Source of the DNA: Crocinitomicaceae bacterium
GTDB taxonomy: Bacteria; Bacteroidota; Bacteroidia; Flavobacteriales_D; Crocinitomicaceae
NCBI GenBank assembly: GCA_024643555.1
Contig: JAHEMQ010000001.1
Location: 39,383 to 103,382, forward strand
DNA length: 64,000 bases
Direction: 5' to 3'
Under the pieces are notes generated by a model. The model ran no database searches. It was given only the letters and a program-made list of their open reading frames with translations, and had not been told where the DNA came from. Shown here piece after piece: positions 1-64,000 of the stretch (position 1 is its first letter; each line of letters opens with the position of its first letter). Position numbers and translations under genes: made by a program.

Positions 1-754
1 AGTAGAAAGTTCCGACCATAATCGCTTGAAAGATATCATTTCACGAGTGGATAACGGTCGTATTCGTATAAAGTTGTTACCAGATATGTATGCGATTTTG
101 GCTGGGTCAGTCGAAATGACTAACATTTATGGTGCTTTGTTAATTGAGATTATTCCGGATGTTATGCCTTTTTGGCAACAAGCGGTGAAACGATTAATGG
201 ATATTGTTATTTCTGCAATCGCGGTGATTTGTTTGCTGCCATTTTACTTGTTTTCAGCATTGGCTGTTAAGTTGTCCTCTCCTGGACCAATCTTGTTTCT
301 TCAGGAACGTGTGGGAATGAATGGAAAATCATTTCGAATCATCAAGTTTAGAACGATGTACGTAAACTCGGAGCAGCAAGGACCACAATTATCATCGGAA
401 GGTGATCCTAGAATTACACCCATCGGTCGATTTATGCGGAAAACGCGCTTAGATGAATTCCCACAATTTGTGAATGTCCTTCTCGGACAAATGTCCTTGG
501 TTGGTCCACGACCAGAAAGACAATTTTACATCGATCAAATCGTAAAAGTCGAACCGCAATATACTCATTTGACCAAGGTTCGCCCAGGAATAACCTCCTG
601 GGGTCAAGTTAAATTTGGCTATGCGGAAAACGTGGATCAAATGCTGCAACGCATGAAATTTGATTTAATTTACTTGAAAAACAGAAGCCTAGCATTGGAT
701 ATAAAGATCATGTTTTATACCGTCATTATTGTCATCAAAGCAAAAGGGAAATAG
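1..754 (+). CDS. Undecaprenyl-phosphate sugar transferase / exopolysaccharide biosynthesis glycosylphosphotransferase (5' truncated by window edge)
   Basis: Bacterial sugar transferase signature: KRLMDIVISAIAV...SSPGPILFLQERVGMNGKSFRIIKFRTM...DEFPQFVNVLLGQMSLVGPRPE...RPGITSWGQV. The listed start at 26 is a TTG and the frame is probably open further upstream. Confidence 0.93.
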   Translation, partial: VESSDHNRLKDIISRVDNGRIRIKLLPDMYAILAGSVEMTNIYGALLIEIIPDVMPFWQQAVKRLMDIVISAIAVICLLPFYLFSALAVKLSSPGPILFLQERVGMNGKSFRIIKFRTMYVNSEQQGPQLSSEGDPRITPIGRFMRKTRLDEFPQFVNVLLGQMSLVGPRPERQFYIDQIVKVEPQYTHLTKVRPGITSWGQVKFGYAENVDQMLQRMKFDLIYLKNRSLALDIKIMFYTVIIVIKAKGK

Positions 755-793
755 AATTATTTCTTGGATGTTAGGGAATTCAAAAATCCTTCG

Positions 794-801
794 TATCTTT
801 G
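794..801 (+). promoter_or_regulatory. Bacteroidota -7 box TATCTTTG (followed by CACC) upstream of rpsP
   Basis: Matches the TAnnTTTG consensus 52 nt before the rpsP ATG at 854. It lies inside the computed ORF 764..1585, so that ORF's upstream start is not used. Confidence 0.7.
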
Positions 802-853
802 CACCCACAAATTCATTTATAAACGTAGGTTTCGTACCTCAAATTGTAAAATT

Positions 854-1585
854 ATGGCAACAAGAATTAGATTACAAAGACACGGTAAAAAAGGTAAACC
901 ATTTTTTCATTTGGTTGCAGCAGATAGTCGTGCAAAAAGAGATGGTAAATTCATCGAGAAATTAGGAACGTATAATCCAACAGCGAATCCTGCAGTGATT
1001 AACATCAATTTCGAAGCAACTTTGAATTGGGTTCAAACGGGTGCTGAAATGTCGGATACGGCTCGTGCAATCTTATCTTACAAAGGTGTATTGTACAAAA
1101 ATCACTTATTAAACGGAGTGAAAAAAGGTGCTTTAACAGCTGAGCAAGTTGAAGAGAAATTTGCAAAATGGTTAGCGGATAAAGAAGCGAAAGTGGAAAG
1201 TAAAGTTTCTGGATTAGCTAAAAATGCTGAGAAAGAAAAAATTGCTCGTCAACAAGCTGAAGAAGCAGCGAAAATTGCGAAAGCAGCTGAAGTTGCCGCT
1301 AAAAATGCTCCTGTTGTTGAAGAAGTAGCTGAAGAGGCTGCGGAGGAAGTAGCAGCAGAAGAGGCAACAGCAGAAGTTGTTGAAGAAGCGCCAGCAGTAG
1401 AGGAAGCTCCGGTAGCTGAAGCAGTTGTTGAAGAGGCTCCTGTAGTAGAAGAAACTCCAGCAGTAGAAGAAACTCCAGTAGTTGAAGAGGCTCCAGTAGC
1501 AGAGGAAGTTGTAGAAGAAGCTCCAGCAACGGAAGCAACGGAAGAAGCAGCACCTGAGGCTTCAGAAGAGACTGCGGCTGAATAA
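854..1585 (+). CDS. rpsP: 30S ribosomal protein S16 with long Ala/Glu/Val/Pro-rich C-terminal extension
   Basis: MATRIRLQRHGKKGKPFFHLVAADSRAKRDGKFIEKLGTYNP is the S16 core. Start refined from 764 to ATG 854. Confidence 0.97.
   Translation: MATRIRLQRHGKKGKPFFHLVAADSRAKRDGKFIEKLGTYNPTANPAVININFEATLNWVQTGAEMSDTARAILSYKGVLYKNHLLNGVKKGALTAEQVEEKFAKWLADKEAKVESKVSGLAKNAEKEKIARQQAEEAAKIAKAAEVAAKNAPVVEEVAEEAAEEVAAEEATAEVVEEAPAVEEAPVAEAVVEEAPVVEETPAVEETPVVEEAPVAEEVVEEAPATEATEEAAPEASEETAAE
1305..1560 (+). repeat. Low-complexity coding repeat (EEAPVVEE/EETPAVEE-type) in the rpsP tail
   Basis: Reiterated GTTGAAGAGGCTCC / GTAGAAGAAACTCCAGTAG units encoding VEEAPVxEE. Confidence 0.85.
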
Positions 1586-1590
1586 GCTGT

Positions 1591-2118
1591 ATGCAAAAAC
1601 AAGATTGTTTTTATTTAGGAATAATAGCGAAACTTCACGGATTTAAAGGTGAAGTTTCGTTGTTTTTAGACGTTTCTAATCCATCGGATTATGCGACGTT
1701 GGACGCTGTTTTCATCGAGATAGATGGTAGCTTAATTCCTTTTTTTGTTCAAAACTTGAAGATGAAAACGAAAGGATTCGTCGCAGTGAAATTTGAAGGA
1801 ATCGATAGCGAACAAGATGCACAGCGCATATTAAAGAAACCCGTTTATTTACCAGAGGCTTTTTTGCAAGAATTAGATCAGACATCGTTTTACGATCATG
1901 AAATCATTGGGTACACGGTCTTTGATGAAGTGCATGGAAACGTTGGTGTTGTTGAAAATGTCATTGATATGGCTGCAAATCCACTATTGCAATTAAGCAA
2001 AGATGGGGTAGAGGTTCTTATTCCGATTTTCGAAGGACTTGTTCAAAAAGTTCAGCGCAAAAAAAAGGAGCTTTATGTAAAAGCTCCTGAAGGTTTGATC
2101 GATTTGTATCTTTCTTAA
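1591..2118 (+). CDS. rimM: Ribosome maturation factor RimM
   Basis: GIIAKLHGFKGEVSLFLD N-terminus and AANPLLQLSKDGVEVLIPIF PRC-barrel motif; immediately downstream of rpsP. Confidence 0.96.
   Translation: MQKQDCFYLGIIAKLHGFKGEVSLFLDVSNPSDYATLDAVFIEIDGSLIPFFVQNLKMKTKGFVAVKFEGIDSEQDAQRILKKPVYLPEAFLQELDQTSFYDHEIIGYTVFDEVHGNVGVVENVIDMAANPLLQLSKDGVEVLIPIFEGLVQKVQRKKKELYVKAPEGLIDLYLS
2059..2087 (-). terminator. Intrinsic terminator on minus strand, embedded in the 3' coding region of rimM, serving the convergent GH3 gene
   Basis: Minus strand reads GGAGCTTT-TACAT-AAAGCTCC-TTTTTTTT: perfect 8-bp stem, 5-nt loop, 8-T tract, about 28 nt past the GH3 stop. Confidence 0.8.
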
Positions 2119-3260
2119 TTGGCTTTTAATAAGCCCATCGCAATTTTCATTCGAAGTACTTTCTTAGCCGATTCATCCACACGTTTCTTGAATTCTTTGT
2201 CCGTGCGGTATGCAGCTAATATCTCAGCATGCGCTTTCTTCGCGTCTAGTGGCATCAGTACGATGTCACATCCTGCATGAATGGCTTTGTAAGCCGCTTG
2301 CGGGACATTTACCACACCTCCCATGTTCATGGCATCCGTTACAATTAATCCTTTGAATCCTAGGCTATCTTTTAATAAGTTCGTTACAATTTTTTCTGAA
2401 CAGGTGGAAGGCAATCCTTTAGTGTCGTATTTGGCATTGTTTTGCACCGCAATATGTGCCACCATGATGGATAGAACGCCATTGGCAATCAAGGTTGGAT
2501 AGTTGCATATCTCTTTCATTTCACCATCAATTACTTGAAGTGCTTTGTGTGTATCCCCGGTTACTAATCCATGTCCTGGGAAATGTTTGGCCGTTGCGAT
2601 GATGTTATTTTTTTGAGTTTCTTGAATGAAGGCATCCGACCATGGAATGATATTCGCCGGAACAGCACCAAAACTTCTGAATCCAACTGTCGTGTTCGGT
2701 GACATGTCAACAACAGGTGAAAAGTTGTAATTGATTCCAATGGCATTTAAATCAGCAGAAATCGTTTTGGCACATGCAATGACTTCATCCACATTTTTTA
2801 ACTCATTTGCCTTTTTTACTGGCGTTGAACCCGTGATTTTTCGATTCACTAAACTTGGCTCAGCATCAGCGCTATATAAAAAGGGTAAATTTCCAAATTT
2901 GGAATTATTAGTTTCAAAGTCCTTGATCCAACTGGAAAATTCTTCTTTTGTTCCGTTTAACATTAGGACACCTCCGATGACCCGATCTTTGATGTGTTGA
3001 TCAATCGTCGCTTTGGTTTGACCTAAGCGTCCAACCGCTGGCATGATCAACTGAGCGACAATCGCTGTGTCATCCATTTGTTTGAAAATGCGTTCCACTT
3101 CTTTGTCCAAGTCTTTGTTATCCTTAAGAAAATCAGACAATTGAAAGGTGATTTCGCTTTTTGGCTGTACAACTTTCACTTGTTTGGTCGACTCATTTGA
3201 TTGGGCACAACCTTGAAACAGAAGTCCAGCTAGAAATAAAGGGGTGATTAATTTTTTCAT
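2115..3260 (-). CDS. Glycoside hydrolase family 3 N-terminal domain protein (beta-N-acetylhexosaminidase/NagZ-like), lipoprotein
   Basis: Lipobox LLFQGCAQ; NFSPVVDM, AKHFPGHG and VTDAMNMGGV motifs typical of NagZ-type GH3. Confidence 0.9.
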   Translation of the reverse strand: MKKLITPLFLAGLLFQGCAQSNESTKQVKVVQPKSEITFQLSDFLKDNKDLDKEVERIFKQMDDTAIVAQLIMPAVGRLGQTKATIDQHIKDRVIGGVLMLNGTKEEFSSWIKDFETNNSKFGNLPFLYSADAEPSLVNRKITGSTPVKKANELKNVDEVIACAKTISADLNAIGINYNFSPVVDMSPNTTVGFRSFGAVPANIIPWSDAFIQETQKNNIIATAKHFPGHGLVTGDTHKALQVIDGEMKEICNYPTLIANGVLSIMVAHIAVQNNAKYDTKGLPSTCSEKIVTNLLKDSLGFKGLIVTDAMNMGGVVNVPQAAYKAIHAGCDIVLMPLDAKKAHAEILAAYRTDKEFKKRVDESAKKVLRMKIAMGLLKAN

Positions 3261-3278
3261 ACGTATGTTCTATGTTTA

Positions 3279-3312
3279 CAAAGATATTCAATCAGTTCCT
3301 TCTTGATTTCAA
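3279..3312 (-). promoter_or_regulatory. Bacteroidota promoter: -7 TATCTTTG (3279-3286) and -33 TTG (3310-3312) for the GH3 gene
   Basis: Plus strand CAAAGATA is the complement of TATCTTTG; CAA at 23-nt spacing. Confidence 0.65.
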
Positions 3313-3463
3313 AATCGAATCAAGAAATAACCAAGCACTTGTCAATAACTATGCCTGAAATAATAAGGGATTTAGGGATGTCTCGGAATTTCAGTTAACT
3401 TTATCTTAACATGCGCAATTTCTTCAAAAAAAAAACATCCTAAATGACAAGAATTATATTGAT

Positions 3464-5725
3464 ATGAAAAAGTACCTAAGCATTTTAGCACTTCTTGTTT
3501 CACTGCATGGAAAAGCACAAGTTCAAAATTTTTATGATCGAGCAAACATTCAGACTATCGAAGTGTTTTTTAGTTTCTCGGATTGGGATGTACAATTAGA
3601 TGCTGCGGTCGCGACGGATACGTATCTCATTGCGGATTCGGTGCGAATCAATGGTGTTAAGTTTGATAGTTGTGGGGTGAAATATAAGGGAAACAGTTCG
3701 TATAATCCAACCAATCAAAAGAATCCACTCCATATTGAGCTAGATCAAATAAAAGGGAATCAAGACTACCAAGGATACACAGATATCAAATTGCAAAATG
3801 GCTACAAAGATCCTTCTATGATTCGAGAAGTTTTATCCTACGCTGTTCTTGAGCAGTATATGGATTGTCCCAAAGCTAATTTTGCCAATGTTTATGTGAA
3901 CGGAACGTATCGAGGAATATACTCAAGTGCAGAAAGCATCAACAATACTTTTAACGCGAATCATTATCATCAAAGTGGTGATACCTATTTTAAGTGCAAT
4001 CCAATCGGTGGAGCAGGACCAGGTAGTTCTGTGAGTCCAGATTTGAAATTCATTAGCATGGACAGTAGTGCCTATGCAAATGGATATGAATTAAGGTCTA
4101 CTTATGGATGGAATCGCTTGGTGGATTTAATCAACACCCTTAATAATGATTTTACGAATATTGAGTCGAAATTAGACATTGACCGTGCGATTTGGATGTT
4201 GGCCTATAATAACGTGTTGGTAAACTTAGATTCTTACAGCGGTGCGTTTCGTCAAAATTATTATTTAACCTGGGATAATAATTTCCGTTTTGTTCCCACG
4301 GTTTGGGATTTGAATATGAGTTTTGGCGGATTCCCCGGCGGAACGGGTTCTGGAACCTTAACACCTAGCACCCTCGATCCAATGTCGAATAGCACATCGG
4401 CAATTCATCCATTAATCGTTAAAATTCTCGGTAATCCGATGTATAAACGCATGTATATGGCGCACGTGCGTACAATGGTGCAAGAAATGTTTGCCAATGA
4501 TTTTTACTTAACCATAGCGAACCAATTAAGAACTACAATTGATGCAACGGTCAATTTGGATCCTTACAAATTTTACACGTATGCTCAATTTCAAAATAGT
4601 TTAACAACTGCTGTAACTGGTACCGGTGGACCTGGAGGCGGTGCGAGTATTCCTGGGATTCAAGCATTGATGAGTGCACGTGTTTCTTATTTTAATTCCA
4701 ACGCCAATTATCTTTTGGTTGCGCCAACAATTGACAGTTATTCTTCATCGGTGACTTCTCCAAATTACAATCAAACGATTACAATAAATGCCACATGTTC
4801 CAATGAATCAACGGTATATTTGGGATATCGTACCAATCATACCCTGAAGTTTAATCGCGTTCAAATGTTCGATGATGGCAATCATAACGATGGAGCCCCA
4901 GGTGATCACGTTTACGGTGTAGATGCACTGGTCAATGGCGCCGTATTTGAGTATTATATTTATGTTGAAAATGCAAATGCTGGATTGTTTAGTCCACTAC
5001 GTGCTGAACATGAATTTCACACTTTGACTGTACTTATTCCTTTTCCAACTGTAGGTTCTGTATTGGTAAATGAAGTCGTGGCTTCAAATGGAACATCAGC
5101 GTTGGATCAAAATGGTGAAAATGACGATTGGATTGAGTTGTACAATACGACTTCAAGTCCTATTGACCTAGCAGGAATGTACCTAAGCGACGACGCGTTA
5201 AACCTTACGAAATGGTCATTTCCAGTTCCAACGATACTTCCAGCAAATGGATTCTTGATAGTTTGGGCAGATAATGATCTTTTCCAAAGTGGCTTGCATG
5301 CCGGATTTAAATTAAATTCCTCGGGGGAAAGTGTTCTTTTATCAAATGGAACAACCATTTATGACCAAGTGAATTTTGGTGTTCAGACGACGGATGTGGC
5401 CTATTCGCGATGTCCGGATGGAGGCGCAACATTTGCCTATGTAACTCCTACCTTTTTTGCGTCAAATAACTGCAATGCCTCGGTAGAATTTACGAATTTC
5501 GAGGTGAGTGTATTTCCAAATCCATTTGATCAGCAAGTGACAATTGAAATGGATGAACAGCTACCAACTACCATTCGCATAACTGATATCAATGGAAAAG
5601 TTCTACTTGAAGAATCGATTACGAGTCCTGAATGGATTATTCATACGGCCAACTGGTCAAACGGCATGTACATCCTTTCACTGCAAAACGAACGAGGTTT
5701 GATGTCAATGAAATTGGTGAAATAA
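3464..5725 (+). CDS. CotH kinase family protein with lamin-tail (LTD) domain and T9SS type-A C-terminal sorting domain
   Basis: CotH-like segments (VKYKGNSSYN, YRGIYSSAESIN, WDLNMSFGG); LTD-like VLVNEVVASN...NDDWIELYNTTSSPIDLAGMYLSDD; C-terminus VFPNPFDQQVTIEM...NGMYILSLQNERGLMSMKLVK. Confidence 0.88.
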   Translation: MKKYLSILALLVSLHGKAQVQNFYDRANIQTIEVFFSFSDWDVQLDAAVATDTYLIADSVRINGVKFDSCGVKYKGNSSYNPTNQKNPLHIELDQIKGNQDYQGYTDIKLQNGYKDPSMIREVLSYAVLEQYMDCPKANFANVYVNGTYRGIYSSAESINNTFNANHYHQSGDTYFKCNPIGGAGPGSSVSPDLKFISMDSSAYANGYELRSTYGWNRLVDLINTLNNDFTNIESKLDIDRAIWMLAYNNVLVNLDSYSGAFRQNYYLTWDNNFRFVPTVWDLNMSFGGFPGGTGSGTLTPSTLDPMSNSTSAIHPLIVKILGNPMYKRMYMAHVRTMVQEMFANDFYLTIANQLRTTIDATVNLDPYKFYTYAQFQNSLTTAVTGTGGPGGGASIPGIQALMSARVSYFNSNANYLLVAPTIDSYSSSVTSPNYNQTITINATCSNESTVYLGYRTNHTLKFNRVQMFDDGNHNDGAPGDHVYGVDALVNGAVFEYYIYVENANAGLFSPLRAEHEFHTLTVLIPFPTVGSVLVNEVVASNGTSALDQNGENDDWIELYNTTSSPIDLAGMYLSDDALNLTKWSFPVPTILPANGFLIVWADNDLFQSGLHAGFKLNSSGESVLLSNGTTIYDQVNFGVQTTDVAYSRCPDGGATFAYVTPTFFASNNCNASVEFTNFEVSVFPNPFDQQVTIEMDEQLPTTIRITDINGKVLLEESITSPEWIIHTANWSNGMYILSLQNERGLMSMKLVK

Positions 5726-5736
5726 AACGATGAAAC

Positions 5737-5776
5737 AAAAAAAAGTCCCTGACATTATTGTCAGGGACTTTTTTTT
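5737..5776. terminator. Bidirectional intrinsic terminator
   Basis: AAAAAAAAGTCCCTGACA-TTAT-TGTCAGGGACTTTTTTTT, perfect inverted repeat between convergent genes. Confidence 0.93.
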
Positions 5777-5791
5777 GTAATCGAATCTTGT

Positions 5792-6127
5792 TTAGTGATT
5801 GCGTTGTTCGCTTGCGGCTTTCTCTAATTTAGCGAATTGTTCTGCCGTTAAAATATTTTTCAACATGGCAATTCTTGCCTCTTCGTTTGACTTGATGATG
5901 GCCTTCTTTTGGTCTTCTGAATAATTGGACATCATAATACCTTGATTTTTTTGAGCGACACCTAAATGAATCGTGTACACTTGTTCTTGTTGCGCAGTTG
6001 TCAATTTCAACATGGTCGTTTGACTTTGTGTCAATGCCTGTGCTTGTTGTTCTGGTGTTTGCACTTGTTGAGCAAAAGATGTCAATCCGAGTAAGAAAGA
6101 AAATCCTAAAATTTTAATTGCTTTCAT
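5792..6127 (-). CDS. Small secreted/periplasmic protein, Spy/CpxP-like helical (hypothetical)
   Basis: Signal peptide MKAIKILGFSFLLGLTSFAQ; Gln-rich LTxAQxxxVYxI...ILTAEQFAKLEK, typical of small Bacteroidota DUF4890-like proteins. Confidence 0.65.
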   Translation of the reverse strand: MKAIKILGFSFLLGLTSFAQQVQTPEQQAQALTQSQTTMLKLTTAQQEQVYTIHLGVAQKNQGIMMSNYSEDQKKAIIKSNEEARIAMLKNILTAEQFAKLEKAASEQRNH

Positions 6128-6261
6128 GTGTTATGGTTTATTTTAATTAATTCTACTTTATTAAACGAAGTTAAGGAAAAAAGAACAAGTTCATCATTCT
6201 TTATTCTTTCGAAGAGACTAAAACTGAATTTATTCCGTTAATTTCGTTTTAAAATTCACTT

Positions 6262-7146
6262 TTGAAACTTCTAGCTTCGCGACATATAGACAAACGAAAA
6301 TGGGATCAAATGGTTGCTTCGGATGCACATTTAGATTTTTTTTCTTTATCCTGGGTGTGGGATATCCTGCATCCGAATTGGGAAATGTTGTGCGACGATG
6401 AAGGGAATTATTTAGGTATTCTTCCGAAGGGATCTAAGTTTGGATTATCCTATCGATTGCAGCCATTTTTTATTCGATCCTTGAATTTCAAAACTTCTGC
6501 TTCAGTTTCCCTGTCGGAAATAAACTCATTTATTTCTGGTTCGGCGTCTTATGTGCATGTGAATTTGCCTTTGGATACTGAAGTTCATTCAATGCGTATG
6601 GGGCAATTTCAACAATTGGATTTAAGTCCTAATTTGCTAGAAATTCGAAACGCCTTTTCCACAAATTCGAAGCGGATTTTGAAAAAAATCCCACCAAGCT
6701 TTGAATTAGAGGGAATGGATTCATCTAGAGATTTCGTTTCATTTTTCAAGCATCAAAAAGGGGAGGAGTTGAAAGGATTTTCAAGCAAGGTTTGGTCTCG
6801 ACTTTTGGATTTGTTAGAGCAAACTCAACAGCATGAACTCCTTTCCATATATTCTGTAAAAGAAAAGAACGAGGTCATTGCTGCTGGTGCCTTCATTTCG
6901 TTCAAAGGTACTTGCTTCTTTTTGAAGGGAACTGCTGCGCCTGAAGCGAAGAAACAAGGCGCCATGTATTTCTTGTTGGATGAAGTGATTGCAAAGATTG
7001 AAAGCACACATCACAACTTAGATTTCGTTGGATCAAATAATGAGGCAATTGCGCAGTTTTACCGAAAATTCGGAGCTATCGACATGCCATATGGGATACT
7101 AAAGCAGAATAACCTTCCCGCTATGCTACGTTTGCTCAAGTCTTAA
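6262..7146 (+). CDS. GNAT/FemAB-like acyltransferase (hypothetical)
   Basis: C-terminal GNAT-like fold sequence VIAAGAFISFKGTCFFLKGTAAPEAKKQGAMYFLLDEVI...LDFVGSNNEAIAQFYRKFGA; TTG start. Confidence 0.6.
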   Translation: MKLLASRHIDKRKWDQMVASDAHLDFFSLSWVWDILHPNWEMLCDDEGNYLGILPKGSKFGLSYRLQPFFIRSLNFKTSASVSLSEINSFISGSASYVHVNLPLDTEVHSMRMGQFQQLDLSPNLLEIRNAFSTNSKRILKKIPPSFELEGMDSSRDFVSFFKHQKGEELKGFSSKVWSRLLDLLEQTQQHELLSIYSVKEKNEVIAAGAFISFKGTCFFLKGTAAPEAKKQGAMYFLLDEVIAKIESTHHNLDFVGSNNEAIAQFYRKFGAIDMPYGILKQNNLPAMLRLLKS

Positions 7147-10100
7147 TGGAAGATTAGCTCATCTATAAACATCCATGTTGGATTTCCAGCACCTAAATGC
7201 CAGCTCGGACAATTTCCGGGATTCACAATGGTATATCGAATACTTTTGATTTTGCGAATTTTGTCGGTTTCGATGATTTGAGTGAAAGTAGTGTTAAAAG
7301 GATTTTTATCGTTCTGTGTTGCTTCTGGAATTGAAATAATCTGTGGATTTTGGTAAATGATTCCATCGTATGAAACCTCAAATCGAATTTCCTTCGGAAG
7401 GAATATCCAAGCTTTTTGGTCACGAATGCAAGATGCCCCAAATTCATGAATGGCCATCGGTTCTTTAAAGGTTACAGTTGCGACAATGTCTTTCCCGTAA
7501 TAACCTTGATAATCACCCGTTCTGAATTCACCGCCTCCGAAAAGTCCATCAATCAGAGCATTTTCGCCAGAAGCAGCATATTGATTGGAGTATTTAGTTT
7601 CAAGTGTTAAACTCACATTCGGATTTTTTCGAATGAATTGACTGGAAACGATAGCGCTTTCAGATTTGATTCCATTAGCATTCGTCCTAAATAGTTGAAG
7701 ATCGATGTTTGTTGTCTCTTTGATTTTAATCGGTTGAGCATAACTGTTCCATGGACCTTTATTCAAACGGTATTTCAATTCATAAGAATCCGACGGTGTT
7801 AGAACCACATGTCCTAATTCAAGGTACAACTCTTGATCAAAGATGCGTTGTTCTGTTTTTACGAATGGTGCCGGCACAACTTCCGAAGGGATTTCCGTTT
7901 GATAGAATTGTTCATAATTGGATTTGGAAGGTTTTTTATCCGTCATGTCAAATTCTAATTTTCCACCTAGCATTAAAGTTTTGTGGTCAATTTGAAAGTC
8001 TGGAATGATTTTCCCATTCCATTTTACTGAAGCTACGTAACAATTGGCAGCACTTTGATTGTTGCAGATGATCTCAATCTTTGTATGCGTTGCGTTGTCT
8101 ACATTTATCGTGGCTTTGCTGAAAAGTGGTCTACCAATTTGATACATGGTATTTCCTGGTGCAATGGGATAAAGTCCAAGCGAACTTAAGACATACCACG
8201 CACTCATTTGTCCACAGTCCTCATTTCCAGAAAGTCCATCTGGTTTTGCATGGTACATTTCTTTCAAAATACGATCCACGTAAAACTGTGTTTTGTATGG
8301 CGCATTGGTAAAGTTGTACAAATAAGCCATGTGATGCGATGGTTCGTTTCCATGTGCATATTGTCCGATTAAACCGGTAATGTCCGCTTGTTCACGTCCA
8401 GATAATTTCATTTCAGTGGTAAACAAGCGATCCAGCCATGCTTCCAAGGAGTCGCGTCCGCCCAATAAATTTGTTAAGACCTCTATTTCATGCGGAGCGT
8501 ACAAGGAGTATTGCCAGCTATTGGCTTCGGTATAATTGAAATTCACTTCCGAAGGGTCGAAAGGTCCATACCATTGAGCGCCACGACGAGCGCGCATGAA
8601 TTTGGTATTTGGATCAAAAAGATTTACGAAGGAAAAACTACGATTTCGGTAGGTTTTGGCTAATTCTTCATTTCCCATTTTAGTTGCCATTTCAGCAATG
8701 CAAAAGTCATCGTAAGCGTATTCTAAGGTTTTGGAAACGGATTCAGGTTCATCACTTGAACTCAAATATCCATTTTTTGCATAAGTCTGTTTTCCAAGTT
8801 CGTTGATGTTTGCTGTGAAATGCATGTCGTTCAGCGCTTTTTTTGCGTCGTATCCCATTCCTGCGGTTGAATTTTTTCCATCTAAACCTTTCATGAAGGC
8901 ATCTGAAATCACACTGACACTATGATAGCCAATCATACATTCCGTTTCGCATGCGGCCAATTCCCAAACAGGAAGATCTCCACCTTCATCGAATTGTCGT
9001 AAAAATGTTCGGATGAACTGTGTTGTTCGTTCTTGTTGAATCAAGGTAAACAATGGATGATTTCCTCGGTACGTATCCCAAAGTGAGAAAACAGTATATT
9101 GGTTGTCTTTAAATAATTGATGAATTTTTTGATCTCTTCCTCGGTAGCGTCCGTCTAAGTCACTCATCAGGTTTGGTGCTACCATAGAATGGTATAAACT
9201 CGTGTAAAAAATAATCGCATCCTCAAAATTCAAGGACTCAATTTTTATTTTACTGAGTTCATTGTTCCATTTCTCGACGTTTCGCGAATAGACTTGCATG
9301 AAGTCAAAGCGAGGGATTTCGAGTTGTAAGTTATGTGCCGCACCTTTTTGATCGACATGTGACATTCCTACTTTGACAAAGAGGACTTTTGTGTCATTTG
9401 GAAATTCGAGTAAAAGTTTATGTGTCCCAGCAATTTTCACTGGTTTTGCTGAAGTAAAGGGAACGGATGTTTCTAGGTGGAAATAAAAATGCTGTTCATT
9501 AGCCCATGCTTCTGAAATTCGTTTTCCTGCAATAGTCGAGTCGTTTAGAATTTCGAAACCTGCATCTAAAACTTTGTCACGGTAATCTAAATCCAACAAG
9601 ATGAATTTTTTCCCTTTTTTATTTTGAAAGGTGTATTCATGAATTCCGGATCGATCGCTGCATGTTAAACGAACTTTGATGTCCTCATCTTTTAGGTACA
9701 CCTCATAGTATCCGGCACGTGCTTTTTCCTCGTTATGTGAAAAACGGGATCCGTAGCCATTTTTGGGGTCAATGTACTTCCCTTGTAACTTTGCTTTTTT
9801 TCCAGATTGTGGGACAATCAACAAGTCTCCATAATCGGGCACTCCGGTACCACTTAAATGCGTGTGACTAAAACCATAAATGATGGAATCGGAATAATGG
9901 TATCCACCACAGCCATCCCAACCATCGTAACGTGTGTCAGGACTCAATTGCATCATTCCAAATGGCGTTGTAACTCCAGGAAAGGTATGACCATGTCCGC
10001 CTGTTCCAATCGTCGGCATCACGTACACATACGGATTAAAGGTGTCGGCTGGTTTTCCAATGATTTTTTGCGCTCGATCACTCGCCTCCATTACCTTGTT

Positions 10101-10160
10101 AACTTGTGTGTAGGAAAAAAAGCTGAGTGTACAGAATAAAGAACTAAATAGGGATTTCAT
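7143..10160 (-). CDS. GH92 family glycosyl hydrolase (alpha-1,2-mannosidase-like), secreted
   Basis: Signal peptide; GTGGHGHTFPGVTTPFGMMQLSPDTR, GYHYSDSIIYGFSHTHLSGTG, SLWDTYRGNHPLFTL, GNEDCGQMSAWYVLSSLGLYPIAPG: GH92 hallmarks. Confidence 0.95.
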   Translation of the reverse strand: MKSLFSSLFCTLSFFSYTQVNKVMEASDRAQKIIGKPADTFNPYVYVMPTIGTGGHGHTFPGVTTPFGMMQLSPDTRYDGWDGCGGYHYSDSIIYGFSHTHLSGTGVPDYGDLLIVPQSGKKAKLQGKYIDPKNGYGSRFSHNEEKARAGYYEVYLKDEDIKVRLTCSDRSGIHEYTFQNKKGKKFILLDLDYRDKVLDAGFEILNDSTIAGKRISEAWANEQHFYFHLETSVPFTSAKPVKIAGTHKLLLEFPNDTKVLFVKVGMSHVDQKGAAHNLQLEIPRFDFMQVYSRNVEKWNNELSKIKIESLNFEDAIIFYTSLYHSMVAPNLMSDLDGRYRGRDQKIHQLFKDNQYTVFSLWDTYRGNHPLFTLIQQERTTQFIRTFLRQFDEGGDLPVWELAACETECMIGYHSVSVISDAFMKGLDGKNSTAGMGYDAKKALNDMHFTANINELGKQTYAKNGYLSSSDEPESVSKTLEYAYDDFCIAEMATKMGNEELAKTYRNRSFSFVNLFDPNTKFMRARRGAQWYGPFDPSEVNFNYTEANSWQYSLYAPHEIEVLTNLLGGRDSLEAWLDRLFTTEMKLSGREQADITGLIGQYAHGNEPSHHMAYLYNFTNAPYKTQFYVDRILKEMYHAKPDGLSGNEDCGQMSAWYVLSSLGLYPIAPGNTMYQIGRPLFSKATINVDNATHTKIEIICNNQSAANCYVASVKWNGKIIPDFQIDHKTLMLGGKLEFDMTDKKPSKSNYEQFYQTEIPSEVVPAPFVKTEQRIFDQELYLELGHVVLTPSDSYELKYRLNKGPWNSYAQPIKIKETTNIDLQLFRTNANGIKSESAIVSSQFIRKNPNVSLTLETKYSNQYAASGENALIDGLFGGGEFRTGDYQGYYGKDIVATVTFKEPMAIHEFGASCIRDQKAWIFLPKEIRFEVSYDGIIYQNPQIISIPEATQNDKNPFNTTFTQIIETDKIRKIKSIRYTIVNPGNCPSWHLGAGNPTWMFIDELIFH

Positions 10161-11185
10161 CAGTTAAATTTTCGTTTGTTGAATGCGGTAAAAACGGTGT
10201 TTTTTAGAAAATAATAATCCCAAATAATTTGACCGTTATAGCGAATAAAGGATCTTTTTTTTACGCGAAGCTGATTCCGTTTTTTGTAAAAACGTCCAAA
10301 TTGCACATATAGATTCATATGAGAAAGAAACACCATCCATGTGTTTTGTATTTTTCCAGAAAGTAAAAATTTGATACCTGCAATGCCATCTAAACACATG
10401 CGATAGAATAACATCGGTAGGAGTGGGCCGGCATGATTTTTCATTATCATGAACAAGCTGTTTCTGAAATTTAAATAAACTTTTTTAGGAGAATCATAAT
10501 TTAGGGTTCCACCACCTAAATGATAAACGGTACTTGCAGGGATACAGTAGAATTGATACCCTTGGTTTCCCAAGCGTAAACAAAGGTCAATTTCCTCCAT
10601 GTGTGCAAAGAAATCAGAATCAAATCCACGAACTTGATGAAACAATTCTGCACGAATTAACATCGCTGCACCGGATGTCCAAGTAACTGGTAGTTCAAAG
10701 TCGTATTGATTGTCATCTTTTTCAAGTGATTCAAAAATGCGACCACGACAGAATGGGAAATAATTCCGGTCGATAAAGCCTCCGGCCGCACCTGCGTGTT
10801 CAAATTCATCTTTGTTTGTCCAAGATTTTATTTTGGGTTGACAAGCGGCTACGGTGGGATGATTGTCTAAAAAATCCTTCAATGGTGTAATCCAATTTTC
10901 AGTTACCGCAACATCACTATTCAAAATGAGGTAATAATCATAGCTGCCATTTAATTGTTCCAGTGCCACATTGTAACCACCAGCAAAACCAAAGTTGCGT
11001 TTTAATTCGAGTAATTGAACGGTTGGAAATTGTTCGGTAAGAAATGAAATGGAATCATCGGTACTTCCGTTGTCAGCAACAACCACATCGTGATGGTCCG
11101 CATAGCTCAACACACTTGGAAGGTAAGATGCTAAATGATTTTTACCGTTGAAGTTCAGAATGACAATGGCTACACTTGTTTCCAT
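10160..11185 (-). CDS. Glycosyltransferase family 2 (rhamnosyl/galactofuranosyl-type)
   Basis: VAIVILNFNGKNHLASYLPSVL...VVADNGSTDDS...NFGFAGGYNVAL; stop overlaps GH92 start as TGATG. Confidence 0.93.
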   Translation of the reverse strand: METSVAIVILNFNGKNHLASYLPSVLSYADHHDVVVADNGSTDDSISFLTEQFPTVQLLELKRNFGFAGGYNVALEQLNGSYDYYLILNSDVAVTENWITPLKDFLDNHPTVAACQPKIKSWTNKDEFEHAGAAGGFIDRNYFPFCRGRIFESLEKDDNQYDFELPVTWTSGAAMLIRAELFHQVRGFDSDFFAHMEEIDLCLRLGNQGYQFYCIPASTVYHLGGGTLNYDSPKKVYLNFRNSLFMIMKNHAGPLLPMLFYRMCLDGIAGIKFLLSGKIQNTWMVFLSHMNLYVQFGRFYKKRNQLRVKKRSFIRYNGQIIWDYYFLKNTVFTAFNKRKFN

Positions 11186-11188
11186 TCC

Positions 11189-12637
11189 TTAGTATTGACG
11201 AAATAAATCGTTGCTATCACCACCCCAATGTTTGACATTGTTTTGATTTGGGTTATCCACGTTTCCGTTATAGGTATTCCTTTTTGCTAGAATTTGAGGC
11301 CATGCGGGATTTTTCAATTCCCCAATCATGTCCGAATGCAGTAGGCGATAGGCATTATTGACTAGGTCTGGGTTGTAAAAAACAAAGCGTTTGTTACTGT
11401 AAATTCCAATTTTATTGTAGGTCCAAATTTCATACGGATATTCTGAAGGTGAGGATTCCCTTGCGTTGATCTGGCTTGGTGCACCATATTTTAAATAAAC
11501 TCGACCACGATCGGTTTCAAATCCTTCTTGGAAATTATTTCCATAAATTTTTTGAACAAACACGACTTGCGATTTATACTTTAGCCAGGATTCATATGAG
11601 TTCGTTGGTGCTGTTAAGGTCCAATATCCTTGAATGTGCTTACGTGCATTTTTAATGTCCTTTTCTTTCAAGGTTTCAATGATGTTCCTTATTTCAGCAG
11701 GTTTGGAAATCGGAATAAGGCATTCCAAAAAATAAAACACACTATCTTCTGGAATAGATGCTTGAAAAGCTGGGTCCAACATCATGTTTTCCATTGTGAA
11801 CATCGAGTTGTTTTCGTTGCTGCGCTCAAAATCATAGGTTTGAATCGCTAGTATCTCATTGCTGTTCGTACTTATCCTGCATTCGATTTGATAGCTTCCA
11901 CTACTTAATTCTTCAATATTCACCGACTCAAACACAGGAACAACCTTGGATTTTGTCAGTGTGGAAGATTTAGTGAAACCTGCCATTTCAGATGCATCCT
12001 TCGTATTGATTATGCGATACGAGAAATGATAGGTGCTGTCTGGAATGGCCTCTGTTCCATAAAGCTCTAGGTACAATGGAATGTTCTTTGAGTCTGTGGC
12101 ATAAAAACTGGACAGCATCGGAATAATATGATATCCAGATTTCGTGAAATTGTTTTGTTCATCTGTCGGGTAGGCATATTCCGCAACCAGGACATCCGAG
12201 ATTTTGGTGTCTTTGGCAAAATCTTCGACTTGAATGGGAATCACACCCGAGATTTCCGAAGCTTCTTTGTTCACATCCATGAGGTTTAACTTCATCGAGT
12301 ACTTACCTGGATTCAATTGAACACGAATGACTTCATAAAAATCGTCTTGAACACTGTCAATGGCTTCTGGTGATTCCAAAATGTAGCGGTCGCTAAAAAC
12401 GGTTTGACTACTATCGCTGATGTCAACAGAAATTAAGACTTTCGCACGTAATCCTCGTCCTTCGTTATTAAAAACAACGGAATAAGAAACAAATTGCATG
12501 TAAATTTCAATGTAATTACCAACGTTCGGAGCATAGAACTGTTTGGTATCCAAATAGGTCTTCAATTTTGATCCTTGTGAGAAGGAAATGCTTTGAAAAA
12601 AGCAGAAGAGGATAAGAATGATTTTTTTCATGTGCAT
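11189..12637 (-). CDS. GWxTD domain-containing protein
   Basis: Signal peptide; C-terminal GYWTLTAP...GFETDRGRVYLKYGAPSQI...YEIWTYNKIG...FVFYNPD typical of GWxTD proteins. Confidence 0.85.
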   Translation of the reverse strand: MHMKKIILILFCFFQSISFSQGSKLKTYLDTKQFYAPNVGNYIEIYMQFVSYSVVFNNEGRGLRAKVLISVDISDSSQTVFSDRYILESPEAIDSVQDDFYEVIRVQLNPGKYSMKLNLMDVNKEASEISGVIPIQVEDFAKDTKISDVLVAEYAYPTDEQNNFTKSGYHIIPMLSSFYATDSKNIPLYLELYGTEAIPDSTYHFSYRIINTKDASEMAGFTKSSTLTKSKVVPVFESVNIEELSSGSYQIECRISTNSNEILAIQTYDFERSNENNSMFTMENMMLDPAFQASIPEDSVFYFLECLIPISKPAEIRNIIETLKEKDIKNARKHIQGYWTLTAPTNSYESWLKYKSQVVFVQKIYGNNFQEGFETDRGRVYLKYGAPSQINARESSPSEYPYEIWTYNKIGIYSNKRFVFYNPDLVNNAYRLLHSDMIGELKNPAWPQILAKRNTYNGNVDNPNQNNVKHWGGDSNDLFRQY

Positions 12638-12657
12638 TTAAAGTTACAGAAAAAGCA

Positions 12658-14166
12658 TCAATCCTCAATATTCAATCGAATTTTTTGGGCCAACTGACGA
12701 TTGTAGGTTTCGAGTAAATACTTGAAATAATTATCTGTACTTTTGGAAATACACTTTGTATAATGTTTCAAGCGGTGCTCAATGTGATCTTGTATAACGT
12801 GCATTAAATCAAGCGCATGATCTAGGTCTTTTGCCGCTGTTTCAATCGCTTTAAAGTGGTTTTCGATGGATAAATCAATGGCTACTTTGCCTTTTTCACC
12901 ACGGTCCAAGCATTCATAATAACATTCTTTGATGTTAAATTCTTCGAGAATTGCCGATGGCATGTATTTATCGAATCCTTTTGGAAATTCAAATTCCACC
13001 TCAAATTCCATGTCCTCTAACTCAGAAATGCGCGATTCTAAGAAGCGATCTGGAAATTTAAAAGCATCTTGCCAATTGATGTAGTCCTGCCAATACCCAA
13101 AACGACGAACATTGTTCCCTAAATCAATGATTTGAAAATCGCTTTTGTTCGGGAGTTTTCTCGAACCACGTCCGATCATTTGATGATACAAGGTTAAGGA
13201 TCGTGTTGCACGGTTAATGATAATCGATTCAACCGTTGGCTCATCGAATCCCGTTGTAAGGATTCCGACCGAAGTTAGAATGGCGCCCGGAGTTACTTTG
13301 AACCACTGAATCACATCCTTTCGATCTTTGTCGCTAAATGTTGAATCCAAGTGACGAATGTTATACTTCAGCTTTTTAAAGGATTCCTCCACGCGACGTG
13401 AGGTTTCTATTCCGGCGTTAAAAATTAAAGTTTTCTTTCCTAAACTTACTTCTTCATAGGCAAAGATCAATTTTTCTTGCATGAAATAATTGCTGTACAA
13501 CAAATCAGAACTACTGACCGTGAAATCACCGTTGGTTCCAATTTTCAATCCATGCAAATTCACATCGTATTGATAGGTTTCCGCATTGGACAAATATCCG
13601 CCTTCAATCAAATTCGAAATGGATTCACCCACTAGTAATTTGTTGTAATTGTCTTTTAAGGGTAGATTGCGATTCGAACTTAAAGGGGTAGCAGTAACTC
13701 CGAGAATATTCGCGTCCTCATAAAATTGAAAGATTTTTCGAAAGCTGTTGTAGTGCGCCTCATCAACAATCACCAATCCGACGTCGGCGATAAAATTGTC
13801 ATTTTCATTTAAGCGATTATTCAAGGTTTCCACCATGGCGATGAAACATTGGTAATCACCTTGGTCATCTAATAGTTTCACCTCTGAATTAATGACTTTA
13901 TTGGCAACTTTGATTGCTGAAAGTTGCTGTGAAGTTTGAACCGAAAGTTCAATGCGGTGTGTTAAAATGAGCACTTTTTTGTTCCATTGCTCAATAAATC
14001 GACGCGCAATTTCAGAGAATATAACAGTTTTCCCACCTCCAGTTGGAAGTTGATAAAGCAAGTTAAAATTCGCTCCGTTTTTCCGAAGTTCGTCTAGAAC
14101 TTGGTTAACGGTTTGTTCTTGAAATGGGTAAAGCTTCTTCGCTTCGTATAGGTCGAAATCAATCAT
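12658..14166 (-). CDS. DEAD/DEAH-box SF2 helicase (RadD/YejH-like)
   Basis: LPTGGGKTVIFSEIA (Walker A), VIVDEAHYN (DEAH), GVTATPLS, QMIGRGSRKLP. Start refined from 14187 to ATG 14166 because a -7 box overlaps the longer start. Confidence 0.87.
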   Translation of the reverse strand: MIDFDLYEAKKLYPFQEQTVNQVLDELRKNGANFNLLYQLPTGGGKTVIFSEIARRFIEQWNKKVLILTHRIELSVQTSQQLSAIKVANKVINSEVKLLDDQGDYQCFIAMVETLNNRLNENDNFIADVGLVIVDEAHYNSFRKIFQFYEDANILGVTATPLSSNRNLPLKDNYNKLLVGESISNLIEGGYLSNAETYQYDVNLHGLKIGTNGDFTVSSSDLLYSNYFMQEKLIFAYEEVSLGKKTLIFNAGIETSRRVEESFKKLKYNIRHLDSTFSDKDRKDVIQWFKVTPGAILTSVGILTTGFDEPTVESIIINRATRSLTLYHQMIGRGSRKLPNKSDFQIIDLGNNVRRFGYWQDYINWQDAFKFPDRFLESRISELEDMEFEVEFEFPKGFDKYMPSAILEEFNIKECYYECLDRGEKGKVAIDLSIENHFKAIETAAKDLDHALDLMHVIQDHIEHRLKHYTKCISKSTDNYFKYLLETYNRQLAQKIRLNIED

Positions 14167-14184
14167 TTTCGCAGTTGGGATTTG

Positions 14185-14217
14185 CAAAAATACAGCCTTT
14201 TCTTTGAATTAGATCAA
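14185..14217 (-). promoter_or_regulatory. Bacteroidota promoter: -7 TATTTTTG (14185-14192), -33 TTG (14215-14217) for the helicase gene
   Basis: CAAAAATA on plus strand with CAA at 22-nt spacing. Confidence 0.6.
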
Positions 14218-14951
14218 TCCTTTTTTGATTGACTCCAATGATGAAGCAAAATTCCTGTGGCAATGGAAACATTTAAGGACTCAGCTTGCCCATAACCTGG
14301 TATGGTAACTGCTTGGCTGATATGGTTTTGAAGTCCTTCAGAAATTCCTTTCCCTTCATTTCCCATGATTAATATTTTTATTTCACTTGGATTAATTTCT
14401 TCCATTTTTTTACCATTCAACAACGCACCATGAATCGGAGCATTCAATTTTGGAATAAAATCAGCTAGGTTTTCGTAAAAAACAGGAATGCGAAATGCGC
14501 TACCCATAGAGGCTTGAATGACTTTGGAATTATAACAATGAACGGTATCCGATGAACAAACGATTTGCTTTATACCAAACCAATCTGCAGTACGAATGAT
14601 GGTTCCGAGGTTACCCGGGTCTTGGATACTTTCCAAAATCAATATTTTTTCATTTGCATCAAAAGAAGGGAGTTCCGGTTCTTTGAAGATTCCGATGATG
14701 CTTGGCGCTGAATTGAATTGAGAAATCCGTTCTATTTCACTTGAACTACAGGCATAACAAGGTAAGGATGGGTCTAAATGAACGGCTTCCGTTTTGTTTA
14801 CATAAAAAGAATGAACCAAATTTGGAAATTGTTGAGAAAGCTCTGTTACTAATTTTAGTCCTTCCACCAAAATCAACTTTTCCGCTGCACGATTTTTTTT
14901 CAAGTGCAGACTTTTAATCCATTTTATCTTTTGTAACGAAATTTTTTCCAA
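14214..14951 (-). CDS. RNA methyltransferase, TrmH/SpoU family
   Basis: ILILESIQDPGNLGTIIRTADWFGI, IKILIMGNEGKGIS, VTIPGYGQAESLNVSIATGILLHHW: SpoU motifs 1-3; TTG start. Confidence 0.93.
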   Translation of the reverse strand: MEKISLQKIKWIKSLHLKKNRAAEKLILVEGLKLVTELSQQFPNLVHSFYVNKTEAVHLDPSLPCYACSSSEIERISQFNSAPSIIGIFKEPELPSFDANEKILILESIQDPGNLGTIIRTADWFGIKQIVCSSDTVHCYNSKVIQASMGSAFRIPVFYENLADFIPKLNAPIHGALLNGKKMEEINPSEIKILIMGNEGKGISEGLQNHISQAVTIPGYGQAESLNVSIATGILLHHWSQSKKD

Positions 14952-14963
14952 CTTGATTATTGT

Positions 14964-14971
14964 TATTTTTG
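14964..14971 (+). promoter_or_regulatory. -7 box TATTTTTG upstream of the BamA/TamA-like gene
   Basis: TATTTTTGCACTCAGGC-ATG(14981); only 9 nt between box and ATG. Confidence 0.6.
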
Positions 14972-14980
14972 CACTCAGGC

Positions 14981-17728
14981 ATGAAACTTCAAGCGAAAAT
15001 AATAAATATTATGGTCATCCTGCTGATTGTTCTTTCGGCATGTGATTTAACACGGAACGTTCCAGCTGGTAAGTACCTTTTGCGTTCGAATACCATTCAA
15101 GTTAAAGATAATACTGAATTGGATAAATATGACCTTGGGTTAATCGTTCGTCAACAACCCAATCAACGCAATTTCTACATCAATGTCAAATTGCGTATTT
15201 TCAATGCAATTGACTCGTCAAAAGTTGCTAAAAAACGCGCAGAAAAGTTTCAAGCATTTCAAGAGAAACAAGCACGTAAAAAATCCCATGTAGATGCGAT
15301 CAATGCAAAACGCAACCGGAAGGCTTTTTTGAAAGGTGATTCAACGTTTATTGTGAAAGAATTTCATGAAGTTAGCTTTACAAAAGTCCTGTGGAAGGAA
15401 AAAGTGAAATACAAGTTTGGACAGAAACCAATCGTTTTTGACACCTTGCTCTATCAAAAAAGCATTGAACAACTAGGGTATTATTTGCGAAAAAAAGGAT
15501 ATTATTACGGACAAGTCACAGGAACGCTGCGCTACAATGATAAAAAGCGATTTGCTTTTCCAACTTATAACATTGAACCCGGGGCTCAATACATGATTGA
15601 CACTGTTTCATATTCAGGAGCAAAAATGCTGCGGGATAAACATGCGGCTTATGTGAAGAAACAAATCGAGCAAACAGGGGAACATCCACTTTTAAATCGT
15701 CCTTTCGATACAGATTATTTAAATGATTACCGTGAAAAAGTCGCGAAATATTTACGTGATGACCAAGTGTACAAGTTTTCTTCTAGTAGCATAACGTATA
15801 CAGCGGACACCAATAAGCGTACGATGAAAGTCCGACTTCAAGTGCATTTTGATGACCGTTTTGTTCCATCCGATGTAAAGAAAGATAGTCTAATTCGCAT
15901 TCCTTACGTAGAAATGACTGTTGCGAATGTCTATTTTCATTTATCAGATACCATCAACATGGATTCGAGTTTTACCCAGTTGATGAAGAGCCAACAACTT
16001 AGCCTTTACGATCCAATTGCCCTTCAGTTCCTGCGAACCACACGAAACTTTACCTACGATGAGATTCTGTACACGAAAAAACAACTCGCAGATAAAAAAG
16101 CACTCCCTGGGACAACCAATCCGTTTCGTAAAGTTGAGGTTACCTACAATGGGAAAGAACCTTGGATTAAACCTTCTATTCTTGAACTTCAAAATTATTT
16201 GGAGCACGATAATAAGTATAAAGAATATTACCTAGATCGAAGTTACCGCTCCATCGTACAACTCGGAGTATTTAGTTCGGTAAAGCCTATCATTATTGAA
16301 AAACCGGGCAACAAAATAGATGTTCACTATTTCTTAGAGCCGGCAAAAAAACAAACCTATGGCTTTGATCCTAAGTTTACATCCTCTGCCGGACTTTTAG
16401 GTGCGAATGCATCCTTCAACTACACCAATAAAAATATCAATCGTGGTGCAGGGAAAATGGTGTTCTCCTTTGGAGGTGGATTTGAATCTCAACCGCTCGT
16501 CTTTCAAGATCAATCGGGACAAACAGTAGGGGCAGGTAAGGGGAGAACCTTTAATACCTTTGAATTCGGTCCAAGTTTGAAGTTTGACCTACCTGGTTTA
16601 TTCCCAACTCCTGTCACGATGTTGGGAAAAAGACAAAAACCACGCACTATCTTAACGACAGCATACAATATTGAAAAGCGTAGCATTTTTGACCGTAGCG
16701 TTTTTCAACTCAATTACATGTGGAAATTTCTGGTTGGTAAAACACAAGTGTTTCAAATGGGATTGCCTGGTGCCTCAGTCATTAAATATGTATCCATTAA
16801 GAAAAGTTCCGCCTTTCAAAATCAATTGAATCAAATCAACGATGTCTTTTTAAATAGTACGTATAATAATCAGTTCATTTGGCAGGACTTTAAATTTTCT
16901 TACGAGTATAATAACAAAGAAAAAGACTTAAAGGATGGTCGGGAACGCTCAAAATGGATGAATACTTCCGTATATTTCAACTCGACCTTTGATGCTGCTG
17001 GAAATGTTTTGTATTGGTTTCGAGCAAGACAAGACACATTGAACGGCCAGTATTTGTTGCGCAATCAGCCCTATTCACAATTCGTTCGTTTGGATAATCA
17101 GTTGATCATGAGTAAGCGAGTTTTAACGGGATCTTCCATGCATTTGAAAGTTTCTGCCGGCGCTGGATTGCCTTACAAAAATTCAAAAACTTCGATGCCA
17201 TACGATTATAGTTTCTTTGGAGGTGGATCGAATGATAACCGCGGATGGCGCGCTCGAGCTTTGGGTCCAGGAGCCTATAAATATCAATTGGATACAAATC
17301 GTTTGGCAACACAAATCGCGGACATTCGTTTTGCGGGATCCTTTGAATATCGGTTTAACTTAGGTTCAACTTTCAAGGGGGCGATATTTACTGATTTCGG
17401 CAACGTTTGGACCTATCGCGAAGATGCGAGTCGAATGGGCAGTCAATTTCATTGGAACTCATTTATTCCTCAGATCGCTATTTCATCTGGACTTGGATTG
17501 CGCATGGATTTGGAGTTCTTTATCATTCGATTGGATGTTGGATTTCCCATTTATAATCCGGCCTTTGCACAAGGAGCAAAATGGGTTTTCCAAGAAATGG
17601 GAACGAGAGCAACGTATTACCAAGAAGGAATGGATCACTTTAATATGAACTTGGATCAAGTGAAAAAAATCATGCCGCGTCCATTCTTACCGAATTACTT
17701 GAATTTTGGTATTGGTTATCCTTTTTAA
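14981..17728 (+). CDS. BamA/TamA family outer membrane protein (TamL-like lipoprotein)
   Basis: Lipobox IVLSACDLTRNVPAGKYLL; POTRA-like N-terminus; C-terminal barrel with FFGGGSNDNRGWRARALGPG and terminal FGIGYPF. Start refined to ATG 14981. Confidence 0.88.
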   Translation: MKLQAKIINIMVILLIVLSACDLTRNVPAGKYLLRSNTIQVKDNTELDKYDLGLIVRQQPNQRNFYINVKLRIFNAIDSSKVAKKRAEKFQAFQEKQARKKSHVDAINAKRNRKAFLKGDSTFIVKEFHEVSFTKVLWKEKVKYKFGQKPIVFDTLLYQKSIEQLGYYLRKKGYYYGQVTGTLRYNDKKRFAFPTYNIEPGAQYMIDTVSYSGAKMLRDKHAAYVKKQIEQTGEHPLLNRPFDTDYLNDYREKVAKYLRDDQVYKFSSSSITYTADTNKRTMKVRLQVHFDDRFVPSDVKKDSLIRIPYVEMTVANVYFHLSDTINMDSSFTQLMKSQQLSLYDPIALQFLRTTRNFTYDEILYTKKQLADKKALPGTTNPFRKVEVTYNGKEPWIKPSILELQNYLEHDNKYKEYYLDRSYRSIVQLGVFSSVKPIIIEKPGNKIDVHYFLEPAKKQTYGFDPKFTSSAGLLGANASFNYTNKNINRGAGKMVFSFGGGFESQPLVFQDQSGQTVGAGKGRTFNTFEFGPSLKFDLPGLFPTPVTMLGKRQKPRTILTTAYNIEKRSIFDRSVFQLNYMWKFLVGKTQVFQMGLPGASVIKYVSIKKSSAFQNQLNQINDVFLNSTYNNQFIWQDFKFSYEYNNKEKDLKDGRERSKWMNTSVYFNSTFDAAGNVLYWFRARQDTLNGQYLLRNQPYSQFVRLDNQLIMSKRVLTGSSMHLKVSAGAGLPYKNSKTSMPYDYSFFGGGSNDNRGWRARALGPGAYKYQLDTNRLATQIADIRFAGSFEYRFNLGSTFKGAIFTDFGNVWTYREDASRMGSQFHWNSFIPQIAISSGLGLRMDLEFFIIRLDVGFPIYNPAFAQGAKWVFQEMGTRATYYQEGMDHFNMNLDQVKKIMPRPFLPNYLNFGIGYPF

Positions 17729-17736
17729 AGCAATTT

Positions 17737-19374
17737 ATGTCGAAATCAATTTTTATTCCCTTCAGTTTGACCGCGGGAATTCTTTTATCCTGCATGAAAG
17801 GACAGCACGTGGACCTTGTCATTCATAATGCGAAAATACACATCATGAACGACGCGAATTCCGTTGAAGAAGCCATGGCTATTCGGGATGGTAAAATCAT
17901 TGAGGTTGGTCCTGAGCGTCAAATCTTAAATAAATATCGTTACGATGAGGAGTTGGATGCTTTAGGTAAAGATGTTTATCCAGGCTTGACCGATGCACAT
18001 GGACACCTTCTGATGTATGCCAATCAGAAATTAGGCGTTGATTTAACCGGTGCTAAATCCATGGATGAAGTGATATACCGCTGTGAAAAATATGCCGCGA
18101 AATCGAGCAACAAATTCATCATCGGTCGCGGGTGGGACCAGTCCTTATGGTCGAACGACTCGATGCCAACAAATTTAAAACTCTCGAAATCCTTTCCAAA
18201 CATTCCCGTTTGTTTGTATCGCGTAGATGGACATGCGGCTTTGGTCAATGATTATCTTTTGAAAAAAGCAAAGGTGAATTCGCAACGTGTTTCAGGAGGA
18301 CAAGTTTCGATGTGTAATGGAAAGCCAACTGGAATATTGGTCGACAATGCCATGGACTTAATTGCGAAACATTTGCCGTCCTATTCCTTGAACCAAGTGA
18401 AAGAGGCAATTTTGGAAATCCAAGAAGAGTTGTTTCAATATGGGATAACGGGGGTACATGAAGCAGGGATAGATTTCAAACATATCGCCATGTTTCAGTC
18501 AATGATTCAATCGGAAAAGTTGAAAATTGAATTATATGCCATGTTGATGAACTCTCCGGAAAACCGATCTTTTGTGGAAAAAAACGGCGTTTACCAGTTT
18601 CGAAATTTATCCATTCGATCAATGAAAGTTTTTGCTGATGGAGCTTTGGGTTCTCGTGGCGCTTTATTAAAAAAACCTTATAACGATGATCCGCATAGTC
18701 ATGGACTTTTATTAACCTCCGTCGAGGACATGAATAAGGTGGCTCAATTCTGTTTGAAACATGGCTATCAAATGAACACGCATGGAATAGGGGATTCGGC
18801 CAATGCCTTAATTTTAAACATTTATAAAAATGCATTTCAACGAAATCCAGACCATCGTTTTAGAGTAGAGCATGCACAGGTTATAGATCCTATTGATTTT
18901 GCCAAATTCGCAGAATATGCTGTGTTTCCATCGGTTCAACCAACGCATGCAACCAGTGATCAGCGTTGGGCAGAAAAACGACTGGGGAAAAACCGCCTTG
19001 TTGGTGCATACGCTTATAAAAGTTTACTTAAACAGTATGGGATGCTCGCAATTGGAACTGATTTCCCAGTTGAATCAACCAATCCCTTCTTGAGTATTCA
19101 TGCGGCTGTTCACCGGAAAAATGGACAAAATGAACCATTGAATGGATTTTTACCAAAAGAGGCTTTGTCTTTTGATGAAGTGATTCGAGGGATGACGATT
19201 TGGGCAGCGTTTGCTTCATTCCAAGAAAATAAATTGGGGTCATTGGAGAAAGGAAAGCAAGCAAATTTTGTGATTTTTGACAAACCGATGCAAAGCCAAG
19301 CAATTTTCGAGCAAAATTATGCTTGGCGTACCTTCATCAAAGGAAAATTGGTTTTTGCACTCGATGAATTGTAA
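17737..19374 (+). CDS. Amidohydrolase family protein (YtcJ-like)
   Basis: VIHNAKIHIMNDANS...VYPGLTDAHGHLLMYA...FADGALGSRGALL...HGIGDSANALIL...GTDFPVESTNPFLSIHAAVHR. Confidence 0.93.
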   Translation: MSKSIFIPFSLTAGILLSCMKGQHVDLVIHNAKIHIMNDANSVEEAMAIRDGKIIEVGPERQILNKYRYDEELDALGKDVYPGLTDAHGHLLMYANQKLGVDLTGAKSMDEVIYRCEKYAAKSSNKFIIGRGWDQSLWSNDSMPTNLKLSKSFPNIPVCLYRVDGHAALVNDYLLKKAKVNSQRVSGGQVSMCNGKPTGILVDNAMDLIAKHLPSYSLNQVKEAILEIQEELFQYGITGVHEAGIDFKHIAMFQSMIQSEKLKIELYAMLMNSPENRSFVEKNGVYQFRNLSIRSMKVFADGALGSRGALLKKPYNDDPHSHGLLLTSVEDMNKVAQFCLKHGYQMNTHGIGDSANALILNIYKNAFQRNPDHRFRVEHAQVIDPIDFAKFAEYAVFPSVQPTHATSDQRWAEKRLGKNRLVGAYAYKSLLKQYGMLAIGTDFPVESTNPFLSIHAAVHRKNGQNEPLNGFLPKEALSFDEVIRGMTIWAAFASFQENKLGSLEKGKQANFVIFDKPMQSQAIFEQNYAWRTFIKGKLVFALDEL

Positions 19375-19434
19375 GATTTTTTGTGACCGAATGCAACCAT
19401 TGCCGTTTAATTTTTAAATTTGAAAAAAAAGCTC

Positions 19435-20817
19435 ATGAATAAAATTTCTTCATTCCTTATTGTACTTGGATTTTCGGTTCCGCATCTTGTTGCACAAGCC
19501 ATTCCAGGAACCTTAAATTGGTATAACGGCGAAGGCCAAGGTATGTATACGGATCAAGCCTACAAAATGCTGAAAAAGAAGAAGTCTTCAACTGTTGTGG
19601 TGGCAGTCATTGATTCAGGTGTGGACATAGAGCACGAAGATTTGCAAGGAAAAATCTGGGTGAACACAAAGGAAATTCCGGGGAACAAAATCGATGATGA
19701 TAAAAATGGCTATGTAGATGATGTGCATGGTTGGAATTTTCTAGGAAATGCCAATGGCGAAAATCAAGAAAATGCGCGCTTGGAGAAAACACGTATTTAT
19801 TTTCAGTTAAAAGATAAATATGATGGCGTGGATCCTCAAACCTTAATGGATGCAGAAGAATTTTACTTGTTTCAAGAGGTGAAATCAGCTGTTGAAGGAG
19901 AATTAGAGAATTTGGACCAATACAAAGAAGCACTAGCAAATGGACAATTTGATGCGGAAACAAAAAAATACATCGAGGATCAGTTGAATTACAACTTGAA
20001 TATTTACTACGATGACCGTAGTTTAATTGGAGATAATCCAGATGATTTTACCGATACTCATTATGGAAATGGAGATGTGGAAGGCCCAGACGCTTTGCAT
20101 GGAACACACGTTTCAGGAATTATTGCAGCGATTCGCGGCAATGGTAAAGGAGGAGATGGTGTGGCGGAAAATGTCAAAATCATGTCGATTCGTACCGTAC
20201 CAAATGGAGATGAGCGTGACAAAGATGTTGCGTTAGCCATTCGTTATGCGGTGGACAATGGTGCACAAGTCATCAACATGTCCTTCGGAAAAGATTACTC
20301 AACACATCCATATGATGTCTATCAAGCGATGTTGTACGCTGATACAAACGGAGTATTAATGGTTCATGCAGCAGGAAACGATGCGAAAGATGTCGATGTG
20401 GAACCAAATTTCCCAACTTCACACTTTAATTTCCAAGAAGAACCTTTTACTCATTTATTGACGATTGGTGCTTCAACAAGAATGACAGGAGAAGCAATGG
20501 TTGCTGAATTTTCAAATTTCGGAGCGGAAACAGTGGATGTATTTGCGCCTGGTTTAGAAATTTACAATACGGTTCCGCAAAGTGCATATATGAACCTTCA
20601 AGGAACATCTATGGCTGCTCCAATGGTTACTGGAGCTGCAGCATTTTTGAAATCCTATTATCCAAACTTAAGTATGTGGACGATCAAAAACATATTACTC
20701 GAATCAGCTACTGTTTACACAGACTTCGGATTTCCTTCAAAATCAGTAACTGGAGGAATTGTCAATTTGAAAAATGCGGTTAAAATGTGTGAGAAAGCAG
20801 CCAAACAAAATCCATAA
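19435..20817 (+). CDS. S8 family serine peptidase (subtilisin-like), secreted, copy 1
   Basis: Catalytic triad regions VVAVIDSGVDIEH (D), HGTHVSGIIAA (H), GTSMAAPMVTGAA (S). Start refined to ATG 19435; a TAAATTTG box at 19415-19422 overlaps the TTG start of the computed ORF. Confidence 0.93.
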   Translation: MNKISSFLIVLGFSVPHLVAQAIPGTLNWYNGEGQGMYTDQAYKMLKKKKSSTVVVAVIDSGVDIEHEDLQGKIWVNTKEIPGNKIDDDKNGYVDDVHGWNFLGNANGENQENARLEKTRIYFQLKDKYDGVDPQTLMDAEEFYLFQEVKSAVEGELENLDQYKEALANGQFDAETKKYIEDQLNYNLNIYYDDRSLIGDNPDDFTDTHYGNGDVEGPDALHGTHVSGIIAAIRGNGKGGDGVAENVKIMSIRTVPNGDERDKDVALAIRYAVDNGAQVINMSFGKDYSTHPYDVYQAMLYADTNGVLMVHAAGNDAKDVDVEPNFPTSHFNFQEEPFTHLLTIGASTRMTGEAMVAEFSNFGAETVDVFAPGLEIYNTVPQSAYMNLQGTSMAAPMVTGAAAFLKSYYPNLSMWTIKNILLESATVYTDFGFPSKSVTGGIVNLKNAVKMCEKAAKQNP

Positions 20818-20818
20818 A

Positions 20819-21280
20819 ATGATTCGGTTTTTAGCAATTTGCTTTCTGTTTTCAACAAGTACTGTATTTTCTCAATCTAGCAAGGATCTAATTGAATTGA
20901 ATCAATTGATAGATTCTTGGCATACTTCAGCTGCGAAAGCAGATTTCAAACACTATTTTAAGGCAACAACAGAGGATTTTGTTTTCTTGGGAACAGCGCC
21001 AGGTGAACGTTGGAATAGAACGGAATTTCAAGCGTTCTGTAAACCCTATTTTGATAAAGGTAAAGCGTGGGACTTTCAACCAAGTGAACGTCATTGGCAG
21101 TTTGCTGCCAATGGGAAAGTAGCTTACTTTGATGAAAATCTTGCCACCTGGATGGAGTCCTGTCGTGGAAGCGGCATATGTGTTCGAGTGAAGGGTGAAT
21201 GGAAAATTTCTTATTACAATTTGACAGTCCTCATCGAAAATGAAAAAATCAAAGAATTCATTAAGCTACGCAAAGAATAA
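20819..21280 (+). CDS. Nuclear transport factor 2 / SnoaL-like secreted protein
   Basis: Signal peptide MIRFLAICFLFSTSTVFS; LIDSWHTSAAKADFKHYFKATTEDFVFLGTAPGERWNRTEFQAF, NTF2-like. Confidence 0.8.
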   Translation: MIRFLAICFLFSTSTVFSQSSKDLIELNQLIDSWHTSAAKADFKHYFKATTEDFVFLGTAPGERWNRTEFQAFCKPYFDKGKAWDFQPSERHWQFAANGKVAYFDENLATWMESCRGSGICVRVKGEWKISYYNLTVLIENEKIKEFIKLRKE

Positions 21281-22149
21281 TGTTCGTTTCTGAAAACACG
21301 CTCAGTGCAAGCAAAAAGTACTTTTTCGATCGCCTAGAAGCCATATTTTCGCCAAGTGAATTGAAGTCCATGTGGACCCAAATAATTTGCAAGCGAATGA
21401 AATGGACGCCCACTGAACTTTTGTTGAAACAACAGGAGCGTTTATCGGAATCAGATTTATTGTTCGTTCGAAGTTTTGTCAAAGGTTTACTTCAACAAGT
21501 ACCTTTTCAATATTTATTGGGTGAAACAAGTTTTTTTGGTTTGACGATTTCATGTGATTCTCGTGCCTTGATTCCACGGCCAGAGACGGAAGAGCTCGTC
21601 GATTGGGTGCGTGCTTCGGTGAAAAACCCGAAAGTCATTCTTGATCTTTGTACAGGAAGCGGTTGTATCGCATTGGCTTTGAAATCCATTTTTCCAACGA
21701 CGCAAGTTTCGGCAATCGATTTATCCAAAGACGCCTTGGATTTAGCGCAAGAAAACGCGAAAAAATTAGCGCTCTCCATTCAGTTCTATCAGAAAGATGT
21801 ACTGAAATGGGATGTCGATTTCGCTCACGAATTTCCAGAGCTAGACGTGATCGTTTCAAATCCGCCCTACATTCCAAATCATGAAAAAGTGACCATGTCC
21901 GCACATGTTTTGGAACACGAACCGGCGATGGCTTTATTCGTTGAGGATGCTGATCCTATTTTGTTTTACAAGAAAATCTTGGATTTCGCGGAGCTGCACT
22001 TGAAGTCAGGTGGATTATTGTTCTTCGAATTACATGAATCCTTCGGACAACAGGTCAAATTCTATGCGGAATCAAAATCCTTCAAAGAAATTGAAATTCG
22101 CGATGATTTACAAGGCAAAGCACGTATGATGAAAGCGCAAAAAGCGTAA
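21280..22149 (+). CDS. prmC: Peptide chain release factor N(5)-glutamine methyltransferase
   Basis: LIPRPETEELVDW, ILDLCTGSGCIALALK, VSNPPYIP: PrmC/HemK motifs. Confidence 0.95.
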   Translation: MFVSENTLSASKKYFFDRLEAIFSPSELKSMWTQIICKRMKWTPTELLLKQQERLSESDLLFVRSFVKGLLQQVPFQYLLGETSFFGLTISCDSRALIPRPETEELVDWVRASVKNPKVILDLCTGSGCIALALKSIFPTTQVSAIDLSKDALDLAQENAKKLALSIQFYQKDVLKWDVDFAHEFPELDVIVSNPPYIPNHEKVTMSAHVLEHEPAMALFVEDADPILFYKKILDFAELHLKSGGLLFFELHESFGQQVKFYAESKSFKEIEIRDDLQGKARMMKAQKA

Positions 22150-24165
<2,016 letters not shown>

Positions 24166-24636
24166 GTGAGCGCAAAGAATATTTGGGAATCGGCAAAATC
24201 CTTACTCGTTGCTTTTAATTATGAAAGCGAAGAGCAGTTGAAGGATTTCAGGAAATCGTTGGACAGTATGCTCAATGCAAGCAATGTGGATCGATTAATT
24301 ATTATCGTGAATGTACCAAAGGATGTAGATAAAAACCTACTTCCGCCGCATTTTTTGATATACTACAATTCACCTCTTGATTTTAATTTTTGGAACAAAT
24401 TGAAGGATGTTCAATTAGAATCTGAATTGCAACGAGCATATGATTTAATGATCTGGTTTGGGCATACGGATGCGAAAATATTTCCCTACGTTCAAGAAAC
24501 ACCGGTCCAACGTAAAATTATTGTGAACGAAACTGATCCTAACTTTGATTTGCAGTTAAATGCAGGTTCTGAAGTTCCTTCTGAAATGCTCCATTTTGTC
24601 ATTGATACACTTAAAAAAATTTCCACAAATGAATAA
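24166..24636 (+). CDS. Conserved hypothetical protein (DUF6913-like)
   Basis: GTG start abutting the ligA stop; 156 aa; same-strand gene between ligA and dapA. Confidence 0.7.
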   Translation: MSAKNIWESAKSLLVAFNYESEEQLKDFRKSLDSMLNASNVDRLIIIVNVPKDVDKNLLPPHFLIYYNSPLDFNFWNKLKDVQLESELQRAYDLMIWFGHTDAKIFPYVQETPVQRKIIVNETDPNFDLQLNAGSEVPSEMLHFVIDTLKKISTNE

Positions 24637-25507
24637 TCCATTTACAGGTGCCGGTGTCGCATTAGTAACCCCCTTTTTAGATAACGAACAAATTGATTTT
24701 GATGCGTTGCGTCGATTAGTGCGCTTGCAAATAGAAGGCGGTACCGATTTCCTTGTTGTTCAAGGCACAACGGGTGAATCTCCCGTTTTAACACAGGAAG
24801 AGAAAATGGAGGTCCTACAAACCGTGATCGATGAAAATCAAGGGAAAGTTCCCATCGTGTATGGTGTTGGTGGGAACAACACACGTGCGTTAGAAGCTAT
24901 TTTTTCAAAGCTACCGACTGGAGTGGACGGAATTCTATCTGTTTCACCATATTACAATAAACCCATTCAAAAAGGAATTGTTGAACATTTTAAAATGGTT
25001 GCTTCGTATACACAATTACCGATCATTTTATACAACGTTCCGGGAAGAACGGGTTCGAATATGTCTCCGGAAACAACCTTGGCGTTGAGCGAGATTCCAA
25101 ATGTAGTTGCAGTGAAAGAGGCTTCTGGAAATATGGAGCAAATCATGGACATCATTCGTCAGCGCCGACCTGACTTTGGGGTGCTATCCGGAGATGATAA
25201 TTTGACGATGCCTTTAATTGCTGCTGGAGCAGACGGTGTGATTTCTGTCGTCGCAAACGCCTTTCCTGAAAAATTCGCTTCCATGGTGCACGCTTCGATG
25301 TCAGGTGACTTAGATACTGCTCGAAAAGAACATTACGATTTGTTCAATATCACTAAAATGTTCTTTGAAGAAGGTAATCCAGGCGGAGTGAAAGTCGCCT
25401 TGAATGTTCGCGGATTAATGTCGGAGAAAATGCGTTTGCCTTTACATCCTGTGTCGGATGGATTGCGTGAGCGTATCACGAAAGAAACACACATGCTATT
25501 GGCATGA
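24629..25507 (+). CDS. dapA: 4-hydroxy-tetrahydrodipicolinate synthase
   Basis: GAGVALVTPF, VVQGTTGESPVLTQEEK, SVSPYYNKPIQKGIVEHF, PIILYNVPGRTG, VAVKEASGN. Start refined to ATG 24629 (8-nt overlap with preceding gene). Confidence 0.97.
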   Translation: MNNPFTGAGVALVTPFLDNEQIDFDALRRLVRLQIEGGTDFLVVQGTTGESPVLTQEEKMEVLQTVIDENQGKVPIVYGVGGNNTRALEAIFSKLPTGVDGILSVSPYYNKPIQKGIVEHFKMVASYTQLPIILYNVPGRTGSNMSPETTLALSEIPNVVAVKEASGNMEQIMDIIRQRRPDFGVLSGDDNLTMPLIAAGADGVISVVANAFPEKFASMVHASMSGDLDTARKEHYDLFNITKMFFEEGNPGGVKVALNVRGLMSEKMRLPLHPVSDGLRERITKETHMLLA

Positions 25508-26250
25508 AATCGATCTGTTTCGGACTTTCATTAGTCGTTTTTCTTTACTCATGCACGGAAAAATCTAATCAAGAAAAGCAGGAGGCATTTGTTCATTCAG
25601 AACAAAAAGTCAAGCAAACTGCAGAGTTTCTGAAAGACACTGTGACTGTCACACGTTTTAACTTGGTAGATGTGCAATCCATCAACTCGTCCATTTTAGT
25701 CGAATTAAAGTATGCTACTAGCGATAATTTCATGGGTATCAAATTGTACGATCGATTGAAAAAAGCTTATTTGCAAAAAGATGTGGCCGAACGATTGGCC
25801 AAAGTCCAAGATCTTTTAACGCAACTAAAACCAGGATTTCAGTTGTTGATTTACGATGCACTTCGTCCCGTCAGTGTGCAACAAAAAATGTGGGATGCGC
25901 TGGATTCGTTGCCACCTGTGGAACGAGGCAAGTTTGTATCCAATCCGAAAAACCGCAGTTTACACAACATGGGGGCAGCGGTGGATCTTACAATTGTAGA
26001 TGATCAACATATTCCGCTGGACATGGGAGCTAATTACGATGACATTCGTCAAATCGCTTATCCATCCATGGAACAACGTTTTTTTGAAGAAGGAAAATTG
26101 TCCACGACTCAATTGGAAAATAGAGCATTGTTAAGAAAGGTGATGAAGTCTCAAGGGTTTCGTCAACTCCCAACGGAATGGTGGCATTTTAATGCCTGTT
26201 CTCGTGCTGAAGGACTTCTAAAATACAAAGTCTTGATGGAGGAGCCTTAA
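25504..26250 (+). CDS. D-alanyl-D-alanine dipeptidase, M15 family (VanX/DdpX-like), lipoprotein
   Basis: Lipobox VFLYSCTEK; LLIYDALRPVSVQQKMWD, SLHNMGAAVDLTIVD, QLPTEWWHFN; ATGA overlap with dapA. Confidence 0.92.
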   Translation: MKSICFGLSLVVFLYSCTEKSNQEKQEAFVHSEQKVKQTAEFLKDTVTVTRFNLVDVQSINSSILVELKYATSDNFMGIKLYDRLKKAYLQKDVAERLAKVQDLLTQLKPGFQLLIYDALRPVSVQQKMWDALDSLPPVERGKFVSNPKNRSLHNMGAAVDLTIVDDQHIPLDMGANYDDIRQIAYPSMEQRFFEEGKLSTTQLENRALLRKVMKSQGFRQLPTEWWHFNACSRAEGLLKYKVLMEEP

Positions 26251-26876
26251 TAACTCAGGTAAATTTGGGTAGTGTCGAAGGCCGTTGTGTTCGCTTCCAA
26301 ATATCCTTGATTATTGCTATTTAAGACCCAATATAAAAGCGAATAAATCGTGTTTCCTTTGTTTACGCAAAATATGGAGGTATCCACAGCGCCAAACAAA
26401 TGTTGTTCCGTAATGGGACAACATTCCGCACATGAACCATAGCCATCTTGTTTGATGTATTGAAAATCGTCTTGAGGGAGTGGATTGTTATTGATGAATT
26501 TCAATTCTACCCATGATTTTGCCCAAGTTGACAAAGGAAAACTATTTTCCGTTTTAATTTTCAATTCGGAGAAATAAATCGTTTTTTCAATTGGAAAATA
26601 CAAGTTTTTGGTCACCCGTATGATGTATTTTTCCATGCGTTCTCTTGGTACTGTAAAATGGTATTTCCCATCTGAGCCAATGGTTTGTGTGGCAACAAGT
26701 AACTCTGTATTTGATGCGACTGGAACCTTATAGATTTTAACGATGGCTTGTTCTAGGTACGTTCCAAAGGTGGCATCTGAAATGGTTCCGGAAATAGAAA
26801 ATTCACCCGCTCCTTTGTTGCATCCAGAAAGGAAAAGAGTGACGATAAATAATCCTACAAAGCTGAAGCGTTCCAT
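26247..26876 (-). CDS. Hypothetical lipoprotein with carboxypeptidase-regulatory-like (transthyretin-like) domain
   Basis: Lipobox LFLSGCNKG; ISGTISDATFGTYLEQAIVKIYK. Confidence 0.65.
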   Translation of the reverse strand: MERFSFVGLFIVTLFLSGCNKGAGEFSISGTISDATFGTYLEQAIVKIYKVPVASNTELLVATQTIGSDGKYHFTVPRERMEKYIIRVTKNLYFPIEKTIYFSELKIKTENSFPLSTWAKSWVELKFINNNPLPQDDFQYIKQDGYGSCAECCPITEQHLFGAVDTSIFCVNKGNTIYSLLYWVLNSNNQGYLEANTTAFDTTQIYLSY

Positions 26877-27616
26877 GTTGCTACAAGATTCGTTTTTTCG
26901 GTTGGAATAAATAGAAAATCTCCTTGTTCAGCTTGCGTTCCATTTTCTGCCACACATTTGCCTTGAACAAGACCATGTTGCACATAACCACATTCTGCGA
27001 AAAAAGGCAACATATTGGAAATGTTTTTCGGATCGATTTCTATTTGAACAATGGGACGTTTGGATTTTAATATATCTGCTAAATGACTAAAAACCTCCCA
27101 TTCGTGCCCTTCAATATCACATTTGATGTAATCAATGCGTTCAAAAGTGCTGAAGAAGGCGGACGTATTTACCATTTGAACTTCCTGAGTGGTGTGCTCA
27201 CGGTTCTCCACTTCTGTACGCATGACATGTGGCAATCCCGTACGCATCATACCATTCGTTTTTGGTAAAACCATCGTGATGCTTCCGGAAGTTTTTCCCA
27301 AAGCAACATTGTGTAACTCAACATTTTCTTTGTTCCCAATGAAATAATTCAGAATGGAATGAAATTGAGGTAAGGGTTCAATGGCAATTAGTTTTCCATT
27401 TGGAACCAATCGAGAGAATGTTTTGGAAAAATAACCGAGATTTGCGCCAATATCAATCACCACATAATCATCTTTGATCATTTTTTGAATGAAGTAGTGG
27501 TATTTAAAATCAGGTTTATTTTTTAGTAAGCCCAAACGGTACATGAAGTAAAAGCTCCGATGTAAGGTCATTAAATATTGACGTTCACTTAATAAAAAAT
27601 AGAGTAGTCTTTTCAA
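26855..27616 (-). CDS. FkbM family methyltransferase
   Basis: YVVIDIGANLGYFSKTFSRLVPNGKLIAIEPLPQ and IDYIKCDIEGHEWEVF motifs. Confidence 0.92.
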   Translation of the reverse strand: MKRLLYFLLSERQYLMTLHRSFYFMYRLGLLKNKPDFKYHYFIQKMIKDDYVVIDIGANLGYFSKTFSRLVPNGKLIAIEPLPQFHSILNYFIGNKENVELHNVALGKTSGSITMVLPKTNGMMRTGLPHVMRTEVENREHTTQEVQMVNTSAFFSTFERIDYIKCDIEGHEWEVFSHLADILKSKRPIVQIEIDPKNISNMLPFFAECGYVQHGLVQGKCVAENGTQAEQGDFLFIPTEKTNLVATWNASAL

Positions 27617-27717
27617 GCGCTTCTAGTTTGAATAACGAAGTTACATTTTTCAAGTTGTACTTCCTTGTTTTTCGTTGAAAAATACACTCTTTGGAAAGAG
27701 AATTGTAATTTTATCAC

Positions 27718-30069
27718 ATGAAAAAAATCGCTTGCACTATCCTCTCATTGATGTTTTTTGTACAAATGGTCCAAGGACAATTAGATTTGAAGCAAATCAT
27801 GAGCGGAACAGATTTCGTTGGTAATTCTCCGGAATCATTTCATTGGTCTTTGGATGGACAATCCATTTACTTTTATTGGAATCCTGAAAATCAGTTGGGT
27901 TCAAGTTTGTATCAGTTTGATTTGAAAAACCAACGATACTATAAATTGTCCGATTCGATGGCTGTCAACGTCGTGTTTTACGATCAAAGTCAAGCCGCGT
28001 TTCCACAACAAGTCATGAGCGATGAAGGCGTACTTTGGAGCATCGATAAAAAATTGGGAAGCCGAAAAATACATGTTCAAACAACAAATGGAATTTTCAA
28101 TGTGCAACGGACTTCCAATCCAGATGTCGTGGTTTTTCAACAAGGAAACCAAGTTTTTTCATGCGAATTGAAAACGGGAAGTGTACATCAGCTAACGAAT
28201 TTCTCTGCAACATCTTCTGAAAAAACAAAAAAGGATAGCACCTTTTTAGAGCAACAGCAAGCAGAACTGTTTGAATATGTTCGAACGAAAAATACGCGTA
28301 ACGCCAACATGGAAAAGCAAGCGAAAAATGTTCGTTTTCCCTTTCCGAAGGAACAGGTTATTGGAACAGCAAATTGGGGAGAAATTCAAGTGGATCCAGC
28401 CCTAAATTATGCGCTATTTCGTATTTCGGAAGGAGTAGAAGGAAAGGCGACCAGTGTGGAGCAGTTTATCACCTACGATGGTTATACAAAACATCAAATG
28501 GCTCGTGAAAAAGTGAGTGCGGAGGAACCCAATCAAAAAATGGCCTTGTATGCCTTGCAAAAAGACACGTTGATATGGCTCGACTTTTCAAAATTGTCTG
28601 ATATTCGTTTGAAACCAGCCTATTTAAGAGAAAGGGATACCAGTAAATTTTATTCGAAAGATCGTTCTGTTTTTTTACATGCTGTAAAATTTTCGAATAC
28701 AAGTGCGCTTGCCTTGTGCGATGTACGAAGTTCGGATAATAAAGACCGATGGATCGTTTGCATTGATTTAGCGAAGGCAACCGTAAAAGAATTAGAGCAC
28801 CAGCGCGATCAAGCATGGATTGGTGGCCCGGGGATTTCTTCTTGGAATGAAGCAGATGCGAACATGGATTGGATTGTAGATGGACAATCTTTTTATTTTC
28901 AATCAGAAGAAACGGGCTATTCGAAATTGTACGCATATCATTTGTCGACCAATAAAAAGTCCTGTCTTATGCCCATGGACAAGATCGAAGTGTATCAAGC
29001 TCAATTGTCCAAAGATCATAAAAGTTTTTACATTGAATACAACATGTGTGAAACGGGATTAACTGGAAATCACTCCTTTGGTAGGTTAGACATTCAAGCG
29101 ATGAATCTTGTGCCTTATGCATCATTGGTACAAGGATTTAATGAGGTGTTGATATCACCCACAGAAACGCATTTGGCGATACGACAATCCTTTGGGAATA
29201 AACCATGGGAATTGTATGTAAAGGAAAATAATCCAACGAAGCAAGATTTGAGACAAATTACACATTCTACCTCGGATGCGTTTGAATCATATCGTTGGAT
29301 CGATCCGAAAGTAATTTCGTTTAAGGCTTCTGATGGAATCGATGTTTTTGCTCGCATTTATGAACCAGATGCTAAAACGAAAAATGGAGCTGCAGTTTTG
29401 TTTGTTCATGGTGCGGGTTACCTTCAAAATGCACATCATTATTGGAGCAATTATTACCGTGAATACATGTTTCATCATTTGCTTTGCGAACAAGGATATA
29501 CCGTTTTGGATGTGGATTACCGTGCTAGTGAAGGATATGGACGTGATTATCGAACGGCGATTTATCGTCACATGGGCGGACGAGATTTATCGGATTTCAT
29601 TGATGCAAAAGAATTCCTTGTGAAAAATTATGGAATTGATGGTAAGCGAGTTGGGATATATGGTGGTTCTTATGGTGGATTCATTACCTTGATGGCCTTG
29701 CTTACAAAGCCCAATGAATTCGCTTGCGGCGCTGCCTTGCGTTCAGTGACGGATTGGGCACATTACAACCATGAGTATACGAGTAACATTTTGAATTATC
29801 CCGAAACAGATCCGGAAGCTTACCGTAAAAGTTCGCCGATTTATTTTGCAAATAACCTACAAGATCCTTTACTGATGTTGCACGGCATGGTGGATGATAA
29901 CGTACAATTTCAGGACGTTGTTCGTTTGAGTCAGCGTTTCATTGAGTTGGGCAAAAAAGATTGGGACTTAGCCGTATTTCCCGTAGAATCACATGGATTT
30001 AAAGAAGCGTATTCGTGGTATGATGAGTACCGTCGAATCTTTGAATTATTCGAGAAACAGTTAAAATAA
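27718..30069 (+). CDS. S9 family peptidase (dipeptidyl peptidase IV / prolyl oligopeptidase type)
   Basis: Beta-propeller N-terminus; DVDYRASEGYGRDYRTAIYRHMGG, GIYGGSYGGFITLMAL (Ser), LLMLHGMVDDNVQFQD (Asp), ESHGF (His). Confidence 0.95.
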   Translation: MKKIACTILSLMFFVQMVQGQLDLKQIMSGTDFVGNSPESFHWSLDGQSIYFYWNPENQLGSSLYQFDLKNQRYYKLSDSMAVNVVFYDQSQAAFPQQVMSDEGVLWSIDKKLGSRKIHVQTTNGIFNVQRTSNPDVVVFQQGNQVFSCELKTGSVHQLTNFSATSSEKTKKDSTFLEQQQAELFEYVRTKNTRNANMEKQAKNVRFPFPKEQVIGTANWGEIQVDPALNYALFRISEGVEGKATSVEQFITYDGYTKHQMAREKVSAEEPNQKMALYALQKDTLIWLDFSKLSDIRLKPAYLRERDTSKFYSKDRSVFLHAVKFSNTSALALCDVRSSDNKDRWIVCIDLAKATVKELEHQRDQAWIGGPGISSWNEADANMDWIVDGQSFYFQSEETGYSKLYAYHLSTNKKSCLMPMDKIEVYQAQLSKDHKSFYIEYNMCETGLTGNHSFGRLDIQAMNLVPYASLVQGFNEVLISPTETHLAIRQSFGNKPWELYVKENNPTKQDLRQITHSTSDAFESYRWIDPKVISFKASDGIDVFARIYEPDAKTKNGAAVLFVHGAGYLQNAHHYWSNYYREYMFHHLLCEQGYTVLDVDYRASEGYGRDYRTAIYRHMGGRDLSDFIDAKEFLVKNYGIDGKRVGIYGGSYGGFITLMALLTKPNEFACGAALRSVTDWAHYNHEYTSNILNYPETDPEAYRKSSPIYFANNLQDPLLMLHGMVDDNVQFQDVVRLSQRFIELGKKDWDLAVFPVESHGFKEAYSWYDEYRRIFELFEKQLK

Positions 30070-30073
30070 AACG

Positions 30074-30511
30074 ATGTTAGTTAGAGAATTGGCAGATAAA
30101 TCGGAGATGTTGGATCAACTTTCCGTGTTGAATGAATTGTATCCAAGTTTAACATTGGAAGCGTATGCTCGCGAATTAGATGAGATGCTGCCACATCGTT
30201 ATGGACAAGTGGCGGTCTTCGAGGAGGACACCTGCATCGCCATTTGTGGTTTTTGGATTGGAAACAAACTTTGGGTTGGTAAATACCTTGAACTCGATAA
30301 CATTGTTGTCCGCGAAAAGTACCGAAGTCAAGGAGTAGGGAAGTTGATGTTTGATTTTCTTGAGAAAAAAGCGAAGGAACAGCAATGCAACATGTTATCC
30401 CTCGACTCTTACACGAATAATTTCAATGCGCACAAGTTTTTTTATAACGAAGGATATGCACCTCGTGGATTTCATTTCATCAAATTATTGAATAAGGATG
30501 CTGTTCGATGA
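30074..30511 (+). CDS. GNAT family N-acetyltransferase
   Basis: LDNIVVREKYRSQGVGKLMFDFLEKKAKEQ motif A. Confidence 0.92.
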   Translation: MLVRELADKSEMLDQLSVLNELYPSLTLEAYARELDEMLPHRYGQVAVFEEDTCIAICGFWIGNKLWVGKYLELDNIVVREKYRSQGVGKLMFDFLEKKAKEQQCNMLSLDSYTNNFNAHKFFYNEGYAPRGFHFIKLLNKDAVR

Positions 30512-30515
30512 GCAC

Positions 30516-30547
30516 AAAAAAACCGAGTGATTTCACTCGGTTTTTTT
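30516..30547. terminator. Bidirectional intrinsic terminator between GNAT gene and trxB
   Basis: AAAAAAACCGAGTGA-TT-TCACTCGGTTTTTTT. Confidence 0.92.
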
Positions 30548-30563
30548 ATGAATTATTCCATTA

Positions 30564-31514
30564 CTATGAATGTTTTGCTGCTAAGTATCTTTCTGCATCC
30601 AAAGCAGCCATACAGCCAGTTCCTGCAGCGGTAATCGCTTGACGGTAAGTTCGGTCAGCTGCATCACCAGCTACAAATACACCAGGGACATTCGTTTTTG
30701 AAGTTCCCGGTTGCGCATATTTAATATATCCCGTTTCATCAAGGTCGATGAAATCTTTGAAAATCTCAGTGTTCGGTTGGTGTCCGATGGCTACAAAGAA
30801 TCCAGTAGCAGGAATCGTGCGCTCTTCTTTTGTAACGATGTTTTGTACGCGTGCGCCTGTCACCAATTGTCCATCACCTAAAACTTCAATCGTTTCAGTG
30901 TTAAATAGAATTTCGATGTTCGGTGTTTTCATGACACGTTCAGCCATGATTTTAGATGCTCTAAATTCATCGCGACGAACCAACATCGTCACTTTCGTAC
31001 ACAATTTAGATAAGTAATGGGCTTCTTCACATGCGGAATCTCCTGCTCCCACGATAATCGTTTCTTGATTTCTGTAAAAGAATCCGTCACATACAGCACA
31101 TGCCGAAACACCTCCACCTAATTTTAAGTACTTTTGTTCGCTTTCCAAACCTAAGTATTTCGCAGATGCTCCAGTGGAAATAATCACGGTTTCGGCGTGA
31201 ATTTCAGTTCCGTTTTCAGTCCAACATTTGTGAATCGAGCCACTAAAATCCACTTTCGTGATGAATCCTGAACGAATATCCGTGTTGAACCGTTTTGCTT
31301 GTTCTTCCAATTGCATCATCATTTCTGGACCAGTGATTCCTTGAGGATATCCCGGAAAGTTTTCTACTTCATTCGTTGTGGTTAATTGTCCACCCGGTTG
31401 CAATCCCTGATACATAACAGGCTTCATGTCAGCTCGTGCAGCGTAGATTGCTGCTGTATATCCTGCAGGACCAGATCCGATAATTAAACATTCAAGGTGT
31501 TCTATAGTACTCAT
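30564..31514 (-). CDS. trxB: Thioredoxin-disulfide reductase
   Basis: IIGSGPAGYTAAIYAARA, GGGVSACAVCDGFFYRNQ (CxxC), GVFVAGDAADRTYRQAITAAGTGCMAA. Confidence 0.97.
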   Translation of the reverse strand: MSTIEHLECLIIGSGPAGYTAAIYAARADMKPVMYQGLQPGGQLTTTNEVENFPGYPQGITGPEMMMQLEEQAKRFNTDIRSGFITKVDFSGSIHKCWTENGTEIHAETVIISTGASAKYLGLESEQKYLKLGGGVSACAVCDGFFYRNQETIIVGAGDSACEEAHYLSKLCTKVTMLVRRDEFRASKIMAERVMKTPNIEILFNTETIEVLGDGQLVTGARVQNIVTKEERTIPATGFFVAIGHQPNTEIFKDFIDLDETGYIKYAQPGTSKTNVPGVFVAGDAADRTYRQAITAAGTGCMAALDAERYLAAKHS

Positions 31515-31533
31515 ATCACTCGTTTTTGAGCAA

Positions 31534-31541
31534 CAAAATTA
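31534..31541 (-). promoter_or_regulatory. -7 box TAATTTTG upstream of trxB
   Basis: CAAAATTA on plus strand, 19 nt before the trxB ATG; no clear -33 element. Confidence 0.45.
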
Positions 31542-31674
31542 GTGCTTTGCTCTGAAATGGAACATTGCTTTTTGCTTGGATTCTGAACAACTTCTCAACA
31601 ATTCGGTAACATATCAACCATGCTTCCGTCACTGAAAATAATTCCTTATTTTCGTACACCTAAAAATAATAGAA

Positions 31675-33264
31675 ATGAATAAAAGCATATTAATTTGTCT
31701 CTGTTCGGCACTTGTTTTTACAAGTATTGCACAGAAAAAAGAAGAAACGCCAAATAAAGCACCCTTAAATTGGTATTTACAGGATCCAAGCGAAAAAGGA
31801 ATTTACGGAGTAGGAGCAGAGCGCGCTTATGAATTGTTAAATGCTGCCGGTAAGAAGCCGAAGCAAGTGATTGTGGCAGTCATTGATAGTGGAGTAGAAA
31901 CGGATCATCCAGATTTAAAAGATGTGATTTGGGTGAACGAGGATGAAATTCCGGGGAATGGTATTGACGATGATAAAAATGGGTATGTAGACGATGTTCA
32001 CGGATGGTCATTCTTAGGCGGAGCAACTGAGGATATTGACAACGAAGCAACCGAGTTGTCGCGTATGTATCGCATGGAATCAACTTATTTTAACGGTAAA
32101 TCTGTTTCTTCCTTATCGGCAGCAGATAAAACAAGATACGATGCATATTTGAAATTAAAGAAAAGTTACGACGAGGACTTGAAAAATTCACAACAACAAT
32201 TGGCATCGATGCAGGCATTAATGTCCTACATCGAAAATGTGAAAAAAGCCTCTAACGGAGAGTTTTCGAAAAAAACGAACGCTAGTTATACACCTATTTC
32301 TGATCAAGAAACACGAATGAAAAATCGTTTGAAAGCGATTTTTGTTATTGTTCCTCCAGCTTCGTTAGAATCTGAAATTCATCATGCGATTGAATCAGTC
32401 GAGGGAAGTATCAAAATGTCGATGGTAAATGCAGATAGCATCCGTGCTGCGGTTGTTGGCGATCATCCAAATGACTTAACAGAAAAATATTACGGCTGTA
32501 ATCGTTACGAAGGACCAGACGCAATGCACGGTACGCACGTTTCGGGAATCATTGCGGCAACGCGTGGAAATGGAATTGGTATTGACGGAATTGCGAACTG
32601 CGCGCGCATCATGGTTGTTCGTGCTGTACCTAACGGCGATGAACGCGATAAAGATGTGGCGAATGCTATCTATTACGCAGTGGACAACGGAGCAAAAGTC
32701 ATTAATATGTCCTTTGGTAAGTATTACACACCGAACAAAGAAGCTGTTGATGCAGCCATTCGCTATGCGGAAAGTAAGGATGTGTTAATGGTGCACGCTG
32801 CTGGAAACGATGCGAAAAACAAAGACGTGGAAGATTCCTATCCAACGCGTATTTTGAACGATGGTAGATGGGCGAGCAATTGGATCGATGTCGGTGCAAG
32901 TAGTTCATCGAAAAAAGGCAAAACTATTTTAGCGGATTTCTCGAACTACGGAGCGAAATCGGTTGACTTCTTTGCTCCTGGTGTGGATATTTATTCGACC
33001 GTTCCAGATGCAAAATACGAGGATGCATCTGGTACTTCGATGGCATGTCCGGCTACCGCTGGTGTTGCCGCGTTGATTCGTGGATATTTCCCAGAATTGA
33101 CCGCTGCACAAGTTCGTGAAGTGTTAATGCAAACGACCGTGAAGTACAAAAAATCAGTGGAGATTCCAAGTGCGAAAAAATCAGGTAAAATGACAGAAAC
33201 ATGTATTACCGGTGGATTCGTGAATGCTGCTGAAGCAGTGGAGTACTTGTTGAACAAAAAATAA
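31675..33264 (+). CDS. S8 family serine peptidase (subtilisin-like), secreted, copy 2
   Basis: VIDSGVETDHPDL (D), DAMHGTHVSGIIAATRGNG (H), SGTSMACPATAGVAAL (S); shares PGNGIDDDKNGYVDDVHGWSFLG with copy 1. Confidence 0.95.
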   Translation: MNKSILICLCSALVFTSIAQKKEETPNKAPLNWYLQDPSEKGIYGVGAERAYELLNAAGKKPKQVIVAVIDSGVETDHPDLKDVIWVNEDEIPGNGIDDDKNGYVDDVHGWSFLGGATEDIDNEATELSRMYRMESTYFNGKSVSSLSAADKTRYDAYLKLKKSYDEDLKNSQQQLASMQALMSYIENVKKASNGEFSKKTNASYTPISDQETRMKNRLKAIFVIVPPASLESEIHHAIESVEGSIKMSMVNADSIRAAVVGDHPNDLTEKYYGCNRYEGPDAMHGTHVSGIIAATRGNGIGIDGIANCARIMVVRAVPNGDERDKDVANAIYYAVDNGAKVINMSFGKYYTPNKEAVDAAIRYAESKDVLMVHAAGNDAKNKDVEDSYPTRILNDGRWASNWIDVGASSSSKKGKTILADFSNYGAKSVDFFAPGVDIYSTVPDAKYEDASGTSMACPATAGVAALIRGYFPELTAAQVREVLMQTTVKYKKSVEIPSAKKSGKMTETCITGGFVNAAEAVEYLLNKK

Positions 33265-33281
33265 ACGTTCACTTTTTATGT

Positions 33282-33312
33282 AAAAGGTCACATGTTCATG
33301 TGGCCTTTTTTT
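33282..33312 (+). terminator. Intrinsic terminator after subtilase copy 2
   Basis: AAAAGGTCACATG-TT-CATGTGGCCTTTTTTT (one G-U pair). Confidence 0.85.
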
Positions 33313-33372
33313 GTGTAAGAAAAGCAGAAGATACCAAATCAAGGAATGTGATTCGGTCTCGAATCATTTTCT

Positions 33373-33380
33373 TATTTTTG
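33373..33380 (+). promoter_or_regulatory. -7 box TATTTTTG upstream of the TerC-family gene
   Basis: Lies 23 nt before ATG 33404, inside the computed longer ORF (33311). Confidence 0.5.
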
Positions 33381-33403
33381 TGTTCTTAAAATTGCAGCGC
33401 TTC

Positions 33404-34432
33404 ATGACCAATAATCCTGTTTTAATCATTCTTTTTGCTGTCATTATTGTGTTCATGTTACTCCTGGATTTAGGTGTGGTAAACAAGCGAAGTCATGAGA
33501 TTACGAATAAAGAAGCGCTCAAATGGACCTTTATTTGGGTATCCGTTTCGATGCTTTTTAGCTTAGTTGTCTATTGGCAATCGGGTTTCGCCAAATTTGC
33601 AGATTACCAATCGGCCTATTGGATTGAAGAAGCGCTTTCGGTGGACAATATGTTCGTTTTTATCTTAGTCTTTCGCTTTTTTAAATTGGAAGGAAAATTA
33701 CAACACAAGGTACTTTTTTGGGGGATTCTTGGTGCGATTGTTTTTCGTGCCATTTTTATTTTTTCCGGAATAGGATTGATCAATCTCACATACTTACCTG
33801 AATTTAACATTGGATCTTGGCATTTTAGTTTGGATCAAGAGGCGGATCGTGGTTTGTTGGAAAACGCAGGAAAGTTCTTTCGTCCAAATGCCATTTTAAC
33901 ACTGTTTGGAATCTTTTTGATTTATGCTGGAGTCAAATCTCTTTTTGCGGATGAAGATGAAGAGGATAAAGAGGACTACAGCACAAGTTTCGGTGCGCGA
34001 ATGGCACGAAAAGTCTTTCCGATTTCAAAACATTATTATGGAGATCAGTTCTTTGTTTCTTGGCATAAAAAACGCTTTGCGACGAAGCTCTTTCTTGTAC
34101 TTGTTGTGATTGAAACAACTGACTTGGTTTTCGCTATTGATTCGATTCCTGCCATATTCGCCATTGCACCGAACGATCCAGTTATTCTTTACACATCGAA
34201 TATTTTTGCTATCCTGGGACTTCGTTCGATGTATTTCTTGCTAGCGAATTCCATACACATGTTCTCCAAATTGAAGTACGGACTCGCCTTTATTTTATCC
34301 TTTATTGGATTGAAAATGTTACTGTCACCATTTATTCACATCCCTTCATCGATGTCATTAATGATTGTCGTTGGCGCATTGTTTCTATCGATTATGGCAT
34401 CGATTTATACTAAGGAAAAATCAGAGATTTAA
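33404..34432 (+). CDS. TerC family integral membrane protein
   Basis: LDLGVVNKRSHEITNKEALKW, SVDNMFVFILVF, TTDLVFAIDSIPAIFAI: TerC family motifs. Start refined to ATG 33404. Confidence 0.94.
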   Translation: MTNNPVLIILFAVIIVFMLLLDLGVVNKRSHEITNKEALKWTFIWVSVSMLFSLVVYWQSGFAKFADYQSAYWIEEALSVDNMFVFILVFRFFKLEGKLQHKVLFWGILGAIVFRAIFIFSGIGLINLTYLPEFNIGSWHFSLDQEADRGLLENAGKFFRPNAILTLFGIFLIYAGVKSLFADEDEEDKEDYSTSFGARMARKVFPISKHYYGDQFFVSWHKKRFATKLFLVLVVIETTDLVFAIDSIPAIFAIAPNDPVILYTSNIFAILGLRSMYFLLANSIHMFSKLKYGLAFILSFIGLKMLLSPFIHIPSSMSLMIVVGALFLSIMASIYTKEKSEI

Positions 34433-36228
34433 AAGAGAAAGCTAGCTCCTTCCTCGCTTTTTGTGACCATTTTACGCATATTCGCGAACAATTCTCGTCC
34501 AAAGGAAAATGTATCTTCATTGGAAATGTAGGTCGCTTCACGGGAATCCACTTCTTGCTCATTCAAAACGGTAAGTTCCCCTTGGTATGAATCCAAACGA
34601 ATCACGTCACCGGTGCGAATTTTCGAAATCATCCCACCATCTTTTGCTTCGGGCGTTAAGTGAATGGCAGCCGGGACTTTCCCAGAAGCTCCTGACATTC
34701 TACCATCCGTTACTAGCGCCACTTTAAATCCTTTTTTCTGTAATACCGTGAGTGTAGGAGTCAGTTGATGTAATTCTGGCATTCCATTGTGTTTCGGACC
34801 TTGGAAAGGAAGGACAGCAATAAAATCTTTTTCTAATTCTCCGTTCTTAAAGGCCTTGATTAAATCACTCTGTTCGTGAAATACAATGGCAGGAGCTTCG
34901 ATGATGCGTTGGTCATCCGCTACAGCAGCCGTTTTAATGACGGAACGTCCCAAATTACCTTTGAGAATTTTAATTCCACCATCCTTGGAGAATGGGTTAT
35001 CAACCGGACGAATGATCGAGTCATTTAAGCTTTCCTTTGCTCCATCAACCCAAATTAATTGATGGTTTTCAATACGAGGTTCTTGTTTGTAAGCATTTAA
35101 TCCTTTTCCTAGAATGGTATGGACATCTTCATGTAAAATGCCATGATCCAATAAAGTACGAATGACAAAGCCCATTCCTCCAGATGCATGGAAGTGATTT
35201 ACATCCGCTGCGCCATTTGGATACATCCGCGTCAAAAGTGGGACAACATCTGATAAATCAGACATGTCCTCCCAATTGATGATGATTCCTGCTGCGCGCG
35301 CAATGGCAATTAAATGAATCGTGTGGTTGGTTGAACCTCCGGTTGCTAAAAGACCTATGATTCCATTTACAATCACTTTCTCGTCAACAATATTTGCGAT
35401 GGAACGTTCAAATCCATGTTTTGTGTTTTCAGCAGCAACACGAACGGCTTCTTCGTTCAATAAATCCCTTAATTCAGTCCCTGGATTTACAAAACTAGAA
35501 CCAGGTAGTTGCATTCCCATGATTTCCATGAGCATTTGATTGCTATTCGCAGTTCCGTAAAAGGTGCAAGTTCCAGGTGAATGATAGGAATCAGATTCTC
35601 CCTTTAACAATTCTTCACGTCCAATTTTTCCTTCGGCAAAAAGTTGACGAATGCGTCCTTTTTCTTCATTGCTGATGCCGCTTGGCATGGGGCCTCCGGG
35701 AACAAAAACGGTTGGTAGGTGTCCAAAACGCAGTGCTCCCATCATCAGTCCGGGAACAATTTTATCGCAAATACCCAAACACAAAGTGGCATCAAACATA
35801 TTGTGCGACAATCCAATTGCCGTTGACATCGCGATGACATCTCTCGAATACAAGGAAAGTTCCATTCCAGGTTGACCTTGTGTAACTCCGTCGCACATCG
35901 CTGGTACCGCTCCGGCAACCTGTGCTACCGCTTGATGTTTGTTAGCATAGGCACGTAAATTTTTGGGGTAGTCTTCATATACCTTGTGCGCAGACAACAT
36001 GTCGTTATATGCTGTAATGATTCCAATATTTGGTAATTTATTTTGCGCAAGTTCGTTTTTGTCATGCGCGCCACAAGCGGCAAATGCATGTGCTAAGTTT
36101 CCACAACTCATGACTTCTCGCGAAACACCTTCTTGGTGAGCGGATTTCATCTGTTGTAAATAAGTTGCGCGCATCTTATGACTTCGATCGATGATGCGTT
36201 GAGTGATTTCTAAAACTTTTGCATTCAT
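34429..36228 (-). CDS. edd: Phosphogluconate dehydratase (Entner-Doudoroff)
   Basis: GIITAYNDMLSAHKVYEDYP, SYHSPGTCTFYGTANSNQMLMEIMG, GGSTNHTIHL, LVTDGRMSGASGKVPAAIH: Edd rather than IlvD. Confidence 0.95.
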   Translation of the reverse strand: MNAKVLEITQRIIDRSHKMRATYLQQMKSAHQEGVSREVMSCGNLAHAFAACGAHDKNELAQNKLPNIGIITAYNDMLSAHKVYEDYPKNLRAYANKHQAVAQVAGAVPAMCDGVTQGQPGMELSLYSRDVIAMSTAIGLSHNMFDATLCLGICDKIVPGLMMGALRFGHLPTVFVPGGPMPSGISNEEKGRIRQLFAEGKIGREELLKGESDSYHSPGTCTFYGTANSNQMLMEIMGMQLPGSSFVNPGTELRDLLNEEAVRVAAENTKHGFERSIANIVDEKVIVNGIIGLLATGGSTNHTIHLIAIARAAGIIINWEDMSDLSDVVPLLTRMYPNGAADVNHFHASGGMGFVIRTLLDHGILHEDVHTILGKGLNAYKQEPRIENHQLIWVDGAKESLNDSIIRPVDNPFSKDGGIKILKGNLGRSVIKTAAVADDQRIIEAPAIVFHEQSDLIKAFKNGELEKDFIAVLPFQGPKHNGMPELHQLTPTLTVLQKKGFKVALVTDGRMSGASGKVPAAIHLTPEAKDGGMISKIRTGDVIRLDSYQGELTVLNEQEVDSREATYISNEDTFSFGRELFANMRKMVTKSEEGASFLF

Positions 36229-36231
36229 AAT

Positions 36232-36918
36232 TTATGCGTTTTCAGTGTAGTAAATTCCTTCGATGAACGGAATAAAATGGTGTATGGGATATTTTTTGTC
36301 TTGACTTTCAGCTAATACTTCCAGTTTCTTTGCGCCAGTTATCATTAGGAAAATGTGTTTTCCTTGTTGAAGAATTGGACCACAAAAAGTGAGGCGTCGT
36401 GTTGGTTCATTGGGAGCAGTGGTATTTGCCATCAGTTCATTTGAAAACGTGGCTTCTTCCGAACAAACATCACCAGGGAAAAGGGATGCTGTATGACCAT
36501 CATCGCCCATTCCGAGAAGAATCACATCTGTCGTTCTGAAAAGTTCATTTTCGGGCAGTGCCAAAGTCAAATTTTGTTCGTAATCGGACGCATCGAAAAC
36601 CATCGAATGAAACTTGGCCTGAGCCGCTTTTCCAATCATTAGGTTTGTTCGAATTAACTTTTCATTGGAGGCCGCATTTTCTTGGTCCACAAATCGTTCG
36701 TCTACTAATCCAATGTGAACATTCGACCAATCGATATCGAAATTGCTTAATTGTTGATACAGCTGTTTTGGTGTGCTTCCACCGGATAGAAGCATGCTTG
36801 CTTTACCTTTCAATGCCAAGGTTTCACTTAAGATAGCGGCGATGCGTTCTGCTAACGCGAATTCAAGTGCTGTCTTTGTGTCAAATGAAATTAATCTCTC
36901 CATGACTTCGTAATCCAA
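36232..36918 (-). CDS. pgl: 6-phosphogluconolactonase
   Basis: MLLSGGSTPKQLYQQLS, VHIGLVDERFVD, LLGMGDDGHTASLFPG. Start may be ATG 36903. Confidence 0.95.
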   Translation of the reverse strand: MDYEVMERLISFDTKTALEFALAERIAAILSETLALKGKASMLLSGGSTPKQLYQQLSNFDIDWSNVHIGLVDERFVDQENAASNEKLIRTNLMIGKAAQAKFHSMVFDASDYEQNLTLALPENELFRTTDVILLGMGDDGHTASLFPGDVCSEEATFSNELMANTTAPNEPTRRLTFCGPILQQGKHIFLMITGAKKLEVLAESQDKKYPIHHFIPFIEGIYYTENA

Positions 36919-38381
36919 GATTCATTTTCATCTAAAATTAAATCGCCAGGCCCCCAAGTTCCCGCTTCGTAGAGAACGTTTGGCATGTTACTGGATTTCC
37001 ATGAGTTTGTAATGGACTCAATGTATGTCCATGCAGCTTGAAGTTCATCTTGTCGCATAAATAACGTTTGATTTCCACGAATGACATCAATAATCAATCG
37101 TTCGTAGGCGTCCGGAAAACGTTCTTTAAACGAATCGATGTAATCCAATTTCAAGGCAATGGGTTTGTAACGATAACCACCTGGACCAGGGATTTTCGTC
37201 ATTTGAATCAATTCAATGCGCTCCTCAGGTTGCAGACGAATAATGAGTTTATTATTGTTCAGTTTTTCTTTGGATGGGAAAATGTTGTGGCGCACTTCCT
37301 TGAAGTTGATCACGATTTCCGAATAACGTTTGATCATTCGTTTTCCGGTGCGCAAATAAAAAGGAACGTTTTTCCATCTCCAGTTATCGACATAGGCCTT
37401 CATGGCAACAAACGTTTCCGTTTTGGATTCGTATTTTTCAATATCCTCCAAATATGAATTCACTTGCTCACCATTGATTTTTCCTCGCGTATACTGTCCT
37501 TTTACAGTGTCGGTTTGTACGCTTTTTTTCGTCAGAGGACGCAGTGCACGAAGGACTTTTAATTTTTCATTTCGAACTTCATTGGCCTCTAGTGATACAG
37601 GTGGCTCCATCGCTACTAAACAAAGTAATTGAAGTAAATGGTTTTGAACCATGTCTAACAAGGCCCCAGAATTATCGTAATAAGAGGCTCTTTTTTCTAC
37701 TCCTAAACTTTCGGCAACTGTAATTTGAATGCTATCAATATTCTCTGAATTCCAAGCACGTTCAAATAAGTTGTTTGCAAAACGAAGGACCATTAAATTT
37801 TGCACCGTCTCTTTTCCTAGGTAATGATCAATGCGGTAAATTTGATGTTCGTCAAATGCCTGAGTAATTTCGTCATTAATGGCATTGGAGGATTCCAAAC
37901 TATATCCCAAGGGTTTTTCGATGACCACCTTACTGGTTGCATTTACCAAGTCGCAAGCTTTTAAAGTTCTTGCAATTGGTCCAAAAGCAGAGGATGGGGT
38001 AGAGAAGTAGTAAATATTTTGATAGGATGGGAATTGCTTAATGTAGGTCGATAATTCTAAATAATCTTCCATCGTAGCATCCGCTACTTTAATTAATTTG
38101 ATTTTTTTGATGAATTTTTCAATTTCACTTCGATGGTATCGGTGATGATCGCTCGACTCCAAAAAAGGAATTAACTTCTCAAAGAACTCTTTTTCATCTG
38201 GATCCTTTCGCGTGATTCCAACAATGTTATAGTCTATATTTAATTGTCCGTCAAGGTCTCTATGAAACAGTGCTGGATAGATTTTTCGAATGGCTAAATC
38301 GCCATCTCCACCGAAGACCACAATATTAAACGATTGAAAACGTTCTGTACTGTAATTGGTTTTTTTGTTGTTTGCATTCAT
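36891..38381 (-). CDS. zwf: Glucose-6-phosphate dehydrogenase
   Basis: VVFGGDGDLAIRKIYPALF, VVIEKPLGYSLESS, YRIDHYLGKETVQNLMVLRFAN. Start refined from 38408 to ATG 38381 (promoter box overlaps the longer start). Confidence 0.97.
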   Translation of the reverse strand: MNANNKKTNYSTERFQSFNIVVFGGDGDLAIRKIYPALFHRDLDGQLNIDYNIVGITRKDPDEKEFFEKLIPFLESSDHHRYHRSEIEKFIKKIKLIKVADATMEDYLELSTYIKQFPSYQNIYYFSTPSSAFGPIARTLKACDLVNATSKVVIEKPLGYSLESSNAINDEITQAFDEHQIYRIDHYLGKETVQNLMVLRFANNLFERAWNSENIDSIQITVAESLGVEKRASYYDNSGALLDMVQNHLLQLLCLVAMEPPVSLEANEVRNEKLKVLRALRPLTKKSVQTDTVKGQYTRGKINGEQVNSYLEDIEKYESKTETFVAMKAYVDNWRWKNVPFYLRTGKRMIKRYSEIVINFKEVRHNIFPSKEKLNNNKLIIRLQPEERIELIQMTKIPGPGGYRYKPIALKLDYIDSFKERFPDAYERLIIDVIRGNQTLFMRQDELQAAWTYIESITNSWKSSNMPNVLYEAGTWGPGDLILDENESWITKSWRD

Positions 38382-38405
38382 TCTTAGAACAGCATTAGTT
38401 TGTGT

Positions 38406-38436
38406 CAAAATTACACTAAGTAAACGAAAAGCGCAA
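38406..38436 (-). promoter_or_regulatory. Bacteroidota promoter for zwf-pgl-edd: -7 TAATTTTG (38406-38413), -33 TTG (38434-38436)
   Basis: CAAAATTA ... CAA with 20-nt spacing on plus strand. Confidence 0.65.
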
Positions 38437-38488
38437 TAATTTTACTTAAATTTAGCAACTATTTAATGTTTATAACGTCTTTTAGCCG

Positions 38489-41254
38489 ATGATGATTAAA
38501 ACAAGTTTTCTATTGGTGCTTTTTACTTTGACTTGCAAGGTAAATTGGGCGCAAAATTACGTATTTGGACAATTGACAGGGTCTCCAAATATGATTACAA
38601 CTGGTTGGAACTTAACAGGTAATGCACACATTGGAGATACGCCAGGTGATGTGGATGCATTTAATAATGAAATGCTTTTAACCAACAATTCAACAACACA
38701 ATCTGGGGGAGTATTTTACAACACACCCATCAATTTAACTGCTTGTCAAAAATGGACGGTTGAATTCGAATACCGCATATGGGGAGGGAACGCCGCAGAT
38801 GGATTGGCTTTCTGTTTCATTGATGTCCCACCGGCTGGATTTGTATTGGGTGGTGGAATTGGCATTCCGGGAACGGCAAATGGATTGAAAATTGTCATCG
38901 ACACCTATGATAATTGTAGTCAAGGAGGAACGAATCCCGAAATTCAAATTTTCAATGGAATTGGATACAATGAGTGTCTGCCCGCAACACCTAAAATTCA
39001 AAATGCAGGAGGATCCTTAAGTTACCTTCGTAATACGAATTATCAACCTGTGAAAATCACCTACAACAATGGACTGGTAACAGTTTGGGTGAATAATGTA
39101 CAATTGCTTCAAGCCAATTCACCGGTGAACTTTACAGGTTATGTTGGATTTACAGCTAGTACAGGTGCATTGTATGATTTACATTCCATTCGCAACGTGA
39201 TTATCTATACCAATCAAGCTACGTCCAATGCAGGTGTGGATGTGAATACTTGTTCCAATGATGGTGTGGTGATTGGTGCTGCGCCAAGTGCGTTGAATGT
39301 ATATTCTTGGTCTCCGGCTGTTGGACTTTCTTCAACAACGGTTGGAAATCCAACGGTGACTCTACCAAATACAACTGGAGCTCCGATTACTCAAACGTAT
39401 ACAGTGACGACTTCCTTGGCTTCCAACCCAGGACTTTGTCCGACGACTGATCAAATTGTGGTGACTGTTTTCCCTGAATTCACAAGTACGGTTTCTCAAA
39501 CTTTGTGCAATGGCGGACCTTACATGTTCAATGGTCAAGCGCTGACACAATCTGGAACCTATTACGATACCTTAAGTACAGTTCATAGTTGTGATTCCAT
39601 CGTTACCCTCAATTTAACGATTGGGAATGCGCAAGCGAATGCCGGTCCAGATGTATTTATCTGTTCGGATGATGTCGGAAATCTAGGGGTAAATCCAGTT
39701 ACTGGTTACAATTATTCATGGTCACCAGTGACGAATCTATCTTCATCCTCCATTGCCAATCCAACAGTATCTGCTAGTAACACAAGTGGTGTACCCATTG
39801 TTCAAACCTATACCTTGTCCACTAGCTCGGCTTCCAATCCAGGACTCTGTCCTTCTTCAGATCAAGTTCAAGTGACGATTTATCCAAAGTTTGTTATAAA
39901 TATTACGGATACACTGTGTAATGGCGGTCCGTATACCTTTAATGGCCAGTCGATTACGCAATCTGGTATATATGTGGATACGCTGACTAGTATGCACAGT
40001 TGTGATTCGATTGTCAATTTGAACATTGTTATTTCCACCGAGCCGGTCTTTTCACTTTCTGATACAACAATGTGTATTGGCAATCCATTAACACTGGCTC
40101 CTCAGGGTGTTGGAGGGATCTATTCGTATACATGGACACCCCAAATGGCATTGCCAACAAGTACTGGATCCATGACCTGGAATCCATTAGTGTCGAATGA
40201 GTTTTTCCTGTTGGCAACGAATAATTATGGTTGTACACATTTAGATTCCCTAGATTTAGTGATAAATCCTTTGCCTGTGATGGGATTAATCGCTTCGTCG
40301 CAAGCATTGTGTCCGAATGAATCCTTAACCTTGACGGCTTCAGGGGCGGCCAACTATACGTGGAGTGGACCAGGTGTTTCAAACATTTCCACAAATGTTC
40401 AAACGATTATTCCAACCGGATCAGGCGTGTTCAATGTCGTTGGTTATACTGCTCAAGGTTGTGTGGATTCCATTCAGACTAATTTTACATTGTATCCAAA
40501 ACCAGTATTAACAATTACTCAAGATCAAGATATTTGTGATGGACAAATGGCATCGATTACAGTAAGCGGTGCTCCAACTTATGTCTGGAATCCTTCCACT
40601 TTAAATGGTGCTCAAGTTTATGTCAGTCCGGTAGCGACTACCAATTATTCGGTCATTGGATTCAATCAATTTAACTGTTCCGATACGGTTTCGACGAATG
40701 TGATTGTTCACCCGAATCCAATCGCCATGATTGGTGCTGAACCTTATTTATTAACCAGTGATTCGCCCATCGTCTCCTTTACCAATTTATCGAGTGGTCA
40801 ATTGACTTCCACTTGGAATTTTGATGACGGAACCATTATCGAACAATCGAACACCAATTTCGATTACCAATATCCATATGAAGAAGGAGACTACATGGTA
40901 CAATTAGTCGTTGAGAGTCAATACGGTTGCCTGGATTCTACAACACAATTGATTCAAGTAAAAGGAGATGTTTTATACTATGTTCCAAATGCATTTACAC
41001 CAGATGGTGACGAACATAATAACATGTTTAATCCCATTTTTACTTCTGGTTTTGATCCTTTAAGTTATCAATTTGATGTGTATGACCGATGGGGAGAACT
41101 CATTTTTTCTTCTCAAAATCCGCAAATAGGTTGGGATGGATATCTGAATTTTGTGAAATGCCAAGAAGGAATGTACGCTTATAACATCCGATTTACTGTA
41201 AGCAAAACTGGAGAATATAAATCCATTACCGGACACGTAAACCTGCTAAAATGA
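38489..41254 (+). CDS. Large secreted L-type-lectin-like adhesin with tandem repeats, PKD domain and T9SS type-B (gliding-motility-associated) C-terminal domain
   Basis: Lectin-like WTVEFEYRIWGGNAADGLAFCFIDVPP; PKD-like STWNFDDGT; C-terminus YYVPNAFTPDGDEHNNMFNPIF...YDRWGELIF...GWDGY...GHVNLLK. Confidence 0.9.
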   Translation: MMIKTSFLLVLFTLTCKVNWAQNYVFGQLTGSPNMITTGWNLTGNAHIGDTPGDVDAFNNEMLLTNNSTTQSGGVFYNTPINLTACQKWTVEFEYRIWGGNAADGLAFCFIDVPPAGFVLGGGIGIPGTANGLKIVIDTYDNCSQGGTNPEIQIFNGIGYNECLPATPKIQNAGGSLSYLRNTNYQPVKITYNNGLVTVWVNNVQLLQANSPVNFTGYVGFTASTGALYDLHSIRNVIIYTNQATSNAGVDVNTCSNDGVVIGAAPSALNVYSWSPAVGLSSTTVGNPTVTLPNTTGAPITQTYTVTTSLASNPGLCPTTDQIVVTVFPEFTSTVSQTLCNGGPYMFNGQALTQSGTYYDTLSTVHSCDSIVTLNLTIGNAQANAGPDVFICSDDVGNLGVNPVTGYNYSWSPVTNLSSSSIANPTVSASNTSGVPIVQTYTLSTSSASNPGLCPSSDQVQVTIYPKFVINITDTLCNGGPYTFNGQSITQSGIYVDTLTSMHSCDSIVNLNIVISTEPVFSLSDTTMCIGNPLTLAPQGVGGIYSYTWTPQMALPTSTGSMTWNPLVSNEFFLLATNNYGCTHLDSLDLVINPLPVMGLIASSQALCPNESLTLTASGAANYTWSGPGVSNISTNVQTIIPTGSGVFNVVGYTAQGCVDSIQTNFTLYPKPVLTITQDQDICDGQMASITVSGAPTYVWNPSTLNGAQVYVSPVATTNYSVIGFNQFNCSDTVSTNVIVHPNPIAMIGAEPYLLTSDSPIVSFTNLSSGQLTSTWNFDDGTIIEQSNTNFDYQYPYEEGDYMVQLVVESQYGCLDSTTQLIQVKGDVLYYVPNAFTPDGDEHNNMFNPIFTSGFDPLSYQFDVYDRWGELIFSSQNPQIGWDGYLNFVKCQEGMYAYNIRFTVSKTGEYKSITGHVNLLK
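39227..40035 (+). repeat. Two tandem ~137-aa (411-nt) modules in the lectin-like adhesin
   Basis: NAGVDVNTCSND...TLCNGGPYMFNGQALTQSGTYYDTLSTVHSCDSIVTLNLTI and NAGPDVFICSDD...TLCNGGPYTFNGQSITQSGIYVDTLTSMHSCDSIVNLNIVI; unit starts at 39227 and 39638. Confidence 0.9.
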
Positions 41255-41258
41255 TTTT

Positions 41259-44033
41259 ATGCAAAGAAGATTAGTAAACCTTTTTTCGTTTCCAATTCTT
41301 CTACTAGCGCTTTTTTTAGCACTTTCATTTCAATATTCCGCTCAAACTATCTCTGGAATCGTCAATTCGTATGCGGCGGTAACAGCCGTAACAACGAATA
41401 CAGCTACCGTAAATGCCATTGGTCCTTTTCAGGTGGGGGACAAGGTATTGATCATTCAAATGAAGGGAGCGACCATTACAGCCACGAACACAGCGGCTTT
41501 TGGTACCATTACATCCCTCGGGAATGCTGGAAATTTTGAGTTTACAACGATTGCCTCGATTAGTGGTAACACCATTACGTTTTCGAGTAATTTATGTAAA
41601 ACCTATACACCTTCGGGAAAAGTTCAGTTGGTGCGTGTTCCCGTATTTACATCCGTAACAATTATTGGAACCGTGACGGCGCAACCATGGAATGGAACGA
41701 CAGGAGGGATTGTAGCGATAGAAGCTACGAATAGCATTACCTTCAATGCAAATATCAATGTTGCTGGACAAGGATTTCTAGGTGGGGCTGTATTCTCAGG
41801 TTGGTTTGCTTGCGGAGATGGAAATTATGCCAATCAAAATGCTGGAAAAAAAGGCGAAGGCATTGCGATTCCACCCGTAACCATGGATTCCAATCGTGCT
41901 CCTTTGGCAAATGGAGGTGGAGGATCGAATACAGGAAATCCGGGTGCCGGAGGTGGAGCGAATGGTGGTGTTGGAGGTCGGGGTGGAAATGAATTTTATG
42001 GATCGTGTCAACTGAATTTCTCCTATGGATTAGGTGGGTATGCACCAAGTTATTCTTCTTACAAAGCTTATTTAGGTGGTGGCGGAGGTGGTGGATATAA
42101 AGACAATGGATTAAATGCAACCGCTGGATCTAATGGTGGTGGAATGGTATTTCTTAATTCGCCTACGATAAATGGGAATAATTTCATGGTGGATGCCCGT
42201 GGTTCCAATGTCATTGGCAACACAGATTCTGAAGGAGCAGGCGCAGGAGGAGCAGGTGGATGTATCTATTATCTGTGTACAAACACAACATCAGCACTTA
42301 CTTTAGATTTACGCGGCGGAAATGGCGGTAATATTTTTAGCACACTTTGGTCTTCTGCTTGTCACGGACCGGGTGGAGGCGGTGGTGGTGGAGCTGTTTG
42401 TTACCTTCAAGCAGCGATTCCTGCAAACGTTACGAATTTATTAGCTGGAGGCACACCGGGAACAGTCTTACATACGGGTCCAGCATGTGCTGGGACTTCA
42501 CATGGCGCAACCGCTGGCGCTGCAGGGATTCAATTATTTAACTATCCGGCACCTGCTGCACCAAATCTTCCAAATCTTGGACCAAACATCTCCATTTGTC
42601 AAGGTCAAACGGTAAGTCTGCAATTAACGCAAGTCTTTGCATCCTATTCATGGAGCAACGGACAAACAAGTTCTACGATTAACATCAATACGCCAGGGAT
42701 TTATTGGGTAGATGTCCCAAGCGGCTGTTCCATTGCACGCGATTCCATTGTGGTGGGACTCAGTGTTTTTCCGTTTGATGTAGGTCCGGATCAAGTCATT
42801 TGTCAAGGAGATTCCATTTTAATTTCTGGGAATGGTGCTTTTTCCTCCATTACTTGGAATAATGGATTAAATACCTCTTCGATTGTTGCGTCAAGTCCAG
42901 GCATTTACTCGGCAGTTGCAACAAATGTCAATGGTTGCACACAAACGGATTCGATGATCATCAGTCAATTGCCAAGCATATTCTCCGTTCTTGTCGATTC
43001 TGTTTGTAGTGGAAGTTCTTATAATTTTAATGGACAATTGCTATTACAAGCCGGGACATACACGGATACCTTGCAATCCATTCTTGGTTGTGATTCCATT
43101 GTGAGTTTGAACCTCTCTTTGGTAACAATTCCCTCTTCCACGACGAATGCGGAGATTTGCTTTGGTTCAACTTATTCTTTTAATGGCTTAAGCGTTACGC
43201 AAGCAGGAACGTATTCGGTTCAGCTCACAAGTCAATTTGGTTGCGATTCCACGGCTATTTTGAATTTAATTGTTCATCCTTTACCTGTTATCAATGTTCA
43301 AGACACCCTTGTTTGTGAAAACACCTTATTGACCTTAACGGCGACGGGTGCACTGAGTTATGTTTGGGATGTTCCTCAAAATTCCAATGGTTCGATTACC
43401 GTTTCACCTGCACAAACGAGTACGTATCACGTTTATGGGATTGATCAATTTTCTTGTGTTTCTGCAAGTGTTCCATTAACAGTCTTTGTAGATCCAACTC
43501 CAAATCCAAGTTTTTACATCGATCCAGACCAAGTGGATATTGACAATCCCACGATTACCATATACAATACTACAACTGGAAACAATCAAAGCACTTGGAA
43601 TATTTTAGGAACAAGTTTCATCTACAATCAAAGTTCATTTCCATTTCAATTGCCTTATCAAGAAGGTACCTATTCCATTCAATTAATCAGTGAAACAGCC
43701 ATCGGATGTGCAGATTCACTTAGTTTGACGGCCACGGTTCGCGACAATGTGGCGCTTTACGTACCGAATACCTTTACGCCTGATGCCGAAGAATTTAACA
43801 CCGTTTTCTTGCCGATATTTTCGACAGGATTTATTCCAAAAAACTATCAGTTGGAGATTTTTAATCGTTGGGGTGAAGAGGTGTTTCAGTCAGGTAATCA
43901 CCTTATAGGTTGGGATGGGAGGTTCCAATTCGTTTTATGTCCGGACGGTACCTATTCTTATCAAATTAGCTATCAACGAAAAGATGGTGAGGCTCCAATC
44001 ATTGTTTCAGGTCATGTCAATTTGTTGCATTAA
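41259..44033 (+). CDS. Large secreted glycine-rich adhesin-like protein with T9SS type-B C-terminal domain
   Basis: Gly-rich GGGGSNTGNPGAGGGANGGVGGRGG...GPGGGGGGGAVC; C-terminus LYVPNTFTPDAEEFNTVFLPIF...FNRWGEEVF...GWDGR...GHVNLLH. Confidence 0.9.
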   Translation: MQRRLVNLFSFPILLLALFLALSFQYSAQTISGIVNSYAAVTAVTTNTATVNAIGPFQVGDKVLIIQMKGATITATNTAAFGTITSLGNAGNFEFTTIASISGNTITFSSNLCKTYTPSGKVQLVRVPVFTSVTIIGTVTAQPWNGTTGGIVAIEATNSITFNANINVAGQGFLGGAVFSGWFACGDGNYANQNAGKKGEGIAIPPVTMDSNRAPLANGGGGSNTGNPGAGGGANGGVGGRGGNEFYGSCQLNFSYGLGGYAPSYSSYKAYLGGGGGGGYKDNGLNATAGSNGGGMVFLNSPTINGNNFMVDARGSNVIGNTDSEGAGAGGAGGCIYYLCTNTTSALTLDLRGGNGGNIFSTLWSSACHGPGGGGGGGAVCYLQAAIPANVTNLLAGGTPGTVLHTGPACAGTSHGATAGAAGIQLFNYPAPAAPNLPNLGPNISICQGQTVSLQLTQVFASYSWSNGQTSSTININTPGIYWVDVPSGCSIARDSIVVGLSVFPFDVGPDQVICQGDSILISGNGAFSSITWNNGLNTSSIVASSPGIYSAVATNVNGCTQTDSMIISQLPSIFSVLVDSVCSGSSYNFNGQLLLQAGTYTDTLQSILGCDSIVSLNLSLVTIPSSTTNAEICFGSTYSFNGLSVTQAGTYSVQLTSQFGCDSTAILNLIVHPLPVINVQDTLVCENTLLTLTATGALSYVWDVPQNSNGSITVSPAQTSTYHVYGIDQFSCVSASVPLTVFVDPTPNPSFYIDPDQVDIDNPTITIYNTTTGNNQSTWNILGTSFIYNQSSFPFQLPYQEGTYSIQLISETAIGCADSLSLTATVRDNVALYVPNTFTPDAEEFNTVFLPIFSTGFIPKNYQLEIFNRWGEEVFQSGNHLIGWDGRFQFVLCPDGTYSYQISYQRKDGEAPIIVSGHVNLLH

Positions 44034-44592
44034 AATGAAGGATAGCATCCTTCATAAAAGCATGAAAAACAGTCTCAATTGTTTCTTCTTTTTGTTCGAA
44101 CACCACATGTGCGTCTGCTAATTTTGTTTCGAAAGATAAGCGTTTAGAAACACCTTCACAGGATTTCATTAAGCCGTATTTCGAGGGGTAGTGGTTCATC
44201 CATTTATGTTGACGTAATTTCTCCATGAAATGGAGAAAAGAAGTTGGGTATTGTTCCGCATATTCGGATTCATGTTGATAAAAATCCAACAAAAAAGAAT
44301 CGTATGGAGCGAAGTGATATTGTTCCCAATTTTTTGCAAGTAAATGATCAAAAAAAAGATCAACAGCAATGGGGCCTACCTTTGGTAGTTCGGTCATGAG
44401 TTCCAACTTTAATTCACGAACGAGGGGATGTGTGTCAATATAATAATCGATTTGTCTGTGTAGAAAAATCCCTTCTTGGATAAGTGGGGGGAAATGATCA
44501 AAGTTTCTCCCGCGCACAAAATCACCAAACAGGTTGGCAATCATTAAGTCCCTGTCGTTTCGCGAAAAATAAAGATGTCCTAGGAAATTCAT
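44017..44592 (-). CDS. Acyl carrier protein phosphodiesterase (AcpH family)
   Basis: MNFLGHLYFSRNDRDLMIANLFGDFVRG...IDYYIDTHPLVRELK...FFDHLLAKNW. Start refined to ATG 44592. Confidence 0.9.
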   Translation of the reverse strand: MNFLGHLYFSRNDRDLMIANLFGDFVRGRNFDHFPPLIQEGIFLHRQIDYYIDTHPLVRELKLELMTELPKVGPIAVDLFFDHLLAKNWEQYHFAPYDSFLLDFYQHESEYAEQYPTSFLHFMEKLRQHKWMNHYPSKYGLMKSCEGVSKRLSFETKLADAHVVFEQKEETIETVFHAFMKDAILHFNATN

Positions 44593-44596
44593 GGTC

Positions 44597-44622
44597 AAAA
44601 AAAATCCTGCCGAAGCAGGATT
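44597..44622 (-). terminator. Intrinsic terminator with C(UUCG)G tetraloop downstream of the DUF2795 gene
   Basis: Minus strand: AATCCTGC-TTCG-GCAGGATT then T-tract (44604..44597), ending 5 nt before the acpH ATG. Confidence 0.88.
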
Positions 44623-44625
44623 CTA

Positions 44626-44847
44626 TTAATATTCATCTTCGTTAAAGAGGAAATCTTCTCTCGAAGGATAATCCGGCCAAATTTCTTCAATACTTTCGTA
44701 CATGTCACCTTCATCTTCCAAATCTTGCAGGTTTTCTACTACTTCTAACGGAGCTCCAGTACGAATAGCGAAATCAATTAATTCCTCCTTCGTTGCTGGC
44801 CATGGAGCATCTTCTAAGTAAGAAGCAAGTTCTAAAGTCCAATACAT
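44626..44847 (-). CDS. DUF2795 domain-containing protein
   Basis: YWTLELASYLEDAPWPATKEELIDFAIRTGAPLEVVENLQDLEDE, typical of this Bacteroidota family. Confidence 0.88.
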   Translation of the reverse strand: MYWTLELASYLEDAPWPATKEELIDFAIRTGAPLEVVENLQDLEDEGDMYESIEEIWPDYPSREDFLFNEDEY

Positions 44848-44876
44848 ATGCTGTGTTTTTAGGTGTTAATTTTTGG

Positions 44877-44906
44877 CAAAAGTAATTTTTATTTCGAATA
44901 ATGCAA
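44877..44906 (-). promoter_or_regulatory. Bacteroidota promoter: -7 TACTTTTG (44877-44884), -33 TTG (44904-44906) for the DUF2795 gene
   Basis: CAAAAGTA ... CAA, 19-nt spacing, plus strand. Confidence 0.65.
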
Positions 44907-44940
44907 ATTAAATGTATAAACTATCGTTCATTCTCATTGC

Positions 44941-45489
44941 TTACATTCTCGGTTTCCATTCAATTTCTTGAATGGATAAGTCCATGGCTATTCTTCGTCC
45001 AAGGACAAATAAGTAATCACTTAATCGATTTAAGTAGCTCAATACAAGAGGCGCGACAAAATCGTGCTCGTCCAAGGTGACCACTATGCGCTCGGTTCTA
45101 CGACAAACGCAACGTGCAACATGAATATGTCCAATGAATGGATGTCCTCCCGGTAGAACAAAACTCGTCAAAGGTGGAAGACTTGCATCCATTTCATCCA
45201 TCCAATCTTCTAAAAGTAAAACGTCAGATTCCAATAAATCTGGGATTTTCATATTTGATTTTTCTGGATCAGAAGCTAAACTAGATCCTATCGTAAACAA
45301 GCGGTCTTGAATCTCAATTAATTGCTGAACGGCCTTCGTTTGGATGTCGAAGGAGCGAATTAATCCAATGTATGAATTTAATTCGTCGACAGTGCCATAG
45401 GCTTCGATGCGCAATTCACCTTTAGAAACCCTTGTTCCTCCGATTAATCCGGTGTGACCTTGATCACCTTTTTTGGTATAGATTTTCAT
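44941..45489 (-). CDS. Cob(I)yrinic acid a,c-diamide adenosyltransferase, PduO type
   Basis: MKIYTKKGDQGHTGLIGGTRVSK, YGTVDELNSYIGL, ARCVCRRTERIV, LNRLSDYLFVLGR. Confidence 0.96.
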   Translation of the reverse strand: MKIYTKKGDQGHTGLIGGTRVSKGELRIEAYGTVDELNSYIGLIRSFDIQTKAVQQLIEIQDRLFTIGSSLASDPEKSNMKIPDLLESDVLLLEDWMDEMDASLPPLTSFVLPGGHPFIGHIHVARCVCRRTERIVVTLDEHDFVAPLVLSYLNRLSDYLFVLGRRIAMDLSIQEIEWKPRM

Positions 45490-45490
45490 C

Positions 45491-46708
45491 TTAAACTTGA
45501 CTTAATAGGGTTCGTATTTCTTGCTCTGAATGATAAAAAGAAAGTAGTTTCATCATAACGCCATCCACGAGTGCGTCAGGACAAGACGCCCCAGATGTTA
45601 CGATGATTCTCACTTTCTCTTTTTGAGGTAAATAATTGGAATGGGATTCGATAGATTTTAAATGAATGTCAAAAGAATTGATGGCATTTTGAGATTGAAT
45701 TTCACCGGCATCTTTAATAAAGTAACATGGAAATTTCTGTTCGAGTAATTCGACGAGATGACTGGTGTTAGAACTATTGTATCCACCAACAACAATGGAC
45801 AAATCCGCTGTCGATTCCATCAAAGCTAAAGTTGCAGTTTGGTTATCATTCGTAGCATAGCACAAGGTATCACGCGTATCTGCAATGTGTGATTTTACAT
45901 CATCTTCGCCATATTTTTGAATCATTACTTCACGGAGAAACTGGGCAATTTCCTGTGTTTCAGTTGCCAACATTGTTGTTTGATTCACAACGCCGATTTT
46001 CTTTAAATGTAGCACTGGATTAAATCCTTCCGACATCTTGTTGGAAAAATATAACATGAATTCCTCTTCACTTCGTTCTCCTAAAATGTAAGCAGCCAAT
46101 TCCTTTGCTTCTTGCAAATCCTTTAAAACAATTGATGGTGCATTTTTAGAACTATGTGAAAAGGTTGCGCGCGTTTCTTCGTGATTGTATTTTCCATGAA
46201 TGACAATGGTGTGATCGGTTTCGCCTAGTTTTTCCGAGCGATTCCAAACTTTTTCCACGAAGGGACAAGTGGTGTTGTAAGTCGCGATATCAACTCCAAT
46301 TGAATTTAATTGTTTTTCAATTTCTAAGGTTGTGCCAAATGCAGGAATAATCACCAAGTCATCTGCCGACAAATCTGAAAACGGAATCAGTTGATTTCCT
46401 TCGGTGTCCTGAAGAAATTGCAATCCATGACTCACTAAATCCTCGTTAACAGCTGGATTGTGGATCATTTGACTTAATAAGAAAATGCGTTTTGTCGGAT
46501 TTTCTTCAATGGCTTTGTAGCTTTTTTCAATGGCATTTTCAACGCCGTAACAAAAGCCAAAATGGCGCGCGATGATAAATGTAATGTTCCCCAGAGTCAA
46601 TTCACTTGGACTAAAATCCTTTTTGCGTGGATCCTCCAATTTTCGTTTCGCCTTCACCTTAGAAATGATCGGGGAACGGTAGAAAGCAGGAACTTCGAAT
46701 TGTTTCAT
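45491..46708 (-). CDS. ispH: 4-hydroxy-3-methylbut-2-enyl diphosphate reductase (long form)
   Basis: ARHFGFCYGVENAIEKSY, TYNTTCPFVEKVW, VGGYNSSNTSHLVEL, VTSGASCPDALVDGVM; three Fe-S cysteines present. Confidence 0.95.
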   Translation of the reverse strand: MKQFEVPAFYRSPIISKVKAKRKLEDPRKKDFSPSELTLGNITFIIARHFGFCYGVENAIEKSYKAIEENPTKRIFLLSQMIHNPAVNEDLVSHGLQFLQDTEGNQLIPFSDLSADDLVIIPAFGTTLEIEKQLNSIGVDIATYNTTCPFVEKVWNRSEKLGETDHTIVIHGKYNHEETRATFSHSSKNAPSIVLKDLQEAKELAAYILGERSEEEFMLYFSNKMSEGFNPVLHLKKIGVVNQTTMLATETQEIAQFLREVMIQKYGEDDVKSHIADTRDTLCYATNDNQTATLALMESTADLSIVVGGYNSSNTSHLVELLEQKFPCYFIKDAGEIQSQNAINSFDIHLKSIESHSNYLPQKEKVRIIVTSGASCPDALVDGVMMKLLSFYHSEQEIRTLLSQV

Positions 46709-46741
46709 ATGTTTACATCAACGATTAAGCGTTGAATTGGT

Positions 46742-47185
46742 TCATTTGCGTTTATACATTTTTTCGTAACGTTCAATCCAATCGTTTACGGTCATTTTTT
46801 GTGCTAGTTCGCCAATCAAATCAAATGGAATGGGGTGTCCGTGTTTAAAACGGATGCAGGATTTTCCCATGTCCAATTTCTTCGAGCTATGCTTTGGAAA
46901 TTCACCTACAAACCAATTGAGTAATTTTTCATCGCTGTAAATCCCCATATGGTAAACAGCAATAAAGTTCTTTTGACAAGCTATGTTTAAAAACGGCAAT
47001 GGTAACTTCGGTGTACAATGGTAGCCGTCTGGATAAATGCTATGCGGGACAACGTATCCAATCATGCCATAACTTTCCACTTCTTCGAATCCTGCGGGAA
47101 TATTCGCCTTAATCACTTCCATGAGTTTCAAAAAACCCTCCTGATAAGCTTCTGGAATAGCGTCGATGTATGATTGAATGCTCAT
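46742..47185 (-). CDS. DUF1801 domain-containing protein (YdhG-like)
   Basis: YIDAIPEAYQEGFLKLMEVIKANIPAGFEEVESYGMIGYVVP...KNFIAVYHMGIY...MGKSCIRFK. Confidence 0.9.
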   Translation of the reverse strand: MSIQSYIDAIPEAYQEGFLKLMEVIKANIPAGFEEVESYGMIGYVVPHSIYPDGYHCTPKLPLPFLNIACQKNFIAVYHMGIYSDEKLLNWFVGEFPKHSSKKLDMGKSCIRFKHGHPIPFDLIGELAQKMTVNDWIERYEKMYKRK

Positions 47186-47189
47186 GATA

Positions 47190-48389
47190 TTAATTTGTTT
47201 TTCCCGGATAAACTTCCAATGCTACACGCAAACATTCAACGGCATTATGCAAAGCATCTTGATTTAAAACGTATGCGATTCGTGCTTCTTGTTTTCCTGC
47301 TCCTGGTGTTGAGTAGAATCCATTTGCTGGTGCCATCATGACGGTTTGACCTTCGTGTTCAAAGTCTTCTAGAAGCCATTGACAAAATTTCTCTGCATCA
47401 TCTACCGGGAATTTCGCGACGCAATAGAACGCACCACTTGGTTTCGGACAAAAAACACCAGGAATGCTGTTGAGTCCATCAACCATAATGTTTCTACGAG
47501 TGACATATTCCGAAACAACTGCATCGAAATAGGATTGAGGTGTGTCTAACGCAGCTTCTGCAGCAATTTGATCAACAGTTGGGGGAGATAAACGTGCCTG
47601 ACCAAATTTCAAAGCGGCGCTCATTACTTCTTTGTTTTTGGTAATCAATGCGCCAATTCGTGCTCCACACATGGAATAACGTTTCGAAACGGAATCAATC
47701 ATGATGACATTGTTTTCAATGCCTTTCAAATTCATAACGGAAAAAGGAACGGCACCGTCGTAACAGAATTCACGGTACACTTCATCTGCGAATAAATACA
47801 GGTCATGCTTTAATACGATTTCTCGGAGTTGCTCCAATTCTTCTTGCGAATAAAGATATCCGGTAGGATTTCCTGGATTGCAAATAACTATTGCTTTTGT
47901 TTTTGGGGTGATTTTCTTTTCAAATTCTTCAACCGGTGGTAGAGCGAATCCTGATTCGATCGAAGAAGCGACAGGCACAACATTTAATCCGGCTGTAACA
48001 GCGAATCCATTGTAATTTGCATAGAACGGTTCGGGAATGATGACTTCGTCTCCGGGATTACAGGTAGTCATGAAACCAAAAATTAAAGCTTCAGATCCTC
48101 CAGTTGTAATAAGGATGTCCTCACTGTTTACTGGAATGCCACTTTTTTGATACGAAATGGCTAGTTTATCTCTATAGCTTTCAAATCCAGCAGAATGACT
48201 GTATTCCAATACCTTCCGGTCTAACTGATGAATCGCCTTTAACGCAGTTTCAGGTGTTTCGATGTCGGGTTGACCAATATTTAAATGATAAACGATTTTC
48301 CCCGCTTTTTTAGCGGTTTCAGCGTAAGGAACTAGTTTTCTGATGGGTGAGGCAGGCATTTGAATCGCCTTATCTGAGATTTTTGGCAT
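47190..48389 (-). CDS. Pyridoxal-phosphate-dependent class I aminotransferase
   Basis: YHLNIGQPDIETP, ICNPGNPTGYLYSQEEL, DSVSKRYSMCGARIGALI. Confidence 0.95.
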   Translation of the reverse strand: MPKISDKAIQMPASPIRKLVPYAETAKKAGKIVYHLNIGQPDIETPETALKAIHQLDRKVLEYSHSAGFESYRDKLAISYQKSGIPVNSEDILITTGGSEALIFGFMTTCNPGDEVIIPEPFYANYNGFAVTAGLNVVPVASSIESGFALPPVEEFEKKITPKTKAIVICNPGNPTGYLYSQEELEQLREIVLKHDLYLFADEVYREFCYDGAVPFSVMNLKGIENNVIMIDSVSKRYSMCGARIGALITKNKEVMSAALKFGQARLSPPTVDQIAAEAALDTPQSYFDAVVSEYVTRRNIMVDGLNSIPGVFCPKPSGAFYCVAKFPVDDAEKFCQWLLEDFEHEGQTVMMAPANGFYSTPGAGKQEARIAYVLNQDALHNAVECLRVALEVYPGKTN

Positions 48390-48408
48390 GTATATGTTTT
48401 TGATTCCT

Positions 48409-48416
48409 CAAAATTA
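48409..48416 (-). promoter_or_regulatory. -7 box TAATTTTG upstream of the aminotransferase gene
   Basis: CAAAATTA on plus strand; no convincing -33. Confidence 0.45.
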
Positions 48417-48442
48417 ATCATTCTTCTCAAATTGGAGTAGAA

Positions 48443-50074
48443 TCATTTACCCTTACTACTCATCCAAGTTGTTCGTTTAAAAAACACGAATCCACCTTTT
48501 TCACCGATTAATTGAAGTTCGGGGTAATTGGTCATGAATTCTTGTTTTTGTTGAATTTTTGCAACAAAATATGCAGGCTTTGATAAGATTCCAGTTGCAA
48601 CTGCTTTTTCGTCTCGTGTGACTTCATTTCCCGGTCGAGCATTGCCGTAGAAGAGATGTGCATAGGATTTAAATCCCAAGGTGCTAAAATAAGCATCTTC
48701 GTGTTGATGCCGTTTGTAAAAGTCAATCGCTGCACCCTGGGTAATATCTTCGACTTTCGGCACAATAAACGCATTCACACTGACTAAACTCATCAGGATG
48801 CCAATTCCTATTGCGAGGTAATAATTCCTTAATTTATTTTTAACTAAAAAATTGATAGACAGTGTTATGGTTATGATTAATAAAAGTAAAGGTGTAAGTT
48901 GAATCAAGGACCAAGAATAGTGTTCTTTCATGGCCTCGACGGCAAATGGATCATTCACATGAATGTACGAAAGTAGGACTGATGTGTGTCCAACTAAGTA
49001 ACCGACCCCGCCAAAAATCAACACTAAGATTCCTAAAAATACAAGGGTGAAATAATGTAGTTTTTTCGTATTGAACCATCCGTTTTCCCATTCTAATAGC
49101 ACATATCGTGCACCGAAATAAGTAATGGGAAAATAACAAAAACTGGAATAATGAATAATTTTCGTTTTCACAATGGAAAACAAGATGAGCGTAAACCAAA
49201 GCATGCAGTGCATGAGTATGTCGAGTTTGTTGCGTTCAATGGATTTCGTTCGAAAATAGGCAATCATGAAAAAAGATGCCGGAAAAACTCCGAAAAGAAG
49301 AATGATCCAATGGTAATAAAGCGGACCTCCGTGTCCTGCATCTTGCGTTTCAAAGAGTCGAACTTGATAGGCGATGAATTCTTGTATGATTTCTTGGTGT
49401 CCAGAAGCAATTAATAAAATAAACCAAAGGGATCCGATGAAAAGTGTTGTGGCTATAAAAAGTAAACTGTTTCCAAGCTTCGGGAATCCCCGGAAACGCT
49501 GAAATAGGAAATAAAGTCCAAAGGCGCCACCAATTAAAATCAATGCTACGGGACCTTTCGTTAGAATAGCCAAGCCGATAAATAGTCCGGCAAGCATAAA
49601 TTTACTGCGTTTGTTTGTTTCAATCCCTAGGTAAAATTGAATGATTCCGTTGAAAATAAACAAGTTAAACCACGGGTCAATAATTCCAGAATTGAAATAC
49701 ATGAAAGGTAAAATGGAACAAGCATAGACACCAGACCAAATAAGGCCCATTTGCTCGGAATAGAATTGTTTACCGAAGCGATATAGGGTGAGTAAGGTAA
49801 AAACAGCTGCAATTACGTTTGGAAATCGTGCTGCGAATTCGTTCATCCCGAAAATCTTCATTGAAAAAGCTTGCATCCAAATGAATAAGGGAGGTTTCTC
49901 CCAAAATGCTTGAAAGTTAACCGTCACATTAAAATAGTCTTTCGAGACAATCATTTCACGAGCACACTCAGCAAAATTTACTTCGTCCCAATCGAAAAGC
50001 GCAGATTGTCCAATTGTTGGTAAGCAAGCCAATGCTACAAAAGCGATCAAAATCCAATGTGCGTATTTAGTCAT
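48443..50074 (-). CDS. Glycosyltransferase family 39 protein (ArnT-like)
   Basis: SALFDWDEVNFAECAREMIVSKDYFNVTVNFQAFWEKPPLFIWMQAFSMKIFG, multi-TM. Confidence 0.92.
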   Translation of the reverse strand: MTKYAHWILIAFVALACLPTIGQSALFDWDEVNFAECAREMIVSKDYFNVTVNFQAFWEKPPLFIWMQAFSMKIFGMNEFAARFPNVIAAVFTLLTLYRFGKQFYSEQMGLIWSGVYACSILPFMYFNSGIIDPWFNLFIFNGIIQFYLGIETNKRSKFMLAGLFIGLAILTKGPVALILIGGAFGLYFLFQRFRGFPKLGNSLLFIATTLFIGSLWFILLIASGHQEIIQEFIAYQVRLFETQDAGHGGPLYYHWIILLFGVFPASFFMIAYFRTKSIERNKLDILMHCMLWFTLILFSIVKTKIIHYSSFCYFPITYFGARYVLLEWENGWFNTKKLHYFTLVFLGILVLIFGGVGYLVGHTSVLLSYIHVNDPFAVEAMKEHYSWSLIQLTPLLLLIITITLSINFLVKNKLRNYYLAIGIGILMSLVSVNAFIVPKVEDITQGAAIDFYKRHQHEDAYFSTLGFKSYAHLFYGNARPGNEVTRDEKAVATGILSKPAYFVAKIQQKQEFMTNYPELQLIGEKGGFVFFKRTTWMSSKGK

Positions 50075-50077
50075 GTT

Positions 50078-50707
50078 TTATTTGTTGAGAGGCTGATCTA
50101 AGTGTTGCCATTTGGACTGAAGGAATACCTGCGTGTATTTCATGCAAAGAAAGCCAATCATTGCCCCTGCAAATACATCTTCAAAATAGTGTTGGGATAA
50201 ATAAACGCGTGTAAAAGCAAAAAATAAAGCTCCGATGAAGCAAAGAAGTTGAGTTTGCCATGTTTTCGCGAAGTTCATGGCAAGAAACGTAAACAATACA
50301 AAGGAACTAGTGGAATGACCTGAAGGAAAACTCTGGAACTTGTGGTAATGAAAGTCCTTAATTAGGTGGAATCCTTTCACATGTTGGAACACATACATTG
50401 GCCTCATGTGATTGTTAAATACAAAGTGCTTGAGAAATTGAACAAGTCCTGAGGAAATTAAAAAGGCAATGAATAAAAGTAGGGCCAATTTTTTACTGCG
50501 AAAGAGGAAAACGAATAGTGCGAGCAGCAAGAGAAAAAGTCCATCGCCAACATTTGTCAAATACGGCATGAATAAATCACCGATTCTCGAATTCCAGGAA
50601 TTGAAGAATACATGTAACGAAAGTTTGTCCGTTTGTACAATGATCAATATTGCAAAGCACCAAAACACGTAATTGCACCAATCAAAGAGACTCGATTTCA
50701 TTTTCAT
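50078..50707 (-). CDS. Phosphatase PAP2 family protein
   Basis: FQSFPSGHSTSSFV and RVYLSQHYFEDVFAGAMIG motifs; multi-TM. Confidence 0.95.
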   Translation of the reverse strand: MKMKSSLFDWCNYVFWCFAILIIVQTDKLSLHVFFNSWNSRIGDLFMPYLTNVGDGLFLLLLALFVFLFRSKKLALLLFIAFLISSGLVQFLKHFVFNNHMRPMYVFQHVKGFHLIKDFHYHKFQSFPSGHSTSSFVLFTFLAMNFAKTWQTQLLCFIGALFFAFTRVYLSQHYFEDVFAGAMIGFLCMKYTQVFLQSKWQHLDQPLNK

Positions 50708-50733
50708 GCTTCAAATTTAAGGATTCCATTGAA

Positions 50734-51315
50734 TTAGTGGGACGGATAATCGGGATGACTTTGTCTCTTTTCGTTGATCATGATGGTGAACAATACGGCG
50801 TCATAGGCAAAGTGTGCAGCAATGGCAAACCAAAGTCCAAATTGAATGAAACCGAAGGAAAGAAGGAAGATAAAGGGAAGGACGATTAACCCATACATGG
50901 AGAAGCGCCAATTCCATGGATTTAAATAACCATGGAGCGCAACAAACACGAGCGATGTTAACCATGGACCACCCCAAAGTTGCAAGCCTGCACGAAACAA
51001 TAGTTCTTCTCCTACACCCGCACAAACTGAAAGCATAATTCCGTCGAGGTAGGTGAGGGGAAGTTGTGAGATGAGATGGTCGACTTTTGTTGGGACAGAA
51101 TCGAAAAACGGTGCTTTCATGAAAAGGTAAGCGATGAAGGCATAGACAAATCCGAATTCTAATCCATAAACAGTTGCAATGAAGTTTGCTTTTTCAAGCT
51201 GCAGAAAAGCATTCAGGTCCAAATGATAAAAATAATGTGCCATTAGAAAACCTGGAATTGGAAAAAGCAACAGCGTAACCAATCCGAGAAAACGTATTTT
51301 ACTAATATTTTGCAC
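50734..51315 (-). CDS. CPBP family intramembrane metalloprotease
   Basis: VCAGVGEELLFRAGLQLWGG, SLVFVALHGYLNPWNW, GLWFAIAAHFAYDAVLF; GTG start. Confidence 0.9.
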   Translation of the reverse strand: MQNISKIRFLGLVTLLLFPIPGFLMAHYFYHLDLNAFLQLEKANFIATVYGLEFGFVYAFIAYLFMKAPFFDSVPTKVDHLISQLPLTYLDGIMLSVCAGVGEELLFRAGLQLWGGPWLTSLVFVALHGYLNPWNWRFSMYGLIVLPFIFLLSFGFIQFGLWFAIAAHFAYDAVLFTIMINEKRQSHPDYPSH

Positions 51316-51438
51316 TTTTTTTTATCGGAATTTGGTGTTTTTGAAAAATACTTCTATATTCGTTGCTCTAAACCTAAAAAAACGCCTATAGATCAAATTT
51401 ACTTTTAATTGTTGACTTTTCAGCAGAAATTGTAAGTT

Positions 51439-52038
51439 ATGGTTTTATCTTCGTTAGGCGATTCTGAATTAATCCGTTTGTATCTCAATGAAAATGAAAG
51501 TGCTTTTGAAGTACTCCTCATGCGTTATAAAAATCAATTATTCAAGTTCATTTGTTCAAAGGTGAAGGATGTTGATTTAGCAAATGATATCTTTCAGGAG
51601 ACTTTCATAAAAATCATTCACAACATTAAGTTGGGTAAGTACAATGAAGAAGGTAAGTTTCTTCCATGGGCAACGCGCATCGCGCAAAACCTCATTATTG
51701 ATTTTTTCAGAAAGCAATCAAAAGTGAAAATTTTTTCTGAGCGAAATGCATACCTAGAAGACTTCTCTATCTTTCAACGCATTGCTTGTCCAGAAAAAAA
51801 TTATGTTCAGGCGGAGTCTACTCGTGAGTTACATGCCCAGTTGATTCAGTTGCTACATTGCCTCCCGAAGGTCCAGCGAGAAATCGTAGAATTACGCATT
51901 TTTCAAGATCTTTCCTTCAAGGAAATTGCTGAATCTGAAAACATCAGCATTAACACAGCGCTTGGACGCATGCGTTATGCATTGATCAACTTGCGAAAAT
52001 TACTCGAAGAAAACGAGATTGTAACACAAATCGCTTAA
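51439..52038 (+). CDS. RNA polymerase sigma-70 (ECF-like) factor
   Basis: DVDLANDIFQETFIKIIHNI (region 2) and LPKVQREIVELRIFQDLSFKEIAESENISINTALGRMRYALINLRK (region 4). Confidence 0.95.
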   Translation: MVLSSLGDSELIRLYLNENESAFEVLLMRYKNQLFKFICSKVKDVDLANDIFQETFIKIIHNIKLGKYNEEGKFLPWATRIAQNLIIDFFRKQSKVKIFSERNAYLEDFSIFQRIACPEKNYVQAESTRELHAQLIQLLHCLPKVQREIVELRIFQDLSFKEIAESENISINTALGRMRYALINLRKLLEENEIVTQIA

Positions 52039-52093
52039 GGACTCTACTCATTCTTTTTTCCTTTTTTAGCAAGGGATTTCAGCCTATTTTGGC

Positions 52094-52101
52094 TATCTTT
52101 G
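52094..52101 (+). promoter_or_regulatory. -7 box TATCTTTG upstream of ffh
   Basis: TATCTTTGTCAC, 22 nt before the ffh ATG. Confidence 0.6.
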
Positions 52102-52123
52102 TCACTTAAATTTATGAGTAGCT

Positions 52124-53470
52124 ATGTTTGAAAATTTAACGGACAAGTTTGAACGCGCGTTTAAAGTTCTAAAAGGACAAGGACAAATTACAGAAATTAA
52201 TGTAGCGGAAACGCTGAAAGAAGTGCGTCGTGCCTTATTAGATGCCGATGTGAACTTTAATACAGCGAAACAATTCACGAATACAGTCAAAGAAAAAGCG
52301 TTAGGTAGAGATGTTCTAACAGCAGTTTCTCCTGGTCAATTAATGATCAAAATTTGCCACGAGGAACTCGTTGCATTAATGGGTGGAAACGAAAGTGAAA
52401 TCAACTTAAAAGGGAATCCTTCCATTGTATTAATGTCTGGATTGCAAGGTTCTGGTAAAACTACATTTACGGGAAAATTGGGTTCCTACCTAAAGAATAA
52501 AAAAGGCAAAAAGGTATTATTAGTCGCTTGTGACGTCTATCGTCCGGCGGCAATTGATCAGTTGCATGTACTTGGTGAACAATTAGACATCGAGGTCTAT
52601 TCAAATCGTGAGGATAAAAATCCAGTATCGATCTCTACAGCGGCCATCCAATATGCAAAAAGTAATTCGTTTAACGTGGTCATCATCGATACGGCAGGAC
52701 GCCTAGCGGTGGATGAGCAAATGATGAATGAAATTGCCCAAGTCAAGGAAGCAGTTCAACCGAGTGAAACATTGTTTGTGGTGGATTCCATGACTGGTCA
52801 AGATGCGGTGAATACAGCGAAAGCATTTAATGACCGCATCAATTTCGATGGCGTTGTGTTAACGAAATTGGACGGTGATACGCGAGGTGGGGCAGCGCTT
52901 TCAATTAAAGCGATTGTCAACAAACCGATCAAATTCGTCGGAACTGGTGAGAAAATGGATGCATTGGATGTGTTCTATCCTTCCCGTATGGCGGATCGTA
53001 TCCTCGGAATGGGGGATGTGGTTTCCTTGGTAGAACGTGCGCAAGAGCAATTCGACGAAGAGGAAGCAAGAAAGTTGCAAAAGAAAATCATGAAGGATCA
53101 ATTTGATTTCAATGATTTCTTGGCGCAATTACAACAAATTAAGAAAATGGGGAACGTCAAAGACTTGATGGGGATGATTCCAGGAATGGGAAAAGCCATG
53201 AAGGATGTTGATGTTCCGGACGATGCGTTTAAAGGTGTCGAAGCAATCATTCTCTCCATGACACCGAAAGAACGTTCCAATCCTGCATTGTTGAATAACA
53301 TGCGCAAAGCACGTATTGCAAAAGGTAGTGGAACGAGTCTTCAAGATGTCAATAAATTGATGAAGCAATTTGAGGACATGCGAAAAATGATGAAAATGAT
53401 GAGTAATCCACGCAATATGATGGGGATGATGAATAAACTGAAAGGAATGGGCGGTATGCCCGGAATGTAA
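52124..53470 (+). CDS. ffh: Signal recognition particle protein Ffh
   Basis: MFENLTDKFERAFKVLKGQG, GLQGSGKTTFTGKL, VACDVYRPAAIDQL, DTAGRL, Met-rich C-terminal M domain. Confidence 0.98.
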   Translation: MFENLTDKFERAFKVLKGQGQITEINVAETLKEVRRALLDADVNFNTAKQFTNTVKEKALGRDVLTAVSPGQLMIKICHEELVALMGGNESEINLKGNPSIVLMSGLQGSGKTTFTGKLGSYLKNKKGKKVLLVACDVYRPAAIDQLHVLGEQLDIEVYSNREDKNPVSISTAAIQYAKSNSFNVVIIDTAGRLAVDEQMMNEIAQVKEAVQPSETLFVVDSMTGQDAVNTAKAFNDRINFDGVVLTKLDGDTRGGAALSIKAIVNKPIKFVGTGEKMDALDVFYPSRMADRILGMGDVVSLVERAQEQFDEEEARKLQKKIMKDQFDFNDFLAQLQQIKKMGNVKDLMGMIPGMGKAMKDVDVPDDAFKGVEAIILSMTPKERSNPALLNNMRKARIAKGSGTSLQDVNKLMKQFEDMRKMMKMMSNPRNMMGMMNKLKGMGGMPGM

Positions 53471-53473
53471 TAG

Positions 53474-54418
53474 ATGGAAGAATTCGATTTATATCCACCA
53501 AAGCCACTGATTGAAAAAGTGAAAGTCGAAAGTAATTGGGGCTTGACTTTTTTTTCAATGGTCTTATTTGTTGGAACCTTTCTATTCATCTTTAAAGATC
53601 AATTGCGTTTTGTTCTTTTTCTGATCATGGTTCTTTTTATTCATGAAATGGGACATTATCTTTTCATGAAGCTCTTTAACTATCAGAATGTTCGAATGCT
53701 GTTCATTCCTTTAATGGGTGCCTTTGTGCAAGGCAATAAGGAAAAGTACTCTCAAAAAGAGAGTTTCTTTGTGATCTCCGCTGGTCCTTTTCCTGGGATT
53801 TGGATTGGATCAGCGATTTTGGTTTTTGCATCTATTTATAAACAAGAATGGATGTTGGAGCTCAGTTTTTTGTTTCTATTTCTCAATGTCATCAACCTCA
53901 TTCCGATTGATCCATTGGATGGTGGTCAATTATTCAAACTATACGTAACTAAAAAAAGGGATTTGTTCTTGATGGTTTTCGCTTTAGTTTCCTCAATGCT
54001 TATGATCTTAGTGGGGTGGAAAATTGATAGCTATGTAATTTTAGCCTTTGGATTTCTAATGGGTTTTAAAGTACGAAGTTTTCAACGCAGTTATCACTTG
54101 CGTAAGGTGATGGATGAAAAAAACATCCGTTTCGAATCAACATACGATGAATTGACGAATGAGGAATATGCAAAAATCAAAGAAGTCCTAATAGATGAAA
54201 CACCGGCACTTCAAAAATACCTCAGCTTATCGGAAGAGAACAATGACGAATTACTGGCCTCTCATGTGAATGCGGCCTTGTTGGCTCCGGTGAAACAAGA
54301 TGCGAGTCGAACTCTAAAAGTTTTGATCATTTTCTTTTGGTTACTTTCTCTGTCTTTGCCCGTCTATTTATTATTGAGTGATGTACTCGATTTTAGTTGG
54401 TATTTTGAAAAATTGTAA
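53474..54418 (+). CDS. Site-2 protease / M50 family membrane metalloprotease
   Basis: FIHEMGHYLFMKLF (HExxH) and INLIPIDPLDGGQLFKL. Confidence 0.9.
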   Translation: MEEFDLYPPKPLIEKVKVESNWGLTFFSMVLFVGTFLFIFKDQLRFVLFLIMVLFIHEMGHYLFMKLFNYQNVRMLFIPLMGAFVQGNKEKYSQKESFFVISAGPFPGIWIGSAILVFASIYKQEWMLELSFLFLFLNVINLIPIDPLDGGQLFKLYVTKKRDLFLMVFALVSSMLMILVGWKIDSYVILAFGFLMGFKVRSFQRSYHLRKVMDEKNIRFESTYDELTNEEYAKIKEVLIDETPALQKYLSLSEENNDELLASHVNAALLAPVKQDASRTLKVLIIFFWLLSLSLPVYLLLSDVLDFSWYFEKL

Positions 54419-54421
54419 TCC

Positions 54422-55129
54422 GTGAAATTCACTCATTTCCTTTCGATTCTCTGCTTATTGGTATTGCCATTCTCTGCAATCGGACAATGTGAACAGGTGT
54501 TTGTTTCTGGAAGAGTAGTGGATACGATGAATCGGGATGTTTTTTACAATTTGATGGTGATTAATAAAACAACTGGACGCGGTGTTTTCGGTCAGCCCAA
54601 TGGGTACTTTTCGGTTTACGTTCGTCCAGGTGATAAAATCGCTTTGTCCACCAAAGGTTACCCTGTTTATGAATTCATTGCTACGGCTGACAAAGATTGT
54701 CAAAATCACATTTATGCCATTATTGAACGCATTCCACAGGAAGTGGAGCAGGTGGTGGTGCGTCCATTGAAATCATTAGAACAAATTAAAGAGGAACGAC
54801 AAGCCTTGTCACAACGGGAAACGCGCTTGGTTACTGGCGTTAATGTGTTACAGAGTCCAATTACGGCCTTGTATCAAGCATTCTCTAAGAAGGAACAAAA
54901 TAAGCAATGGATTGCGGAACAGCAGTACAAGGACGATCAACGACGCGTGGTGAAGGAATTACTTCGTTTGTATGTGGCCTTCGATATTATTGACTTACCA
55001 GAAGCCACCTTTGATGATTTTATTACCTTCTTGAACATCGATGAAAATTTCATAAAAACGGCATCCGAAATGGAATTGGTATTATTTATCAAGGATAAAT
55101 ACGATCACTTTAAAAGCCTTAATCGCTAA
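54422..55129 (+). CDS. Carboxypeptidase-like regulatory domain protein, secreted (hypothetical)
   Basis: GTG start; signal peptide; VSGRVVDTMNRDVFYNLMVINKTTGRGVFGQPNGYFSVYVRPGDKIALSTKGY. Confidence 0.75.
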   Translation: MKFTHFLSILCLLVLPFSAIGQCEQVFVSGRVVDTMNRDVFYNLMVINKTTGRGVFGQPNGYFSVYVRPGDKIALSTKGYPVYEFIATADKDCQNHIYAIIERIPQEVEQVVVRPLKSLEQIKEERQALSQRETRLVTGVNVLQSPITALYQAFSKKEQNKQWIAEQQYKDDQRRVVKELLRLYVAFDIIDLPEATFDDFITFLNIDENFIKTASEMELVLFIKDKYDHFKSLNR

Positions 55130-55130
55130 T

Positions 55131-56294
55131 TTATTGTAGTCTTTTTGTAGGTTCCCAAATACTCGATTTGATTCCTCCTAAAAATTTAAAAAATCCAAGA
55201 AACAAGGCAATGTTCATGGAAGTGAAGTGCAATAAATATCGGAGCCATTTAAAGTGAATCCCGATTTTTTTTCCAAGGTAATCTGGAATGTAAAACACGA
55301 ATGGAAGGATGAACAATCCGTTCAAGATTCGATAAGCGATGTGTTCAAGACTTAAATAACTTGTTGCAATAAGGATAAACAACATGAAAAAAGGAATCAT
55401 CCAACGAAGGAATTTATGCGAGAAAAAAGCGTAAGAAATTCCGTCAAAACGAAATAACATGGGCCAAAATCGACTGAGGTTTTGAAAGTTTCCTGCTGAA
55501 ATTCGAATTTTTCGTTTGAATTCGATCCAAGATTCATTGGAAACATCTTCGAATACACGAGCGTTTTGCTCATTAATACAGCGGTATCCTTTTTGTAGAA
55601 TCAGCATGTTCAAGTAGAAATCGTCTACTAAAAAATGTGTAGGAATGGGTTCAAAACAGGATTTTCGAAATGCGAAACAGCCACCGAAAGGACCCATCAT
55701 CGCTCCCCAGATTTTTCCTTCCGCATGTTTTGTTTGCACTTCATTGGATATGTAGCCGTTTTCAGCCATGGAAATTCCTGTTTCCTTTACGCCAAAATGC
55801 TCCATTCGACTGTCCACTAAACCAATGTTTGGATTTTTAAAATGCTTTACCAGCTGCGAAATGGTATTCGCTTCGAACAAGACATTGGCGTCGGTCATGA
55901 TAATGACTTCGTTTTCAGCTAGTTCAGTTAATTGATTGACCACATTGATCTTCCCTTGTCTTTCCTGAAATTCAACCAATGTAAGGTGAGGAAATTTTGA
56001 TTGATAGGTAGAAATGATTTCAACCGTTCGGTCTTTACAATGATCGGCTCCAATGATCAACTGAATGTGCTCCAAAGAAAAATTAGATGCAAGCACACTT
56101 TCTAATTTCTGCTGGATGACTTTTTCCTCATTGTGTGCTGGGATGATGATGCTCACGGAGGGAAGTTCATCCTCATAGATCATATCATTTGACGATTTGA
56201 AGCGTGCAAAATATTGAGTGATAAGAGGATAGACAACATAACTATGTATGATGAATCCAATTCCCAGCCAAATAACGATTTCTACGATGAGCAT
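55131..56294 (-). CDS. Glycosyltransferase family 2, membrane-associated
   Basis: PSVSIIIPAHNEEKVIQQKLESVLASNF, MTDANVLFE, GPFGGCFAFRKSCFEPIP; C-terminal TM segments. Confidence 0.93.
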   Translation of the reverse strand: MLIVEIVIWLGIGFIIHSYVVYPLITQYFARFKSSNDMIYEDELPSVSIIIPAHNEEKVIQQKLESVLASNFSLEHIQLIIGADHCKDRTVEIISTYQSKFPHLTLVEFQERQGKINVVNQLTELAENEVIIMTDANVLFEANTISQLVKHFKNPNIGLVDSRMEHFGVKETGISMAENGYISNEVQTKHAEGKIWGAMMGPFGGCFAFRKSCFEPIPTHFLVDDFYLNMLILQKGYRCINEQNARVFEDVSNESWIEFKRKIRISAGNFQNLSRFWPMLFRFDGISYAFFSHKFLRWMIPFFMLFILIATSYLSLEHIAYRILNGLFILPFVFYIPDYLGKKIGIHFKWLRYLLHFTSMNIALFLGFFKFLGGIKSSIWEPTKRLQ

Positions 56295-56350
56295 GCGGTC
56301 TTGCGTTTCACGACAATATTAAACATTATTTGGGGAATCTGAATGAGCTT

Positions 56351-57532
56351 TTAGTTCGATTCCATTTCTTGCATTAAAATCTCTTGTACAAACTCCGGGG
56401 AAAAACAACGCTCCACAAATTGCTTTCCAATTTTTCCACGTGTCTGACGAAGTTCTGGGTCACGCAATAGTTGCAAGAGATCATCTCTAAAAGATTCAGT
56501 CGAAAAATGCACGGGAATAAAGGTTTCAATGGTTAGTCCTTCTGCCGCTTTCTGAGTTAAAACACAAGGTGCTCCAACACTCATTGCTTCGAGAACCTTC
56601 ATTTTAATTCCCGAACCAGAGTGCAAGGATCCCACAAAGATTCCATGTTCTGCAATGAAGGACTGTGCGTCTTCGACAAAACCATGGAAATGAATATTTG
56701 GATGGATGCATTCACTTTGAAGAATTTCACTCTTCCTTCCGGCGATATGAAAGCTTAAGTTCGGGAATTCTTTGAGTAAGCTTGGGAAAATATGAGTGAC
56801 GAACCATCGAACAGCTTCTACATTGGGTTCCCAATCAAAGGCACCTAAAAAACAAATGCTGTTCTCAATTGCGGATGAAACGAGTTTGTTTTTTGGGATG
56901 GAGGATGGAACATAGCTGATTCTTGCAGTCGTTTGTGTGGCCATTTCCAATTGATCATCCTTTGAAATAGGTAAAATAACGTCAACTTCATTCCAACAAG
57001 CTCGTTCTTCTTTTTTTAAGGTAATTGCCAGTTGATTCAAGTACCATGATTTCAATGGATTCTTTGTGTTTTTCGCTAAATCCTCCCAAATACGGTACTC
57101 CAAATTGTGGGAGCGATATAGTATTTTTCCTTTGAAAAACGATCGGATATATGGTGTGTAAATCGCTGCGTATAAACTTTCAAAAACAAGGATGTCGTAG
57201 TGATTTTCGTTCAACTTTTGATGAAGCACTTTTTTAACATTTTCTTGAAAGAATCGTTTGGTATGGTAGGATTGTTGGGTTAACAAGCTAAAGAATGCCG
57301 GTATAACTTTAATGCGTGTATCTATTGGAATTCCTTCAAATGCTATGTTCGATGAAATCACTTGTTCAAAGGCATGAACATCGAAGCCATGTTTGTGGGT
57401 GCTCAAAGTGAGGTAGTCAATATGCTGAATACTCGGAATGGCGCAAACATCCGACAAGAAACGACTCATGGCCAAACAACCACCGTCAACAATCGGGTAG
57501 GGAGGTTTATGACTGAGAATGAGTAGACGCAT
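56351..57532 (-). CDS. Glycosyltransferase family 1/4
   Basis: MRLLILSHKPPYPIVDGGCLAM; FLGAFDWEPNVEAVRWFVTHIFP; GSGIKMKVLEAMSVGAPCVLT. Probable start ATG 57532. Confidence 0.9.
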   Translation of the reverse strand: MRLLILSHKPPYPIVDGGCLAMSRFLSDVCAIPSIQHIDYLTLSTHKHGFDVHAFEQVISSNIAFEGIPIDTRIKVIPAFFSLLTQQSYHTKRFFQENVKKVLHQKLNENHYDILVFESLYAAIYTPYIRSFFKGKILYRSHNLEYRIWEDLAKNTKNPLKSWYLNQLAITLKKEERACWNEVDVILPISKDDQLEMATQTTARISYVPSSIPKNKLVSSAIENSICFLGAFDWEPNVEAVRWFVTHIFPSLLKEFPNLSFHIAGRKSEILQSECIHPNIHFHGFVEDAQSFIAEHGIFVGSLHSGSGIKMKVLEAMSVGAPCVLTQKAAEGLTIETFIPVHFSTESFRDDLLQLLRDPELRQTRGKIGKQFVERCFSPEFVQEILMQEMESN

Positions 57533-58991
57533 TTTTCTTAAAAATTCGTTGAATGAATTTGTTCCACATTTCTTTTGAAAATACTTGTGAATCATTGGCT
57601 GCGGCGCGTGTGATCACCCAAGCAATTGGAGTGAAGAAGAATCCTGCTAACCACATTCCAAGAAAGGGGGAAAGGGTATTTGTTTCTGCCAAATTCTCAC
57701 CAATACTGTTGAGCATAAAATACACCATGAATGTCAAAGCGGCCACGACTACTGGAGCTCCGAATCCACCTTTTCGAATGATTGCACCCAATGGACCACC
57801 CACAAAGAATAGAACCACAACGGCGTAAGTCAATGCTAGTTTTTTGTGAAACTCAATCCAATATAGATCCGATTCTTTCTCCATGACTTGCATGAATTGT
57901 TGCTGGTTATCGACTGTTTCGTTCGAGCGACGCAATCTTGAAATCACCGTGTTTTTTGCTTGTAGTCGGTCAACAGCATTCAATTCTTTGAGATCAATGT
58001 CGTCTACTTTTGGTTGACTAAAGGCATCGGTCAATGGTTGCTGGTAACGGATTTTATCATTGAAGGATACAAATTCTTTTGAACTATTTTCTGCAAACGT
58101 TTTGTAAATGTTGTTCTTTTTCTTTTCGAGGGAGTCCATGACAGTATTTATCTGAAACACGTTCATCATCTCATATTTGTCCGTAAACAAATCCTCATCC
58201 GTGCGATTCAAATTGAATCCCGCAATGCTCAATTTATACGTGCCATGTTCGAAGTATGACACACGAGATGGACGTCCGGAGGGATTTTGAATACTGCCAT
58301 CAGGCAAGAAAAGTGGATTTTGAATGTTGAGTTCTTCCAAGATATGTCCATCCTTTAAATCGAAAAACATAAATTGTCCATTCGCGGACTTGTAAATGCG
58401 CGCTTCTTTCGCTTTCACTGTTTTCAATTCCGAGGGATGACTGTAATCATTAATCGTAATTCCTTTGTAAACAGAATCATTTAGTTCCGTTACTTTAATG
58501 GAGAAACCTTCAAAGTCTTTGGTGTAAACACCCGGCGTCAAAATCGATGAGATTTTTGTGTTTTGAATATCGTAAATCAGTGTGTGAAACTTCAAGTTAA
58601 ACACCGGAATCACGTAATTGGCGAAGTAAAAAGTCCCAATGGATATGATGATTACAATGACCATCAACGGACGCATAATGCGGTAAAGTGAAAATCCACT
58701 TGACTTAAGCGCAGTAAGTTCATTGTTCTCAGCAAAACTCCCAAAAGTCATCAAAGAGGACAAGAGGATGGCTAAAGGAAGTGCTAATTGAATCAGGTTG
58801 GCAGAAACGTAAAATAAGAGTTCAAAAATGACCCAGATACTGAGACCTTTCCCCATAAGGTCATCCATGTAAACCCAAAAAAATTGAAGAATGAGTATGA
58901 ACATTGAAATGACCAAGGTCACAATAAAGGGACCAGCAAAGGAACGAATGCTAAATAGGTACAGTCTTTTCAATCCTGAAAATTTCGGCAA
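57507..58991 (-). CDS. LptF/LptG family permease
   Basis: LKRLYLFSIRSFAGPFIVTLVISMFILILQFFWVYMDDLMGKGL, FGSFAENNELTALKSSGFSLYRIMRPL, YAVVVLFFVGGPLGAIIRKGGFGAPVV. Confidence 0.95.
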   Translation of the reverse strand: MPKFSGLKRLYLFSIRSFAGPFIVTLVISMFILILQFFWVYMDDLMGKGLSIWVIFELLFYVSANLIQLALPLAILLSSLMTFGSFAENNELTALKSSGFSLYRIMRPLMVIVIIISIGTFYFANYVIPVFNLKFHTLIYDIQNTKISSILTPGVYTKDFEGFSIKVTELNDSVYKGITINDYSHPSELKTVKAKEARIYKSANGQFMFFDLKDGHILEELNIQNPLFLPDGSIQNPSGRPSRVSYFEHGTYKLSIAGFNLNRTDEDLFTDKYEMMNVFQINTVMDSLEKKKNNIYKTFAENSSKEFVSFNDKIRYQQPLTDAFSQPKVDDIDLKELNAVDRLQAKNTVISRLRRSNETVDNQQQFMQVMEKESDLYWIEFHKKLALTYAVVVLFFVGGPLGAIIRKGGFGAPVVVAALTFMVYFMLNSIGENLAETNTLSPFLGMWLAGFFFTPIAWVITRAAANDSQVFSKEMWNKFIQRIFKKNASTHSQS

Positions 58992-59033
58992 AGGTAGCTA
59001 ATAAACGCAGAAAAAGGAGAAGAATTGCGTGAA

Positions 59034-59417
59034 CTATGAACCAATGACGCGTTTTAAATCATTGACTTGTTGATTCCAAAGCATGATGGCGCCTTCCTTG
59101 TCTTCTGGATAAGCAAAATCAGTGATTTGAAGGGATACGGAGGAAGTCATAGGGTCAACAATGTAAGCAATTTCAAAATAAACATCCAATCCATCTTCCT
59201 CATCCGAAAGCCAGCGCCAACGAATTTTTGCATTGGGTTTGTTTTGTAACAATCGTGCTTCTTCTTCATTTCCATCCCATTCAAAAGAATAGATGTCGTC
59301 TTTTATATTGACGTCGTCCGCGAACCATTCTGACAATCCATCCGGTGTGTTGATTAATTTTTCCAAGACACGTGGTGAAGTTTTAAGAAGGAATTCTAAT
59401 TCGTATTTTTCTTTCAT
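59034..59417 (-). CDS. START-like (SRPBCC) domain protein
   Basis: KYELEFLLKTSPRVLEKLINTPDGLSEWFADDVNI...FEWDGNEEEARLL. Confidence 0.85.
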   Translation of the reverse strand: MKEKYELEFLLKTSPRVLEKLINTPDGLSEWFADDVNIKDDIYSFEWDGNEEEARLLQNKPNAKIRWRWLSDEEDGLDVYFEIAYIVDPMTSSVSLQITDFAYPEDKEGAIMLWNQQVNDLKRVIGS

Positions 59418-59437
59418 GGGACTTCGGTAAATAATTC

Positions 59438-59445
59438 TAATTTTG
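59438..59445 (+). promoter_or_regulatory. -7 box TAATTTTG upstream of the isoprenylcysteine methyltransferase-like gene
   Basis: Overlaps the computed ORF start (59443), supporting ATG 59479 as the start. Confidence 0.5.
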
Positions 59446-59478
59446 TTTTACATCTGCAATATACAAATAAAATCACGA

Positions 59479-60219
59479 ATGTCCGTTAATTCAAGCATCG
59501 AACAGATAGGAAATCAACTTTTTAAGTACCGCGGATTTGTCCCTGTGATTTTTGCGGTTGTGGCATTTTTTATTCAATTAAAGGATACACAAGAACGAAT
59601 GTCCTATGGTTCGTGTGAGGAAATAGCACTTTTTTTAGTTGTATTTGGACATGTGATTCGGGCTTTTACCGTTGGACACCGCAGCATGCACACATCCGGA
59701 CGAAACCGCAGTCATCAGGTAGCGGAAGTACTGAATACAAAAGGAATGTACGCCATTGTTCGTCACCCCTTGTATTTGGCGAATATCTTGATTTGGATTG
59801 GCTGGACCACCTTACTTTGCATTCCTTGGTTGATTGTGGTAGCGACGATTGTTTTTGTACTTTACTACTACTTCATTATGTATGCAGAGGAGCAATTCCT
59901 GCGAAGAAAGTTTGGACAGGAATACGAAAGTTGGCATCGACGGACACCTCGTTTGATTCCGAATCCATTTTTGTACACGGCGAGTTCCAATGATTTTTCG
60001 TGGAGAATCGTTTTTAAAAACGAATATCCTGGTTGGACAGCCAGTATGACGATTGCCTTGTGTATTTATTCTCTTCTTGCCAATATGAGCTATCCAATTT
60101 CAACGTATTACTTTCTCTACATGAAGGGGTGGATGATTTTTGGAGGGGGTATTGCTTTGTTTGGTTTGACATTTCGATTCATCAAGCATCGAACCAAACT
60201 CTTTCACGAGATGGACTAA
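59479..60219 (+). CDS. Isoprenylcysteine carboxyl methyltransferase-like / lipid A phosphate methyltransferase-like membrane protein
   Basis: VLNTKGMYAIVRHPLYLANILIWIGW...EEQFLRRKFGQEYESWHRRTPRLIP (ICMT/PEMT motif). Confidence 0.85.
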   Translation: MSVNSSIEQIGNQLFKYRGFVPVIFAVVAFFIQLKDTQERMSYGSCEEIALFLVVFGHVIRAFTVGHRSMHTSGRNRSHQVAEVLNTKGMYAIVRHPLYLANILIWIGWTTLLCIPWLIVVATIVFVLYYYFIMYAEEQFLRRKFGQEYESWHRRTPRLIPNPFLYTASSNDFSWRIVFKNEYPGWTASMTIALCIYSLLANMSYPISTYYFLYMKGWMIFGGGIALFGLTFRFIKHRTKLFHEMD

Positions 60220-60827
60220 TGTCCGCTTTGGAAAACTTGGCGTTGCTGAAGGGAACGACCCAGGGTCAATTCATCTGCATACTGCAATTCTGAACCGACT
60301 GCGATTCCTCTGGAAATAGAGGTGACGAGGCAATCAAAATGCTGCAGTTTTTTGTACAAATAAAAATTGGTGGTATCACCTTCCATGGTTGGACTCAGCG
60401 CAAAAATAATCTCACGCACTTCTTCCTTTTCCATTTTTTGAAGTAACGATTCAATGTTTAAATCTGCAGGACCTATTCCGTCCATCGGGGAAATTATGCC
60501 ACCCAGAACATGATAAATCCCCTGATACGTTGAAGTTGATTCGATTGCCATGACATCGCGAATGTCCTCTACGACACAAATGGTTCCGTGATCGCGCTTG
60601 GGATTTGCGCAGATGGCACAGATTGGATCATCACTCATATTGCCGCAGCTTTTGCAATGCAATACTTTTTGCTTGAAGTCAATCAATGCACTAGTGAAGT
60701 CAGTGATTTCAACTTCACTTCGTTTGAATAAATCAAGTGCAAGTCGCAGCGCGGAACGACGTCCAACGCCGGGAAGGGTCGCCAATTGATCAACCGCTTT
60801 TTCAAAATATTTAGAAGGAATGTGCAC
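60216..60827 (-). CDS. recR: Recombination protein RecR
   Basis: LATLPGVGRRSALRLALDL, Cys4 CKSCGNMSDDPICAICANPKRD, Toprim CVVEDIRDVMAIE. Start refined from TTG 60845 to GTG 60827. Confidence 0.95.
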   Translation of the reverse strand: MHIPSKYFEKAVDQLATLPGVGRRSALRLALDLFKRSEVEITDFTSALIDFKQKVLHCKSCGNMSDDPICAICANPKRDHGTICVVEDIRDVMAIESTSTYQGIYHVLGGIISPMDGIGPADLNIESLLQKMEKEEVREIIFALSPTMEGDTTNFYLYKKLQHFDCLVTSISRGIAVGSELQYADELTLGRSLQQRQVFQSGH

Positions 60828-60842
60828 GTAAAAAGTTCTGGT

Positions 60843-60850
60843 CAAATTTA
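60843..60850 (-). promoter_or_regulatory. -7 box TAAATTTG upstream of recR
   Basis: CAAATTTA on plus strand; contains the TTG used as start by the ORF caller. Confidence 0.5.
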
Positions 60851-60924
60851 CTTATTCTTTTCAAATAAGGGGAGATACTTTGGAAATAGTCAGTGTAAGA
60901 TTTAAGCCTGTGCCAACAATTGAT

Positions 60925-60932
60925 TAACTTTG
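60925..60932 (+). promoter_or_regulatory. -7 box TAACTTTG upstream of smpB
   Basis: TAACTTTG only 6 nt before the smpB ATG 60939. Confidence 0.55.
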
Positions 60933-60938
60933 TAGACC

Positions 60939-61391
60939 ATGGCAGTGAAAGAATTGAACATACGAAATAAAAGGGCTCGTTTCGAGTATCACCTCGAGGA
61001 GGAATTCACTGCTGGAATGGTTCTGTCTGGAACAGAAATTAAAAGCATCCGCAATGGAAAAGCAAGTATTTTAGAGGCCTATTGTATTTTCTATAACAAT
61101 GAAGTTTGGATTCGCAATATGCATGTGACAGAATACGAAAATGGATCTTTTTACAATCACAAACCCAGAGCAGATCGTAAAATTCTCTTGAATCGCAAAG
61201 AAATTGTCCGCATTGAGAAATTCTTAAAAATCAAGGGAAATACCATTATTCCTTTGAAGTTATTCCTTTCCGAAAAAGGATGGGTTAAGATACACATCGC
61301 TTGTGCAGTGGGTAAGAAACTCCACGATAAACGACACGATCTAAAAGAGAAAGACGATCGAAGAGAAATGGATCGCGCATTAAAACGTTAA
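60939..61391 (+). CDS. smpB: SsrA-binding protein SmpB
   Basis: NKRARFEYHLEEEFTAGMVLSGTEIKSIRNGKASI...KKLHDKRHDLKEKDDRREMDRALKR. Confidence 0.98.
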   Translation: MAVKELNIRNKRARFEYHLEEEFTAGMVLSGTEIKSIRNGKASILEAYCIFYNNEVWIRNMHVTEYENGSFYNHKPRADRKILLNRKEIVRIEKFLKIKGNTIIPLKLFLSEKGWVKIHIACAVGKKLHDKRHDLKEKDDRREMDRALKR

Positions 61392-61394
61392 GTT

Positions 61395-62036
61395 TTAGTC
61401 TTTGATGACAGGATAACCAGGGAATTTTGTTTTGTCGAAGACGAATTTTTTATCGTCAATCTCTGGATTCGCTGTAAACTTGGTCATAGAATAGGTCATC
61501 ACTGTTCCATCTTTCGCTTTCAAAATGGCTTTCTTTAACTCATTTTCAGTTTTCGAGATGTACAAGATAATCGTGTGGTATTCAGCTTTGGCTGGTACTT
61601 TAGGAAATAAATTAATCACGTAAACCGCTTCTCCATTTAATTTGTCTTCATGGTCAAACTTGTTTTTGAATCCTGTTTCCCAAATCGTCATGAGTTTCTT
61701 AGGATTTAAGCCGTCTTCGTCATCAGTCGCATCTGATTCATAAACGGAGCGCTCTTCTTTGATGATGGTCCAAGTTTTTAATCCGTTGGAAATAATGGTG
61801 TTGTCACCGTAAGAAGCATAGAACTTGTTTCCTTTCACCCATCCTTTTCCGGTTTCATTTTCATTCGTTCCGTTTTCGGTATTCTTGATGCTTGCATTGA
61901 ATTCGATGTAGAAAGACTTCATCGTTTTCATTTTGGTTGATAATTTATCTAAAATACCTTGTGCTTTGGCATCTTGAGAAAATACAGTTCCAACTTGAAG
62001 GAAAAGAACTGTTAAAAGGAGGTATACTGATTTCAT
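61395..62036 (-). CDS. Outer membrane lipoprotein carrier LolA-like protein
   Basis: Signal peptide; AQGILDKLSTKMKTMKSFYIEFNASIKN...GKGWVKGNKFYASYGDNTIISNGLKTWTI. Confidence 0.85.
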   Translation of the reverse strand: MKSVYLLLTVLFLQVGTVFSQDAKAQGILDKLSTKMKTMKSFYIEFNASIKNTENGTNENETGKGWVKGNKFYASYGDNTIISNGLKTWTIIKEERSVYESDATDDEDGLNPKKLMTIWETGFKNKFDHEDKLNGEAVYVINLFPKVPAKAEYHTIILYISKTENELKKAILKAKDGTVMTYSMTKFTANPEIDDKKFVFDKTKFPGYPVIKD

Positions 62037-62089
62037 GTGTTAAATTTCGGTGCAAATATCAGAAATTATGCCAAGAACAAAAAATATAC

Positions 62090-64000
62090 TTAACGAATGA
62101 TGATAAGCGGTTTATTGATGAGTTGATTTTTAGTCTCTATTTGAAGGATGTAGGTCCCAGCTGCAAGTTGTTCTGGGAGATCAAAACTTTTTCCATTGAA
62201 CGTTGCCATAGATTTGATGGTCTTGCCTTCTTGGTCAATCAATTTCAGCGCTTCAATTCCTTCTCCTTGAATGTGCATGCAAGCACCTGCTTGTGCGGGA
62301 TTCGGGTAGACAGAGAATTTTTTTGTGTCAATTGGATTAATTTGTGCTAAGGAACCTAGGTTGACATTATCAATGTAAATGACATTTCCAAAGGAACCAA
62401 TGTTTCGAAAGGCCACTTGAAGGTTTGTTTGACCAAGGTATGCACTCAAGTCAACAGAGTCGGTGCGCCATTGATCATTCGTGGGAACGAAGAAACTCTG
62501 ATTATCTGGTGAGGTGGCTAAGTTGGTTCCTCCTTTCAAATACACTTGTTGGTATGTAAGTCCACAATCTGTTGACACCATCACTGCCAAAGAATCTGAG
62601 TAACCGCTTCCCCAACGCGCATAGGCAACATCGAAACGTAAATAGGGTTGAATATTCAGTACGGAACCATCCAACGGCATGACTAAATCATCAGAGGTGT
62701 GCTGTGAATCAATGTTGTAATTATCAAATAACGCCGCTTGACTTGAATTTCCATATCCACCAACATTTGTTGACAGACTCCAAGCTCCACCGCCATCTTG
62801 ATTGTTCATACTCCATCCGTTCGGCAAGAAATTCGTTTGAAAATCTTCTTGGATTCCGGTTTGTAATTGGAAAAAGGAAACATTTACGGTGATACTATCC
62901 ACGTCCGTATGTCCGGCTGCATCGGTAATTTGCAAAATGGCAAGGTGATCCCCTGCTGTTGGAAATAAAACGGCGGGATTGCGTTGGGTTGAATTGGATG
63001 GAAATCCACTTGGAAAGGTCCAATTCCAAGTCGCGTTGGTGTGATTCAAAAAGGAATGATCTTCAAAGTAGAATGAATCGACTTCGCAAACGGCAACAAA
63101 GGAGAGTTTGTCTACGTTGATGCGACAAATGGGTAAGCTTGGAATTTCGGTCAAAGTGCTTTCGAATATCCCTTTTCCATAGGAAGCTAATCGGATTTTA
63201 GAATCGCGGTAAAAGGGATGCAGAATGTTCCCGTTGATGAATGTTGGAAGTCCTGCATTGTCAATTACAAATCCACTCGTATTGTTTCGGTAATAAACAG
63301 CCTTATTCGTTGCAACATAGATTCCACCATCCGTACCGGCGATGTGTGCAATGGATTGAACACTTTCATTATTCAAGGTAGCCGTGGTGAGATTGCTCCA
63401 AGTCAGTCCACCATCCATGGTTTTAAACACTTTGTTTCCATTCGATCCGCTCGCATAGGCAATCCATAATTCATTTTCGTTTATAGGATTTAAGGAAAGT
63501 AACATCCGTCTACTATTTCCACTTGGAATGGTGACTTGTGTCCAATTTTGTCCACCATCTGTTGTTTTCCATAGTTTTCCAATATTTCCAGAAGCAGGCT
63601 GTTGATTTAAATAGATGACATTCGGATTAGAGGAAGAAACCTCTATGTATTTAACTTGATCATCTACAAGTGTCCCGAAACTATGCAAGTTCGTAAAGGA
63701 TGCTCCGGCATCACTTGTTTTATAAATGGCATTATCTTTTCCGATATAAGCGATGCTAAAACAATTTGGGTGAAATTCCATTTCGCTGGATTCAGCAGCG
63801 TAATAACTTTCATTGGGAGCGCTACCGAATGGTGCTCCGGCAATTGGATCGCCTAAATTTAACGGGATTCTTCTTCCACCAATATCAGAGAAGTAGGTGA
63901 GTCGATTTCGTCCAGGATTCACGTAGCCCGTCGCAGCTTCTCCGCCTCCTAATTCCAAAAAGTTTCCCGCTCCATAATTTTCATGATAGGCCAGATTTCC
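62090..64000 (-). CDS. Large secreted protein with sortilin/BNR-like repeats, PKD domain and T9SS type-A C-terminal domain (5' end beyond window)
   Basis: KTSDAGASFTNLHSF / KTTDGGQNWTQVTIPSG / KTMDGGLTWSNLTTAT repeats; PKD-like WNWTFPSGFPSNSTQRNPAVLF; YPNPAQAGACMHIQG...AAGTYILQIETKNQLINKPLIIIR. Frame stays open from 63958 to 64000 (GNLAYHENYGAGNFLELGGGEA). Confidence 0.88.
   Translation of the reverse strand, partial: GNLAYHENYGAGNFLELGGGEAATGYVNPGRNRLTYFSDIGGRRIPLNLGDPIAGAPFGSAPNESYYAAESSEMEFHPNCFSIAYIGKDNAIYKTSDAGASFTNLHSFGTLVDDQVKYIEVSSSNPNVIYLNQQPASGNIGKLWKTTDGGQNWTQVTIPSGNSRRMLLSLNPINENELWIAYASGSNGNKVFKTMDGGLTWSNLTTATLNNESVQSIAHIAGTDGGIYVATNKAVYYRNNTSGFVIDNAGLPTFINGNILHPFYRDSKIRLASYGKGIFESTLTEIPSLPICRINVDKLSFVAVCEVDSFYFEDHSFLNHTNATWNWTFPSGFPSNSTQRNPAVLFPTAGDHLAILQITDAAGHTDVDSITVNVSFFQLQTGIQEDFQTNFLPNGWSMNNQDGGGAWSLSTNVGGYGNSSQAALFDNYNIDSQHTSDDLVMPLDGSVLNIQPYLRFDVAYARWGSGYSDSLAVMVSTDCGLTYQQVYLKGGTNLATSPDNQSFFVPTNDQWRTDSVDLSAYLGQTNLQVAFRNIGSFGNVIYIDNVNLGSLAQINPIDTKKFSVYPNPAQAGACMHIQGEGIEALKLIDQEGKTIKSMATFNGKSFDLPEQLAAGTYILQIETKNQLINKPLIIIR

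Follow-up and report, generated by a model that had tools for sequence, protein, structure and literature searches.

How can a gene end its transcript when its stop codon lies within the last codons of a convergent neighbor? The question is raised by the rimM/GH3 junction in a 64-kb stretch of Crocinitomicaceae DNA (hereafter, the window). On the plus strand, rpsP, the gene for ribosomal protein S16 (854-1585; Pfam PF00886; ATG at 854, stop TAA at 1583-1585), is located upstream of rimM, which is essential and acts in ribosome assembly (1591-2118; open reading frame with PF24986 and PF01782). Facing them on the minus strand is an open reading frame for a GH3-family protein (2115-3260; Glyco_hydro_3, PF00933, E=6.8e-50) with a lipoprotein-like N-terminus. 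rimM and GH3 share four nucleotides (TTAA), the palindromic stop of both genes. An exact 4-nt overlap occurs in five of the ten convergent gene pairs of the window (junctions 2115, 7143, 26247, 34429 and 60216).

Because the overlapping genes leave no intergenic room, the candidate terminator of GH3 is placed within rimM codons. The plus strand at the 3' end of rimM reads CGC AAAAAAAA GGAGCTTT ATGTA AAAGCTCC TGA. On the minus strand this gives the hairpin AGGAGCTTT-TACAT-AAAGCTCCT, read from 2088 to 2066, and then seven more T (2065-2059). The first T of the resulting T8 tract (2059-2066, minus; the Lys codons AAA AAA AAG on the plus strand) forms the closing A-U pair of the stem, and the tract lies directly 3' of the stem in the transcript, as in an intrinsic terminator. 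The original prediction of a perfect hairpin and T-tract after the GH3 stop, wholly within the 3' codons of rimM (codons 157-166), is confirmed by direct reading of the sequence; the stem is indeed perfect, but its length is 9 bp and not the 8 bp first given. With four G-C pairs the hairpin qualifies as stable, and it begins 26 nt beyond the GH3 stop codon, close enough for an intrinsic terminator. Folded alone, the 41-nt segment reaches -12.5 kcal/mol (z = -4.5), and the stem has the highest pair count among terminator-like sites in the first 20 kb of the window. No terminator of rimM itself was found on the plus strand in the first 250 nt of GH3. The hairpin sequence is present in a single copy in this genome, which rules out a dispersed repeat. 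Taken with the comparisons among relatives described below, these features indicate that the 2066-2088 hairpin is very probably a functional intrinsic (Rho-independent) transcription terminator of GH3.

Could such a structure arise by chance from a Lys-rich protein end? We resampled the end of rimM synonymously, with the RimM protein fixed and the codon usage of the 64-kb window (4000 trials). Only one trial gave a hairpin with E<=-11.5 and a strong T-tract, and eight did so at a looser cut. The baseline for comparison is the window plus the retrieved loci. Strong terminator-like hairpins within coding sequences of the window number three, compared to 0.93 per codon-shuffled 64-kb window, and terminator-like hairpins in coding sequences number six against 4.4, which is near the shuffled level. 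The number of such hairpins by itself therefore proves nothing. Given that they are not rare per 64-kb window, it is position and conservation that exclude chance for the 3' hairpin. Ordinary intrinsic terminators are present elsewhere in the genome (e.g., 5740-5773 and 30520-30543). Embedded terminators are not a general feature of overlapping convergent genes in the window: a strong one occurs in only one of eight overlapping or abutting pairs (rimM/GH3 itself), and a rule of that kind was rejected.

Comparison with relatives makes the codon-level case. In the genus, 86 genomes were searched and RimM was found in 80. The stem and T-tract occur at the same rimM codons in 28 genomes, all 28 of which have a convergent GH3 gene that overlaps or closely adjoins the end of rimM. 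RimM identity within this set falls as low as 63%, and the codons AAA AAA AAG GAG ... GCT CCT are almost invariant among neighboring codons that vary. We counted third-position changes by parsimony on a tree built without these codons, using the 26 stem-bearing genomes with full-length rimM. Codons 157-160, 164, 165 and 166 show 0, 0, 0, 0, 0, 1 and 0 changes, whereas similarly conserved comparison codons elsewhere in rimM average 5.7 changes per codon. Across the whole genus, the ten codons 157-166 accumulate 171 changes where the mean for a stretch of the gene is 175, and so change at the gene's average rate. Thus, the stem codons are under no special constraint outside the stem-bearing clade.

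These data bear on the simplest alternative, in which the conserved RimM C-terminus (RKKKELYVKAPEG) and codon bias produce the stem incidentally and it does nothing as RNA. A Lys-rich sequence with APEG is common in RimM, and Lys codons partly account for the T-tract. However, the less common codons AAG (21%) and GAG (22%) are kept in 28 of 28 and 27 of 28 stem-bearing genomes, respectively. Leu161 is CTT or CTC in 27 of 28, although about 70% of the Leu codons in rimM are TTA, TTG, CTA or CTG. In one genome (G100), GAG has become GTG (E160V) together with a silent change of GCT to GCA, so that AGGAGC/GCTCCT is replaced by the compensated pair AGGTGC/GCACCT. Along with the one-in-4000 resampling result and the lack of constraint on the same codons when the whole genus is counted, this makes a by-product very unlikely. 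Protein constraint alone is ruled out by the codon nulls and the unconstrained sites of the whole genus, and largely refuted by the frozen codons. The original prediction that rimM codons do double duty, checked as proposed at synonymous positions in relatives, is thus supported by the frozen third positions (one change over seven codons), the resampling null and the 28 genomes. Covariation alone is weak evidence for this stem: pair counting finds one double-sided change, and 22 of 500 shuffles score equally high. It is codon freezing that carries the case.

Which strand is the structure for? The signal had been described as one-directional, and two observations bear this out. No T-tract follows the stem on the plus strand, and wobble in the nine stem pairs, counted over distinct sequences, fits the minus reading 11 times and the plus reading never. 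For example, Leu161 CTC gives U-G in minus-strand RNA and A-C in plus-strand RNA. Since wobble fits the minus reading and never the plus reading, the RNA that matters is that of the GH3 strand. Codon freezing, the one compensatory pair and minus-only wobble together indicate that selection maintains the structure on the strand that is transcribed.

The same evidence weighs on a plus-strand role, in which A AAA AAG would be a -1 frameshift slippery site and the stem would act in rimM mRNA. The slippery heptamer A AAA AAG is indeed present in the right phase with a stem after it, but the stem begins at the last bases of the heptamer, leaving no spacer of 5-9 nt. The wobble pairs fit the minus strand only, and so the structure is not one of the coding strand. 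The -1 product would add a tail of just four to seven residues that differs between genomes and ends at an earlier stop in G100, and no shifted product is conserved. We consider frameshifting highly improbable, and a programmed -1 signal was rejected on the grounds of the missing spacer, the minus-only wobble and the unconserved tail.

The distribution of the stem is narrower than that of the gene arrangement. A convergent GH3 gene without the 3' stem is found in 37 genomes of the genus, and the expectation that stem conservation would accompany convergence is therefore borne out in the 28 genomes and fails in the 37. Four near relatives (G018, G065, G097 and G024) lack the stem and have no replacement for it within the final 260 nt of rimM, and most of the remaining stemless genomes of the genus have no strong candidate in that interval. 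Two more distant genomes with convergent GH3 (G017 and G033; loci L022 and L024) carry at these rimM codons another hairpin, AGGTGCTCGAACGAGCATCT, whose tail is T-rich, possibly an independent gain. In a tree of GH3 and RimM combined, the genomes with the stem group with the four near relatives as a single 30-member clade (support 0.78), for which the simplest history would be one gain and two losses. The 37 genomes imply that the element is dispensable over evolution. Thus, it is clade-limited and favored, and not required by the gene arrangement.

Stemless relatives must end their GH3 transcripts in some other way, and hairpins can also mark the trimmed ends of RNAs. The hairpin might then be an RNA-processing or 3'-end stability element of GH3 mRNA (an exonuclease stop), with termination further downstream, e.g., by Rho. 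A processing stop has no need of a T-tract, yet the tract is kept alongside the stem in 28 of 28 genomes, and we regard this possibility as very improbable. With termination as the preferred function, RNA polymerase leaving GH3 would enter rimM in the antisense direction, and the hairpin would form 26 nt beyond the GH3 stop codon. The T-tract would then pause polymerase, and the transcript would presumably be released. Readthrough from GH3 would then yield only some 60 nt of RNA antisense to rimM, and limiting such RNA may be the benefit. Among synonymous rimM codons, selection would have fixed the ones that encode the GH3 terminator.

The 3' hairpin codons are not the strongest frozen block in rimM; that block is codons 13-23. 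The codons GCG AAA CTT CAC GGA TTT AAA GGT GAA GTT TCG, plus the first base of codon 24, spell GCGAAACTTCAC, 10 nt and GTGAAGTTTCGY. They form a 12-bp hairpin in the sense orientation, GCGAAACTTCAC-ggatttaaag-GTGAAGTTTCGT (1627-1660, plus; codons 13-24), which begins 41 nt after the rpsP stop. Its fold reaches -22.4 kcal/mol (z = -6.2), and it is followed by the U-rich tail TGTTTTT (1661-1667, plus; codons 24-26). A hairpin with a U-rich tail soon after an upstream gene is the form expected for an internal operon terminator, here spanning 1627-1667 on the plus strand. The region gives no Rfam match near the gathering score, and corresponds to no described family there.

This second hairpin is near-invariant across most of the family Crocinitomicaceae. 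The hairpin-core pattern has a single occurrence in most Crocinitomicaceae genomes and is almost absent from other families of the order, and the hairpin is absent from the sampled members of genera g23, g24, g28, g31, g40, g42 and g43. Double-sided swaps occur in the stem (AGA/GTC for AAA/GTT, and CTC/GGA for CTT/GAA). There are 12 double-sided cells compared to 2.2 expected, a level reached by none of 500 shuffles, as expected of compensatory pairing. Wobble in the twelve pairs fits the plus strand, with 54 plus-type cases and three minus-type, the latter confined to two genomes with broken stems. In the tail, Phe25 is TTT in all genomes of the genus that have Phe there (68 of 77, the other nine having Tyr TAT), compared to 76% TTT for Phe codons elsewhere in rimM. 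Separately, we note that records titled Polynucleobacter, Chryseobacterium gleum, Chitinophaga pinensis and Glaciecola amylolytica (L086, L089, L100 and L110) carry a Crocinitomicaceae-type rimM; their labels or assemblies look wrong.

We suggest that the codon 13-24 hairpin probably acts as a partial terminator within the operon, reducing rimM expression relative to rpsP. It is better conserved than the 3' element and its function is less certain. A less likely possibility, which we nonetheless take seriously, is that it serves as a translational control element or protein-binding site in rpsP-rimM mRNA and not as a terminator. Ribosomes translating this part of rimM would melt the stem, and a clade that includes G017, G026 and others keeps the stem with a weak tail (TTTGTATATG). 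A ribosomal S16 leader has also been described in Flavobacteria (PMC7247131), although it lies upstream of rpsP. On the other hand, the U-rich tail is kept in most genomes. Both sampled Crocinitomicaceae in which the hairpin is broken (G169 and G244) have a canonical terminator instead, in an rpsP-rimM gap of 69-71 nt, and where the gap between rpsP and rimM is wide, an intergenic terminator occupies the equivalent position in most Bacteroidia.

The latter statement comes from a survey of roughly 100 further Bacteroidia loci, none of them from the codon 13-24 set (L034-L048, L120-L138 and L204-L313), scanned from the rpsP stop to approximately rimM codon 70. Of the 41 sampled genomes whose gap measures 56 nt or more, 36 have an intergenic terminator-like hairpin. 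Where the gap is below 30 nt, none of 57 has an intergenic one, and in 16 of the 57 a candidate overlaps the rimM start or lies within rimM (Fisher p, ignoring relatedness, 9e-22 for intergenic and 1e-4 for in-gene candidates). In a control stretch, rimM codons 76-150, terminator-like hairpins occur in two of 215. The in-gene site varies by lineage (codons 8-16 in family f13; codons 20-31 in family f44; codons 37-50 in families f60, f15 and f6 and in genus g42), and the sites show double-sided differences such as GGAATC/GATTCC and GGGATC/GATCCC. We infer that a partial terminator between rpsP and rimM may lower RimM relative to S16, and that it may have shifted into rimM where the gap is too small. 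It is not universal: among the 57 short-gap genomes, 41 show no candidate at all. Ribosomes translating rimM may gate the terminator. Elsewhere in the window, a terminator at 33283-33308 (plus) is followed by a terminator-like hairpin at 33342-33373 (plus) inside the 5' codons of the next gene, an arrangement that resembles rpsP-rimM.

There are precedents for intrinsic terminators, for terminators placed between converging genes and for terminators inside operons. Tail-to-tail gene pairs are enriched for intrinsic terminators, as found in a TransTermHP survey (PMC1852404) and in termination mapping of Z. mobilis (PMC7566282). The GH3 element shares with these (PMC1852404, PMC7566282) a hairpin and T-tract just past the stop of a converging gene. 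However, the known examples are usually intergenic and often bidirectional, whereas this one is one-directional, lies wholly within its partner's codons, and is frozen with a compensating change. Transcript ends inside a neighbor's coding sequence are also known, from the literature on overlapping convergent 3' ends and excludons (PMC7154746). The excludon cases mostly involve readthrough or long 3' untranslated regions, in contrast to the compact embedded terminator of rimM/GH3, which would limit antisense RNA.

In ABC importer operons of Clostridia, the ratios between genes are set by internal terminators whose stems are long and whose U-tracts are weaker (PMC9045158), and in the rpsP-rimM operon of B. 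subtilis a T1 terminator has been mapped downstream of ylqC (PMC10100781). The Bacteroidia candidates resemble these in having an abundant upstream and a scarcer downstream product, and in B. subtilis the terminator is likewise between rpsP and rimM. They differ in that many lie inside rimM codons, are translated, and vary in position by lineage. The S16 leader of Flavobacteria is an RNA structure of the same operon in related bacteria; it is found upstream of rpsP, and the hairpins described here are within rimM. In the open-access literature, where absence is weak evidence, we found no description of a terminator that frozen codons preserve throughout a clade within an essential convergent gene, or of an rpsP-rimM terminator that shifts between intergenic and coding positions. 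A search of that literature for terminators within convergent coding regions gave nothing direct.

The coding sequence of rimM is thus shaped by two non-protein messages. On balance we lean, by a modest degree, toward a broader reading in which rimM of Bacteroidia repeatedly hosts translated intrinsic terminators. A class-wide partial terminator would follow rpsP and would lie in varied codons where the gap is short, so that the S16:RimM stoichiometry would be set by a stop signal that rimM ribosomes must outrun; one clade would add the terminator of an antisense neighbor at the far end. For rimM itself, the finding is a clean case of double-duty codons in which the strand of action can be read from wobble alone. 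To judge from the rpsP-rimM survey, a stop signal can relocate from intergenic to coding sequence without being lost. The moved signal provides a natural test of transcription-translation coupling in Bacteroidia, for which we found little termination data in the open-access literature. It also warns against treating synonymous sites in compact operons as neutral.
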